Positions 1 through 64,000 of a DNA stretch of 64,000 nucleotides are shown here, in pieces. The notes below the pieces were generated by a model that saw only the letters and a program-made list of their open reading frames with translations, was not told the origin of the DNA and searched no databases. The position numbers and the translations under genes were made by a program. The stretch is from Macrocystis pyrifera. Lineage: Eukaryota; Sar; Phaeophyceae; Laminariales; Laminariaceae. Every line of letters starts with the position of its first letter. Position 1 is the stretch's first letter. The stretch lies in assembly GCA_031763025.1 (NCBI GenBank), contig JASSKH010000009.1, forward strand, positions 1,116,001-1,180,000, in the 5' to 3' direction.

Positions 1-130
1 CGCAACGTGTCATCTTGAGGGACTTCGCGTAGGAGAGGGTGGTATGGTCAGTCAGTACGAAGTCGGCGCTGGAAGCCAATGACTCGCAACGGGACTTGGT
101 GGTGAGCCGTTCGAAGCTTGGCAAAGTCGT
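1..130 (-). mobile_element. LINE-2 fragment (reverse transcriptase 3' region)
   Basis: This stretch is a close copy of 49441-49570, including the phrases GCAACGTGTCATCTTGAGGG and GTTCGAAGCTTGGCAAAGT. Translated on the minus strand, the 49 kb copy gives a non-LTR retrotransposon C-terminal region (MTRCESIETTIRKRR). This is therefore the edge of another copy of the same LINE, cut by the window start. No intact reading frame remains. Confidence 0.65.
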
Positions 131-454
131 AATAAGATGGAAACTAAAAGTGATTCGTATAAAAAGTAAAAAGTAATAAACTAAAGTGGGGGTCACGGTT
201 GGTTTCGTTTGCTGCACGGTTTCGCTTGAAAAGTGATCCCGCTGAATTATTAATAGTTGATACTACGAGTCAGTATAATGTTTCATATTTGAATATTAGG
301 GTTAGTCCTAAAATGGTTATTACTTGCTCTCATGAATGTTGAAGTGTGTCCGTCTACGCCATTATCTACAGCAGTCGACGCTTGCTCGACGAGTTGATTA
401 TCATCAATATTTAGATATTTTTATTAAATAACCTTATTAATAGTTATTATTAGG

Positions 455-646
455 GAGAGAGTGGGACCCGAGCGCCTGGAGAAGATGATATTTCGAAGCT
501 GAACCCGCATCTCATTGCCGAGGTCAAGGACCCCCCCCCCCGTTTGGGAAAAATCATACGTACTCCTGCTGAGGGGAAGGTGAAAGCTGCGAGGTCACAA
601 GCTGCCGGCGCTGGGAAATCCGTGGTTGTCGACTGCTCCTTCTGAG
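455..646 (+). pseudogene. coding-like relic, unrecognised, frameshifted at a C-run
   Basis: The plus strand reads EDDISKLNPHLIAEVKDPPP up to a homopolymeric C-run near 530-541. After a frame change it continues as GKIIRTPAEGKVKAARSQAA to a stop near 646. The composition looks like real protein rather than chance, and the break sits on the C-run, where either slippage or sequencing error is likely. I do not recognise the family. It may be a retroelement fragment. The flanking 131-454 shows nothing recognisable. Confidence 0.3.
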
Positions 647-922
647 CGAGCAGGACCGCATTTGACCTGTATAACTGGTACATGAAACCGTAGTAGGAGA
701 GTTGGTATATGCTGCTTGATGCTGTTGTTGCTGTTGTTTGTGTGCACCAGGAACAACACAAACGCGTGGGCGCAAGGGGGAGAAAGGGTAGCAGTCTCTG
801 TAGCGGCTGATAATCACAGGAAGATAAAACTTCAGTGGTACTCTGTATTGTACCCGGTATAGTACAGAACCTGATGCCAGCGTGTCGCAAATAATGTACC
901 ATGTACATGAGCGATATTAATA

Positions 923-1027
923 TTACGGGGGTCCATAGTTAACAGGACCTATGGTATACATAAAAACCTATATATTTACCTATTTTTACTAACAAAATTT
1001 GGTCCCGTTAACTATGGACCCCCGTAA
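923..1027. mobile_element. MITE-M copy 1 (mariner-type, TA-flanked)
   Basis: Terminal inverted repeats begin TTACGGGGGTCCATAGTTAA and end with the complement, about 22 bp each side, with TA dinucleotides immediately outside both ends. The interior is AT-rich and non-coding. Five further copies with the same ends and TA flanks lie elsewhere in the window. The TA target duplication is typical of Tc1/mariner-derived MITEs. Confidence 0.85.
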
Positions 1028-1129
1028 TAGTATGATGTAACAAGATGACAATGTGCGACATGTAGCGTCACACGGCCACGTACAGAATCTGGAAACAACA
1101 CGTACGAGTACATCGCCGGTATATCTGTA

Positions 1130-1870
1130 TTGTTGTGGCGGTACGCATCGTGCAACCTATTTTTTTTCATTACATACTGGTATTTGCGTATACATCTAAT
1201 TTCTTACCGCTACTGATTTTATGTACGCACGAGCACGTACATCACCCGTACATCGCGATCGTGAAGGGACGCACCCTGCAACCTATGATTTTTTAATTAT
1301 TTATTATCGTATCTAATTTCTCACGGATTATACTCGCGTACGAGTGCGTATCGTACGGTATTTATTGTTTATTGAAATGTTTGTGAAAGCGTGATATTGC
1401 CGTTGCTCTTGGTGTTTGCGCGCGTATATTATCAATAAATAATAGAAAGCGGACAAAATGTAACTCGGGCACAAAAACCGCAAGAACCCGCGAGTTTTTA
1501 CAGTTTATTCACACGCTGCCTGTGGCGGTTTCTTTCGATCATTACTAATATCAATACAATACAGCGGTGCATCGTAGAAAAACAGTTGAGAAAGAGTAAG
1601 TAGAAGGTTTCGTTTGTCCACCGGAGAAAATCTTGAGAAGCGTACGAAACCGCGGTTTTGTACGGTTTATTCGTACGATGCACCGTAGCGTAGACAAAAA
1701 GCGATGTTGTACGGTTTTCCCCACGGACGGGGTATAGAACCGCACCGTAAAAAAAAACTAATCAACGGGGAACCACGCGGAACCGCTCACCGTAGGATTT
1801 ACGATACTGCTGTATATGAAACCGCACCGTAGGGAGGATTCCATATTTCTGAAAACCGCACCGAAACGTG
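1130..1870. repeat. diverged tandem repeats, no gene seen
   Basis: Two diverged units at about 1146-1208 and 1268-1325 share GCAACCTAT, a T-rich stretch and TCTAATTTCT. From 1480 to 1870 the word GAAACCGCACCGTA recurs in degenerate form in both orientations. I see no exon-like sequence. Function is unknown. Confidence 0.5.
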
Positions 1871-1894
1871 GTTGTTGTTGTTGTTTTCACATTG

Positions 1895-2010
1895 CATTAA
1901 AATCGTCCTATTCTACCCAGCTTCATCAGTACACCCAAAGTCCGTCCTGATTCCTTGTACTAGAGAGATACTGATTCTGTGGTCACAAGACTGCTGTGCT
2001 GTGACAGAGG
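1895..2010 (+). repeat. composite repeat BC, diverged B-part fragment
   Basis: It matches the B-part core in order: TTCTACCC, a degraded ATCCAGCAC, GAGAGATAC, TCTGTGGTCACAA. It lacks the rest of the unit and is more diverged than the neighbouring copy. Confidence 0.55.
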
Positions 2011-2084
2011 AAGACCGAAGAACCAAAAAAAATTCGCAAATTCAAGGGTCAAGCAAGTGAAGTGCCAGCGTACGGGGGTGTGTG

Positions 2085-2760
2085 TGCGTTGCGTGTTCTC
2101 CGTCCTTTCTACCCGTCGACATCCAGCACAACCAGTGTCCGTGCCGATTCTTCAATCCTAGAGAGATACAAGTTCTGTGATCACAAAACTGCGCAACAGA
2201 GATACTACGTTGCCACGTATGTATGTATTAGGAGCAGTGGGCAATGCAGCACCATGTCATCATACTGGATACGAAAGGCACGACATAAACATTATATGAA
2301 ATAGAGAAACCAAAGAAAAAAAAGAAAAAACAAAAACACGAGAACACAGCAGCAACACAAGCAAGAAGACTAGAAAATAAGAACGAAAAGACAATGAAAA
2401 AAATCTGCAATGAAAAAGAATTCAAATGACGCAAGGAGACCAGAAAGGCTGCTATTTATACACGGAAATCGTATGATACATACTCAGGAAGGACGGATAG
2501 CTGCCGCGCTGACGAAGCAACACGAAGGAGAGAGAGGAAGATACCGGCATACGGACGGCGGAGCGGGGAAAGGAAACGAACGGAGAGACAAGGCAAAAAA
2601 AAAAGAGAACATCGTACTCCAGACGGTGATAGTAACATGGATGCCCGTCTGACCTACAAAATCGATTCGGGAACCTAGCCACACCCTTTGCCGTCTCCTT
2701 CCTACTCTCTCTCGTCAATAGCGGTGCCAAGTGTCAGTACTGCTTGTCGTCGCTCTCGCG
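2085..2760 (+). repeat. composite repeat BC, near-complete copy
   Basis: The B part (2085-2310) runs from the TACCCGTCGACATCCAGCAC core to CATACTGGATACGA. It continues into a purine-rich middle and then a distal C part ending near CCGTCTCCTTCCTACT. The same order occurs at 47755-48400, 34107-34560 and, inverted, at 50290-51295, so B and C are one unit of about 650 bp. Confidence 0.6.
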
Positions 2761-2869
2761 CCCCCCCAGACATTAAACAACTCTGAGCTCAACAAAAAAC
2801 AAACAAAAACTCCTATTACGAAGGATCATAGTATATGTTTTTATGTACGTCCGCCATACCAGGTGTGTG

Positions 2870-3000
2870 TGTGTGTTCTTCACATTAAACCGTTCTTCTA
2901 CTCGTCGACATCCAGCAAGCCCAGTGTCCGTGCTGATTCTTCACCCTAGAAAGATACGAGCTCTGTGGTCACAGACTACGACACAGAGATAACACACCGT
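2870..3000 (+). repeat. composite repeat BC, B-part copy with GT-rich end
   Basis: It starts at a GTGTGTGTGTTCTTCACATT junction and contains the CGTCGACATCCAGCA and GTGGTCACAGACTACG cores. The GT run is the complement of the AC-type tail expected at the 3' end of the opposite strand. Confidence 0.6.
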
Positions 3001-3186
3001 AATGCATTAATAGCCTACGCAATACCATGCCTTCGCACTAGGTGCGGCCGACACAACATACATACATACGCCAGCAACCAAAATACACCATAAAGAAAGA
3101 GAAGCAACGAAGAAACCAAACCGAAAAAGAACAAGAAAAAGAAAAAGAAAAGGAGAAGAATCCCAAATAAATAAATAAAATGGGAA

Positions 3187-3214
3187 GCTCCTATTAACTA
3201 TGGTCCCCCGTAAT
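3187..3214. mobile_element. MITE-M solo terminus
   Basis: Only the right end is present (ATTAACTATGGTCCCCCGTA). The rest is missing, so this is a truncated copy. Confidence 0.55.
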
Positions 3215-3474
3215 AATAAAACTTCAAGAGCTATTATTAATAATAGCAGTCGAACCGATACCTACTAAACGGCAGGGTTGAATATCTTATTTTTGTTCCG
3301 TTGTTCCGAGCTTCGTATCCTTTCGTTTTACTTGCTTGTTTCATTTTTGGTTTCATTTTTATTCCTAAGTTGAGGTATTATTACTAATAATAACTTGGAT
3401 TTGTTATTGTGCTTGTTTCGTTTTGTTGCTGTTGTGTGTAGGTTGGGCTTAAGTTGTCGTACCCAGGGGGACGA

Positions 3475-3620
3475 TGGGATTGCGTCGTCCAATCTGCATT
3501 GCGATGTACTATTTCTGTGTCGAGAGTTTGTGACCACACAGAGCTTGTATCTCTCCAGGGCAAAGAGAATCAGCAGCGACACTGGGTGTGCCGGATGTCT
3601 GCGAGTAGAAAAACGGTTTT
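3475..3620 (-). repeat. composite repeat BC, B-part copy
   Basis: It carries the minus-orientation core: TTTGTGACCACACAGAGCTT, a short linker, GACACTGGGTGTGC, GGATGTCTGCGAGTAGAAA. It is followed by a degenerate foldback-MITE-F-like stretch (about 3625-3760) with CAGGACGGCTGTCC. Confidence 0.5.
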
Positions 3621-3934
3621 AACCCTTCTAGGACTGCTAGGACTGCTAGGACTGTTACTAATAATAGTAGGACTGCAGTCAGTCTCGTTTTTGGCGATAA
3701 AACCACTAAAAAAGTTAATACAAGTTTGTCACCAAAACAGGACGGCTGTCCTAGACTTGATACGTATGAGCACGCTGTTCTGTCTCGGTTATTCATCTCG
3801 CCTCGGCTCGTCCCATATTCTACCATTCTAGCGTCTGGTCACGGAGAGGCACAACGATTCTACAGGTGCGTACGACGACAAAATGAAACACACCGTACGG
3901 GGGCGTGTGTACCTGTGTACTACAACTGGAAGTG

Positions 3935-4205
3935 TGTGTGTTCTTCACATTTCACATTTAATGCGTTGCTTTCTACGTGCATGTCAACATCCAGCACCAG
4001 TTGTCCGTGCCGATTTTTCCAATCCTGGAAAATACTCGCACAATCTTTGTGGTCACAAAACTACGCCACAGAGATACCACATTGTTTTTTTTTTCGTTTT
4101 TATGCGGTATAAAAAGCAGACCTAGGATAAGGAATCAGGACATCAGGACGGTCACTGGGTGTACTGACTGATGAAGCTGGGTAGAAAGAACGGTTTTTAA
4201 TGTGA
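3935..4205. repeat. two opposed B-part fragments
   Basis: A plus-oriented fragment (3935-4100) has CATCCAGCACCAG and GTGGTCACAAAACTACGCCA. A minus-oriented fragment (4140-4205) has CACTGGGTGTACTG and GTAGAAAGAACGG. The pair is head-on and could fold back. Confidence 0.5.
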
Positions 4206-4242
4206 AGACGAGATACATCATCGTCGACAGGCACGACATACC

Positions 4243-4244
<2 letters not shown>

Positions 4245-4290
<46 letters not shown>

Positions 4291-4599
4291 CCATCACTTT
4301 TACTTCCCAGCCCATTCGTAGGAGGTTTTACCCTCGACGATCTTCTGGACAAGCCGTGGTCACAGGTGTCGTCCCTTCTCCCCCCCGGTACGTGCTTTTT
4401 ATTTTTGTCGCGCATAGGGTTCAGCATTCCCACTGCTCGTCGATTTTCATCGAATGTAGCCAACTCACGCTTTCGCGCTTTCCGCTTATCAATTTTTTAT
4501 GCAAGAAAAAGTCCCTATGAGCATGTGCACTCGGTGGGACTTGAACCCACGAAATTGATCTTGACAGGCACGCGGACCACCTACCAAGCCACCGGGGAC
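4245..4599 (-). mobile_element. SINE-S copy, tRNA-derived, with 44-nt A tail
   Basis: On the minus strand the element begins CCGGTGGCTTGGTAGGTGG (A-box-like). About 35 nt later comes GGGTTCAAGTCCCACC (B box). The body of about 250 nt ends in AAAGTGATGG and a run of 44 A (seen here as T, 4245-4288). The long pure tail suggests recent insertion. Nine other copies or fragments of this family occur in the window. Confidence 0.85.
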
Positions 4600-4754
4600 A
4601 TTTTATTTTTTTTTTGGATCGAAGCGGCGCGGCTAAAGAAGAAAAATAAAACAAAGGGAAGATTACATTCGAACGAGCTGCAGGAGTTCGCGGCACGAGT
4701 ATCTATTATTTATAATAGCATAGACATATGTTCCACTTACTACTGCTCTAGAAT

Positions 4755-4950
4755 CTAGTCGACCTGGTGCTTTGCTCCCCTGTCTGCCGTCTCCTTCCTA
4801 CTTCTGACCATCGCGGTTTCCCTTATACTCCTCCTGTTAACCCCCCCAGCCCCCATTCCCTTGGTCGGTAAGTAGGTTAAGGTGACGGCCAGTTCCACCA
4901 GCCACTTCCTTTCGTACAAAACACGAGAAAAAACAGAAAGTAACACATAT
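4755..4950 (+). repeat. composite repeat BC, C-part fragment
   Basis: It shares CTGTCTGCCGTCTCCTTCCT and CTCCTGTTxxCCCCCCxxCCCCCATTCCCTTGG-type wording with 48835-49065. No coding content is seen. Confidence 0.45.
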
Positions 4951-4955
4951 TATAG

Positions 4956-5070
4956 ATGCATGTGTTTACCAAACTTTGCGGATGTACGTACCGTACGAGT
5001 ATCCTGCGTCACGAAGTCACAAAATAGACCACCCGTTGTACGCACGATCGCAGAATCACTGCTGCTGTTA
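4956..5070 (+). CDS. possible upstream exon of the bisphosphate nucleotidase
   Basis: One frame reads FADVRTVRVSCVTKSQNRPP followed by VVRTIAESLLLL. This loosely resembles the segment between the S-x-S-H loop and the GS(A)LK strand in CysQ-type enzymes. A TATAG acceptor precedes 4956, and a GT at 5071 would leave phase 0, matching the next exon at 5561. The donor (GTGATT) is weak and the similarity is by eye, so this could be chance. The intron would be 490 bp. Confidence 0.25.
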
Positions 5071-5560
5071 GTGATTGTTGTATTAATAGTACAGTATAGT
5101 ATCCACACACAGATTGCAGATTTTTCCACGAAATCCTCTACGTGCGCATCTCACAACTGATTATAATAATGCTACATCCACTTATCGTGTATGGCAACTT
5201 GGTCACGCAATGCTACAGATCTATGAATACATGTGGTGCGTGTGCTCTATGCGATTGCCCTGTGAGATTACAACAGTCCAAGATATCAGAGGAGACATGT
5301 CAAGCTAGCGAAAATGTGCGCTGTCAAGGGTGTCGGGCCGAGTCTTCCAGCCTAGAACCTCTGACCTAGTACAGTAGTTTGGGTGTCAAGTCAAGGCATG
5401 TCAAGGCGAACTTGCTGTCGGTCAAAGGGATGAAAATGCGGTCTCCTGACATCTTTGATCACAGCAGAGTCCGGACACTGAATTGGAGCTGTATGCCGTG
5501 AACCCCCCGAAGTGAAGCCTCCCGTGGCCGATATTCGTGCCGTTTTCCAATGTGTGGCAG

Positions 5561-5646
5561 ATTCAGACGATAGGATCGGCTGCTCTGAAGGCGGTCGCCG
5601 TTGCGGACGGCACAGTGGATGTGTTCCCCTGCTTGTACTCCACCAG
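5561..5646 (+). CDS. 3'(2'),5'-bisphosphate nucleotidase (CysQ/HAL2-like), penultimate exon
   Basis: The exon follows a pyrimidine-containing acceptor ending GTGTGGCAG and stops at a GTGCGA donor. It encodes IQTIGSAALKAVAVADGT then VDVFPCLYST, with two bases left over. GSAALK...ADGTVDVFP fits the GS(S/A)LK...AEGxAD(I/V)YP strand of the Mg-dependent, lithium-sensitive phosphatases that hydrolyse PAP to AMP and phosphate. Phase 2 plus the first base of the exon at 16258 completes Ser, giving ...YST-S-EWDTCA, which is the family motif TSEWDTxA. The join therefore spans 10,611 bp of repeat-filled intron. Earlier exons with DPxDGT were not found in the window. Confidence 0.75.
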
Positions 5647-5859
5647 GTGCGAACGGGGAGAGCCCAATGCAGTACTACGAAGAAAATCACCAAACTCACG
5701 AAAAACCCAAACGATATTTGTACCAGGTTTTACGTACGAACTGATACTTGTTCTTATTTCCTGGTCTTGTTCGTGTTCTTCTGTTCTCGTACACGGTACG
5801 CTCGCAGTTCACTTGCTTCGCCCATGAATTTGCGATTTTTTTTTTGCTTTTGGGCTTTC

Positions 5860-5960
5860 TCTGTCTTACAGTCTGTAACCACAGAATTACAGCATCATCT
5901 CTCTAGGATAAGGAATCAGCAAGGACACTGGATGTACTGATAGGATGGGCAGAAACGAAG
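5860..5960 (-). repeat. composite repeat BC, B-part fragment
   Basis: It contains GTAACCACAGAATTACAGCA, TCTCTCTAGGATAAGGAATC and GACACTGGATGTACTGA in the minus-orientation order. It lies at the start of the long nucleotidase intron. Confidence 0.5.
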
Positions 5961-6454
5961 ACAACATACACATGTAATATGATTCCTGGTATGTGCGTAA
6001 ATTCCTACTTGGAAGTTTGGATACATACTTGTACTAACTACCCGCTGCATATAGCGATCTACATTAGAACCGGGGTTTTGCAGTTTTGAGCGAAAACAAT
6101 TTCCCCCGGGGGGGGGGGGGGGTGGCGCCTCCTGAAGTGAGGGAAGACAATATCCCACACGGAGTCGTATACACCATCAGCACTCACTCGCAATCGAAGT
6201 ATGTAATAATACCATGGTGCCGCACACAGCTTGCAAATATGAGTTGTAGACGAACTCACTGCTGAGATGAAATGTACTTTTCTTCTGTTTTGCCTTTTAG
6301 AAAAACGCCTCCCGGACAAGTTTTGAGAGGATAAGCCTAGACTCCAAGGTTTCATTGGTTATGCAACAGGCAGTGAGTGCCTCGTAATGTTGCGACGACC
6401 ACGAGTCCCACGCAGCAATAGTGTTTGCCACGAAATCAGGGCAGAGGCCCTCCC

Positions 6455-6975
6455 CACGTTGCGGGTGGCATGGAGATGGCTTTCGTTGACGATTTATTTC
6501 AGTCCCTAGGTCTTCCCTTCTTTCTCTTTTTTTGACGTACCTTGCCGGCTTTGTTACCTTGCCGTTCAGGGGAGGGGGAGTGGGTTTTGAGGAGAGCCGC
6601 ATCTTCGACTCATGTCCTAATTCGTGGAATCGGGGTTTCCGTGGGTTTCCCATAATTCTGCATATATATACGGCTGATAAGAGTGGGCTATTAGTAGTGT
6701 TGCGGTACTGCTTTGAATGAGGCTGAAGGCCCGGTAATTACCTGGGTTCAGGTATTGGAATCGTACTTGTAGTACTTGGGAGGTGCATCTAAGATGGAAA
6801 ACCAGGGGTTTTCCCAGCGAGGCACGAGCTTGGGTCTCAGTCTCCGCGTGCACGAAAGGACTAAAGCTGCTCTTCTTTTATAGCTAAGCAGAACAACACA
6901 CGTGAGTACCGACGAGTACCGGCTTAATAGGCAAGCCTGTCCAGAGATACAAAGTGTCCCGACCTTTGAAAACAT
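6455..6975 (-). mobile_element. LTR-E element, truncated copy
   Basis: On the minus strand it holds most of an LTR (about 6708-6965; CCTGGTTTTCCATCTtaGAT-type and GGTAATTACCxGGGTTCAGG words), then the shared leader (TACGGCTGATAAGAGTGGG) and part of the interior (GTGGGTTTTGAGGAG, GCGGGTGGCATGG). The order matches the complete copy at 57308-58319. No gag or pol frame is present. Confidence 0.7.
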
Positions 6976-7907
6976 AATAAGCAGCAGCGTAAAACGAAAC
7001 CACCCATCACACATCCGAAAAGTTGCAGTACTATTATTGTCGACGCTCATTGTAAGACACCTCCGAAAGCCCTCCTGACAGGTGTACGTACGATACGTGC
7101 GTAATGTGGTCTCTCTATAAACAGACAACTATTAATGATCAGTTACTGCTGTGCTGCTGCTGTACCTTGTACTGTGTAGTCATTTCACACGATCACGGGG
7201 GACACGACAACCGTATCCCCCCCTACATTTCCCCCCTATTGTTGCTGACAATATTTGGTTCTGATTTTCAAGAACGGTGAGACTGAGGAGCGTGGCAGAT
7301 GTTCCTGACTGGTCAGGCTCCTCATTTTTGATTTATGTGAATGTTCCCTCGTGACTCGTGAATAGATCAAACCATTTATTCCTTCACCCACCCCGTCCAC
7401 GAAACTTACCCATAGCTGCGTGTATTTATTGTATGCCCATCGTATCTACATAGCCCTGTATTCCCCCCGTGAAAACTATAGGTATTGCGTACCGGTGGTA
7501 TCAGGGACCAGGGTGTACCAGGCACGACCGATAGCGGCCTAACCAATTTGCCTTATTTTTTTGTAGTTGCTGTTTTTATTTCCATACCAGGTATATCTCT
7601 AGTCATCAAGACATTTCACACCCGTGGTCCGTACAAACTGTTTTTTTTTTCTAGACCAATTCTTGAACCAGGAGGCAAGTTCCGGAGTCACAAGCTACAG
7701 GCAGCATCACTAAACAGAAAGACGGCATGTATGCTTATTTCTGGGGGGGGGAGTGAGGGGGGGGTGAATCTGAGCAAAACGACGAATAATTGATTCCGGT
7801 GCGCACACGATTGAGCGATTATTTTGATGCATCCGCAAGCGACGCGAGTCGATGCTAAAAAAAAATCGTGCGGGCGAATCGAACCCCCCCCTCCCCCCAC
7901 CATGTGC
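6976..7907. other. no gene recognised
   Basis: Within the nucleotidase intron. It holds short G/C-runs (about 7196-7232, 7741-7765), one TACCAGGTA word at 7585 and no exon-like or repeat-family sequence that I recognise. Confidence 0.5.
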
Positions 7908-8100
7908 AAGGCCGCCTCACGAGCGGTTCTTAGTAGGATGCGGCTCACCCTTCGTGAAAGCAGCGTCTGCCTGGTGAGAATCCAACGTGCTCCGTCCCGG
8001 CATTGTAGGCATGCGAGGGTCTATGGTCATACGACTACGGTCATGCTTAATATTGAGTATCACCCCGTCCCCCTCCCGACCCATCTCCCCTCCCCCCCCT
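7908..8100 (+). mobile_element. short retroposon D, copy with poly-C-rich tail
   Basis: It reads GTGCTCCGTCCCGGCATTG, GGTCTATGGTCATACGACTA, then ATTGAGTATCACC and a C-rich tail (8062-8100). The other copies, all minus-strand, end GGCCATGCATGATAATGAGTAC followed by C-runs. The end of the unit is homologous to the LINE-1 3' end at 9840-9938. Confidence 0.65.
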
Positions 8101-8139
8101 CTTGTGGAAAGTCATTAGACAGAGTTGCACTCACAGAGG

Positions 8140-8470
8140 GGGAGAACGCGAAATGTCCAAAGAAAAACGGAATGTGCTAGAGCACGAAATGAGGAAAATA
8201 GACGAATGCGACATTGAGAAGTTTTGGTATGCTAGATATTACTGGTAGCGAGAAAACGATCGTTATCCTAAGGGATAAACGGTGGCCACAGGCGGCGAAA
8301 CAAGAAGGGGATAAGATTAGCGATTTTTTTTATCCGATACATAGAAGAAGACGTAATTAGTCTCGCAAATGTTGGAGGTGTCTCTATTCAGAGTAGGAAC
8401 GATGCTCCGTCTCGAAAGAGGTGCGTGGCCAATGGTCAAAAGACTGAGGCAAGCAACAGACTACAGTATA
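8140..8470 (+). mobile_element. LINE-1 3' fragment
   Basis: It is a diverged copy of 9620-9920: GAAATGAGGAAAATAGACGA, GGTGGCCACAGGCGGCGAAA and CGTCTCGAAAGAGG occur in the same order. Frames encode broken pieces such as MRKIDECDIEKF and WPQAAKQEGDKIS. Not functional. Confidence 0.65.
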
Positions 8471-8671
8471 AAACAGTTAATGAGAACACGAGTGCTAGAA
8501 AAGGCAGCTTCATATTTATAGGAAAATAAGAACTTCGGGAGTCAATATACTGGTTTTAGCCTGAATCGCACCTATCCTTCAACAAGAAATCCAGCTTACT
8601 GCAGGTGAGCTTTCCTGTTTCTTAGTGCTGTAGATGTCCGGTACTGCTGTTCCCCCCCCCCAATTGGAAGT

Positions 8672-9938
8672 GGGGAGAAGACGAATTACCGATCGTATAC
8701 GTACCTTGGCGTAGAGATCTCGAAATACTGCCCTTGAGATACACACATATATACAAAGTAGCAAAACAAATAGGAAAGGGTAAAGCACTCGTCGGTAAGA
8801 TGGATGCGATGCTAACAGACTCGCACCTTGACACTAGGATCAAAGGATGTATAGTGATGCATGCTATGGTACCAAAGCTAGAATATGCGGGAGAAATATG
8901 GGAAGGCAACGCGAAATTCGTAATACAGTTGGAAACAGCACGGATGACAGCAGCTCAGGAAAAAAATCCAAGATGCTCAAGTAAGAACAGTAATACACTA
9001 CTGGGAGCAGAACTGGGAATGTGCCAACTAAAAAAAAAGAGGCATGAAGATGTTGGAATCACAATATTAAGTAAGGAACATGCCAAGAAAGAAATTGCCA
9101 CCCATACCTGGTAGTTGATGTCGACGGGTAGAAAGAACGGTTTAATGCGAAGAAAACAACAAACAGCAACAGTTGATAGAGCTGTTGGACAAAGTCACAA
9201 AAGGGCGAGCTAGAATAAGGTGGGATAGCCTAGTTGAGAAAGTGTGGAAAGATAGGAAAGCATGAAGAGATTGTATCCGCAGAGACGTTCGGGAGGTACC
9301 AGGTACAAGACAGAAGTAGAAGAAAGAGTAGAAAGAAGGGAAAGGCTTCGTACTCCTAAAAAACAAGGTGAAATCGGAGGAACACTCGGAGATATACGGG
9401 GGATTGAGCCAAGGGATAGGAATGAAAACGTATTTGCACGGCCCAATGGACTTCGCGAAAACGTTTGTACTGCGACTTCGTGGAGGTGACCTAGACCTGC
9501 CAGAAAGAAGAAAGAGGTATAACAGTAGTAGCCGAGGGGAGGAAGTAGATACACAGATGTTCCCGTGTGGCAAGGCAATAGAGAGTAGAACTCGCATAGA
9601 GTAGTAGGAGAATGTGAAATGTACTAGCAGGAACGGGATGTGTTAGAAGATATGAGGTAAATAGACGAATGTGATACGGAGGCGTTTGGTACACTCGATA
9701 GCAGCGAAAAAACGATCGCTATCCTGGGAGATGGATGGTGGCCACAGGCGGCGAAACAAGAAGGGGATAAGGTTAGCAAAACAAACCCATGTACTATACG
9801 GAAAAAAACGTAATGAACGCCCAAATGTTCGAGGTGTCTCTCTTGGGAGTAGGAACGGTGCTCCGTCTCGAAAGGGATGCGTGGTCAATGGTCAAATGAC
9901 TAAGGCAAGCAACAAATATGTTCGCGCCCCTCTCCCCC
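8672..9938 (+). pseudogene. LINE-1: degraded 3' part of a non-LTR reverse transcriptase ORF and 3' end
   Basis: Conceptual frames give, in order, YLGVEISKYCP (RT palm/thumb junction), HLDTRIKGCIVMHAMVPKLE, YAGEIWEGNAKFVIQLETAR, SLVEKVW, then GIGMKTYLHGPMDFAKT, GDLDLPERRKR and RNGAPSRKGCVVNGQMTKAS. The frame changes several times and stops interrupt it, so it is a 5'-truncated pseudogene. A fragment of repeat B (about 9106-9165) sits inside it and separates the thumb from the C-terminal part. Its 3' end is the sequence shared with retroposon D. I recognise it as LINE-like from the YLGV and LEYAG(E)xW patterns; the clade is not determined. Confidence 0.7.
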
Positions 9939-9945
9939 CGGCTGG

Positions 9946-10105
9946 CGGGGAGGGGGGGGGGTCTACTCGATATTATGCATGGCCGTAGTCGTATGACCAT
10001 AGACCTCGCATCCCTATAATGCCGGGACGGAGCACGTCGGGTTTCACCGACCAGGCAGACATTGCTTGTACCAAGCGGGGGGGGCGTTCGAGGTGCTGCC
10101 TCATG
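9946..10105 (-). mobile_element. retroposon D copy, tail-to-tail with LINE-1
   Basis: Read on the minus strand it starts near the GCTTGGTACAAGCAATGTCT region, passes GACGTGCTCCGTCCCGGCAT and ends in a long C-run (here G, 9949-9960). Its tail abuts the C-rich tail of the plus-strand LINE-1, giving a G/C palindrome-like junction at about 9932-9960. Confidence 0.65.
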
Positions 10106-11858
10106 CAATTATTTTGGGCCTTTTGGCTTCGGTTCCCTTCATAAGTATACGTAGACCTTTTCCGCTCATTCCGAATGGAATCCGGCGCATACAGAGTATG
10201 ATATACAGTAGCAGTCTACACGTAGTATCTGGGACAGCAGTAGTACAGCCGTGTCGGCAAATCAGGTGGGTCGGCGTGAAAGTATTGTTACAGTAGTAGC
10301 TAGTACAGTAGTCAAGATCGGAAGCTTACGTGCCAAGGGGGCCAGCAGATACCCCCGGATGTTGAATGCCCGTTCTCGCCGTAGCTGCAGAATACACGGC
10401 TTTCAATTTCCTTTCTATTTAATTGTGTTGTGACATCTGACATTTCGTTTTCGGGGGATAGCTCACTGCAACAGCAGCGGTAAAGCCTTCATGGGCGGCC
10501 TCGTGGTCATAGACCATGAAATTACAGCTCATAATGAAGACAACGAATCATGACGTTGCGAGGAGTGGCTGGGAGTTGAGGACGTTTTTGTTTTTACGAT
10601 ATACCTGGTAATAGATCGCCTGTAAAAACGCCAGCCAGTTTGTTTAGCCGCAAAAAACAAGCCTCTGCTGCTGCAGCAGCAGCTGCTGCTGCTGCTGCAC
10701 AAGCTTTCTACCGGTCTTGTTGTGATCGAACACCCAGAGTATCTGAGCATCGTCGCGCAGCCACTACCGCGCAGCAAATGCAAAAAATACTTGTGTATAT
10801 AACCGCTTCCCAGGTACCTCCTGATTCAGTCTGCAACAACAGAAGAAGCGCTTCTCGTACATTATACTTGTTTTGGGCTAGAGCTGTGTAGGCCAGAGTC
10901 TCAAACTTCTTACGGGTGTGTGCTGGTATGTGAGGGTGTGAGGTGTGGTGTGTATGTCCTACACTGACGTCAGTCGTAACAAGTACGAGTACGAGTACTT
11001 TCTTGTGTTCCGTGCGCAAGTCAACCCAATTTGTATGGAACCCTACTGATACATACCGGCACGATTCTGGGACAAGCTACTTGGAAACAGAGCGCGGCCA
11101 TTCTGCAGTGTATCCTGGATAGCATGCGCACTTTAGGCCCAGTGCGTAGAGCATTCGTAGAACCGATAGAATACAGAGGAGTATTATATGCACTTGGGGG
11201 TCCCGGAGCCTTGAAGAAAATCGATAAAATACAGCAGTACGAGTATGTATATGTTTGTTTTCTTCCTACCCGTTGACATCCAGTACCCAGCACACCCAGA
11301 GTCCGTGCTGATTCTCTGTTGGAGAGAGACGTCTTCGAGCTCTGTGGCCCCACTTGTTTGGACAGAGCAGAGATAGTGCAGTCAGTACATTGGTTGTAAT
11401 GAAGTAAGGAGAGTTACAGTAGTTGACAATGCGCAACGCCATAACGCCATAACGCCATGATACAATTCATAGATACGAAAAGCGCAGCCTACACACGCCA
11501 GCAACCAAGATACGTTGAGAGAGAGTGAAATATAAGACAAAGAACGACGAGGCGGAAAGAAGAAAGAAAGACACGATGAAAGCAAAAGAGCTGATGAACA
11601 AATGCTCCGACAACTACAGCAGTAGTACGAATGTCCGAGAAAAAAAAAACCAAAGCAGGAGGAGCAATGCCTTATCATAGGGGTGGTGGCTTATTTTACT
11701 GATAGGGGTGGTGCCTTATTTTCTGCGTTTTCTTCTCACATGAGGAGGTCAATATCTCATCCGGAACACGACTTCCAAGACGTATTGTTAGCGCAAACCG
11801 ACCAACATTTGTCTGCGCTATAACAGTCACTGGGGCTATTAATAACACTAATATACTT
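10106..11858. other. no gene; microsatellite and repeat fragments
   Basis: It contains a GCA/GCT trinucleotide run (10666-10700), a copy of an unclassified repeat G (about 11060-11220, with TATGCACTTGGGGGTCCC, also at 13080-13300 and 14258-14345), and a B-part fragment at 11262-11390 (GTTGACATCCAGTACCCAGC). No exon is recognised. Confidence 0.45.
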
Positions 11859-12123
11859 TTACGGGGCACCATAGTAATCAGGATATCATATGCAGTAAAA
11901 ACTAGATACTCCAATATTTTTAGCAAGCACATTTGTTCCTGATTACTATGTTCCCCCATAATACAAGTAGTTGGTAGCTGTATGGCGGGGGACTAGAGTA
12001 ATCAGGACCCATCATATGCACTGAAACCTTTATACTTCGAAGTATTCCAGTATTTTGGCTACTACTGTACCTGTAGGCATATTTTGGTCCTGATCACTAT
12101 TTAATATAAATATGTTCCCCTGT
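11859..12123. mobile_element. two adjacent MITE-M subfamily copies
   Basis: The first (11859-11961) has ends TTACGGGGCACCATAGTAAT and ATTACTATGTTCCCCCATAA. The second (about 11983-12123) has GGGGGACTAGAGTAATCAGG and CCTGATCACTATT...ATGTTCCCC, with a short insertion near the right end. Both have TCAGGA/TCCTGA subterminal words unlike copy 1, so they form a second subfamily, here side by side. Confidence 0.6.
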
Positions 12124-12874
12124 CACAACAAGAGTATCAAACTTACCGCCAATTGCTCGATCGGTCCAAAAGTATTTTGCCTCACAAGACGAAAAAAGTG
12201 ATGTCTACACCTACCACCGTGAAATGAGTCAGAACGGCAGAAAAATACCCGTGAGGCAAGGTGAAATGTTGAACGAAGGAAATCTGAGGTTTGTGGAGAG
12301 GTGCTGAAACGTTGGCGTGATTGAAAAGAACGGGATGGAGAAGAGGGTGATCATCAAATTGGTGAGAGTTGTTAAATTGGAAACACATGCCGGGAAGGAG
12401 TATAAACAGGGTAGAAAGGAAGAAAAAAACCATGTACCTGGTACTGTAGTACGGGGCTCTACTCGTGGGTGTGGGTCTCGGGTCCAGTAGAGCTTTCCAC
12501 GTTTTCGAGATTTGGTCTGTGATTGGCTCAGGGTCTGGGTTAGGGTTGCTCTGATGGTCGTAGGGTTAGGGTTGGGGTCAGTTGCTATTGGTCTCATACA
12601 AGTTAATAATAGTGTGTGCCAACCATTTTCTCGAATATGTGGTAACCAACCCTCCTGGAGTCTGGCACCGGTTGGGAAGTCGGCAAGTTGCAAGAGAACA
12701 ACGAGAAGAGAGAGGTGCCAGAAAGAAATAAAAACCTTGAGAAACACAACACACGTCATTGAGATGCGCCTGATGAGAGAGCACTTCGTAGACCCGAAGT
12801 TAGAACCCTACTATAATACCCCTACCTCCAAATTTGGGATACTTACTTGGAACTTGCACTCGACTTTTATCAAG

Positions 12875-12938
12875 GTTTGTCCAAGAAGATCGTCGAGGGT
12901 AAAACCTCCTACGAGTGGGCTGGAAAGTAAAAGTGATG

Positions 12939-12969
<31 letters not shown>
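12875..12969 (+). mobile_element. SINE-S 3' fragment with 28-nt A tail
   Basis: It holds GTCCAAGAAGATCGTCGAGG to AAAGTGATGATT and then 28 A (12942-12969). It is 5'-truncated and lacks the tRNA-like head. Confidence 0.8.
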
Positions 12970-12970
<1 letters not shown>

Positions 12971-13148
12971 TGGAGGCCTAGCCGACCAGAGTGCCTAATT
13001 AGCTACCCCAGGAAGATCTACTATCAAGGTTTGTCCACTGCTGCGACTTTGGACTGGGACCATTTCTATTTGCTGCAGTTTATTCTGGATACAGAGTATG
13101 CACTTGGGGCCCAGTTCGTGGAGCGTCAAATAATCGATAGAATACATA

Positions 13149-13267
13149 TTACGGGGGACCATAGTAAATAGGACCAAATATTGTTTGTAAAAAGAGGTAA
13201 ATATATATAGGTTTTTATGTAGGTTTTTATGTATACCATAAGTCCTATTAACTATGGACCCCCGTAA
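13149..13267. mobile_element. MITE-M copy
   Basis: TTACGGGGGACCATAGTAAA at the left and TTAACTATGGACCCCCGTAA at the right, TA on both sides. It is inserted within the repeat-G copy: GTATGCACTTGGGG wording occurs on both sides. Confidence 0.85.
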
Positions 13268-15023
13268 TAGTGGTATGCACTTGGGGGTCCCAGAGCATTC
13301 GATGTTGCTGTAGTTGTTCATACATTAACTCATCACCACACACTATGCAATGCAGTCCGTGGTGGCAGAACCTCGGGATTTTTTTTTTTTTAGCAAATAA
13401 TAATACACGTGATAACTGAATTTCTACAGCAGCAGCCTATAATAAATGTTGGGAAAGACGATACACTTCTTGATGAGAGGCGCATTTTGTAGATTTTAGA
13501 ACCCTACCCACGCCCTATACTGTTTCCGATTTTTTTGGGACAAACTGCTTGGAACCACAGCAGTACTGCTGTAGAGGACCATTTCTGACGTGTTTCCTGG
13601 ATACACTTGTAGAAGATTGAACGGAGGAAATATGGGGTGTGTGGAGAGGTATTGAATCGTTCGCATGCATGCTTGGACAGAGGGGATGGGCAAGAGGTGC
13701 ATAGAGTTCATGACGGGTGCAGTTGGATGAACTAGGGAGACCTGCTGGGAAGGGTTGACACAGTAAGGAAGAAGACCAGTGAAGAAGAAGACCATCTACC
13801 GTAGTACTCTACTCGTGGGGGTGTACGAGCAGCGGGGGTTTGATAACCCATCCCCACAATGCAATTCATTCTGTGGTCGCAGGACAGGCTCCAATAATAG
13901 CTCTGGAGTGGAAGAATACCTGGGTAGAAATAAAAAAACAAGCAAAGAATAGTGATACACATGATAATAACCCTATAATAGCGCATCTACACCTCGGACA
14001 AAAAATAAAAAGTGAGGTCCGCGCTCGTGCGTATAAGGTACATGCTGTACGCTGTACAAGTCGCCACAGAAACCGAGAAGACCCCATACTACCCAGGAAA
14101 AAATAGGCAGGATGAAAAAAACAACTCGACGTCGAAAAATCGAAAAAAGATGTCGAAAAAATTAAAAATCAAAAAGGCAAGAGAGAGAAAAAAAAACGAT
14201 TCAAGCAAGAATTCAAGAAAGGCAAACACACAAGAGAATGCGCAGATTTTCGCAGATTGCAGGCTGCAGTTGGGGACCCAGTTCGTAGAGCGTAGAAATA
14301 ATCGATAGAATGCAGAGTGTGGTATGCACTTGGGGGTCTCCTAGAAAGTGAGATGCCTGCTATTAATAGAGATTTCTGCAGTACTTTTTTACTCCTGATT
14401 TTCAGAAAGCTTTGCCCGATTTTGGGAACAAAGCGAAATCACTTCTTCTGTAGCCCACCGAGGATACTTGGGTGGTAAGAACGCAGCAGCGCTCATATCC
14501 TACGTGGATAGAATCGACACAATACAGCAGCAGCAGTGTGATATACCAGGCAGGGTAGGTTCACTACAGTAGAGTGCTTACTACTGCTGCTGTAGGTCCC
14601 AGACGACCTTCGTTGATATCATATACCAGGTATATATATAATCGATACGAAGGAAATGTATTTGAGGCCCTACGAAGGCATTTGGCAGTTGGTAATTATT
14701 ATTATGGATTGCATGTGGCCGGTCGCCCCCGTGGTCTACGAGTAGCGGTTACCCTCGAACGCTGCTGTCAATATTGATTTCGTGAGTTTAGAGCTCATCG
14801 TTGTGAGCGAATTTATTTACAAAACATGAAAGGAATCAACTGCTGGGAGCGCGTAGCCGGGTAGGCGCAATTCGACGCGAGTCGACGGAAGAAAGGGGTG
14901 GTGGGTTGAAGTCTTGTCGCGATAAAAGTGCAGGGGAACGAAAAGTACTCCTTTCTAGGTCCCAGAAATTTGAACCGCGTGTTGGTGACACACGTCAGTC
15001 GTCGACCCGTATACCATGCAGCC

Positions 15024-15370
15024 GGCGTCCCCGGTGGCTTGGTAGGTGGTCCGCGTGCCTGTCAAGATCAATTTCGTGGGTTCAAGTCCCACCGAGTGCA
15101 TGCTCATAGGGACTTTTTCTTGCATAAAAAAATTGATAAGCGGAAAGCGCGAAAGCGTGAGTTGGCTACATTCGATGAAAATCGACGAGCAGTGGGAATG
15201 CTGAACCCTATGCGCGACAAAAAATAAAGGCACGTACCGGGGGGGAGAAGGGACGACACCCGTGACCACGGCTTGTCCAGAAGATCGTCGGGGGTAAAAC
15301 CTCCTACGAGTGGGCTGGGAAGAAGTAAAAGTGATGGATAAAAAAAATAATAATAAAAATATATATATAT
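15024..15370 (+). mobile_element. SINE-S full-length copy
   Basis: A box in GGTGGCTTGGTAGGTGGTCC, B box in GGGTTCAAGTCCCACC, conserved body (AATTGATAAGCGGAAAGCGC, CTTGTCCAGAAGATCGTCG), then an A-rich tail turning into (TA)n. It lies directly upstream of a second copy in the same orientation. Confidence 0.9.
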
Positions 15371-15716
15371 CCCGGTGGCTTGGTAGGTGGTCCGCGAGCC
15401 TGTCAAGATCAATTTCGTGAGTTCGAGTCTCACCGAGTGCATGCTCATAGGGACTTTTTCTTGCATAAAAAATTGATAAGCGGAAAGCGCGAAAGCGTGA
15501 GTTGGCTACATTCGATGAAAATCGACGAGCAGTGGGAATGCTGAACCCTATGCGCGATAAAAACTAAAGGCACGTACCGGGGGGGAGAAGGGACGACACC
15601 TGTGACCACGGCTTGTCCAGAAGATCGTCGAGGGTAAAACCTCCTACGAGTGGGCTGGAAAGTAAAAGTGATGATTAAAAAAATAAAATAAAATAAAAAT
15701 ATATATATATATATAT
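15371..15716 (+). mobile_element. SINE-S full-length copy, tandem partner
   Basis: It starts CCCGGTGGCTTGGTAGG immediately after the (TA)n tail of the previous copy. The B box is GAGTTCGAGTCTCACC. The body is the same and the tail is A-rich then (TA)n. The differing B box shows that it is not a simple local duplication. Confidence 0.9.
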
Positions 15717-16257
15717 CCGGTCCGTTCCAGGGGGGAATGTTACAACGCTTACTTTAGATTGGGTATGAGGGATTGTTCAACCTTTCACCTGTAGCCCATC
15801 CGACAACGAAGACATGAACAGTAGCAGTGTGGATGTGTGGATACTATTTCCCCTTCCCCTAGATAGTACCGCTTCACCATGCACGAGTTCAAGTCACACC
15901 CAAGGTCTGTCACTCCGTCCCGTGTACTTGTAGACTCGAGGTAATCAATCACCAACCTCGGTGTGTACTTCACACCACAACCACACAACAAGAGAGTACC
16001 TGCTTGGGGCCTCCGACGCATATTGTCGTCGTCATGACACCGCTGTTTCTTATTATACATAAACGGGATTATTTTTACCAAAGGTATCTACTTGGATACG
16101 CACGTGCAGTACGTGTACGAGTGCCTGGTATGACATATTCTACCCGCGTCTTTCCGTCTTCCTGGCCCTCTACAAGTGCTAATTATTAAATTTTCATGAA
16201 TGTTTTGTGTGCGCTTTCCTCTGTCGTAACGCCGTTCCAATCTCCCCTCTCACGCAG

Positions 16258-16531
16258 TGAGTGGGACACGTGTGCAACCCACGTCATAGTGGAGGAAGCC
16301 GGGGGCTACGTCCTCCGCTGCGACAGCGTGGGGGAGCAAGGGATGGCGGGTGTGTCGCTGTTGCTTCAAGGCGCAGCTCGCCCTTCGACAGCGGCAGCAG
16401 CAGCAGTTGCGGTGGAATCGCGTCTTGACCTGTATCTTTCATACAACAAAAAACAGTTGTCCAGCCCGCACTGTTTTTTTTTCCTGGGAAACTGCAGCGC
16501 CCCGTCGACCACTCAGGATATGGGTATTTGA
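16258..16531 (+). CDS. 3'(2'),5'-bisphosphate nucleotidase (CysQ/HAL2-like), terminal exon
   Basis: The acceptor is CTCCCCTCTCACGCAG. The first base completes Ser from 5646, then the exon reads EWDTCATHVIVEEAGGYVL. This is the second metal-site motif (WDTCA: the Asp co-ordinates Mg) and the EAGG turn of the inositol-phosphatase superfamily. Further on, YLSYNKKQLSSPH matches the C-terminal YNK...NP strand, and the frame ends at TGA 16529-16531 soon after, as usual. Between EAGG and YNK is a longer than usual linker with an Ala run encoded by GCA repeats (about 16391-16412). The enzyme would hydrolyse PAP from sulfotransferase reactions. N-terminal exons are outside or unrecognised. Confidence 0.85.
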
Positions 16532-18787
16532 TGTGCAATCAGTGCAGTCGGGGTATCTGCCTGACTGAGTTCCAGGAGGTAGCGCTTTATTCCGGCTCTA
16601 TAAACCGGGGTTCGCTCGCTGTGTCTGTCGTTGAGCAACCCACCGTTTGATGTTGAACTTGCCGGGTAGCGCATTGGACCGATTAAAAATAACCTATGTT
16701 ATATACCAGGTAACAACACACGAGGTTTCGTTGTTTCATAAAAAAATAAATACACAAACCAAAGAAAGCAGCAGAGTGTGTGCGTACAAACAGGTAGACA
16801 GAGTGCTTTTATTACTACTCTCGCGCCGAAAGTGTTCTGCCTTTTCCAGACCGTCTTGTGTTATACCGTCCTCTCGGGGAATTGGTGTCGGCGTCAACGC
16901 CAGCTAGGCCGAAACGGCTGCGCGCTTGCTTGCTGGTTGCATGATCTACGCGTAACAAGGGAGACACCACCAGAGAGCAACTGGGATACGAGTGTGCGAG
17001 CAGCAGCATATATTTTTGAACATTCAAACAAAAACCAGATCATCATCCACGTTTATCCCGCAGCAGTGATTGTATATATACTCGTACGAGTGTGGGTTCC
17101 AGCTCTGAACAGCGGTCAGTCTAGGATACATGGAGTGTACTGGTGAGTACCGGTGAGTTTTCCATACCTACCTGTAAGACCGACCCGGTGTGCTCCGTCA
17201 TCGCAATGATGACATGATGAAGCACATGAACAACGGAAAGGACAAGGGAGAGAGAGTCAGTAAATCCTTCCCACGTTTGCAACCTGTGAGCGTCACCACC
17301 ACCTAGTATCAAGTCTATTTGGAAGGAGGAAGGAGGGGCTCACATGCCACTTGGCGCGGAGAGAGACCAGCATTGAAGCTATTAATACTAAGCTGCGCCA
17401 CATCCAGAGGCCATCCATCAATCAGCCCATACTGGATACACATGTTGTTCACCACCTCCTCTCCGCGACCACACCGTTCATTCCGGACTCGTTCTCGTTG
17501 CTACTGGATTTATTATTTATATTATTTTCTCTGTTTTTTACTTGTTTTACCTGGGTTTCGATTTAAAGAGTAGGCGAACCATATGTTCATGTTCCGCAGG
17601 GTGTTGGGCCTGGTGGAAATGTGTTTTTTATCACCAGCAGCCGCAGGAAATTGTTTCGAAACGAACGAATTTGTATTGTACTAATTATATATAACGCAGA
17701 TGCAGATTCGAAAGCAAATCATGGTACCTGGTACGAGTACTCGTACATATTTTTACGTTCTTGACAACAACTATTATTACCTATATAACAAATTGTGCCG
17801 ATACATGATAATACATTATAAAATCTCGGTTTTATCTAGGCCCAATAGCGGTGAGTTCGCGGTGAGTTTCGAAAGCACGGCCATAGGGGACTGATGCCTC
17901 GCACTGCTGCATGCCATCATCCAAGAAAGCACCCGAAGCACGATCGATACAGCCCGGATATACAGGGTGCGACGGGCGCAGCCGCAGAAGACCGCGAGAC
18001 AGAGCATCAAGATCCAGACGGTATTTAATTGCGGCATTTTGCATCGCGTCGCAAGCCACAAGCATTTGTGAGATCACCCGATCGATCCGCATCATCAATT
18101 CAACCTATATACCGAATACCAATATCAGGTATGGTCCCTAGACCAAAGCAGAAGCATCGTTTTTTTCAGGCACCCACACAAGGCCTGGGATCAAAAGCAT
18201 GATCTCTGGCTCACATCACATGCCATGTATGCGGTGGGTGCGCGTAGGTGGTGCTGCACTCAGCGGACAACGCTTATACGCACCCGTGGTATATACCTCG
18301 CGTGCCATTGTTGCACGATGCTGCCGTCATCCATCACTGGAGCAGATCAGAAAGGTCCAGCAAGAAAGATCTACTGCTGTAGGGTGTGTCACGATGTCAC
18401 GATATTTGATTTCAAAATTTGGCTCTAACAAATCCAGAAGCGTTCATTGGTCCGCCTTTTTCTCACATTTTTTTTCGATAAGACGTGAGCGGACAGACAG
18501 GTGGACAGGGCTCTCGCTCCAGAGTTTCAACCAGGAGCAGAAGCAGCAGCCGACACAGACCACGCGCCGTTGGTCGGTTCTTCGTATCCCGTGCAGACCA
18601 CGACATCTGACGTCGGGTCTAGATTCCAAAAAATCAAGCCCTGCGTGGCCGAAAGCGTGATGATAGTAGACACCCGGCAGTATCAGTGAGATCGACAAAA
18701 AAAAAACAACCGGTAGCCTTGGGAGAGCACAACTACAGGCAGGAGATCCACCACGTGCGAGAGCAGGGCGTAAAGTCGAGACGGTAG
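16532..18787. other. intergenic; one unrecognised minus-strand open frame
   Basis: Nothing firmly assignable. A minus-strand frame at 17832-18098 reads MRIDRVISQMLVACDAMQNA followed by AIKYRLDLDALSRGLLRLRP and has protein-like composition, but I do not recognise it and see no partner exons. A plus frame at 18489-18685 (DVGSRFQKIKPCVAESVMIV) might be a 5' exon of the next gene, but its phase does not fit convincingly. TACCWGGTA words occur at 16704 and 17725. Confidence 0.3.
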
Positions 18788-19153
18788 CACCATGATGAAG
18801 AGCGAGAGCGAAGCGACATTGACGGGGATACCGTGCCTCCCTATCTCCGGGCGTACGGCTCAACATACCGAGGTGGGAGGTTTGGCCAGCAATACAAATC
18901 GATTGGAAATGGAGGCGACGGTGAGGAGCAGCAAGGCCAGGGAAAGCCAGGCGGTGGCGCGGCCGGATTATTTGTGCTGAGGCGGGCATTGGGTGCATTG
19001 GCTGTGTTTGTTGGGTTCGCCGTGGCTGTATCGAGTACCAGCTCGAGATGGCCTACAGGAGAGTGGAGGCCGGCTGGCCCTGGTCAAGGCCTTCAAGGTA
19101 TCACCTATCGGGAGATGTTTGAGGTGAGGTCGCGCCTAATTGTTGATCACCAG
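18788..19153 (+). CDS. tyrosinase-like gene, putative exon 1 with membrane anchor
   Basis: The frame opens after a stop at 18785 and encodes a Gly/Gln-rich hydrophilic stretch, a hydrophobic span (ALGALAVFVGFAVAV), then a stalk ending ITYREMFEVRSRLIVDHQ before a CAG/GTACGT donor. A second good donor (GAG/GTGAGG at 19124) would end it at MFE. Both leave phase 0, which fits the next exon. Short N-terminus, single span and downstream catalytic domain suggest a type II anchor. Support is phase, composition and position only. There is no in-frame ATG before the membrane segment and the acceptor lacks a pyrimidine tract, so the 5' boundary is open. Confidence 0.4.
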
Positions 19154-22100
19154 GTACGTATGTATCAGCGTCGTTCGTGTGCTATTTTGGTCACGGTTGG
19201 CTTTCAAAGAGGTCGAGAATGTACAAGGCGCACACGCACACGAGCCCTGCGTGCTTACGATCACGCTGAACATGAAAACACGGCATGTTTGCTTGCTGCT
19301 TTCTTGTGTCATCCATGGATCGATCTGTTGGCAGTCGTTTGATTCCCCTGCCGCTGATAAAACCGAAGCGCCTCGTGGGTCGGGGTTGCCCTTGTGTCAT
19401 GATGATAATTCTCGCGACAAGATAGTAAGATAGATGCGGATGCCGCGAGAGGGAAGAAATCTTGCGTGCGATGTGGTCCACCTGCGGTTATGCTGTCTTG
19501 TTGCTCGGCAGCTTCGGTCGACCCTAAACCATGCGGTCATACATAAGTTCCCCAAAGGGACGTTGGCTCCTGCTGCTCTGGCAGCTCATTTTTTCAACGA
19601 GTTGGGTTCGTTGCGTTGTTGGTAGAATCACAGCAGAGGAGCCTCAAGCGATAAGAGCCCAAAAATCGAATCGCCAAAATCCCGTTCTTCGTGTACTCGC
19701 TCCAGTACAGTCTCCTTCAAAGTGCATCATAGTGTGAATCGGTCAAACCGCCCCAGCAGGTACAGCAGTATTTTTGAATTTTGGGGTTGGTGCGAGAGCC
19801 GAGGGGCTCTTCATTTTTTACTGACATGGGTGGTGATACGGTGCGAACTTAATTTTATTTATGGTTTCGTGCAGCGATTGCGGCAAGACGCAGCACCCCC
19901 CCTCACACCCCATGCATGTACGACTGGCCGGTGCTGCCAGCAGCCGGAGCAGCGCTCGAATAAACCCCCTGCTCTCGGGCTTCAAGCACAGGGCTGGATG
20001 CTTGCTTCTGCAAACTATTATACAAGCACCCGAAAGTAATCATACAATGCTTCGTACAACGTTCTTGTCCTCCAGCCTCGAATATCTATGGACTCCCTTT
20101 CCTTTCCAATAACCAAGTAACATAAAACACGAAAACAAACACAGCAGCAGTACAGAGTAGTACTGCTGTATTATTTTGTTAAGCTTGAAAATATTTTGTG
20201 CCGCTCGCATTCCATTTAAAATTTTGGTTGTGTTGACGAAAATCGAGGCGTGCTGCGGTATTTCCCTCGAGTTATTTTTTTCGTCGCCTTGAAAGAGGAG
20301 AGCTCGCTCATAAAAATTACAACGTGCGGACTAAAAGGCCGGCTTGATCAGTGGCTTTATTAGTGCCCAAGCGCCGACCTCGGTTGTATCATTATATTAT
20401 TGGCTCCCCGCGTCTGCGTCGATCGCGTCGACGCCTCGTGCTCCCCCTGTTGTCCACACACAGCATCCCATGTTCCAACCAACAGCAGCAGTCGTTCCTG
20501 CTCTGTCGGCGTAACATTCTCGGATCGCGAAGCCACAAAATGGATGCATTTTTTGAGGCTTCGGACCTGGGCCTCTGGTCGGTGGTACTATTGTATTTCA
20601 TACTTACACTGTAGTTCCGCGTGACTGGGGAACGAAATAGATGAAATCCAAATTTCATGATTCCGGTGCTGGAGATGCAGCGCACCACCAGCCCCTACCG
20701 GAGCCGTGTGCCTCCACCCCCCGGAAACAAAGCCCCTGAAAATCATGGACGAGCCGTCTGTGTGATGCTGTGCCTGAACCACAAGATGCCTGTGTGTTGC
20801 CTGCCGTTGAACCGTGGACCTCCGACACTCGCAGGCGATCGATGTCGGGACATGGACGGCGAAAGAGCCTCTGACTCTCACCGTCACTAACGAGTACGGT
20901 CATTTTGACCGTCGAGCTCTTGCGTTGTATGACCTGGATGTCGTTATCGAGCCGTACCGAGAGACCACGATCACGGTGATGAACAAGGACGCGTCGACCT
21001 CTCGCTTCCAGTGGCTGCTGATACAGGCGGACGAAGCAGGGGTGCCGCTTGATGGGGTGAAACCGATCATAGACGCGAAAGGTGGCAAGTTCGCGACGGT
21101 CACCCTTACCGACGCTGGGCAAACGTACGCTCTTTTGGTGAAGCAGCTCGGGCCGGACGGGTCCGATGTCGCAGTGAGGACAGCCACGATCTCGTGCAAG
21201 TATGTACGACGGGAGCTGAGGGAGTTGACGGAGGAGGATCGAGCGCTGTTCTTCTCGACGATGCGAGAGTTCTACACGGTCCCGCTCCAAGAGGGGCAAG
21301 CGAAGTACGGGCCGCTGTTCGTCAACGCGAAGATTATTGCCGCTGTTCATAATTCTCAGGTGAGTCAAGTAAAGTCGCCGTGGTGTTGCTATACTGCTGT
21401 ATCTCAGATCTACCAACCAGATTTACAAGTTGCAGTATTGTGGTTACAGAGCAGAACCTGGTGCAGTATGATACAACCAGCTGGATACAACAGCAGCAGC
21501 AGCGGTATCCAGATCAGATATCAGGAGGTCACGATGTGGTTGCCTAGCGGCACCTTTATGATTCTCACCCGAACATACCAGGTATGCACGGTATGTATGC
21601 ATCGTGGCGGTAGAATGCTGTCTGAGTCCCCTGTGGTCGTGGTCTCAGGTTGATGACATCAACCAAACGTTCACGATCGTTTTTTTTCCCCTCAGATACC
21701 GCAGTAGTGACGAGTACAGGTTTCAAACAGCCATCAGTACTGCTCTTGTAGGGTACATATCTGGCGTTGCCGACGTCGTTGTCTGCTTTGTTTTCGGATG
21801 AGCCGTGGTGGGTACACACTCGGATGGCGTTCCGGCCTTGAATGCACAAGTATGTCGAGCTACAAGCCTAAGCACCCATGTATGAGATAAATTTGCGCCC
21901 CGACCCTGTACCTGAACCAAACCTCTCGCGCCCCACATCGCTTTGGTTCAGGTACTCAACTTGGTCAGACAAAGCGCCGTTTGAGTAAGTACAGCAGTCA
22001 GTGACACAGCAGAGCAGGAAGGCATAACTCAACAGGTCAAACGCTTCAAAACTTGGCACCACATGGTACCAGGTATCTTATTTAGTGTACTGGTGACGCT

Positions 22101-25100
22101 ACTTGTGGTAATACTTGCAGTAGCCTGTCGAAGGTCACGGAAAGCGTTTCGTCCTTTTTTAAATATCAACATTTGCGAAACTCATTATCGCACACTGCTT
22201 CGTACCAGGTATTATTAATAATAGTAACTCCTCCTGTAATTTTGTTGATAGGATTATTAATAGGAATCAGGACGACACCGCTACTACTACTGCTGTGTGT
22301 ACTGACGTACCACACACTTGGATAGGAACAACGGTTCGTGGTGAAGACAAAACACACTGCGAACTATTTCGTCTCCCCGAATTCAAAATATATATAGTAT
22401 TTTGCTTGTATGTTTTTTTTAAAATTGACCACCCGCCGTCTATTATTATTTTTGTAGCTGCTATCAGCGATTGCACCAACAGCACTAAAAATAAAAGATA
22501 CCAGGTACAGAACACCCTGTTCCCTCCTCGCCCTATTTCTCCCTCTGCATCCCTCTCCTCTTCCTCCATCTTCCTCGCCACTTCCCACCCTAGCCCCACC
22601 TCCTCACGCCCCCACCCACACCGCTTCATCCTCCCATCCCACCCCATGCCAACCCACAGGGAACACAACGCAGAGTAGCTCGAATTTTGCTTTCTTGTAC
22701 GTACTGGATCTATAAATGACCGCATCGAATTGTCGGGCTTCACACGTACGTACGTCGAGAACGACGGAAGGCTCAAGGCTCCCAGGGGCTTCTGCTCGAT
22801 GTTCGACCGAGAAGCGCAACAATGTCATACACAGTAGGTAATACTCCTACGTATATACCCGACCTCTACTTCATCTCGTTTCAATTTTGTTTTCTTAGTC
22901 CCGAGGACTACTGCTGCTCTTACTACTGCTACTGTGATATGCAATATTTGTGCATTCTGCATGGATCGGGCGTGTGTCGAACCGACTGTATGTAGTACAA
23001 GTAAAAACAATGTAAATAACTTGTACTCGTAGTGCGGCGGTGTCCTTGATGGTTATTGTATAGAAAGCGCCCCCGGTGGTCTGTTAATAGTGGTTTCACC
23101 TCTTGACTGTTCACGACTTGGAGGCCCGCCGGAATCCGAGGCCATACAGAGCAGAGTGTTTGGGCATGCCCAAGACAGGCAGGGGTACCCGCTTGTTACG
23201 ATTATTACCAGTCTACACTTTGTAGTGATCCCGGATCTGATGGAAGGGAAGAAAGGGCGCAGAAGACAAAAGATAAGATGGAAGAACAAAAATCTACTGG
23301 TCTGTGTATTAACCATGTTATACCTGGCACCAGGTACTCATCATGATACAGTAGTTCGTACGTGTACAATACCCCTGCAAGAGCAGTTTATTATTAGTTG
23401 ATACCGCGCACATTGTTTTTCTTTTTTTTCTATCAAACTCTTGGTTTTTTTCAGCTTTTCGATCATCTGTCTCCAGTCACCTCCGTGGCGGTGCTTTTGC
23501 TTCTTCCGCTTTACTGCGGCTGCTGGTCACTGCTGCTGTGTGTGTCTTGTTTATGTATATATGATGCCAGTTTGGGTATGATATATTCTGTCATCCTGAC
23601 GTCAGGTGTAGTTGATACTCTTTACGAGGTGCTCGTATTCGCGTATGTTATACGTCAAGAGCTTGACTTGACTGCGCTGTTCGAGTGTTGTACTCAGGCT
23701 GGCCTGCAGGCTGGGCCTATGATACTATACGTGCAAGTGTGGAGTACCGGTATCATCATATCCTTTACACAGGTACCAGGTACATGTATGTCAGGTCGAA
23801 ATCAGTGATGGGCACAAATCAGATTAAATTCAAACCGGTTTTTACGTTTGTTCACACTATTAATAAACCGTTCTTTCTACTCAACTACAGCAGCACACCC
23901 AGTGTCCGTCCTGATCCATCCCTTGTCCTATAGAGATACTACCAGTTATATATGTGGTCAAACTGCTGCAAGACTGAGAAAAAAAAAAAGTGATCGTAAA
24001 CTATTATAAATAATTAGCGGAAAGCGCGAGAGCGTGAGTTAGCAACTTTCGATGAAAATCGACGAGCAGTGGGAATGCTGAATGAACCCTACGGCGGATA
24101 GAAAATAAAGGGGGCACTTACCGGGGGGGAGAAGGGATGACACTTGTGATCACGGCTTGTCCAGAAGATTCGCGGAGGGTAAAACCTACGCTGGAAAGTA
24201 AACTGATGACTGAAAGAAAAAAAGGGGGAAAACAAGTGAAATGCGTACGTACCGGGTACGAGGACACCAAAACACCAGCCACACCAGAAAATAAGAACAA
24301 GTAAGGTCAACACTAATTATTGCATACTCATACCTGCAAGACTTTTAACTTCCGTTCTTTATTGTTCTCACATGAAGTCATCCTTCGCCAAAAGTGTAGT
24401 CCGTGGCACAGAACGGGCTCCAATAAAATCACACTGGACTTTAAGAATACCTTCTGAGAAAAAAAAAATACAAATCAATGCGATTGATTATGTACGTCGA
24501 TGGACATGATATTTAAAGCGGATCGTACAAACGAGGAGGAGAAAAGGGCAAGGCAGGGAAGCATGACAATACACGCGCAAGAATAATGGAGCGAAAAAAA
24601 AACGAGCGAATACGACAGACCTGCATATGAGTACGGTACTCGCAGACAAGTAGACGGGGGGGAGGGGAGTGGAGACCCGAAAAGCAAACCTAAGGAAAAA
24701 CAAAGTCCGTCGCTAGCTGTAAATACGCACGCGAAAGAACTCGTACATACCGTAAGGAGGAGCGAAACTTAACAGAAGAAAAGAGAGGGAGAAAAGCCGA
24801 GGGGAAAGCGAAAAGCAGGCGAAGGAGGCCTGCCGAAGGCGAGGGAGCGCGGGCGGCCCTGCGCCTTTTACTTCGGTACTGGAAAGGCACGCATCTTGAC
24901 GACAATGATCATAACCATTCGTCAGTCTTTGACCAGACCGCCCCCCCCCCTGCCCCCCGCCCCCGCCCGTCCCTGGGCGCATTGGTGTCAACGGTTAGTG
25001 TCGCAGTTACGGTGCAGCCATGGCGTACCGCTTAGCCGCATCGCTCCTGCCCGCGTTATGCCATTTCCGCGTGTAAGCCTCCGCCCCGTCCTCGACCGGT

Positions 25101-28100
25101 CGAAATCATTTGCCTGCCTTGACGTATGATATCCATGAGTCGAAAGCAGCACCAGCTACCAGCTACGGTATTTCTCATGACGTGTCATATTTCGAACAGT
25201 GACAATGAGAACGCGATGTTTCTTTGAGAAAATTAAATTTCGAAGATCCCAGACAGAATATTTCAGTACCGCTTTAACTATGAGGACGTCTCTTACGGCA
25301 AACCGGTTTTGGTTTCTGGAAACCGAGGTTTCAGCACCTTCGCAGGTGTGCTTGACCAGGGAAACGGGCGAATCGGGGACGCTTTTCTTGGAGTCCCACC
25401 AGCCATTTTGCGAGAAGCATGCAACGCCGTTTGCCGTTTCTTCAGGATAGCAATTTGAAAAAATGTCGATGTACTCCAGTTTCCTCTATTCAGTTTCGCA
25501 CGCGATTCATCTGAAAAAGAGGCAATTTATTCGGCTGAAGCGTCGATGTACATCTGAAAATGCCTTGTTGATTTTTTTGTCTGAAAATGACAACAACATC
25601 GACAAAACGTCGGACGACACCGCTGGAGAAAAGAAAAATGGGTTTAGATACCTCTCCCCAGAAGACTGCAAGTATTCAGAGAAGAGCGAGCCTGATTCGG
25701 TCGGACTCCGGGTCAAAAATACGTAAAAGCACGTATAAAACACAGTTTCGGGTGATTTTTTCGATTTTCAAAACCCTCCGGTCAGAGATGGCCTGAGCAC
25801 GATTCTTTGGAAAAAGGTTCCAAATCTCCCGAAAAATGATGGGAAAATAATTCCTGAGCTGATGGTTCCCCGAGAGGATTGAGAAAAACTCGCAAGATGT
25901 TTTTCTGTTATTTTTTTGTTTTTACTCATGTTGATTTCGACGTCGTGAGAAAAAAATATCTAACGATATTGCATTTTTTCCCACAGCGGCGATGCAAGAA
26001 TGTCTTCAGCCCTCGGTATATTCTCCCATCTCACAGCCCTCCTCACCCCGTGAAAGCCGAAGAGATTTTTTTTTTTGGTGGGGATTGATCTTCGAGTTCT
26101 CTCTGCTTTTTTCCTCTTTCGTTTTCGTTCCCACTTTTTCGAAAATCACACCCAGATTAGCTCAGGGCGTGTCCAAAATAATCGAAAGTCGAAATCGAAA
26201 ATCGAAATGCTTTCGTTTTCGAGAGTAGTTTAAACGAGGTGTTCAACCAAAATCGATTTTTGAAAACAGAAATCCAGCTGAACGACAACGGAGAACACAT
26301 CCTAAGGGCCGCTCATAACTGCACTATCTTGCGTTCGGCAACACCGATCCACAACAGAAACAGGCAAACGCAACGGCAATTCGGTCCCGTGAGGGCGTTG
26401 GGCTTCCATGGAGGTGACGCGTCTAACCTTTTCGCCTCGGGATCAAACTTTAAATTATACAGAGAACGAACTTCCAACCTCGTTCTCGAGGACATCATCC
26501 TGATTTTCCTTACTCGAGTTTTGGATTCTGTTTTCGATTTCCAGCCGTGCACTTTCTCTATTGTGGCCATGGGTTGCAACTCGTTTTTTTCTCGGAACCT
26601 GAAAAACGAAGCGAAACATGTTTGGGGCTAGGGACCAATCAGCATCTTGTTTTATGATTTCGATTTTCGATTTCGATTTCGATTTCGATTTTCGACTCTG
26701 TTTGGACACACTCACACTAAATCCGAAAGACAAATATCCCATAGCCAAAGTACGAATTTTCAAACTCGATCAGAATCGAAAAGCAATCAAAGCTGACACT
26801 AACTCCAAGATAAAAATTCCAAAAAGCAAAATTGAAAAAAAAACTAATGGTGTGCGAAGTACCACGAGGTGAAAACACAGAAGACACAAAGCACACTTCA
26901 AGACTTGCCAGATTCCTCCAGCTCCGCTCAGCTCTTCGGTACGAGGAATCTGGCAAGTCTCAAAGGCGGTCATGACGGGCCTAAAATTAAGTTCGACCAC
27001 CAAATGCTCGTAGCTCACTTCCTTTTGCTTGTGTTGTGCTTTGTACTATTGTATGGGGTGTGTTCGGCCTCGGTGGCGCGATATACAAGGTTATGATAAG
27101 GCGTTATTTTGGCGGATAGTAGAACATACGGAGATTTACAAGTGACCAATCTTGACTAACTATGATTCTACAAGGAAAGATCGGACGTCAAAATGGTCAA
27201 CTCATTCTCGACATAAAATTCAATCTTTTCACAGGGTAAATTCTACCCCAATCGTCATGACTTACATACCAATATCCATGGGATTGTATGTCGCATCTTG
27301 TCGCATCTCCCGAGATGCAAGATCGGACGCCAAAATGGCCGATTCAATCTCGAGGAAAAGGGAAAGATTGCAATCTTTTCACAGCGCAATTCAATCCCAA
27401 TTCTCCAATATATCACAAACATGGAAAATATGTCGCATCTCCTTTTGACACTTTTCTTTTTGTCCTCCTTGATTCTTTCGTTACATTTTTTTCATTTTTC
27501 TCTCTCTTCTCGATGTATCTGGATTCCTGACGTGTGTATGTTGTTCTTTTCGTATCCAGTACGATGACATGGCATTGCGTTATCTTCTCTTTTGTTGCTG
27601 GATAAAAATGTGGTATCCCTGCTCTGTCGTAGTTTGGCGACCGCAAAGTTTGTGTCTCTTGGGCGTGCTAGATTATCGACTGGTAAAGAAAGAGAACGGT
27701 TGAGTGTGAAGAATTCTCGGGCAGCATGAAATCAGATGGGTCCATAAAGCCGGCGTCCCCGGTGGCTTTAAGCTTGGTAGGTGATCCGCGTGCCTATCAA
27801 GATCAATTTCGTGGGTTCAAGTCTCACCGAGTGCATACTCGTAGGGACTTTTTCTTGCATAAAAAATTGATAAGCGGAGAGCGCGAGAGCGTGAGTTAGC
27901 CACTTTCGATGAAAAATTCGACGAGCAGAGGGGATGATGAACCCTGCTATGCGCGACAAAAAATAAAGGCACGTACCGGGGGGGAGAAGGGACGACACCT
28001 GTGACCACGGCTTGTCCAGAAGATCGCTGAGGATAAAACCTCCTACAAGTTAGGCTGGAAAGTGAAAGTGATGATTAAAAATATATATATATAATCCTAC

Positions 28101-31100
28101 ACAATGTAGTATCTCTGTGGCGCAGTTGTGTGACCACAAAAATTGTATCTATTAACAGGATGCAAGAATCGGCACGGACACTGGTTATGCTGGATGTTGA
28201 CCGGTAGAAAAAAGTGTTTGATGTGAAAAACACACACACTTGGTAAGAAAGAGCCTCAACACTTTCTGTGTCATGCTTGCTGGCATGAGGGCCTTCGTTC
28301 GATATTCGGCGAATTCGAAAACCTGACTGACAATAAAGTCTTTTCATTTTCCGCTTTTCTCGTGCAGCGAACAACGCCAGAGCTATTAATGGCAAAGTTG
28401 GACGAATGTCGACAAACCAGTGCCCGTTAGGGGTACTATTAATAATTCTCTAGTTTTTGGGCCCACTTTTCTGACCAGTTGACCTCAACCGAGCAACTAC
28501 CGATTACAAAACTGTTGGTCGTTGTTGTTGGCTGGTGGTTAATGGTTCTCGTACATGTATATTACATTACATACGAAGCAAATGTGTTTTGATGACACGT
28601 ACTTGAGCTTGTAGTAGTTGTGGTCGATATGCGTGAACACTCGTTGGAAGGCATGTTTCGAGTGAGACATATTGAGCTCCTAATGTGAGCAGGTCAAAAC
28701 AATGAAGCACGACCCCTACCGCCATGGCATTGCTGGAATGCTGTATCAACCCTATGAGAGTAAGCAGGCGGGTATGTCATCGTTCGTATCATACGCGGAA
28801 AGGTGATAATAAATGAAAACACATCGCGTCAGCATCAGCACTAATTGACAACGGCCACAAGTAGGGCGTTGAGGGTGTCTTCGACCAAGACAATGATCAT
28901 GTTGGTTGTATTATGAAACGATGAAACACTCGTATCAACCGGCCACGTACGAGCTGCGTTATTAACACGTACTAGGCATTTTCGTTAATACCATCACATC
29001 ATATTGCCTCCGTGCCGTACGACTCCTGGCATCGTCCCACAAATCACGCAGTCGTATTGCTGTAATGGTTTCTTTTATAGTCAATTTCCCCCCCCGAAGA
29101 CCCAAGAGCCCCAGAAGGTCGTGAACGCATATAATGAGTATAAGGTGCTATCGTCTACTTTCGGTAGGCAATCAGTTGAGCTTTTACCAGCAGTAGCCCA
29201 ACTGACTATGACCTTAAGAAACAGCAGGAGATGGCCTGTTGGCCGTGAATTCGGACCTCAAGTCAACCATGAAAAACGATTTGAGTTAAGGTTGAGAGAA
29301 AACGTGACCTCAAAAAGCACTATAGATGACTACAAAAGGACTATAGATGACCACAAAAAGACTATAGATGACTGCGAGACGAAAAGTATACCCGAAAAAA
29401 TAATTTGAGAATTGACGAAGCACACACTGAGCAAGCAACAAAGCGGAGCCGGAGGGCAGCAAGTAGCACAGCACGCATGGTTGGGTTCCGACTCCAACTT
29501 GGAACTTTTCACCTTTGAAAGTCTGTCCCTTGCATGCCGAAAATTATTGCACTCCTATATAGCTTCACGGCACCTTTTTTGGTGATGTATATATATATAT
29601 ATATATTTACCGTGATGCTACACCCTGGTTGACGTCTGGCATTCGGGGTGGGTGACGAATGACGAGCCTTATTTGTTTTGTTTTGTATCGCCTGACACAT
29701 CCTCTCCCGAGTGGTGTGGGGCACGGTTGACGAAAAACAGGAAAGAGACGCCAGACGAAAGAGGGTAGCAAGACGCCAGACCGACTCTGAATAACTGATA
29801 ATAGGTAAAAGCAAGAAAGAGACGCCAGACAAATGGTACCAGACCGACTTACAATGCAATAGGTATTGTAGAAACTATCTGTTGGTGACCCCTTTAGTAC
29901 CGCAGTCCCGATTTATGGACAAACCAGTCTAATTCCAAGTTATTTGTCCCCGAAACGGGACTGCGGTTCTGAAAGGGTTAAGGTCTTGTATAATACAGTC
30001 CATTTACTTACTGATACCAGTAAAATAAAGGTTGAAAAAATCGCCAACCCTAAGTAACCTTCTTACAAACAACACAAAATGTTGCCCTCCCAGAACGGAC
30101 CGGTTTTAGCCCTCAACACGCGTCACCAACACTCTGTCCTGCTATACTTATACAGCAGTCAGTGTACCTCCTATTAATATCTGTCTTGTCTTGTTTGCCC
30201 CTCCTGCGAAACCCTGGATTTGCCACTACACAGCAAACAGTTCACTGCATTAGTCGCTATACTTCAGTAATGCCCACGAACTCCAGCTCGTACGACGTTA
30301 CCAAAGGTTTTTTGTTCAGAGTGTCGCGCAGAAGCATGATAACGGCTGCCTCTCCATTCCGGGGACTGCGCTTCTTCTTGATGATTTTCTTCCTGTGTTT
30401 AGGAACAGACGCTCCGATGCGGCGGACGATGCTTGCACTCCGAGATATTTGCGGGCCAACTTGGCGACGGACGGAAACAAGCGTTTATTTCCTGCCCATT
30501 GTTTTCAGGGGGGCGCCGAGGATTTCCACACCGTTGCAACCGACTTGCTTGGTTCCGAATAAGGGACCATTCGTTTATGTATCCTTCACCGAAAGAGCGG
30601 CTGTAATCTTCCGTGCGGGGCGGTAGGGGTGTCTTCGCCTGTACATCTACTGGTGCATCAAGCTGTCTGGTTTGTTGCCACGCATGAGAGACATTTAGTC
30701 TGACATCCTGTACCATAACATACCATTGTGAGGGTCTTCTTGTCCCCTTGTCCCCGTCAGGTTGGTCGGGTTACTCATTTGCAGCGTCGTTGGTCCCGCG
30801 TAGTGGTGAGCGTGTGTCGTGTATCTTGCAGCTACTGCTTCGTCTGTGGTTACACGGCGCAGCACTAGATAATGAATGCTGTATCGCTTTTTGCTCTCTG
30901 CAAGCTACCTCGAGCGAAACCCTCGAAAGTCTGGATAACGCCCGTAAAAAAAGCTCGGGGATGACCACCATCTCAACCAAGAGGAAGTCGATTTTTTATG
31001 TAAAGCAACTCGATCGAAATCTCGATCAACAAGTCAAATCTCGGACCAACGTGTTTTTCGGAGTTGAATTGCAACACTGCTGTACTAATAAAGTGCACAG

Positions 31101-34100
31101 AGTATATGTTTTTTTATCTGGATGCCTCGTGAAACTTTTTTTTTTGCGGCATGATTTTAGGCCAATAGAAATTATCACGAATTCTTCTACTCGTCACTTT
31201 TTGGCACCAATTAGTACAAATCTCGTATGTCCTGTGCCTTTCCGAGGACGCAAAATGATCGGGTTGCCGGCCGGGAGATACAGGCCACCACGGAGGGAAG
31301 TAAAGATACCCGAACCACTCCCATGACGATTCGGGCCGACCTTGGTACAGTAGTATGAGGGCTGCCCTTCACGTGTGGAGCGGAAAACCCCAAGTTCCTT
31401 GAAGTATGTCAAAATCGCACCCAGAGCTGGGCCGCCAGTGCTCAGCTCTGATCCGGCCGATCCAACTTTTTGTGGGCCAAGCTCTCGGACTCGGACTGGC
31501 GTTGAGCGTCCGGCGCTCATCGTCCGAGACCCTTATCAGTAGGCTGCGGCCTCGAGGAAACTGCGGAGTCTGTTGTGTGTGTCGAGATCCCTGCCCCATC
31601 GACGTTGTTGGTCTGTTTGAAGCTGTCCCAGTGTTTACGTAAAAAAAATGGCGAGCTACGCTTAAGGCCATGCAGCATACGGAACTCACTCACACCGCCC
31701 AAGACCCGCAGTGTATAGTTGGGTTTGAGTCAGTGCCCAAGCGAAGCCAGCGACAAGAATCGTGAGCGATAGCCAAGATCGGCCGTGCTAGGTCGTCGAT
31801 GGTGCTCTGTGGCAAGTTGTCTTTTTCGGGTATCCACAGGATGCCTCGCACGATACTTCGGTCATGGGAGGCCGAAAACGGCCATCGGTTGCCCTAGTCA
31901 CGGAGAAGAAAGCTAGCCAACGAGTAGGTAGTGCTTAGCCTGTAGGAAGTACAAGCGCACCGCTTGTCCGTCAATCCCGGTGGGTGCCTCACACCGCGGC
32001 TCCACTTTTCACCAATTTTTCGACTCTTTTCAGGGCCGCACAGCAGCAGGCAAATTCGCACCAAGTTATACTCGTAAAATATAAAATATCACATACGAGG
32101 ACATGCTCGTATACTCGTGTTCATATAATAATAACATATTCTCGAAAAAAAAGTCGACAAACATCTTACTTGTAGTATCGTATACGGGAGTACGACGACA
32201 CGAAACACCCTTAGCTAACCAAAAGTCGTATCGCGCGCGTGTTCAAACTCGCACAACAGCAGCAGTCTCGTGTACTGGTGCATACGAGTATGTACTATAG
32301 TCGTAAGTCGACACGGGTGCAGCTCACCACGTCATCCTGGTACCAGCTTCGTACCTGCCATTACATTCTGATACCTCGTACCTGGCAATTTACAGGCTGT
32401 GGGGACCGATCTTTGCTTTCTTCTCGAAATATTTCAAGCTCATTTCATAAATCTCAACGGAATTTATCGCGTGAATTTTACAATTCTACCAGCTGACGTA
32501 TTTCATGATTTTATAAAATTCCAACAGAAATTACCAAAGAAAAAGTAGCATAAGTTGGACCTCGATTCAGACCTGCTACGACCTACACAGGAACAAGATT
32601 TGCTGTGTTTTCGTGATAAATGTGTGATTTGAGCTCACACTCATCGACCACTTTCAAGTGCTGAAGATAATGTCATTATGTCCTTGTCAAGATCTCAGTC
32701 CGTTGGACGAACGGTGAAAGGTTCGACAGCAGTTCGCCATCCCAAACTATTAAACTATTATAGAAGCCTGAGCTTTACAGGTTTTTAATAAGCGTTGTAT
32801 TTTTTCATCTTCTGTGGTTGACCGTTGTTTCCCGTTTTTCAGGACTACTGCTTCCACAACGGGGTCCATTTCCTGAACGCGCATGCAGCCTTTGATCTCT
32901 GGGTGGAGCGGATGTTGCAGATGATCAACCCCGCCGTGTCGCTCGCCTTCTGGGATTTCATGGTCGAGGCCTCCACGTATGGAACAAGGTAAGCAGTACT
33001 CCATGTGCCGCAGGAAGGCTTTTCACGGCAGAAAACTCCAGCTAGGGGTGATGGTGAATGTGGTTGGACCAAGATTCTAAGAGGTATATTGGCTACGTGT
33101 TGCCCCTTCTCTCTCCTGCTCTCTTCCCATTAAACAAGAAAAAAATCGTTGCTTTTATTTTCCAGCTTCTGGACAAGCTGTGGTCACAGTCACAGGTAGG
33201 TGTCGTCCCTTTCGCCCCCCGATCAGCTGCCCCCGGTACTTGCCCTGATTTTTTCGCGCATAAGGGTTTAGCATTTCACTGAACGTTGCTCACGCTGTCG
33301 CGCTTTCTGCTTATCAACTATTAATACCAGGCATCATGCAAATCAAAAGCCGCCCCCCACGAGCACGTACGAGTATAAATACAGCAGTATGTGTGTGCTC
33401 GATGATAAAATAACCTACGAGGTACGTGATTGGTTTTGGTAGGCACGAGGACCACCCGCCAAGCCACCGGAGACGAGACCCCAGCCTAGTGTACAAAAAC
33501 ACTAATACGTGGCCGAAAGGGTCTGTATTGGCTGTCACGGTAAGAACTTATTTAGTCCCTAGTAATAGTCGCTAAACTCAGTACGGGGTACTCGTACACG
33601 AGGTGACTCGCTGTTGGTGTCAGAAGACAGAAGCTAGAATGGTTGTAATGTTGCTATTAATAGAGGCACGACGGTGTTTCGTTATACTTTTTTTGTATTT
33701 CTATACTGCTCTACTATTATTAATGATAAAAGTTGAACACTGCTGTTTTCGTCGACAATTAATTTTCGTGCTGATGAACACGTTTTTGTGCTAAAGTCAA
33801 AACCAAGTTGTTGTATGTTCTTCTCTGGGTACTGGTATTACAGGGAGTTGAGTTGAGAAAAGGCAGCAACGCACAGAGCATGGCGAAGGAGCGAATCCAC
33901 CCACCGATTATTTGTTGTGTTGGTTGCATGATTGCGTTATTTGATGGATTGCATCGAACATGATCAAACATGACGAGACGGTGATTCCTCCGTCAAGCCA
34001 ACTTCTGTGGGTAGACTGCTGTACTGGGCCAGAATGACGCATGTATGTATGTACTATTAATAGCCGTTCTGCGATTCCTGCGTCAAACTAATGTTTGGGC

Positions 34101-37100
34101 AGCTGTGTTCTTCACATTAAACCGTTCTTTCTACCTATCGACATCCAGCACAACCAGTGTCATTGCCCATTCTTCAATCGTATTAATAGAGAGATACATG
34201 TTCTGTGATCACAAAACTACGCCACAGAGATACTACTTCGTTACGTACCAGGTATGCAGTAAGCACAGCAGCAGCAGCAGCAAAATGCGACAACATGCTA
34301 CCATACTGGATATAACGGGCACGACGTACACTTTCTATGAAGGAGAGAAAACGAAAGAAACACAAATACACACAAAAACGGATAAGATATAAAGGAAACA
34401 AATCGAAAGAGAAAAGGTAAAAAAGAAAAAAAACTGTTGTGCCTCCCCTCAGGGGATGTGGCAGACACTTGAAAAAGAACGAGCTAAAGAAAACACACTA
34501 CTACTTATAAACAGAGCAAGACTGGGGACCAAGGTCGGTGCTGAACTCGATGGGTTAACTTGATATTTTATTCATCCCTCCTTCCCTGTTCCCCTCGCTC
34601 CCCTCTCCCCCCCCCTCCTTTTCCCCTTTTCGTCGGTCACGTTATCCTGTCCATGTCTTGCGTCGATTTGTGGTGCATCCGTCAAATGGTGTACGGTATG
34701 GATGATGTTTGGGCGTGCATTGGCGCAGCTGGCCCGAAAGCGAGATTTTCGGTCCGAACATGTTTGGCTCGGCGAGGGGTTCCCCGGACAACGATTTTCA
34801 AATTGTCGACGGGCAGTTCGCGAACATTACATCGGCTTGGGATCCCGACCATACGCTCGTCGGCGAGGGGCTTGCGACGAATCACAACCCTTACGGCCTG
34901 GTGGATGCCTCGTTCAACTTTCAGGTACCTGCCATTGTATACCTGGTACCCTGTTAAATGATACAACAGCATCATCAAGAGAAGCTCAGCACGTGGTCAT
35001 TATCAAGCTCTTCAACCCGGCCCACCATTTTTCCTCGTGCCCGGCCAGCCGGGAGTAGAAATATTTTGCTGTTTTTTTCTCTTCTCTTCTTGTACGTTTT
35101 ATGCAAGAAAAAGTCCCCACGAGTATGCACTTGGTGAGATTCGAACCCACGAAGTTGATCTCGGGAGGCACGCGGGACCACATACCACGCCACCGGGGGT
35201 TGCAGCGGTGCTACAACCCCTTGTATTCCTTTTACGCTCTTTCGATTTGGTGGGGTCGCTTCTTGCCTATGATTTCTGTCATGTACCTCCCTACGTGAGT
35301 TTTCTTTGCTTTATTTTGAATTTGTGTTTTAATTATTTCCAGTTTTTTACCAGGTATCTGTCTTGCTTGCCGTCCCTTTGAAAGGAAGTCATATTTCGTG
35401 AGTGGATGACGAGCCTGTTTTGTTTTGAATGGAATTACCTGACGCACACTCTCCGAGGGTAGGGTACTGTTGACGAATTCGAGAAGGAGAGGACAGACAG
35501 GATAGCAAAGTACCAGACCGACTAGTAGTAGTAGGTGTAAACTGTCAATGGTACTCGTACTGATGCCACTAACGGCTGTGGCTACCTTGGAGGTGCTTTT
35601 TTGTTTTTTGTTGTCTGGGTTTTCGTGCTGTTTCCTTAGGTCGGCAGTCATACTCCGTTTACACTGTTGCTAGCGCTTGCACGCGGTTCGTCTTGATTGG
35701 CACTAATTCTTACTATTGCTCATGTATGCTCGTTTCGATGGGCACCCATTGCTTACCCATGCTTACGCTTGCACGATTTGGCTGATATTACGTACCGCTC
35801 AACCAAGTACCTTTACCTTTTGATTTGCACTGTTTTGCTAACCCTTGCGACGCGCGTTTAGTTTTGATTGGCGCTACCGCTCATCTTTGCACGCTTTGAT
35901 TGGCCCTACCGGCGCTATTGCTTACCCATGCACGTTTCGATCGGCCATCTACACAACAGCAGTTTAGACTTGAGGCTTTTGCCCTCGCCTTGCTCCCATC
36001 CTCTCGCCCAGGACCTCCACGGCGTTATTCGTACTCATTCCTACTGCGGGCTGGGAGGTATGTCTAAGTTCACCCAGTGCGACACATTCGTCGACTGTTT
36101 CGAGGATAGCGACAACTTGTACGACTGGGCCAGATGCATGGAGCTTCAGGTACAGTAGTACAGGAAAACAAGCGTGGATTCAATTCGATTCGATTCGATT
36201 CGATTCGGTTCGATGCACCTCACACACTCAACATATGTTCACCTTTGCATCCTCGTTCGCCCTGCAGGGTCATCAGCAATGAATCCGGATGTATTGAAGT
36301 GTCGGGCGAGGCAAAAAAACTGCAACTATGTGTCCCACACTACAGCAGTAGTTCCGAGTAGTTTCTACACAAAAATGTGGGGGCGGTTTGAAAGGCCCAA
36401 AGGAGGACACCCCAAATATAGCGACCAAAGCAATCAGGGCTGTTCACAAGTCAGGTCTTCGTGTCGCGGGTCGGGGGGCGTATCGAATCAGGATGTCTCG
36501 ACCGGCTTTGTTCGAAAACCTCCGGCCCCGGCCTGACCCGTGATATTTCGAATACCTCCTGCCGCGACACCGCCCGACCCGACCCGTGAGATTTCGAAGA
36601 CGTGCTGACCCGACCCGTGGGTCAGGTTATGAACAGTGAAGATCCCTGGAATCAATGATCAGTTTTTGGTGTTATCAAATATCCATGCGCAGTTATCAGC
36701 GTCAGGCAGTACGGGTACGACCATGTCTCGCACAGCAAGATGTTACCATTGGTATTCGAGGAAATGGTTGAGGGTCCTTTGAAGCCCAAGCCAACCAGAC
36801 CCAATCAACCATTGGTTGAAAGTATTATATTTTTATTGTATCAACAATTCCCTTTGTCTCGTACTCAAGTGTGTGCCAACCATTTCGTCGAGTAAGTTGG
36901 TGATGTACTGCGTGCCGTACCGTGCGAGAGCCCTTTGCTTTAGCAACTCGGACAACCAATTTGTATAACCCAACCGACGATGACCCGGAGGCAGAGTGTG
37001 GCCGTCGCTGTATCCGTCACTTTGCCATGGCTACTTTCCCTCTCTATACCAGTACACCTATCAGTTTGATGGTGATTACAAAAGGTAGATTGAGATGACC

Positions 37101-40100
37101 ACAATAAGGCCAAACGCGCCTTCTGTATTTGCGATCAGATCTGAAACGATCAAGTCTCGAGAAGGCCAACAGCCGTTTTCCCTGCTGCGCTAGAGAAAAT
37201 GTTCAATTTCAAGTCAATTTCCAGGTAGTCTGTTCACGAAAGCGGGGTGTAATCCTAAAGCCTGAAAAGGGTTACACATATTCAGAAACCTAATTGTGAC
37301 TATAATTCCAAGTAACTTGTCCCCACAACGGTATTTCAGTACTAATAATAATAGGGCTTGCCTTGTTTTTTGTGGTGTGTAGCATACACGTAAGCAAAGC
37401 AAGGCAGTGCCAACCAGGAGACATGGACACCTGCTGATAGTTAATACTTACGGAGGCTTTGAGCATGGCGCTTAACGCCGACCCTTCGACCCGAGAACCT
37501 CTAGGCAGTGATCAGTGCCGGGATGCTGTGCTTGGTGAGACTCTTGGTGGATTCGGCCGACTTGGGTCCTGTGTCTGGCAAGACTCTACGCAAGTTGATT
37601 CGTCCCGCTCGGGAAGCTGTGGCTTGGAAAAACTCGGCGTTTATTGAGCCGCGCAGAATACAACCCCTTATCCAGGCAAAGTGCGCAAATAGTTACCGTG
37701 AGAAGATTCACTATCAGCATATGTCCACTACACACCACCGACGGCGGAAAAAAGTAGTACCGGTGAATTGCAATGCACAACCAAGCAGAATTCACAGCGC
37801 ACACGCACCAGCCAGCAGCAGGAACAGGACGCTGTGACGTCCTCGTATGATGCATACCAGGTATCAAGGTATCATATTTACAGCGCGGCCTCTTTGCCAG
37901 GCAGAGAGCTTTTTGTCGAAGAGTTTCTCCGACGGAGCAATCGTTCGAGCCATGTTTTTTTTTTTATAGAAGATGATGCGCCGCCCCGGATCGCGATTTG
38001 TCTTGCCGTCGGTTGTTGCTCCACGTACGAGGGCCCCATGGCACACGACGGAAGAAGCATTCATTAGAGGGACAGATTCGCCGCTGCCGGCGAATATGCT
38101 ATACGAGACCGCGGTTTGACCCCTTTTGACTGACCGCCCCGACCAAAACTGGTATGTTGGGCCAAAAGAAGCCTGCCTAGCCGCGCCGAAAAGAACGGTC
38201 AGACCGCTTAACTGACTGCCTTGACTGACCGCTACCCTAGACTAAACCTGGTATGTTGCGAGACCGAAGGAGGCCTTGACGCGCCGAAAAGACCATTCGA
38301 ACGGCGATTTGATACCTCGACTGACGCTCACCTACTTGTAAATTGAAGGTAAAAAAAGCGCCTAGAAGGCCGGTCAGACCCTGGACTGACTGCCTAGACT
38401 GACCGTCCGCTACTCAAAAACTAGTATGCTGAGATAAAAAGAGGTCTTGACGCGCCCGAGAAGGCCGGTCTCCTATTACAGCAAGTTTGTTTGTCTGCCC
38501 CTGACGTTCGGTGTTATTCGTGTCAGTAGTATTGATGCACCAGGTACTACGTAAATAAACTGCAACGCCCTAGTAAAAGGGACCAAATGTTGTTGGTATT
38601 AATAGGGAAATGTATAGTTTTTTTTTTGTGTATACCGTAGGTGCTATTTACTTTGGCCCTCCGTGATAGTTCAGTCAGAACATCCGTGTAGAAGCAGCCC
38701 AGAAAGACCGCTAAAGCACGTCCGACTGCAGCTGCCGTTCGATGGCATCTGTACCATGATGTTAGTATTGATGTGCTAAACTAGTGCTACTGCTGTTTTT
38801 ATTTATTAATACTGTAGTTAGGAGACGTCGACGTGAAAACATCCTCAGTTTTGCGGCAAAAAAACCTTGTGTAAGACTCGGACAAGGGTACGACAGCAAG
38901 TGGAAAAATCAGAGGGGGGGGGGGGTTGTCATCGCACCCGCCCGGTTGTTCCGTCTTTCGACAACGGATCCGCTTAAAATATACGGGATCCGCTTAAAAT
39001 ATACGGGACAGACAGCGCCCTAAGCGGACAAAGAGACAACGAATAAATCCTTCTGTGGGATATTGAGACAATGGACAAGTACCGTAAGTGGGATAAAGCG
39101 ACAATGGCATGTCTTTAAGCGGGGGGTAAAGAGACAGTGGACGGGTACTTGCGCGATTCTCAGCAGCCCTTTGGGGGTCCGAACGTCTCCCAAAAATGTT
39201 GGGACGCCCGGATGACGAAAACACATCACCGGGGGGTTTCCTCAAGTCTGTAGGCATTTTGCGTCTGTGGGGAACCTGGCGTTCACACTACAATTGGAGT
39301 CATTTGTATGATTTGTGTTCGTCCGAGTGGTTTCGATGTGTTGTACCAAAACCAATCACCTCGTCTGACGGCCGAGATGAAGCTTAATTTTTGACCGTGG
39401 GTGTTAAAACTGGAACGCAATGAGCTGATCGTTCGTCCGCCATTTTGATGCAAAACAATACACAGCGGGTCGTTTTTTTGTCCCTGCCCCCCACCGCCGC
39501 TTCCTTCTTTTTTTTTGTAGCCGTTCCACGTTTCCGCATTTGGTCATGTGCTGAACTTTTATTTTGTCCATGTACTGACTGGAACTGGACACACGCGCCC
39601 GTTTGGGCGGAGAGCTGTCTCTACCTTGTGCGATCTCGTGTGTTCTCGCCTCGTACCGAGCTCGTGTCTTTCGGTGTGTTTTGAAGCAAGCGCTCTGCCT
39701 TGCGTGCCTTGTCGGTCGCTATGATGCTGGATGAGGTTTGTTTTTTGTTTGAAGCATGCCTTGATTTTGCCGTGGAGTGCTACGTCTTGCGTTCGCTACA
39801 AGCGCGCGTTGCCTTATGCATCGCTCGCTACCTTGCGAGTTGTCTGTAGTGCGCTCCACCTCCTTGAGGTTTGAAACAACGCGTACCCTGTCAAATGCCA
39901 ATTCGGACCGCAAAATAAGCATCGTTTAGACATGACCACCAATATGAAACGGTTTTTTATATTTCCGCTCACGGTGATGAAAGCCTAGCCTTTGACTTCA
40001 TGAGGACACAGGTGTCGATTAAACCTGACCCCCCACCCTCCCCCCCCCCCCCGACCGTCCAGGTGCATGCTTCTATTCATGGCATGATCGGCGGCGGTTT

Positions 40101-41740
40101 CAACTGCAACGTGAGTGCTCCTGTAGTAGTGTTGGGTATCGTATCCAAAGTTTCAATGTATCGATATTTAGATATATCGTATCTATCGAACGTGTTTTGC
40201 CCTTCATACTTCATACGAGTACCCGTCTTCTTTAGGTAAATGTGAACAAACATCCAATATATCAAGTGTCAAAATCTTGTATACTGGTATCGATTAGTTT
40301 TTTGTTTATCGGTGTCGTGCATGCCGAACTCGATTATCGTTCGATATCCAACACAATCTTGGAACAGCTCTCTGGGTCTTGTTCTTCTTTTGAGTCGGAT
40401 CTTCGGTTTGGATCTTTGTTTTTTACGCCTGTGTACGAAGAGTACTTTGTCTTTTTGTTCGAGCTGCACAAATCCTGTATCGTATTAATGTTCACCATGT
40501 TAGACCTTTTTTGTGGTGTGAATGGAAATATACCTTGTTCTGTGAAAAAGGTGTCCGTTATGTAACGCTCTCGTACTGCCGTGCGCTTGCTACGCTGCTC
40601 GCAGACGGTTGACAACACAATATTCATCATTTTTTCGGCCGCCACATGTCTTCCACACTCAGAAAGCGCTTAAGCTCCAAGTTTGGTGCAAGTTTGTTTT
40701 TTCCCCCTGCTCCTGTTCCCTCTACCGTCTTTCTGTTTTTTCTTGTGTTTGATGGCTACACATCTTGCAACAATCACAGAAAGCGGTTAAGCTCCTACTT
40801 TGCGGGCACGTTTTTGTTTGTTTTTTTTTCCCTCATCTACCAGTTCCTCGCCATCCGTTTTTGTTTCGCGTTTCGCGTGTGTTCAGGTGGACATGGCCCT
40901 CTTCCATGAAGAGCACCCGGAGTACTCGCAGGATCTGCTTACCTTCGCGCTGGAGTTTCTCCTGGCCAACAGGTGGCCCGCCAACAACCTGATGGCGGGG
41001 TACAACACCTGTGACGAGGTCTGCGTTCCGGGTCAGATCGAGCCCTGCGGCTGCACGTGCCACGTCGATCCCTTCGATTTTACCGACGACGAGGTATGAA
41101 TCGTGGTTGCGAGCGAATGCGATTGTCTATTTTTTTCACGGCGTCCGAACATAGAGGAGAATCCCTTTTCGACTTTTTTTTTCGTGGGAGCGTCCGCCGA
41201 ACGCAGTAGTGCTTTGCCTTATAAATCAAAAGACGAAACACGCGGGAAAAAAATAGTTGGGGTTTGGAATGGATTGGATTGACCGTGATGTTACAATACC
41301 GCTTGCAGAAGCAGCAGCAGCAGCGTACGCAAGTTGACGACAGTTACAAATGTGTCCTGCTTGCTGCACGAATTTCTGTCCTTGCAGCAGTAGCGGCAGT
41401 TACACTTGTGCGATAAAAATGGCTGAAACTTGTCCTTCCGTCCCCCCCGGCGATGATATCTCGTTGCGGCGCACAACCGACAAACCTCTGGCAGGTTTAT
41501 GACGTGATGGAAGATTCGGCGAGAGTCCTCCTCAACAGGTTCGGCGGAGACAAGTATGTTGACGAGGACCTCACCATCAGAAACTCCATCGGCTTCGCCC
41601 AGGTACGTTTGCGAAGACTCTAGAGAGAGACCCCGCTGACATATTTTTCATTCCACGAACCGTTGACGGTTGTCCACGAGTATAGCCGTTGACTTTCGTC
41701 CCCTAGGTGTTCATACAACAGCGCCAGATACAGCAGCACA

Positions 41741-41820
<80 letters not shown>

Positions 41821-43085
41821 CCTCTCATCGAAAACAGACGCGGCAATACAATCTCTCCGCGGTGATACCACTTAACTGTTGTCCACTAGCTGTTGACGAT
41901 CATCCCCTAGCCGTCTGACGTGACGATTCCTCTCTGATGGCAGGCGCAATAGTCCGTCCCCTCCCGAAACTGAAGACATTCCTTTCATACTATACTAAGA
42001 GTATGTCTGGTACAAGTATATACCTGCTATGTAATTTGCAAGCACCAGAAAAAAAAAAACGAAAGTTTTACGTGTGACTTATTTTGTCTCGCGTCGTCTC
42101 GCCGAATTAATTGGTCAAATTAGTCCTTCGTATCAGGTATAGAATACATGGGGTTTGATTTTTTTTGTTGTCTCCAGTCTCACCGAACTAATTGTTCAAA
42201 CCCCCCTCGTGCGCTCGGGTTTCGTGCTTGTCTTCTGTTGTGGTCTTTGCATCACAAGAACGGCGAACGCATCAGCGAAGAAATGACCATGCTACTCTAC
42301 CGGCACATGATGATCATCGGGTGCGAGCCGGGCGTGGTCGGCGCCATGAGCACCGGCTCGAGCCCTCTCGACCCCATCTTTTGGGTGCTACACCCTGCCT
42401 TCGAAAAGGCTTCGCACATTTTGGAGCTCGCGGAGAACTACCGGGATACGTACGATTTCGAGTGGGTGGACAGCGATTGCGGTTCGAAGTTGGGCGGGAA
42501 AATTACCGACACGTTCCCCTTTACAGGTGTGCACGGGGTCGGTGGGTTGGTTGGGTGGGTGGGTGTGTCCGAAAACACGCACGCGCGTCAGCATCCTTTT
42601 GACCTTGAGTTGACAAACCAACCACACAAGCCGGATACCTTCACTGGCACCTATTTGCATAACCTTACACGTGTCGTATGCCTAAAATGCCTCGTTTGAG
42701 TCTTTTCACGGGTTGAATGCTGTACTTGGATAAAAAGACAGCCTTCAAGAGCGCGTTCGACGAGCATTGCTGCCTTTTCTCGCCCTGTCTTGATACACTT
42801 TTGAATGCTTTGTTTATACTATTAACCTCGCTCTCTTCCCTCTATTTTGCCTTATAATTACCTCGCTCTCTCTTCAATGTTTTCTCAGACGAAATGCTCG
42901 GCTTCGGAAACGGGACGAAGCACCTCACGAACCAAGAACTCTCCGGACGCCTGCACCCACTGAACTCGAAACTGCCCTACATATTCCGTGGCTTCGATGA
43001 GTGGGGTGACTGTACGGACTGGGACCCCTGCCCCGAGTGCAGCCGCTTCCGGACGAGAACATCTGAAGAAAAAATGGCGTTTTGA
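18788..43085 (+). CDS. tyrosinase-like type-3 copper protein, split gene (overall span)
   Basis: Ten exons are inferred: 18788-19153 (uncertain), 20835-21359, 32843-32988, 34729-34924, 36012-36149, 40063-40110, 40887-41093, 41495-41602, 42259-42526 and 42889-43085. Every internal junction is GT-AG and keeps phase. Exons 2-10 give 610 codons; with exon 1 about 732. Introns range from 362 bp to 11,483 bp and carry SINEs, MITE and minisatellites. The product would bind two coppers through three histidines each and oxidise phenols or catechols, or carry oxygen. With exon 1 it has a membrane anchor, so it may sit in the secretory pathway or cell surface. The true start codon and 5' exon are not located: exon 1 has no in-frame ATG upstream of the membrane segment. 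Confidence 0.8.
20835..21359 (+). CDS. tyrosinase-like gene, exon 2 (N-terminal domain, first copper-A His)
   Basis: It follows CACTCGCAG and ends CAG/GTGAGT, 175 codons. It encodes AIDVGTWTAKEPLTLTVTNE, then LYDLDVVIEPYRETTITVMN (a conserved EPYRETT block), a beta-rich stretch, YVRRELRELTEEDRALFF (the helix before the tyrosinase core) and KIIAAVHNSQ at the end. The last His is placed like the first copper-A ligand, because the next exon supplies the other two after a short interval. The beta-rich N-terminal segment is not part of bacterial tyrosinases. Confidence 0.85.
24016..24205 (+). mobile_element. SINE-S fragment without tRNA head
   Basis: It holds GCGGAAAGCGCGAGAGCGTG and CTTGTCCAGAAGATTCGCGG to GAAAGTAAACTGATGA. 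5'-truncated and internally shortened. Confidence 0.75.
25190..26870. other. compositionally distinct block inside intron 2
   Basis: Rich in TTTCGA, TCGAAA and AAAATCGA words. It includes a (GATTTC)n run at about 26658-26692 and open frames of up to 130 codons (26239-26631) with protein-like composition (NDNGEHILRAAHNCTILRSA) that I do not recognise. It shares none of the repeat families of the flanks, so it may be a single foreign insertion or an old coding element. Confidence 0.4.
26900..26959. repeat. perfect 18-bp inverted repeat, hairpin with 24-nt loop
   Basis: Left arm AGACTTGCCAGATTCCTC (26900-26917), right arm GAGGAATCTGGCAAGTCT (26942-26959), no mismatch. In the intron RNA it would form a stable stem-loop. 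Confidence 0.85.
27179..27430 (+). repeat. diverged two-unit tandem repeat
   Basis: Units at about 27179-27270 and 27321-27410 share GATCGGACG(T/C)CAAAATGG, CAATCTTTTCACAG and an ATTC(T/A)A(C/T)CCCAAT ending. Non-coding, inside intron 2. Confidence 0.6.
27750..28092 (+). mobile_element. SINE-S full-length copy
   Basis: CCGGTGGCTTTAAGCTTGGT at the head carries a small duplication in the A box. B box is GGGTTCAAGTCTCACC. The body is complete and ends in (TA)n. Minus-oriented B-part pieces lie on both sides (near 27557 and 28100-28235), so the SINE probably inserted into a composite repeat. Confidence 0.85.
29040..29408 (+). pseudogene. unrecognised coiled-coil-like frame with 21-bp repeats
   Basis: The frame reads VVNAYNEYKVLSSTFGRQSV, then after a degraded middle LRLRENVTSKS and three copies of a seven-residue unit (TIDDYKR, TIDDHKK, TIDDCE) from 21-bp DNA units at 29319-29339, 29340-29360 and 29361-29378. 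The heptad-length unit suggests a coiled coil. It lies in intron 2 and has no recognised splice partners, so it may be a retroelement remnant. Confidence 0.3.
29640..29840 (+). repeat. composite repeat BC, C-part fragment
   Basis: It shares GACGAGCCT, the TTGACGAAxxxAGGA block and AGGGTAGCAAG...CCAGACCGACT with 35395-35530 and 50330-50440. 5' and 3' truncated. Confidence 0.5.
29890..29977. mobile_element. foldback MITE-F copy
   Basis: CCCTTTAGTACCGCAGTCCC at the left faces GGGACTGCGGTTCTGAAAGGG-type sequence at the right, with a short centre ACCAGTCTAATTCCAAGT. About 88 bp. Three other copies lie at 60872, 62917 and 63008. Confidence 0.75.
29978..30130 (-). mobile_element. TRIM-1 fragment
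   Basis: It has a diverged LTR (AATCGCCAACCCTAAGTAAC), then CCTCCCAGAACGGACCGG (the complement of the polypurine tract and adjoining interior) and CAACACGCGTCACCAACACT. The primer-site half is missing. Confidence 0.55.
32843..32988 (+). CDS. tyrosinase-like gene, exon 3 (copper-A site)
   Basis: A strong acceptor (CCGTTTTTCAG) leads to DYCFHNGVHFLNAHAAFDLW then VERMLQMINPAVSLAFWDF. CFH and NAH are nine residues apart, the spacing of the second and third copper-A histidines in tyrosinases. C-F-H also matches the C-x-H arrangement that forms a Cys-His thioether in some fungal enzymes. FWDF corresponds to the PYWDW-like motif. The exon ends AACAAG/GTAAGC in phase 2 and joins exon 4 to make TYGT-S-WPES. 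Intron 2 before it is 11,483 bp. Confidence 0.9.
33150..33475 (-). mobile_element. SINE-S copy, interrupted
   Basis: The 3' half lies at 33150-33320 (CTTCTGGACAAGCTGTGGTC, GCGCTTTCTGCTTATCAA) and the head at 33430-33475 (GGACCACCCGCCAAGCCACC). Some 110 bp of unrelated sequence with TATTAATA and GTACGAGTA words separates them. Located in intron 3. Confidence 0.65.
34107..34560 (+). repeat. composite repeat BC copy
   Basis: B part at 34107-34340 (ACATCCAGCACAACCAGTGT, GATCACAAAACTACGCCACA) is followed by a purine-rich middle, CAGGGGATGTGGCAGACACT and AAACAGAGCAAGACTGGGGA. Located in intron 3, just upstream of exon 4. Confidence 0.6.
34729..34924 (+). CDS. tyrosinase-like gene, exon 4
   Basis: It starts after GGCGCAG. 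The first C completes Ser from exon 3, then WPESEIFGPNMFGSARGSPD and NDFQIVDGQFANITSAWDPD. It ends NPYGLVDASFNFQ at a CAG/GTACCT donor in phase 0. The (D/E)xMFGSA...GxFAxI pattern corresponds to the loop region between the copper-A and copper-B halves of tyrosinases. A start further upstream is excluded by the phase of exon 3. Confidence 0.85.
35098..35202 (-). mobile_element. SINE-S tRNA-like head only
   Basis: The B box complement GGTGAGATTCGAACCCACG and head complement ACCACGCCACCGGGG are present; body and tail are absent. Located in intron 4. Confidence 0.75.
35390..35960 (+). repeat. C-part fragment followed by degenerate tandem repeat
   Basis: 35390-35640 matches the composite repeat (GTGGATGACGAGCCTG, AGCAAAGTACCAGACCGACT). 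35660-35960 repeats words such as TTTGATTGGC, GCTTACCCATGC and CTTGCACG in a loose tandem. Located in intron 4, ending shortly before exon 5. Confidence 0.5.
36012..36149 (+). CDS. tyrosinase-like gene, exon 5
   Basis: Flanked by CTCGCCCAG and CAG/GTACAG. It encodes 46 residues: DLHGVIRTHSYCGLGGMSKF then TQCDTFVDCFEDSDNLYDWA and RCMELQ. It has four cysteines. The ending CMELQ runs directly into VHASIHG of exon 6, as expected for the helix that carries the first copper-B histidines. Confidence 0.85.
36178..36660. repeat. ATTCG pentanucleotide run and GACCCG-rich palindromic stretch
   Basis: 36178-36210 is (ATTCG)n. 36430-36640 has repeated GACCCGTGA(T/G)ATTTCGAA and complementary CGGGTCGGGG words that could fold. 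Located at the start of intron 5; no exon seen. Confidence 0.55.
38105..38470 (+). repeat. minisatellite, about three units of ~120 bp
   Basis: The block CTGACTGCC(T/_)TGACTGACCG, then TAxxCTxGTATG(T/C)TG, a purine block, CTTGACGCGCC and GAAAAG or GAGAAGGCC recurs at about 38190, 38290 and 38395. Located in intron 5. Confidence 0.6.
38563..38666. mobile_element. MITE-M copy, degraded ends
   Basis: It contains AAAGGGACCAAATGTTG, TATACCGTAGGTGCTATTTA and CCCTCCGTGA, matching the right half of the family. The left terminus is eroded. Confidence 0.6.
38967..39006 (+). repeat. perfect tandem duplication of a 20-mer
   Basis: GGATCCGCTTAAAATATACG occurs twice in direct succession, and the next stretch repeats shorter AAGCGG...AGAGACA words. 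Located in intron 5. Sequence from 39020 to 40060 holds nothing else recognisable. Confidence 0.8.
40063..40110 (+). CDS. tyrosinase-like gene, exon 6 (48-bp micro-exon, copper-B HxxxH)
   Basis: Only 16 codons, VHASIHGMIGGGFNCN, between a C-rich tract ending GACCGTCCAG and the donor GTGAGT. HASIH followed by GMIGG is the canonical HxxxH...(V/I)GG copper-B signature, so this tiny exon holds two of six copper ligands. Phase 0 at both ends, so skipping it would leave the frame open but destroy copper B. Confidence 0.88.
40887..41093 (+). CDS. tyrosinase-like gene, exon 7 (Cys-rich insertion)
   Basis: After GTGTGTTCAG it encodes VDMALFHEEHPEYSQDLLTF, ALEFLLANRWPANNLMAGYN and TCDEVCVPGQIEPCGCTCHV, ending DDE at a GAG/GTATGA donor. 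Five cysteines within about 17 residues suggest a disulfide-bonded loop. It lies between the second and third copper-B histidines, where ordinary tyrosinases have only some 20 residues. Confidence 0.88.
41495..41602 (+). CDS. tyrosinase-like gene, exon 8
   Basis: 36 codons, VYDVMEDSARVLLNRFGGDK then YVDEDLTIRNSIGFAQ, between CTCTGGCAG and CAG/GTACGT, phase 0 on both sides. It continues the insertion between the copper-B ligands. The following intron holds a 75-base G run. Confidence 0.85.
41742..41816 (+). repeat. 75-base poly-G run
   Basis: An uninterrupted run of G followed by six C, inside intron 8 of the tyrosinase-like gene. It may be a true homopolymer or an assembly artefact. Length should be regarded as approximate. 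Confidence 0.9.
42259..42526 (+). CDS. tyrosinase-like gene, exon 9 (third copper-B His)
   Basis: It encodes NGERISEEMTMLLYRHMMII, GCEPGVVGAMSTGSSPLDPI and FWVLHPAFEKASHILELAEN. DPIFWVLH is the conserved third copper-B histidine block. The acceptor is taken at GCATCACAAG (42258). A stronger pyrimidine tract ending TCTCCAG at 42177 is also in frame and would add 27 residues. The exon ends ACAG/GTGTGC with one base over (phase 1), completed by exon 10 to Asp. Confidence 0.82.
42889..43085 (+). CDS. tyrosinase-like gene, terminal exon 10
   Basis: The acceptor is AATGTTTTCTCAG. It encodes DEMLGFGNGTKHLTNQELSG, RLHPLNSKLPYIFRGFDEWG and DCTDWDPCPECSRFRTRTSE, stopping at TGA 43083-43085. The C-terminus is hydrophilic with a CxDWDPCPEC cluster and no further membrane span. 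No poly-A signal could be assigned confidently downstream. Confidence 0.85.
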
Positions 43086-44760
43086 CTTTTGAGGCACAAT
43101 CGGCGGCTTACCCGCTCTGGTTTGAAAAATTGATGCGTTTTGTGGGGCATATAGTCTGGATATAGATACCCGGTATGCATCGTAACCTTGGTACCCGGGT
43201 GATCATTCTATGTTCCCCGGGTTTAGCCAAGGTATTCGGGTTTGATACCCGGGTAAGCCCAGAGTATATTGTTATGAAACACGCCGTTGAAATATGCTGC
43301 TTGTAACCAAGTTATAGCGTCCGACCACGTTCGGTGACAGTACTCGGTCGTGTGCGATCCTGCTATAACCGTTTTTTTTGTACGTACGTAAAGCTCACCC
43401 CCGTAAAATGTACTCGGATGGGTTGCAGCTCACTCTCGATAAGCCGTTTGCGGTTCAGTACTAGATTGACCCGCGGTGGCGCTTTACAGTTTTATATATC
43501 CCCTGGGTAAGGCTTAGGAATTCTCGGAGTACGTAAGTCGACCAAAAAGTAGCAAGTAAATAGTTTGCGTACGTAAAAAAAAGTACGAGGTAGGAAATGG
43601 GTTGGGGGGCAAGAAGGGCGGGTTTGAGGAGGCGCCGTTGATTGATTGTTTTGACCTAACCCCTCGTGTGAAACGTCTCGGCTGACTTGACTCGACATGT
43701 TGTTTCATCATTTTAGGAAACAGCAGGAGTCTTGTCTTGAGGCACAGGAGTGTCCCTTCGGACGTATCATACCTGCGTGCGTTTTTTTTTCTCTATTATT
43801 TTTTGTGTGAGCCTGTCCGCCCCAGTGATCGCTGCACTGCTCATTTGTCATGTAAGAAAAACACATGTGCGCTTCTAGACTCCTATTGTTTTGTTATTAC
43901 GTTCTTTGTTGTGTTTCCTGTCTTATCTTCCGTTTCGACCGCGGGCAGATTTTGTGTACCCGGAAGGGGTTGGTGTTTTCCGTCGTTTTCTCGTCGTTTT
44001 GTTTTCAAATGTTGTCGATGGTGTAGCTCAAGTACAAATAGCTTACCAAAAGGTACGCCTTCCGTTGATGCTGCTGGTCCTGTTTTGTTTCCCTGCCCCA
44101 GTGTAAGGGCATTTTTTGTCTCAAGTTTGGTGCGAGCGTGTTTTAGTGTATGGGATGGTTCAGGCGGTAGACTTTCCTCGTGCGAGGGTAATGTAATGTA
44201 GTTAGATTTCCCTACGCTCGCCTTGTGTATCTTTTATTGTTCGGTCTACGTCGCTATGACGAGATGTACCCGTCTAGCCTTTGGCCCAACCCGGTACTCT
44301 CTCATGTTCCCAATTTTTATCCTTAGTATTACATCCGTTTAAGGGGGCGGGGAATATTCCTCATAATTAGTTTAGACGGCGTGGAGTAACCTATCTGCCG
44401 CTTGGTTTCTTGTTTGCTGTCATAATTTTTTCTAAAGTAGAACTACATGGTGCTATGTACGAGTGTACACACCGCCGTGCAGCGAGAAAAGTTATTTATT
44501 ATTAATAATAAACATAGCTTTCCTTGCAAGCGCACGGCTGGCGGACTGTGCTCTGCGTGCTCCGAGGTAAAACGGTGGGGTGGGCTATTATGCTGCGCCG
44601 GTAGAAATAAGGGTCGGTTCTGTTTTGTATAGCGGATTATTGCCGGGGGGTGGGGAAAGGTGCTTGTTGTGCGGCCACCTCAATTTGGCAGTCTGATGAA
44701 AAGGATATGTATCTGTCGACCATGCCGCACGAGCGAAGTGAAGCTTGCTTATTTTTTGGC
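43086..44760. other. intergenic, no gene recognised
   Basis: Downstream of the tyrosinase stop. CCCGGGT words (43170-43260), T-rich stretches and chance open frames only. It may include the 3' UTR. Confidence 0.5.
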
Positions 44761-44995
44761 GGGGGGGGGGGGGGGGGGGGGGGTACTCATGTCATGCATG
44801 GCCGTAGTAGTCGGATTGCTTACCGTAGACCCTCATACCCCTATACAATGCCAGGACGGAGCACGTCGGGTTTTGCACCGACCAGGCAGACTATCGATTG
44901 CTTGCACCAACCTTTTGCGGAGCGCCTGTGAGATGATTGGCGAGCCGGATGAAGAGTGTGCTGTATCCTACAGTAGTAGGAACCGCTTATTGTGA
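44761..44995 (-). mobile_element. retroposon D copy with poly-C tail
   Basis: A run of about 23 G (44760-44782; C on the minus strand) abuts TACTCATGTCATGCATGGCC. Further in are ACGGAGCACGTCGGGTTTTG and ACCAGGCAGACTATCGATTG, the standard order of the unit read backwards. Confidence 0.75.
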
Positions 44996-46083
44996 CACGG
45001 CTTTCTTACGTATGGATGACGTCATTGAATGAACCGATTTGGGGGGGGGCGCGCAGCGGGCGTTGGCAGCGTTGTTGTTTGGAAAACTTTACAAGTTTCG
45101 GAGCGCAACGGCAACAGCTATATCCACGCCTACATACGTAGCGTGCGCGAGTGGGTGGGTGGGTCGTGGTGGTGGTTTGCGAGAGAGTACTACGAGTGAA
45201 GTGTCGTTTTTGGAATTTGTCGGGTGCCATGGCTACGCGTCCGTCCGTGTGCGTGTACTGTGCATGCGCGTAGAGCTATTTTTTCCATGTGCTTCTCACC
45301 CTTCTGTTAATATGTTGATTAAAAACGATCACAATCACAGTTCTCATTTTTTTCCTTGTTTCATTTCAAACCCAGTCAGTGCTTTCGCGTATCATGCCGT
45401 GGCGGCAGTGCGTACTGTTGGAATCCCGCGGGTGGTGCAACACGCCCCTCGTGGTTTTGTTACCGCATGTTGCATGTCGTCCTGCTGCCACACCAGCAGC
45501 AGCAGTCATTTATTGTAGAGAAAAAGGAAAAAATAATTACTTACCTGGACGTTTTATTTCATGTTCATGTAAGATCATCCACGTGCGCAGGTGTTTGGCG
45601 CGTCGCCTCGTATATTCCGAGCGGTTGGCGAAGATGTAGAGTGCCATGAGACAGTAGTAAGATGTAAAAAATACCAGGTATCTATTGTTGTTTCGTGTAT
45701 AGAACTCGGAACAACCCATGAGTGCAAGAAAGGGTGCCTCGCATCCTGGCGACGACGCAATACGCATCCCATCCTGTGGAACAGAACTCCCGTCATCTCC
45801 GAACATGAATTGTAGCAGCGGCAAGAGCACCTGCACGAGTTCTATAGCTATGGGATCGATTTTAGGGGGGAAATCGGTTTTGCAGTGCTGAAGACATATC
45901 TGAAGTGAAGCGCGTCACCGCGCAGAAACCTTGTACAACTAGTACAACTTCAGATGCGCACGGTTCCCGTCGACGGAAGTTCTTGAACCTTCCCTACCTT
46001 GCCAGGAAACAATAGACGTTGCAACCCCCCCCCCCCAGTTCTACTTGTTAGAACGACTGCGGCAAGGCGGTGGCATTACAGGC

Positions 46084-46780
46084 CCTTGCTTAACAGCGGG
46101 GTTGTAAGAGTACCGAAATACACGACGAGGATCGCAAAATGAAAGCGAAGTAAGAAGTAATCGACAGACGAATAGACAGAAGATGTCTGCACGACACTAC
46201 GGTCAGAGAGCGGACGACTACACAATAAGCGATAGATTGACAAAAGATCTCTGTGCCGTGAAATATAAGAGATCCCCAACAAGCAAATCCGCAACAACAG
46301 CATTTCCGATGTATCTTCAACAGCGGCGTTATAAGAGTACTGAACAAGACGACGATCACAAAATAGTCGACAAACGAATAGACAGAAGATGCCTGCACCA
46401 CACAGAGGATAGCAAAATGAAAGCGACTTCAAAAGTAAACAACATACGAATAGACACATGTCTGTACCACACAGAGGATCGCAACATAATAGTATAGCCC
46501 TGAAGGCGTATGCTCTTGTGCACTTGACGCTCTGCCATCGATCGTCGCGCGCTCGCATGCTCTTGTGCACTTGTGGTGTAGGTACAGCAGTATGATATCT
46601 ATATGCGCTCCTGCTCCGTCGCCCTGAAGGCATGCTCTTGTGCACTTGTGGTGTTTGTTGGAACAGCAGTATGACGGAATCTATACTCGTTCAGTCCCTC
46701 GGGTGGTGTTGGTACAGTATGGGTATGGTGTGGTCCACGCAGAGGATGGCAACATTCAAGTATAGCCAGCACTCGTGACT
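46084..46780. repeat. minisatellites with ~130-bp and ~100-bp units
   Basis: 46084-46500 repeats CAGCGG(G/C)GTT(G/A)TAAGAGTA, ACGAATAGACA and CACACAGAGGAT three times with drift. 46500-46700 repeats TGCTCTTGTGCACTTG three times. Between 44996 and 46083 I see only short G/C runs and no gene. Following it, 47140-47300 is a GGTATGGTAC-rich stretch. Confidence 0.6.
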
Positions 46781-47449
46781 CAACCGACAGCCTCTCGTAG
46801 CCAACTAGCGGATGGTGAGCGTTCACACGATGGCGACCCACCCGGTAAACGCTGCGGTCCCAGAGACCTAACACGCTCGTCGCGTGACTGCTCTCTTGTT
46901 CAGCCTGCGCAGCCTGACTATAGTTCTAAACGCCGACAGCATTGCTGCTGTTGCAGGGTGATGGCTGCGAGTTCTTGCTATACACCGAGAAGCGGGTTGT
47001 ACTTGGTTGGGTTGGGGATTTGGATTGTATGGCGGTGTTATATATGTGCGCTCCTGCTGTGCAGTGCTCCTGCTGCATACGCTGCGGAGCTGTGCTCGTA
47101 TGGTTGAGCCCCTTGGTTCAACAGCATTATCTTTGATATTCGTATGATTGAGCCCCTCGGGTGGTGTAGGTACAGTATAGATGTGGTATGGTACGTGGTA
47201 CGGTACGGTGTGTGATGTGGTGCGGCACGGTATTGTATGTGATATCGTATGGTGGTATGGTATGATGGTACGATTTGTTTGGTGGATACACTAATGTACA
47301 TGGAAAAAACCGCGATATGTTGATATGGTGTGTTTCTGGTATGGTATGATGGTGCGGAGTGGTGGATGTATTATATGGTTAAATGTTGCCTGGTAGTATC
47401 GTATGTGTCAGTATATAAGGTCCGTAAGAGTCGAGTACCTATGGCCTCT

Positions 47450-47745
47450 CTGATTGGTCCACGTCACACACCCGTACAGCAGGGTCTCAATCACCGCCGC
47501 CTTCAGCATTCGGGACTTTCAGGCTAAGGGGGGCGGTCGTCCTATCATACAGCTCCGGGCCGAACCGTTTGAGGCATACTCGCATGAGACGGATCCGTCG
47601 GTCGATTTCGAGCGAGAGGTCAGCGTTTTCGTGGATAATGCCGCCTAGGTATAAGAATTGGGCCGTCTGCTTATACCTCTGGCCTGCTGCTTCGATGACG
47701 AGCGGTGGTGCGAGCGTTTTCTGTAGATTATGCCTATGCTACTCG
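47450..47745 (-). mobile_element. LINE-2 RT fragment
   Basis: It matches 49580-49725 nearly word for word (CACACCCGTACAGCAGGGTC, CATACTCGCATGAGACGGAT). Minus-strand frames read like an RT thumb (RMLKAAVIETLLYG, GSVSCEYASNGSA) but are frameshifted. Confidence 0.65.
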
Positions 47746-47754
47746 TGTGTGTGT

Positions 47755-48400
47755 TGTTCACATTAAATCGTTCTTTCGACCCGTCGACATCCAGCACAAC
47801 CAGTGTTCGTGCCGATTCTTCAATCCCACAGAGATACAAGTTATGTGGTCACAAAACTACGCCACAAAGATACTACGTTACCACGTATGCGGTAAGCACA
47901 GGAGTGGACAATGCAATGCCATGTCATCATACTGGAAACGACAGGCACGACATACACATTCTATAAAATAGAGAATCGAAAAAAAACAAAGAAACACGAA
48001 AACAAAGAAGACGAATCGAAGGAGAAGAAGAAAACTAGAAGCAACAAACTGTCGTGCCCCCCCGCAGGGGATGTGGCAGACACTTGAAAAGAACGAGCGG
48101 GAAAAAAAGAAGAAAAGACCACTATTAATACTTGTAAACAGAGTAAGATCAAGACTAAGAACCAAGGGAAAATAACAGGCAAACCAAAGAACAAAGCACC
48201 CTCCAGGTAGCGGCAGCAGTTTGTGGTACGAGTAGCATAGTCAGGTTCTGCCTGCTAGTCCGCCTGGTACCTTGCTATCCTGCCTGTCGCCTCCGTCCTG
48301 CGTTCGTTCGTCAACTATGCCCAGCCCCTCGGCGTCAGACACTACGAAACAAGCAAAGCAGGCTCGTCATCCACCCACGCCACACGACTCCTTCAATAAG
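47755..48400 (+). repeat. composite repeat BC, complete reference copy
   Basis: B part 47755-47965 (CGTCGACATCCAGCACAACC, GTGGTCACAAAACTACGCCA, CATACTGGAAACGACAGGCA), A-rich middle, CAGGGGATGTGGCAGACACT, then C part to CGTCATCCACCCACGCCACA. Read on the other strand it ends in GT/AC-rich sequence. The inverted partner lies at 50290-51295. A TRIM abuts its right end. Confidence 0.7.
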
Positions 48401-48401
48401 G

Positions 48402-48721
48402 TGTTAAGTCCGTTGGGCTAAAGGTAAAAGGTTAACCAATCGCCTACCCAATCTAAGCCTCATAACACTCTCCCCCCCTGGAACGGACCGGGGGTAAACG
48501 GGTCGATGCGTGACACCAACACGCCGTTCCATTTTTCTGGGGATCCATAAGTATTTTTTCAGATTCTTGACATGAAGGAATTCACTTTTCTTTAAAAAGC
48601 GATTTCATGGTGGACGTGAGATTCGAACTCATGACCAACGACCCATGTCCTGCCGTCTTCGCCATTTGTCAAGGTCTTAGTCCGTCGGGCTAAAGATAAT
48701 CGCCCACCCAATCTCATAGCA
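48402..48721 (-). mobile_element. TRIM-1 complete copy
   Basis: Minus strand: 5' LTR (48667-48721, internally deleted), TGGCGAAGACGGCAGGAC primer site (48647-48664), interior with GAGTTCGAATCTCACGTCCA, polypurine tract next to the 3' LTR (48402-48467; TGTTATGAGGCTTAG to TTAACA). About 320 bp, no coding frame. The paired structure at 59731-60073 confirms the boundaries. Confidence 0.8.
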
Positions 48722-48769
48722 AAGGCTTATCAATAGAAGAAAGGAATAGAAAGAAATAAAATGAAAATC

Positions 48770-49070
48770 ACAGAGGTTCAGCGCAAGAAAGAAAGAAAAA
48801 AAGAAGACAAGGAAAGACCAATGTAAAGAACACACACACACTTCCGAACCAGCTGCACCACAGCTGGCGGCACGAGTAGCATAGGCATGTTCTACTTCCT
48901 AGTCGGCCTGGTACCTTGCTACCCTGTCTGCCGTGTCCTTCCTACTTTCGTCCACTGCAGTTTCCCTTCTACTTCTCCTGTTCCCCCCCCTCCCCGCATT
49001 CCCTTGGTTAAGTTTTCTGCCACTCCTCCTGTTGCCCCCCCTCCCATTCCCTTGGACATCACCCACGGCG
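48770..49070 (-). repeat. composite repeat BC, C-part fragment, CT-rich
   Basis: It contains GGCACGAGTAGCATAGGCAT and GTCGGCCTGGTACCTTGCTA as in 48220-48285, then CTCCTGTTCCCCCCCCTCCC-type sequence. No coding content. Confidence 0.5.
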
Positions 49071-49140
49071 GATGCGCAGCGCTACCTACTCAGCCTCATC
49101 CTCGTGCCACCTCACCATGATGAACTGTTCGGCTGATTCG

Positions 49141-49735
49141 AGGATCTCTCGGTACCACTTCCCTGTTTTTTTTGCAGCAGTGGACCACAGCTCGGTCTCA
49201 ACTCCAAACACGAAGGGGGCAAGTTTCGCTAACCCTTCGGTGGCTCGGAGCTCCCTACTAAGGTCTTCGACAGTCGACTATGCATCTACGCCAAGTCCTC
49301 AACTGCCCGCCAGGTCTCGGGTTCTCTCCGCCAGCCATCGTCCCGAAAATTACCCGACTGGGTAATCGCTCCTTGCTTTGTCGTGCCACGCCTCCCGCAA
49401 AGAAGAGCCGCCGTTTACGAATGGTTGTTTCGATGCTCTCGCAACGTGTCATCTTGAGGGCCTTGGCGCACGAGAGGGTGGCGTGGTCAGTACGAAGTCG
49501 GCGCTGGAAGTCAGTAATGACTTGCAACAGGACTTGATGGTGAGCAGTTCGAAGCTTGGCAAAGTGTTCCGCTCTGAGGGTTCACGTCACACACCCGTAC
49601 AGCAGGGTCTCAATCACCTCGGCCTTCAGCATTCGGACTTTCAGGCTAAGGGGGGCGGTCGTCCTATCATACAATTCCGGGCCGAACCGTTTGAGGCATA
49701 CTCGCATGAGACGGATCCGTCGGCCACCAACTGTG
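49141..49735 (-). pseudogene. LINE-2: C-terminal region of a non-LTR reverse transcriptase, broken
   Basis: Minus-strand frame 49527-49258 reads MQVITDFQRRLRTDHATLSC, AKALKMTRCESIETTIRKRR and LFFAGGVARQSKERLPSRVI, then FGTMAGGENPRPG. This is the post-RT region of a LINE (an arginine-rich segment and a G-RP linker are typical). Upstream (49735-49570) RT thumb sequence is frameshifted. Downstream it reads towards a degraded C-terminus. Two more fragments lie at 1-130 and 47450-47745. Not functional. Confidence 0.65.
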
Positions 49736-49946
49736 TGCAGCTGGTACGAACGTGGTCTCCCTTGGTCTTCTTTGCGTTTTTCTTGTTTTTATTTTTGCGC
49801 TTGATCCCCTGTGATTTTCATTTTATTTCTTTTTCTTCCTTTCTCAGTTCTTCTATTGATGAGACTTGATGTGAAAAACACAGGCACTGCATAATAATGT
49901 AGTGTCTCTGTGGCGTGATTTTCATTTTGTTTCTTTCTATTCCTTT

Positions 49947-50285
49947 CTATCGGCTTCCCCGGTGGCTTGGTAGGTGGTCCGCGTGCCTATCAAGATCAAT
50001 TTCGTGGGTTCAAGCCTCACCAAGTGCATGCTCGTAGGGACTTTTTCTTGGATAAAAAAATGATACGCGGAAAGCGCGAGAGCGTGAGTTTTAGCTACAT
50101 TCGATGAAAATCGACGAGCAGAGAGAATGCTGAACCCTATGCGCAACAAAAAATAAAGTCACGTACCGGGGGGGAGAAGGGACAACACCTGTGACCACGG
50201 CTTGTCCAGAAGATCTCTGAGGATAAAAACCTCCTACGAGCTAAAATAGTAGGCTGGAAAGTAAAAGTGATATATAAAAAAAAAG
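49947..50285 (+). mobile_element. SINE-S full-length copy
   Basis: Head CCCCGGTGGCTTGGTAGGTG, B box GGGTTCAAGCCTCACC, complete body, A-rich end at 50275-50284. A B-part remnant (GTAGTGTCTCTGTGGCG) immediately precedes it. Confidence 0.88.
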
Positions 50286-50289
50286 ATGA

Positions 50290-51293
50290 TCAGCCTTATT
50301 AAAGGAGTCGTGTGGCGTGGGTGGATGACGAACCTGGTTTGCGTGTTTCGTAGTGTCTGACGCCGAGGGGCTGGACATAGTTGACGAACGCAGGACGGAT
50401 ACGGCAGTCAGGGTAGCAAGGTACCAGGCGGACTAGCAGGGAGAACCTGGCTATCCTACTCGTACCACAAACTGCTGCCGCTACCTGGGGGGTGCTTTGT
50501 GCTTTGGTTTACCTGTTATTTTCCCTTGATTCTTAGTCTCACTCTGTTTGCAAGTAGTGGTGTTTTTTTTTTTCTTTTCTTTTCTTTCCAGTTCGTTATT
50601 TTTGAGTGTCTGCCACATCCCCTGCGGGGGGAGCACGACAGTTTGTTCCTTCTATTATTTTTCTTTTTTCATTTTTTTTTTTTTCTCTTTCGATTTGGCT
50701 TCTTGTTTTTGTTTATGTTTTCTCTTTTTTTCGTTTCGTTTCTCTATTTCATAGAATGTGTATGTCGTCCCTGTCGGTTTTTTTTTTTTTTTTTTTTCAT
50801 CATCACTTTTACTTTCCAGCCCACTCGTAGGAGGTTTTACCCTCGACGATCTTCTGGACAAGCCGTGGTCACAGGTGTCGTCCCTTCTCCCCCCCGGTAC
50901 GTGCCTTTATTTTTTATCGCGCATAGGGTTCAGCATTCCCACTGCTCGTCGATTTTCATCGAGTGTACAGCTAACTCACGCTCTCGCGCTTTCCGCTAAT
51001 CAATTTTTTATGCAAGAAAAAGTCCCTACGAGCATGCACTTGGTGAGACTCGAACTCACGAAATTGATCTTGATAGGCTCGCGGATCACCTACCAAGCCA
51101 CCGGGGACGCCGGCCGTATCCAGTATGATGACATGGCATTGCATATTGCTAACTGTGTACGTGGCAACGTAGTATCTCTGTGGCGTAGCTTTGTGACCAC
51201 AGAACTTGTATCTCTTCTAAGATTGAACAATCGGCACGGACACTGGTTGTGCTGGATGTCGACAGGTAGAAAGAACAGTTTAATGTGAAGAAC

Positions 51294-51295
<2 letters not shown>
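50290..51295 (-). repeat. composite repeat BC copy split by a SINE
   Basis: The C part (50290-50775) ends TTCATAGAATGTGTATGTCG TCCCTGTCGG. The B part (51113-51295) resumes CGTATCCAGTATGATGACAT and runs to AATGTGAAGAACAC. The intact junction is seen at 47930-47975. SINE-S 50781-51112 lies exactly between, in the same orientation as the source gap. The unit ends in a clean (AAC)n run at 51296-51322. Confidence 0.75.
50781..51112 (-). mobile_element. SINE-S full-length copy nested in composite repeat
   Basis: T-run (A tail on the minus strand) at 50779-50798, body complement (CTTCTGGACAAGCCGTGGTC), B-box complement GGTGAGACTCGAACTCACG, head complement CTACCAAGCCACCGGGGAC. Confidence 0.88.
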
Positions 51296-51321
<26 letters not shown>

Positions 51322-51324
<3 letters not shown>

Positions 51325-51425
51325 GCTTTCACATCTCTCCAGGATTGAAGAGTCGGCACGGACACTGATGGTTGTGCTGGATGTCGACGGGTAGAAAGTA
51401 GAAAGAAGTGTTTAATGTGAAAAAC
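51322..51425 (-). repeat. second B-part copy after the (AAC)n run
   Basis: CTCTCCAGGATTGAAGAGTC, GGCACGGACACTGATGGTTG and TAGAAAGAAGTGTTTAATGT, ending in ACACGCACA. It lies in the same orientation directly after the previous copy's tail. Confidence 0.65.
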
Positions 51426-51429
51426 ACGC

Positions 51430-52454
51430 ACAGCCAGTGTCACATATCATACACGTGCTACATTTTAAAATAGAACAGTAAAGCAAACGTGCATATGCCA
51501 GCTATCTGGCATGCAATATAAGAATTAGTATTAGGCTTGCCATCCGACAATGTGCAGCATGATGAGCTTCACCGTTGATAGATCGAAACATTCCTGAAAG
51601 AACAAATACCCGGATACAAAGGGAACCTATGCACAAGGTCTATCTATCTATCTTCTATGTCTACTTCCCTTTATGCTTCATCTACGATACTCTATGTGTT
51701 GTCTTCACTCACTCCTACATCTTCTGTCTTACTATGTGCTCGTTACTTTCTATTTTTAAATCCTAAGCCGCATCCAAGCTCCATCCCCACGCCATCGGTG
51801 TGGGTCTGTCATCTCGCCCCCTAAGCTGGAATCTAAATCGCGATACCCTCCTCGAAATGGCGACCTGAGTAGTCACCGAGACTATTTGGAGTATATAATA
51901 CCAGGTATAATACTGCAGCATGGTATATACCTGAAAAAACACATTGAATGCGCGAGGGAGGAGTTTCATATATATACTGCATAGTGTTGAAACAAGGACT
52001 TGAGAGCTCGTTACCGCGACATCGCCGTCATCGGGAGCAGACACTATATAGTTTGGCATATATACTCGTATATATCGATATACTACTAATAGTAGTATAC
52101 CAGGTACTGTTGCTGTAGCCTATACCAGGCACAACACTATTACAATAAGTACACCATAACACCGAGCGACCGGAACAACGACTGCTGTCCAACTAAACCC
52201 CACCTAATATCGGGACGTTGCTCTTTTTGCAGAGCATATTTATTTACACACCACAAACCCCAAGGAATATTGCGGTACTGTACCGGTAGGACGAACTGTC
52301 TGCCAGTATCCGTGCTGGTTGCGTGCGGCTTGTCCCGAGATGGCCATCGAACGGTCACAACACCCCCACACTCTGACCACGCCAGTAGGGCTTACCATGT
52401 ATTCAAGAAAATATTTGACACACATTGCGTGCGAGACAAGGGACTATTGCTATC
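51430..52454. other. no gene recognised
   Basis: It has a short repeated word GCTTGCCATCCGACAATGTG (51535; also at 60510), TCTA repeats near 51640, TACCAGGTA words at about 51900 and 52099 and AT-rich sequence. No exon or repeat family recognised. Confidence 0.4.
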
Positions 52455-54163
52455 CAATGGCTCTGCTGTGGTCATTCACACAATGTCAAGGTGCTTGACG
52501 ACGTTGCAAGTTGTAGGCTGTTGTATTAGTTGCTGCTTGCCTCGCCGGATGTCTTCTGAACGAAGGGGCGAGACACTCATCAACCAGACAGGCGATAACG
52601 CCTGCCAGGTACTATGAGGGGACATTTGCCACAAATCATAAAGCCACAACAGGGAGAGGGGATACCATAACACTAGCCCACCCTGAAGCGCCGTACATGC
52701 AAATTCGTAGAAAACTCAGGTAGGAACCAAAGCGATCCGAAGGATTCGCAGAATTAATCGATGCGGCTCTTCACAACCCCCTCCCACACCTCTAACTTGT
52801 GAAGCTGAAGTCGATTTCACGTGGACACTGCGAATCAGACAGCAACAAGCCCGAAAATACGGGTTACGCGAAAGTAGGAAAAACAAACTAGAACTACCCG
52901 GAAGCTAAATCGAGGACCAAAACTCGAGGAAGCGCTGTCGCTCGCGTAACCAGGAGCGATATAAGGTAAGGCTAGTCGAGCAATGTGCCTTTAGTTGGCT
53001 GCAAGTACCTGAAAACGAAACACGAAGGAAATATATACATATGCTGCACTACCCACAGCGAAGGCACGGGGCGCTTCTACGATATCAAAAACAGAAACGG
53101 GGGGGGGTACTGACACGGAACATGTACTGGCGCGACGGAGCTCTACATCTGGAACAACAGTGCCGGGTCCGGGTGCCATAAGCAGAGGGAGGGGTGAATA
53201 CGAAGGCCGAACGCCCTCGGGTTCCACCTCACTAACATCAAAAGTTGCACTAAGCGCACTATCGCCCGTTCATACTAAGAATAGAGGGCGCTGCACCGGG
53301 CACGGAAAGCACAAGGGGGGCCGAGCCGATCACGAAAACAAATGCTGGAGAGTTAGCGTGACGTACATCATACACCCGAGAAAGGCTCGGCCGACGACCT
53401 TGCTGCGCCCAGAACGGAACTGGCTGTCCGGAGTGTTGTTCTGGGGCCAGCGTGCATCTCGCTTTGTCCGAGCTTGCAGCGGGCTGCAGAGTCGAACCAG
53501 CGGCAAGCGTTGGTGAAAGGAATGAGGGTCTACCTGTTGCCATCAGTGACAGAGGGGCTGTGGCACTACCAAAAACAGCAGCAATGACACAAATGCTCGT
53601 GATACCAACAAACGAACAACCAGGCAGACCGGGAGGGCGCAAAACATCCTCTGCGTCGCACGGACCGACATCGCATGGGCCTATAGCGGCTATTGCACCA
53701 GTCTCACCGCGCGACTTGCTGGGGAAGCGGTGGATATAATACTCTCGAACGCAATCACCGAAAAGAGAAGACATCAAATAAACAGCAAGAGGCCGAAAAA
53801 GCAGGCAACAAGAACGAATAGCCAAGTTATCGCCGAAACATGAATCAGACCTCGAACATGTGTCAAAAGCGTCTATAGTAGTCGACGACGCCAGTGTGAA
53901 GTGTAAGCAGCGCGAACCTAAGCACCGACTACTGCTAGCAGGTGTGCCTCTGGCTCCGCTCTGGTCACTCACACAAGGTGTTTGACGATGGTTGGAAGTT
54001 ACAAACTCTTGTATTAGTTACTGCTTGCCTCGCCGGATGTCTTCTGAACGTAGGAACGAGGAACTCATCAGCCAGGCAGTCGATAGCGCCTGCCAGGTAA
54101 TGATGAGGGGACACTTGCTACGAAATCATAACGACGCGACAGGGGAGAGGGGATACCATAACA
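52455..54163 (+). mobile_element. non-autonomous LTR element (LTR-E2), about 1.7 kb
   Basis: Direct repeats of about 215 bp at 52455-52672 and 53945-54163 share CTCGCCGGATGTCTTCTGAA and AGAGGGGATACCATAACA. Directly after the left copy the leader CTAGCCCACCCTGAAGCGCC and GATGCGGCTCTTCACAACC follows, homologous to the leader of LTR-E at 57586 although the LTRs differ. The interior has no gag or pol; a 237-codon open frame on the minus strand (53259-53972) is low-complexity and probably chance. No standard TGG primer site. Confidence 0.65.
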
Positions 54164-54486
54164 GTTGACTGTGTCTGATTGACTTGGGCTTAAGGTAAGA
54201 CTTGGTTTTATGCGTCTCCTACTGTATGCAGTGACCCTCGCCCATTTTCTCGAATACGTGGGTATGCTACCCTCGACCGCACTCCTCCTTCTCCTCCTCT
54301 CGTTCTATTTTCTTGATATCAATCTTCTCTTCCTGCTTTCCACCCTTTGGCCACGTATGTAACCGCCTTTTTTTCTTCCAATCTCTTTTAGTTTTCTCTA
54401 CGATAGGTATTACTCACAAGTCACTTGGTGCCTCACCGGCATCTCTCTTCACAGTGACAGAGCCTCGACACGCATCATTCCATCAG

Positions 54487-56205
54487 GGGGGGGTGTACTC
54501 GATAGGAGAGATGTACTCGATCTCATGCATGGCCGTAGTCGTATGACCATAGACCCTCAGGGGGGGGGTACTCATTATCATGCATGGCCGTAGTCGTATG
54601 ATCATCAGAGGCGGGGGGGGGGGGGGGGCAGCGAGGCGGGGGGTCCCGCCGGGGAGGAGGGAGGAAGGGGCGTACTCATTTGTTGCTCACCTTAGTCATT
54701 TGACCATTGATCACGCATCCTTTTCGAGAAGGAGCACTGTCCCTACTCCTAGTTGCGACACCTCCAACATTGGAGAGGGGGGAGGAGGTGTAATTATGTC
54801 ATGCATGGCCGTAGTCGTATGAGCATATACCCTCGCACCCCTACAATGCCTACAATGCTGGGACGAGCACGTCTCGTGGGGGGGGAGCGTACTCATTTGC
54901 TGCTTGCCGTAGCCCTTTGACCATTGACCACGCATCCCTTTCCAGACGAAGCACCGTTCCTTCTCCTTATAGAGACACCAGCATGATTTGGCGCCCATTG
55001 CGTTTTTTTTCCCAAATACGCTCTTACGTAGAAAATTTTGGCCTACCTCATCCCGTTGGGGGGCTTTACTCATTGTCATGCATGACCGTGGTCGTATTTC
55101 TTACCATAGACCCTCGCACCATTACAACGCCGGGGCGGACCGCGTCGGGTTTTCACCGACCAGGCAGGCATTGCTTGCACCAAGCTTTGCAAAGCGCCGT
55201 GAGGTGTTCGGCGAGTCACGTGAAGGGTGGGCTGCATGCTACCAAGAAACGCTTGTGAGGCGGACGTCGCACCTTGTGCGTAATTTCTTCCATATAGATG
55301 ATAGCATCGACTCGAATTGCATCGATTTGCGATCTGGTGTGGCCAGAGACAGCGCAGGGGCGTGGTTCCTTGTAGTGGACGAAACGCTCAAGAAGGAATC
55401 ATCGGTCTCTTAAAAGGGGCCACCACACTGTCTCCCGCTTGAAAACGCCGCATGAATTGCTAGAAAACCAAGTTTAGGGCAGACTTTCTAATGCCACATC
55501 GTTTTACCTGGCAGACTTTTTGAGGGAGCTTTGATCGGGGTCGGGCAACGCAGTGCTGCAGGAAGGGGACAGTACGGAGTAGGCGGGGAGGGGGAAGGGA
55601 GATGGCAACAGGAGGGGGGTGGGTGGGGGGGGGAGAGGGAGATGGGGAGGGGGGGGGGCGTAGGGGGGAAGGCGTACTCATTTGTTCCTTGCCTCAGTGG
55701 TTTCCCATTGACCACGCATCCCTTTCGAGACGGAGCACCGTTCCTAGTCCTAATAGAGACACCTCCAACAGTTGGACGCCCATTATGTTGTTTCCAAATA
55801 CTGCATACCGTATAAACCTTTTGCTAGTCTTCTCCCTTCCCATTTCGCCGCCTGCGTCCACCATCTGTTTCCTCCTAGGATGGTAGTGATCGTTTTCTCG
55901 CTACTAACTTATGTGTACGAAGCTTCTCCATGTCACATTCGTCTCATTTTCTCATTTCCTCCTCTGACACACATCCCGTTCCTCCTTGCAAATGTCACGT
56001 TATTCACATTGTCCCACTGCATGAGTTCTATGAGGAGGAGGGGCACCTACTGCAGGAAGGGAGCCGTTCGGAGTAGGACGGGCGAGGGAGGGGGGGGGGG
56101 GGGGTACTCATTATCACGCATGGCCGTAGTCGTATAACCATAGACCCTCGCATTCCTACAATGCCTGGACGGAGCGCGTCGGGTTTTCACCGACCAGGCA
56201 GAGGG
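54487..56205 (-). mobile_element. array of LINE-1 3' ends and retroposon D units, all minus, each ending in poly-C
   Basis: D units: about 54487-54560, 54561-54610, 54793-54880, 55065-55230, 56085-56205 (GGCCGTAGTCGTATGACCAT core). LINE-1 3' ends: about 54670-54775, 54890-55045, 55680-56040 (GACCATTGAccACGCATCC core; the last reaches back into AACGATCxxTACCATCCT-type ORF sequence). Nearly every unit starts at a G-run (C tail). All share one orientation. Confidence 0.7.
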
Positions 56206-57004
56206 AGGGGGGAGGAGGAAGAGGGGGGGAGGGGAGAGGGGCAGGGGGGGGGCAGAAGTTGGTTGGAGTAGATACGGGAGGAGACGGACCTAATGGAAAA
56301 CAAGTTTAGGGGTTTGAAGAGGGATTAGCCATGAGCACGGGTGTAATTGGAGAGACCAAAACAAGGGACGACGTCTAGAACAAAAGGAAGTCGGCGCTGC
56401 GCTGCGTATGAACACTGCCGCCCTGATTTCCTCGTTTTTTATGGGAGCATACTACAGGCTTCGGGCAGTGTCGGTGCGTGGGTACTCCCTCATGCGTTGA
56501 GTGTCGTGGGCTTTGATGTCGGAGCAGCGTTGGCTTCTTGATGCAACACTCAGCGAGATAGAGCGTTCGATGTGCGTTGGCGTCGTGGGATATATTATTC
56601 GACACTTGCAATGTGATATGACTTGTCCTGCACCCTTGGAGATGTCGTTGGTATTTCCGAGTAATCGTTGAGGTAAATGCATCTGGTGTTTGGAATATCA
56701 TGGGGGTTTATTAGTGTGTGGGTTCTTGGCGGCTCGGACATACAACGTGTTGAAAAAAAAAAATGGCGCGCTGTCTTCGTGAAGGATCATTGGGTTCTTC
56801 CGAAGGGTCAAGCTTCTTTGCGGGGTGTCTCGCGATTCTTCAAGGTTTTCAACGGAACCACACGTGTATTTTACCGCCTTGATGCAGACGATGTTGGTAT
56901 AACTCTTCCCGTATGACGCCTTCAGCTATGAGCCACTATCATTGCTGTCAAGGTCTTGGACTCTCTTCCATGACGGGCGGCGTCAGCCGCTTAACCTTGT
57001 AGTA
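56206..57004. other. no gene firmly recognised; one protein-like frame
   Basis: After a G-rich stretch, 56700-56914 has a plus frame (RAVFVKDHWVLPKGQASLRG, then VSRFFKVFNGTTRVFYRLDA) that looks protein-like but is preceded by an A-run and has no identified family. It may be a relic. Confidence 0.3.
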
Positions 57005-57084
57005 TTACGGGGGCCCATAGTAAATAGCACCTATGGTATACATAAAAAACAATATTTGGTCCCATTTACTATGGTCCTCCGTAA
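57005..57084. mobile_element. MITE-M short copy
   Basis: TTACGGGGGCCCATAGTAAA and TTTACTATGGTCCTCCGTAA as termini, TA outside both. The shortest copy, 80 bp. Confidence 0.85.
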
Positions 57085-57307
57085 TAGTAATTGTAGTAAT
57101 AGCAATCCAAGCAGTAGCAGTGGTGCTAGTAGTGCCGGTAGCTGAATAGCGCCGGTTACAGCTATACCGGCGTTATGGAGGAACCACTACCTACAACGGT
57201 AGGTTTAACTATGGATGACATGTTATTAAGCTGAAGCCTCAACGCAAAAACTGTCCAGGACGAAACCTACAGTAGTAGTAGATGAACAAACAAAGTTTGG
57301 GAGTGAG

Positions 57308-58319
57308 TGTTAGGATCAAGGTGGCGGGACACTTTGTATCCCTGGACAGGTCTGCCTTTTAAGTCGGTAATCGTTGGTACTCACGTGTGTTGCTTGCTTA
57401 GCTATAGAAGAAGAGCAGTTTTATTCCTTTCGTGCACGCGGAGACTGAGACCAAGCTCGTGCGTCTCTGGAAAACTCCTGGTTTTCCATCTAAGATACGC
57501 CTTCCAAGTACTACAAGTACGTTCCCAGTGACTGAACCCAGGTAATTACCGGGATTTAAACCTCATACAAAGCAGTATCATAACACTAGCCCACTCTGAC
57601 GAGCCGTATATGCAGAATTATGGGAAATTCGTGGGAACCCCGATTCCACGAACTAGAACATAACTCGAAGATGCGGCTCCTCAAAACCCACTCCCACACC
57701 TCTGAACGGCGAGGCAACGAAGCCGGCAAAGTACGTAAAAAAATAAAGGGAAGACCTAGCCTTCAGAGGCAGGAAGAAATCGTCAAAGAAAGCCATCGTC
57801 ATGCCGCCCGCACGGGGGGGGGGGGCAAGGAAGATGCATGGAAAAGCGAAAAGTGAGTACGGGAACGAAAAGAAATATAACACGGAAGACGGCAAAAACC
57901 ACCTAAACCCAGTCCACAACTCTGAAAGCGGTCCTGGGCCGCAATTGAGCGGCCGAGTGCCCAGACCAGTCCCGACAAAACAGTGACAAACAACGCAAAC
58001 CGACAAAAAAAAGCGGAAAGTCCTAAGCCGAAGACGCCACTTGTTAGGATCAAGGTGGCGGGACACTTCGTATTCCTGGACAGGCCTGCCTTTTAAGTCG
58101 GTAATCGTTGGTACTCACGTGTATTGCTTGCTTAGCTATAGAAGAAGAGCAGTTTTATTCCTTTCGTGCACGCGGAGACTGAGACCAAGCTCGTGCGTCT
58201 CTGGAAAACCCCTGGTTTTCCATCTAAGATACGCCTTCCAAGTACTACAAGTACGTTCCCAGTGACTGAACCCAGGTAATTACCGGGCTTTCAACCTCAT
58301 ACAAAGCAGTATCATAAAA
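57308..58319 (+). mobile_element. LTR-E element, complete non-autonomous copy
   Basis: Direct repeats of 278 bp at 57308-57585 and 58042-58319, both starting TGTTAGGATCAAGG; by eye about 8 mismatches. TGAG precedes the left and follows the right repeat, a probable target duplication. The 456-bp interior begins CTAGCCCACTCTGACGAGCC, contains a G-run and has no gag or pol frame. No TGG primer site adjoins the left LTR, so priming, if by tRNA, is unusual. Confidence 0.8.
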
Positions 58320-58560
58320 TGAGCTCGTTTTGCAAAACGTGCGGCTACATACCCGCCTGAGATCGAGAGACCGAAAGTGAGTCCCGATCGATGTATAATG
58401 CGTCATTCATTCATCGTCGCCCTAAAATGACCGCCAGAGATTGACACCTTCTTGTACAAATCAAACTTGAGTCCCGACGGACGCATCGTTGCTCACCAAA
58501 ACATGCAGTAAAGTTGAAGCTCATGCTGCACATCTTTTTGCCTAAAAAATAGTGACCAAT

Positions 58561-59475
58561 AATATGATACTGCCTTCAATGAGGTCGAAAGCCCGGTAAT
58601 TAGCTGGGTTCAGGCACTGGGAACGTATTTGTAATGCTTGGAAGGCGTACCTTAGGTGGAAAACCAGGAACTTTCCAGAGAGGCGCGAGCTTGGTCTCAG
58701 TCTCCGCGTGCACGAAAGGAATACAGCTGCTCTTCTTCCATCTCTAAGCAACCAAGACACGTGAGTACCAACGAATAACGACTTGATAGTCAAACCTGTC
58801 CAGGGATACAAAGTGTCCCGACTGCATGACCTTAACAAGTGGCACTCGATATACATATTTTATATATTCTTGTCGTTTTCCTGGACATTGGGGAGCGGTT
58901 TTGTCTGCTCGGTGTGTTCCTGGTTTCTTTTTTTTTCTCGGGCTGGGTTAGGGATGGCTTTTGCGTACTCTGTCCTGCCTACCCCCCCCGCTCAGTGTCG
59001 GGGCTGGTCTATGTACTCGGGCCACTCATTTGTGACCCAGGCCGCGTTTTCAGAGTTGTGGGCTGGGTTTACGTGGTTCTTGCCGTTTTCCGTGTTGTTT
59101 TTCTTCTCGTTTTTTGTATTCACTTTTCGCTTTTCCTTGCATCTTCCTCGCCTCCCCCCCCGTGCGGGTGGCATGGCGATGGCTTTCATTAAAGATTTCT
59201 TCCTGCCCTTTAAGGCTAGGTCTTCCTTTTATTTTATTACGTTCTTTGCCGGCTTCGTTGCCTTGCCGTTCAGAGGTGTGGGAGTGGGTTTTGAGGAGCC
59301 GCATCTTCGATTCATATTCTAGTTCGTGGAATCGGGGTTTCCATGAATTTTCCATAATTCTGCATATTATATACGGCTCATCAGAGTGGGCTAGTGCTAT
59401 GATGCTGCTTTCAATGAGGTTGAAAGCCCGGTAATTACCTGGGTTCAGGCACTGGGATCGTATTTGTAATACGTA
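58561..59475 (-). mobile_element. LTR-E element, inverted neighbour copy
   Basis: Minus strand: a truncated 5' LTR (59400-59475), an interior with TACGGCTCATCAGAGTGGGC and the GTGCGGGTGGCATGGCGATG segment, and a nearly full 3' LTR (58561-58837). It lies 241 bp from the plus-strand copy in opposite orientation. Confidence 0.75.
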
Positions 59476-59722
59476 TATTGTATTGGTATTATTGACAACA
59501 GTAAATACCATGGTAAGGCGCTATACTTGCAACAATACAAGAAAAAACTGAAACGTGACGAAAATGTGCGATTATTCTATTAAGACTGCGTGCATTTGTA
59601 ATTACCCGTTATACGTGAGTTGAGATGATGGGAATATGCTCTTCACTCTGCACATCGTCAGATGGCAAATAAAAGTGATACTGCTGCTGTATAATACTAC
59701 AAGAAGAGGGTAAATAATAATA

Positions 59723-60175
59723 TTACGGGGTGTTATGAGGCTTAGATTGGGCTGGTGATCGGTTAACCTTTTACCTTTAGCCCAACGGACTAAGGCCTTA
59801 ACAAATGGCGTCGACGGCAGGACATGGGTCGTTTTGGTCGTGAGTTCGAATCTCACGTCTACCATGAAATCGCTTTTTTAAGAGAAGCGAATTTCCTCAT
59901 GCCAAGAATCTGAAAAAATACTTCTGGATCCCCATAAATTGGAACCGCGTGTTGGTGTCACGCGTCGACCCGTATATCCGGTCCGTTCCAGGGGGGAGAG
60001 TGTTATGAGGCTTAGATTGGGCAGGCGATAGGTTAACCTTTTACCTTTAGCCCAACGGACTAAGACCTTAACACAGGGGACCGCAGTAAATGCGACCAAA
60101 TTTTGGTAGTAAAAATAGGTAAATATATAGGTATTTGCCTGTACCGTAGGTGCTATTTACTAGGGTCCCCCGTAA
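59723..60175. mobile_element. MITE-M copy interrupted by a TRIM
   Basis: The left terminus TTACGGGG (59723-59730) is separated from the rest (60074-60175: GGGGACCGCAGTAAATGCGA to AGGGTCCCCCGTAA) by the TRIM. TA lies outside both ends. Confidence 0.8.
59731..60073 (+). mobile_element. TRIM-1 reference copy (343 bp, 73-bp LTRs)
   Basis: LTRs 59731-59803 and 60001-60073 are both 73 bp, TG...CA, with 4 mismatches by eye. Two bases after the left LTR begins TGGCGTCGACGGCAGGAC (59806-59823), a primer-binding-site-like sequence. AGGGGGGAGAG (59990-60000) abuts the right LTR as a polypurine tract. The interior has no ORF. The LTR carries TAGCCCAACGGACTAAGGCC (A-box and D-arm-like) and the interior GTGAGTTCGAATCTCACGTC then TACCA (T-arm, B box, CCA). 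Confidence 0.88.
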
Positions 60176-60300
60176 TAGCTACCTGGTACCTGGTAGAAAA
60201 TAATACCGTATACCGTATTATTATTAGGTACCAGGTTCCAAAGCAGCAGCAGTATCGTAACATATACCACGGATCAGGTACACAGCAACAGCAGCAAAAT

Positions 60301-60359
60301 ATTGTTATTATTATTATTATTTATTATTATTATTATTATTATTGTTATTATTGTTATTA

Positions 60360-60456
<97 letters not shown>
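60301..60456 (+). repeat. TTA trinucleotide microsatellite
   Basis: About 150 bases of (TTA)n with a few TTG variants and two 4-T slips. Confidence 0.95.
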
Positions 60457-60458
<2 letters not shown>

Positions 60459-60871
60459 AGTATGCTTGCCTTCCGACAAAATATATAGCGTAGATGGCGG
60501 CATATTGTTATTATGCTTGCCATCCGACAATGTGTAGTGTTGTTCTAAAAAAGACTATTGATAACAGAAAGTTGAAAACTTTCCAGAACAAAAGCGCGGC
60601 AGCATCATACGGCAAATCAACACTATTATTTTAATACATGCCAGGTATATTTTTGCAGGTATATATTTTTTTATAAAAATAAATTTGCAGTCTACAGCAG
60701 CAGCAGCAGTAACAACTGCCAAAATACCGATGTACAGCAAATAAATCGTTGCGAGGATCTGCCTCGCGCTCCGAGGACTAACCTACTACTAATACTGCTG
60801 CTGCTGCTTGCTGTAATACTATAATACCGAATGGGATATTACGATTTACGACAGTCATTGCGTTTTTAGCT

Positions 60872-60958
60872 TTTTTAGTACCGCAGTCCCGATTTGGGGA
60901 CAAACCAGTCTAATTCCAAGTGAATTGTCCTCAAAACAGGACTGCGGTACTAAAAGAG
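60872..60958. mobile_element. foldback MITE-F copy
   Basis: TTTTTAGTACCGCAGTCCCG faces GGACTGCGGTACTAAAAGAG around ACCAGTCTAATTCCAAGT. Confidence 0.78.
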
Positions 60959-61059
60959 TCAATGTCTTACTAATCCTGTAGGCCCATGGGATATCATGAA
61001 AATAAACGACGAGAGGACGAAAAAATCCTATTATTGATAATACTAAGATCATACCAGAG

Positions 61060-61640
61060 GTGGCACATTCGACCGCAGCAAGCAGCAAAATAAAAAGCAA
61101 TACAATACCACCGGAGGTATCAACAACATGGTGTATGTCCCGTCCACCCCTTCGAATCCACGGGCGACCGATCGATCGTCAGCATGCTTGCGATATACGT
61201 GTATATGCGTACAATACGTGCACCGCCTATGAATATATAGTAATAAACTCGTGTTAACAGCTGTTGTTGTTGTTGTTGTTTTGTTGTTCTCACATTTAAC
61301 TCATCGTCACAACAAAAAATAATCGCAGTACAACAATGCAGTCCGTGGTCTGCTGTGCGTACGTGATACTATATACCAGGTATCACAATGAATGTTTGTT
61401 CCAGGTACTCGACAAACTGGCATTTCGTTATTTTCTATACATCATTCGACCGCATCAAGCAGTTGTTTGCTACCTGGTATGATACTTACTACTACTGCCT
61501 TGAATGAGGCCGAAATCAAGCCTGGTAAAGCACACAACAAGAAGCAGTTCCACCGGATGTATCATACCATAGCTGCCCTCTGCCGCCCCTTTGAATCTAC
61601 GGGCGACCGATCGACAGCGTTCTGACTTGACGTAAGTAAT
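61060..61640 (+). repeat. direct repeat pair, no gene
   Basis: About 61060-61180 and 61530-61625 share AAGCAG, CACCGGA(G/T)GTATCA and CTACGGGCGACCGATCG-like sequence. A (GTT)n run lies at 61261-61288. TACCWGGTA words are frequent here (61375, 61472, 61709). No exon recognised up to 62020. Confidence 0.45.
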
Positions 61641-62024
61641 TCATTTCGCTATTTTCTCAACGTTCTCCATAGACAGATAGACAGATACTATTAATACTTG
61701 CTTGTACTACCTGGTATACCCGGCTGGTAGTGGCGACGACGTGGTCCTCACTGCACAACAAACAACCGCAGACCAGACAGACTGTCTGTGCAGCTACGAG
61801 TAGACGAATGTTGCGACATTTACTTGACGAACAACAGCAGCAGCAGCTGCTAGCACACGTCCGTTTACGCCGTGTTTGTTGATGGCTCACTTGCTGCTAC
61901 GGTGTGTGGTGTATGAATGTGGATGCCATGACTGAAATATGCCCTACACATTGTCATTCTCAAATGGCAAAAGGAAAAATAATAATACGGTAGGAATACG
62001 ACGTAGTTAGTTGTATACAACCTC

Positions 62025-62200
62025 AACTACCATTAATACTATTTTACTACCGTTGTTACTGCTACTATTAATACCACTGCTACTGCTACTAATATTACTA
62101 CTATTACTGCTACTACTACTGCTGCTACTACTGCTACTGCTACTACTATACTGTACTACTACTGCTGCTGCTACTGCTATACTGCTGCTGTATGGTGTGT
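62025..62200 (+). repeat. ACT/GCT trinucleotide array
   Basis: A long mixed run of CTACTACTGCTGCTACTG-type triplets, imperfect. The sequence from 62200 to 62916 shows nothing recognisable. Confidence 0.9.
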
Positions 62201-62916
62201 TGGTACAGATGTTGTACCAGGTATTATTCTGCAGCCACAAGAAGAAGAGGGGGCGCGCTGCCACCCACCCTAAACTATCATCCACGCTTCTTCTAAGGAG
62301 TAGTAGGAAAACCCATACTGGTATATATATACTTCGAAGTATGGTAACTATCCAATATCCATCCAACAACCGCATCCAACTCATTTCACCCCAGAGAGCT
62401 CCTAGAAGAGAGATCTCTCACAGGCATCGCCGCCAAGCTACTCTGGAAGGGCCTGACCTGTGGGCAAAAGAACCGACCCATGGGTTATACGGACTTTAAA
62501 CTCGTGAATTATTTGCGGCTGGGGCACACCCCTCCCTCTCTTCTCCTCTCTCTCCTCTCAAGAGATCGAACCGAACTGTTCGTCGTTCGTCTCTTATCAC
62601 TTCTAACGGATTCCCCAACTCACTCCCCGCTCTTCTTAGTTCTCTCCCGGTGGCTCACCCCGCCAAGATCGCCGACCGGACCCGAACCAGCACACGCACG
62701 CTCAGGGACATACCACAGAACAGAAAACGGTGCGGGTGCTATGTTGCTACCAGGGTATGCATGTAACCATGCTACGAATGCGGTGGTGTGGGGGGTCCAC
62801 CTATATATAATACGTAGTGGTACTTTTTTTTCCTCAGGATAATCCCCTCGCTTCTGAGTGGAGGCTTTTTTACCCCTCGCCCGAAACGTTTTTTTGGAGT
62901 TAAGATGGCCCCTCAA

Positions 62917-63122
62917 CCTTTTCAGGACTGTAGTCCCGTTTTCGGGACAAACCAGTCAATTTCCAAGTAGATTGTCCCCACTAAGGGACTGTGGTCCTAA
63001 TTGGGTTATGACCCTTTAGGGGTTGAAGTCACTACAGAGTCCCGTTTTGGGAGCAACTACTCAGTCAAATTCCAAGTAGTCTGTCCCCAAAACGGTACTA
63101 CTGCGGTCCTGGACGGGTCTTG
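62917..63122. mobile_element. two adjacent foldback MITE-F copies
   Basis: Copy one 62917-63004 (CAGGACTGTAGTCCCGTTTT, GGGACTGTGGTCCTAATT). Copy two 63008-63122 (CTACAGAGTCCCGTTTTGGG, CTGTCCCCAAAACGGTACTA). They lie in tandem, more diverged than the 60.9 kb copy. Confidence 0.7.
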
Positions 63123-63480
63123 ACCCGATAAACCACCGCGCAGCCTACTTCTACCGCTGTACAAGGTGTACCACGACACGTAAATCGATATCATCTATAT
63201 ATGGCCAAACACTGCAGTAACTATTGTCACGGTGTCTCGGTGCTACCAAGTATACACCTCTCCATCGTAGAAATCGTCGTGGCTACAAAGTCCCGCTTGA
63301 AAAACACTTGTTTCACAAGGTCGCTTCAAGCAAGGTATGTAAGCCCTGAGGCCGCTCGCTACAGCGAGAGCTATTCATGTGCCAGGCAGGGTTATACTGG
63401 TATATAGCAGCGTGGAAACACTCCCCCCTCCTTCTCTTCGAGGGGGCGCTTGAGCAAACGCGAAGTACTTCGTATATGCA

Positions 63481-63823
63481 TGTTATGAAGATCACCCTGG
63501 GCTGGGTAATTGATCGATATTTCACCCCTATAGCTCGGTAGGTGACACCTTCACATTTGGCGTCGTCGGCAGGACAAGGCCTCGGATCTCGCTTCAAACG
63601 TTTCTTTTATAGAAACGCTTGCGCGTGCGTCCGTAATAAATGAATCTCACTGATTCCCCAGAGGATGAAACGAAGCGGGTAGGTCAACGCGCGGCCGTAT
63701 ACAGTAACGACGTCCCAACGACTCCGCCGTTCAGAGAGGGGGAGTTTGTTACAAGGAATACCCTGGGCTGGGTATCTGATCCACATATTTTACCCCTATA
63801 GCTAGGTGGGTGTCACCCTTCCA
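63481..63823 (+). mobile_element. TRIM-2 complete copy (343 bp)
   Basis: Repeats 63481-63555 (TGTTATGAAGATCACCCTGG to CACCTTCACA) and 63747-63823 (TGTTACAAGGAATACCCTGG to CACCCTTCCA) flank an interior. TGGCGTCGTCGGCAGGAC (63558-63575) follows the left LTR, and AGAGAGGGGGAG precedes the right LTR. The LTR sequence is largely unrelated to TRIM-1, but the primer site is nearly identical. The LTR holds ATAGCTCGGTAGGTGACACC, a clear tRNA D-arm/A-box match. Confidence 0.8.
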
Positions 63824-63832
63824 CTTTTTATA

Positions 63833-63899
63833 AAGGTCTTAGTCCCTTGGGCTGAACGTAAAAGGTTAACTGATCGTCAACCCAAACTAAGCCTGATAA
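63833..63899 (-). mobile_element. TRIM-1 solo LTR
   Basis: AAGGTCTTAGTCCCTTGGGC, AAAAGGTTAACTGATCGTCA and AACTAAGCCTGATAA are the TRIM-1 LTR on the minus strand. There is no interior on either side. It lies 9 bp from TRIM-2. Confidence 0.7.
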
Positions 63900-64000
63900 T
63901 ATCCATATAGACACTGAGGAGTCCTGAGAGCTTGAGGGTATGTAAGGCCTGCGTGCCCAAACACGCACTTACGCAACAATGGAGGTCCACCCCATCCCAC

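What the first reader, a model, noticed from the sequence alone, without database searches (positions are those of the whole stretch)
59731..60073. TRIM elements carry a tRNA-like A box in the LTR and a B box plus CCA in the interior
Seen directly: in TRIM-1 the LTR end reads TAGCCCAACGGACTAAGGCC (D-arm and A-box pattern), then the primer site, then GTGAGTTCGAATCTCAC (T-arm and B box) and GTCTACCA. A-to-B start spacing is about 66 nt, long but near that of class II or intron-bearing tRNAs. TRIM-2 (63481-63823), with a different LTR, also has ATAGCTCGGTAGG there. LTR elements are normally Pol II units. A Pol III promoter spanning LTR and interior would give a transcript that starts inside the LTR, so these may be SINE/LTR hybrids.
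Basis: partly seen in the sequence, partly recalled or inferred. Interest (0 to 1): 0.78.

Follow-up and report, generated by a model that had tools for sequence, protein, structure and literature searches.

The report
Mini-retrotransposons with split tRNA-like promoter
Very small mobile elements in what is probably the giant kelp genome carry two tRNA-like promoter motifs, one inside the terminal repeat and one just after the site where copying starts; this resembles known tRNA-bearing mini-retrotransposons but with the promoter split across the repeat boundary, and whether it is used remains untested.

Summary
The window lies in a 537.4-Mb, 223-contig genome that fits the published giant kelp assembly. 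TRIM-1 and TRIM-2 are true TRIMs: 73-75 bp LTRs, tRNA-Ser primer site, purine tract, 4-bp target duplications in 15 of 35 scored copies. TRIM-1 has an A-like box at the LTR end and a tRNA 3'-half motif (GGTC-N5-TTCGAATC) after the primer site. The window's TRIM-2 has lost its B box, but 28 of 29 fetched relatives have one 46-50 nt after the A box (tRNA genes here: 43-45). A sample of 60 of 1116 primer sites gave two further families: G4 (A and B boxes) and G3 (B box, no A box).

Against promoter use: box columns are no better conserved within TRIM-2 than other columns; TRIM-1 and G4 have T5-T10 runs after the B box that should stop Pol III; the A box is also an arm of a whole-LTR hairpin; no tRNA-model hit.

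Verdict: a tRNA-derived split A/primer-site/B arrangement is real and recurrent; its use as a Pol III promoter is plausible but unshown. Closest known kind: Helenus/'TRIMp3', which has both boxes inside the LTR. New variant, not a SINE.

The parts
59731..59803 (+). TRIM-1 5' LTR (73 bp, TG...CA), self-complementary along its length
   Evidence: fold z -3.4 for 59732-59804
59769..59772 (+). TTTT just upstream of the A-like box; T4 in 8 of 8 TRIM-1 copies, T4 or longer in 23 of 30 TRIM-2 loci
59778..59789 (+). A-box-like TAGCCCAACGGA
   Evidence: present in 8 of 8 fetched TRIM-1 copies
59806..59823 (+). primer-binding site, complementary (one mismatch in this copy) to the last 15 nt of tRNA-Ser plus CCA
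   Evidence: (L073 tRNA-Ser AGA)
59836..59864 (+). tRNA 3'-half-like stretch: GGTC, T-arm GTGAGTTCGAATCTCAC (59840-59856, B-box core 59843-59853), acceptor-like GTCTACCA
59874..59879 (+). T6 run, possible Pol III terminator; T5 in 5 and T6 in 3 of 8 copies
59990..60000 (+). purine tract before the 3' LTR
60001..60073 (+). TRIM-1 3' LTR, holds the A-like box but no B box
63481..63555 (+). TRIM-2 5' LTR (75 bp) with A-like box TAGCTCGGTAGG at 63531-63542
63558..63575 (+). TRIM-2 primer-binding site, exact tRNA-Ser complement
63576..63592 (+). place of the B box in TRIM-2 relatives; decayed here
63747..63824 (+). TRIM-2 3' LTR (approximate end)
48600..48740 (-). 5' part of a second, decayed TRIM-1 copy: PBS-like at 48664 (3 mismatches), tRNA 3'-half motif 48620-48636

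Best explanation
These are TRIM-type LTR elements whose 5' end is a tRNA-derived type-2 Pol III promoter cut in two by the LTR boundary: A box near the LTR end, tRNA-Ser primer site where a tRNA has its anticodon arm, B box and T-arm remnant just inside. Shown: the anatomy, its recurrence, the LTR-type ends. Inferred: TFIIIC binds the pair at the 5' end only, because the 3' LTR has an A box but no B box, so Pol III would start about 18-20 nt before the A box, in mid-LTR. In TRIM-2, where the run after the B box is mostly T4 or less, transcription could read on into the 3' LTR and end at its TTTT or beyond, giving an RNA with a short terminal repeat that an autonomous LTR element's enzymes copy from a tRNA-Ser primer. 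In TRIM-1 and G4 the longer T-run should give mainly a short RNA, so full-length RNA there would need read-through or Pol II.
For: A/B pair in all 8 TRIM-1 and 28 of 30 TRIM-2 loci, spacing 63-65 and 46-50 against 43-45 in 11 tRNAs of this genome. Sample of 60 primer sites: B box with <=2 mismatches within 55 nt downstream in 20 of 60 against 5.7% of random window stretches and 7 of 60 further downstream in the same loci; A box with <=1 mismatch within 60 nt upstream in 27 of 60 against 5%. tRNA 3'-half motif reached by 5, 24 and 1 of 3000 shuffles in TRIM-1, TRIM-2 and G3. The hairpins around the B box differ between TRIM-1 and TRIM-2 while the GTTCGAATCTCAC core is shared, which fits a DNA-level motif. 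Interior beyond the first T-run has no T4 in 8 of 8 and 30 of 30 copies. LTR-type ends: 4-bp duplications in 15 of 35, 1116 exact primer sites, control 0.
Against: Within TRIM-2 (28 copies) A and B columns are not unusually conserved (49 of 214 and 110 of 211 windows as good or better). G3 has no A box (3 mismatches in 3 of 3). G4 does not match the tRNA 3'-half motif (947 of 3000 shuffles) and TRIM-1's B box alone is not significant (452 of 3000). A fifth set of interiors (L086, L089, L121) has no B box. T5-T6 (TRIM-1, 8 of 8) and T10 (G4 copy L142) directly after the B box look like terminators: 22 of 26 nuclear-type tRNA loci here have T5 or longer as first run, 6 of them exactly T5. No tRNA-model hit.
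Confidence: 0.4

Rival explanations
1. Ordinary Pol II-driven TRIMs. The A-like sequence is the 3' arm of a whole-LTR hairpin and the B-like sequence is an inherited tRNA relic or chance; neither is used.
For: LTRs of TRIM-1, TRIM-2 and G3 fold back on themselves with unrelated stem sequences: z -3.4 and -2.1 (window copies), -4.6, -3.0 (G3), -2.7 (TRIM-1), -2.9, -2.0, -2.1, -3.0 (TRIM-2). Box columns not specially conserved. T-runs after the B box. TATAAG near the LTR start in many TRIM-2 copies could be a Pol II TATA box.
Against: A hairpin arm need not read as a 12-of-12 A box (18 of 30 TRIM-2 loci); the B box is outside the LTR hairpin and recurs at the same side of the primer site in G3 and G4. 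RNAalifold on a mixed 12-sequence LTR alignment predicted no pairs, probably because the families misalign.
Confidence: 0.32
2. RNA-level tRNA mimic: the T-arm-like stretch beside the primer site helps recruit or anneal the tRNA-Ser primer, as proposed for the tRNA-like element near the HIV-1 primer site (recalled), rather than driving transcription.
For: It lies directly downstream of the primer site in four families and includes variable-loop-like GGTC that a B box does not need.
Against: The T-stem is intact in TRIM-1 only; in TRIM-2, G3 and G4 it is broken by sight while the B-box letters remain. It does not explain the A box at tRNA-like distance in TRIM-2.
Confidence: 0.14
3. The boxes and T-run form a short Pol III gene or a TFIIIC-only site: a ~110-nt RNA holding R-U5-primer site, or a chromatin boundary, with genomic RNA made by Pol II.
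For: T5-T10 runs 3-20 nt after the B box in TRIM-1 and G4 resemble this genome's tRNA terminators.
Against: TRIM-2 has mostly T3-T4 (27 of 30) and G3 copy L140 no T4 there; no known role for such an RNA.
Confidence: 0.14

Closest known systems
Helenus ('TRIMp3'; Kojima 2024, PMC10886601, parts 1-4 of 6 read)
   Same: TRIM under 1.3 kb with PBS, PPT, fixed-length target duplications and a tRNA-like A/B box sequence at the 5' end; animal families have 4-bp duplications as here; no functional tRNA.
   Different: In Helenus the tRNA-like sequence with both boxes lies inside the LTR; here the LTR holds only the A box and the B box is beyond the primer site. LTRs here are 73-79 bp in three families. 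The paper reports fungi, animals and plants; not stramenopiles in the parts read.
Cassandra (5S-bearing TRIM; as described in PMC10886601)
   Same: Pol III-type promoter in a TRIM; transcript starts in one LTR and ends in the other with a short repeat, the model used here for TRIM-2.
   Different: 5S rRNA-type promoter wholly inside the LTR, experimentally transcribed; here tRNA-type, split, untested.
SMART elements of grasses (PMC3281118, search listing and abstract start only)
   Same: Tiny LTR elements of about 300 bp.
   Different: No Pol III-type boxes mentioned in what I saw.
tRNA-derived SINEs (recalled)
   Same: A and B boxes, decayed tRNA structure.
   Different: No LTRs, no primer site, other mobilisation.

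Membership tests
TRIM | short direct LTRs at both ends, under 1 kb, no protein | tested here: met
   343-bp elements with 73-75 bp LTRs; G3 copy L146 about 443 bp with 79-bp LTRs
TRIM | primer site complementary to a tRNA and purine tract | tested here: met
   18-nt complement of tRNA-Ser 3' end plus CCA; purine tract by sight
TRIM | fixed-length target duplication | tested here: met
   exact 4 bp in 15 of 35 scored copies, 3 of 38 not scored; the window TRIM-1 copy has none
Helenus | tRNA-like sequence with A and B boxes inside the LTR | tested here: not met
   best B box within the LTR has 4 mismatches in 4 TRIM-1/2 copies, 3 in G4; G3 has a 2-mismatch GGTTATAAGCC at its LTR start, before any A box
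TRIMp3 | TRIM with a Pol III promoter from a small RNA gene | tested here: inconclusive
   boxes enriched and spaced as in tRNAs, transcription untested
TRIMp3 | transcribed by Pol III | not testable with these tools
   no RNA or occupancy data
tRNA-derived SINE | no LTRs; variable-length target duplications | tested here: not met
   LTRs and 4-bp duplications
functional tRNA gene | cloverleaf recognised by a tRNA finder | tested here: not met
   ARAGORN 0 in window and 38 loci; Rfam gathering 0 in window; 13 of 38 loci at E<=5 gave no tRNA hit, one tmRNA hit of 16.4 bits (cut-off 47) over 59804-59857

The most novel reading that the evidence does not exclude
Several families of one LTR-element pool in a brown alga (TRIM-1/2, G4, and G3 in part) have a tRNA promoter whose two halves are separated by the LTR boundary and primer site. 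Only the 5' copy of the LTR can then be a promoter and solo LTRs are inert, so the split would solve the problem of the second LTR and allow LTRs of about 75 bp; the geometry follows naturally if a Pol III transcript with a primer site in place of its anticodon arm was the founder.
Probability: 0.27. Interest if true: 0.75.

Novelty: new variant of a known kind. Interest (0 to 1): 0.52.

Why it matters
TRIMs with Pol III promoters are a recent proposal with one validated lineage (Cassandra, as stated in PMC10886601). If used, a promoter split by the LTR boundary would be a third layout, in a lineage far from plants, fungi and animals, would explain how an LTR of 73 bp can suffice, and would be directly testable in a species with a reference genome. 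It also offers a route from a tRNA-like transcript to an LTR element.

Tried and rejected
Functional tRNA gene: rejected. SINE by mobilisation: rejected. Copia as partner: end pieces of 7 Copia-type loci (of 150 listed) were compared; one gave an LTR pair with a 5-bp duplication (TATTT), none of the 7 5' pieces has a tRNA-Ser primer site within 4 mismatches, and no TRIM similarity beyond a 16-nt match of E 0.95 was found. Gypsy-type elements exist (150 listed) but their 5' ends could not be fetched. The autonomous partner is not identified. Common hairpin by alignment: RNAalifold gave 0 pairs, so the hairpin rests on single-sequence folds. Strong-stop insertions as a map of the RNA start: the tRNA-Ser joins seen run through whole LTRs, so they do not give the start site. 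Copy counts of the intact B-box stretch: not obtained; copy numbers are lower bounds, as only 40 candidates were scored in each.

Full report
Where it is. The window is G000:C223:1116001-1180000 of a 537,376,219-base assembly in 223 contigs. Passages of PMC10498591 (giant kelp, Macrocystis pyrifera) give 537 Mb, 35 scaffolds plus 188 contigs, and '# Contigs 223', so the genome is very probably that one; the tool does not name it.

What is there. TRIM-1 (59731-60073) has 73-bp LTRs, a primer site 2 nt inside, a purine tract and no coding capacity worth the name. TRIM-2 (63481-about 63824) has the same layout. At least 47 and 45 matches were listed for the two, with only 40 of 2008 and 40 of 2540 candidates scored, so these are lower bounds. 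Target duplications of exactly 4 bp flank 15 of 35 scored copies (5 of 8 TRIM-1, 10 of 27 TRIM-2, one of them TTTT); about 0.14 would be expected by chance; the window TRIM-1 copy has none and 3 of 38 loci could not be scored. The primer site is the complement of the 3' end of tRNA-Ser plus CCA: 39 places in the genome match the tRNA-Ser 3' end (control 0), ARAGORN calls L073 a tRNA-Ser(AGA), and the 18-nt primer site has 1116 exact sites (control 0).

The boxes. In 8 of 8 TRIM-1 copies the LTR end has TAGCCCAACGGA (1 mismatch) and the interior AGTTCGAATCT (2 mismatches), start spacing 63-65. Of 30 TRIM-2 loci, the window copy included, 18 have a perfect A box, 11 one mismatch and 1 two; a B-like box lies 46-50 nt downstream in 28 (18 with 0-1, 8 with 2, 2 with 3 mismatches) and is lost in the window copy and its nearest relative. 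Eleven tRNA genes of this genome have 43-45.

A less biased look. I fetched 60 of the 1116 primer-site places (chosen from the first 100 listed) with their flanks. They fall into TRIM-1, TRIM-2, G3 (L118, L120, L130), G4 (L097, L099, L100, L105, L110, L128), two sets of longer LTRs whose sequence becomes unrelated right after the primer site, chimeras, and singletons. G3 is a third short TRIM (79-bp LTRs in L146); G4 has LTRs of about 250 bp. B box with at most 2 mismatches within 55 nt after the primer site: 20 of 60, against 5.7% of 5000 random window stretches and 7 of 60 in the next stretch of the same loci; A box with at most 1 mismatch within 60 nt before: 27 of 60 against 5% (a 13-nt A-box form was also allowed, in the control too). 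Copies of a family are not independent. By family: G3 has the B box (3 of 3 within 2 mismatches) and no A box; G4 has an A box (5 of 6 within 1 mismatch) and a weak B box (4 of 6 within 2 mismatches). A further shared interior (L086, L089, L121) has none.

By single copies against 3000 shuffles: B box TRIM-1 452, TRIM-2 29, G3 88, G4 162; tRNA 3'-half motif GGTC-N5-TTCRANNC TRIM-1 5, TRIM-2 24, G3 1, G4 947. The latter motif was framed after inspection, though its letters are those of this genome's tRNA-Asn, -Lys and -Met genes. I conclude that TRIM-1, TRIM-2 and G3 hold a remnant of a tRNA 3' half next to the primer site; G4 is doubtful.

Results against a used promoter. Within TRIM-2 (28 copies, the two with decayed B box left out) mean column identity is 0.952 for the A box, 0.933 for the B box and 0.923 elsewhere; 49 of 214 and 110 of 211 windows do as well, so there is no sign of extra constraint after insertion. 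Pol III should stop at T-runs: of 26 nuclear-type tRNA loci (29 rows, 3 set aside by me as organellar) 22 have T5 or more as first run, 6 of them exactly T5. TRIM-1 has T5 in 5 and T6 in 3 of 8 copies within 45 nt after the B box; TRIM-2 has T3 in 7, T4 in 20 and T6-T12 in 3 of 30; G4 copy L142 has T10. Hence a full-length Pol III RNA is plausible for TRIM-2 and unlikely for TRIM-1 and G4. The rest of the interior has no T4 in 8 of 8 and 30 of 30 copies, but about 150 nt without T4 is not rare by chance (my estimate). LTRs of TRIM-1, TRIM-2 and G3 fold into whole-LTR hairpins, z -2.0 to -4.6 in 9 single-sequence folds, with the A-like box as part of the 3' arm; a joint alignment fold gave no pairs.

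How it would work. If Pol III is used, it would start 18-20 nt before the A box by analogy with tRNA genes (recalled), near LTR position 30 of TRIM-2; the RNA would carry the rest of the LTR, the primer site and the B box, and could end at the TTTT of the 3' LTR, giving a short repeat as described for Cassandra in PMC10886601. Because the B box is outside the LTR, the 3' LTR and solo LTRs would be silent. This step is inference.

Known kinds. Kojima 2024 (PMC10886601, parts 1-4 of 6 read) defines Helenus as TRIMs with a tRNA-like sequence inside the LTR and proposes 'TRIMp3' for TRIMs with Pol III promoters. The present elements fit TRIM but not the LTR-internal definition of Helenus. In searches for TRIMp3, Helenus with TRIM, tRNA and LTR, retrotransposon in miniature with tRNA, polymerase III and SINE, LTR retrotransposon with A box and B box and a related set I saw no listed paper on a promoter split between LTR and interior; listings and abstract starts only, except as stated. 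The Ectocarpus repeat paper (PMC12477816) has no whole-word 'TRIM' or 'tRNA' in its main text (passages).

Noticed in passing
L069-L078: Of 10 fetched places that match the tRNA-Ser 3' end, 9 carry LTR-like sequence of this pool (TRIM-2, G5 or G6 type, inverted) after the tRNA end, usually through CCA, with tRNA parts of varying length; they look like integrated LTR plus copied primer tRNA. Only L073 looks like a plain tRNA gene.
   Followed up: partly
L080, L085, L088, L089, L102, L111, L113, L115, L121-L124, L126, L136, L137 and others: Longer LTRs followed by exactly the 18-nt primer site and then mostly unrelated sequence, as if LTR plus 18 copied tRNA bases had integrated.
   Followed up: no
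L109 and L135: Chimeras: LTR of another family joined at the primer site to a TRIM-1 interior; suggests template switching at the primer site.
   Followed up: no
G000:C193:13898369-13899207: Tandem TRIM-1 array with shared LTRs, spacing 269 bp.
   Followed up: no
63827-63904: Inverted TRIM-1-like LTR directly beside the TRIM-2 3' end.
   Followed up: no
60870-60958 (L001 2636-2732): Long inverted repeat, 88% complementary; weak MIR5380 match (43.5 bits, cut-off 150), probably a small inverted-repeat element.
   Followed up: no
57308-59472: Nested direct and inverted copies of longer LTR-like repeats resembling the G6 LTR ends.
   Followed up: no
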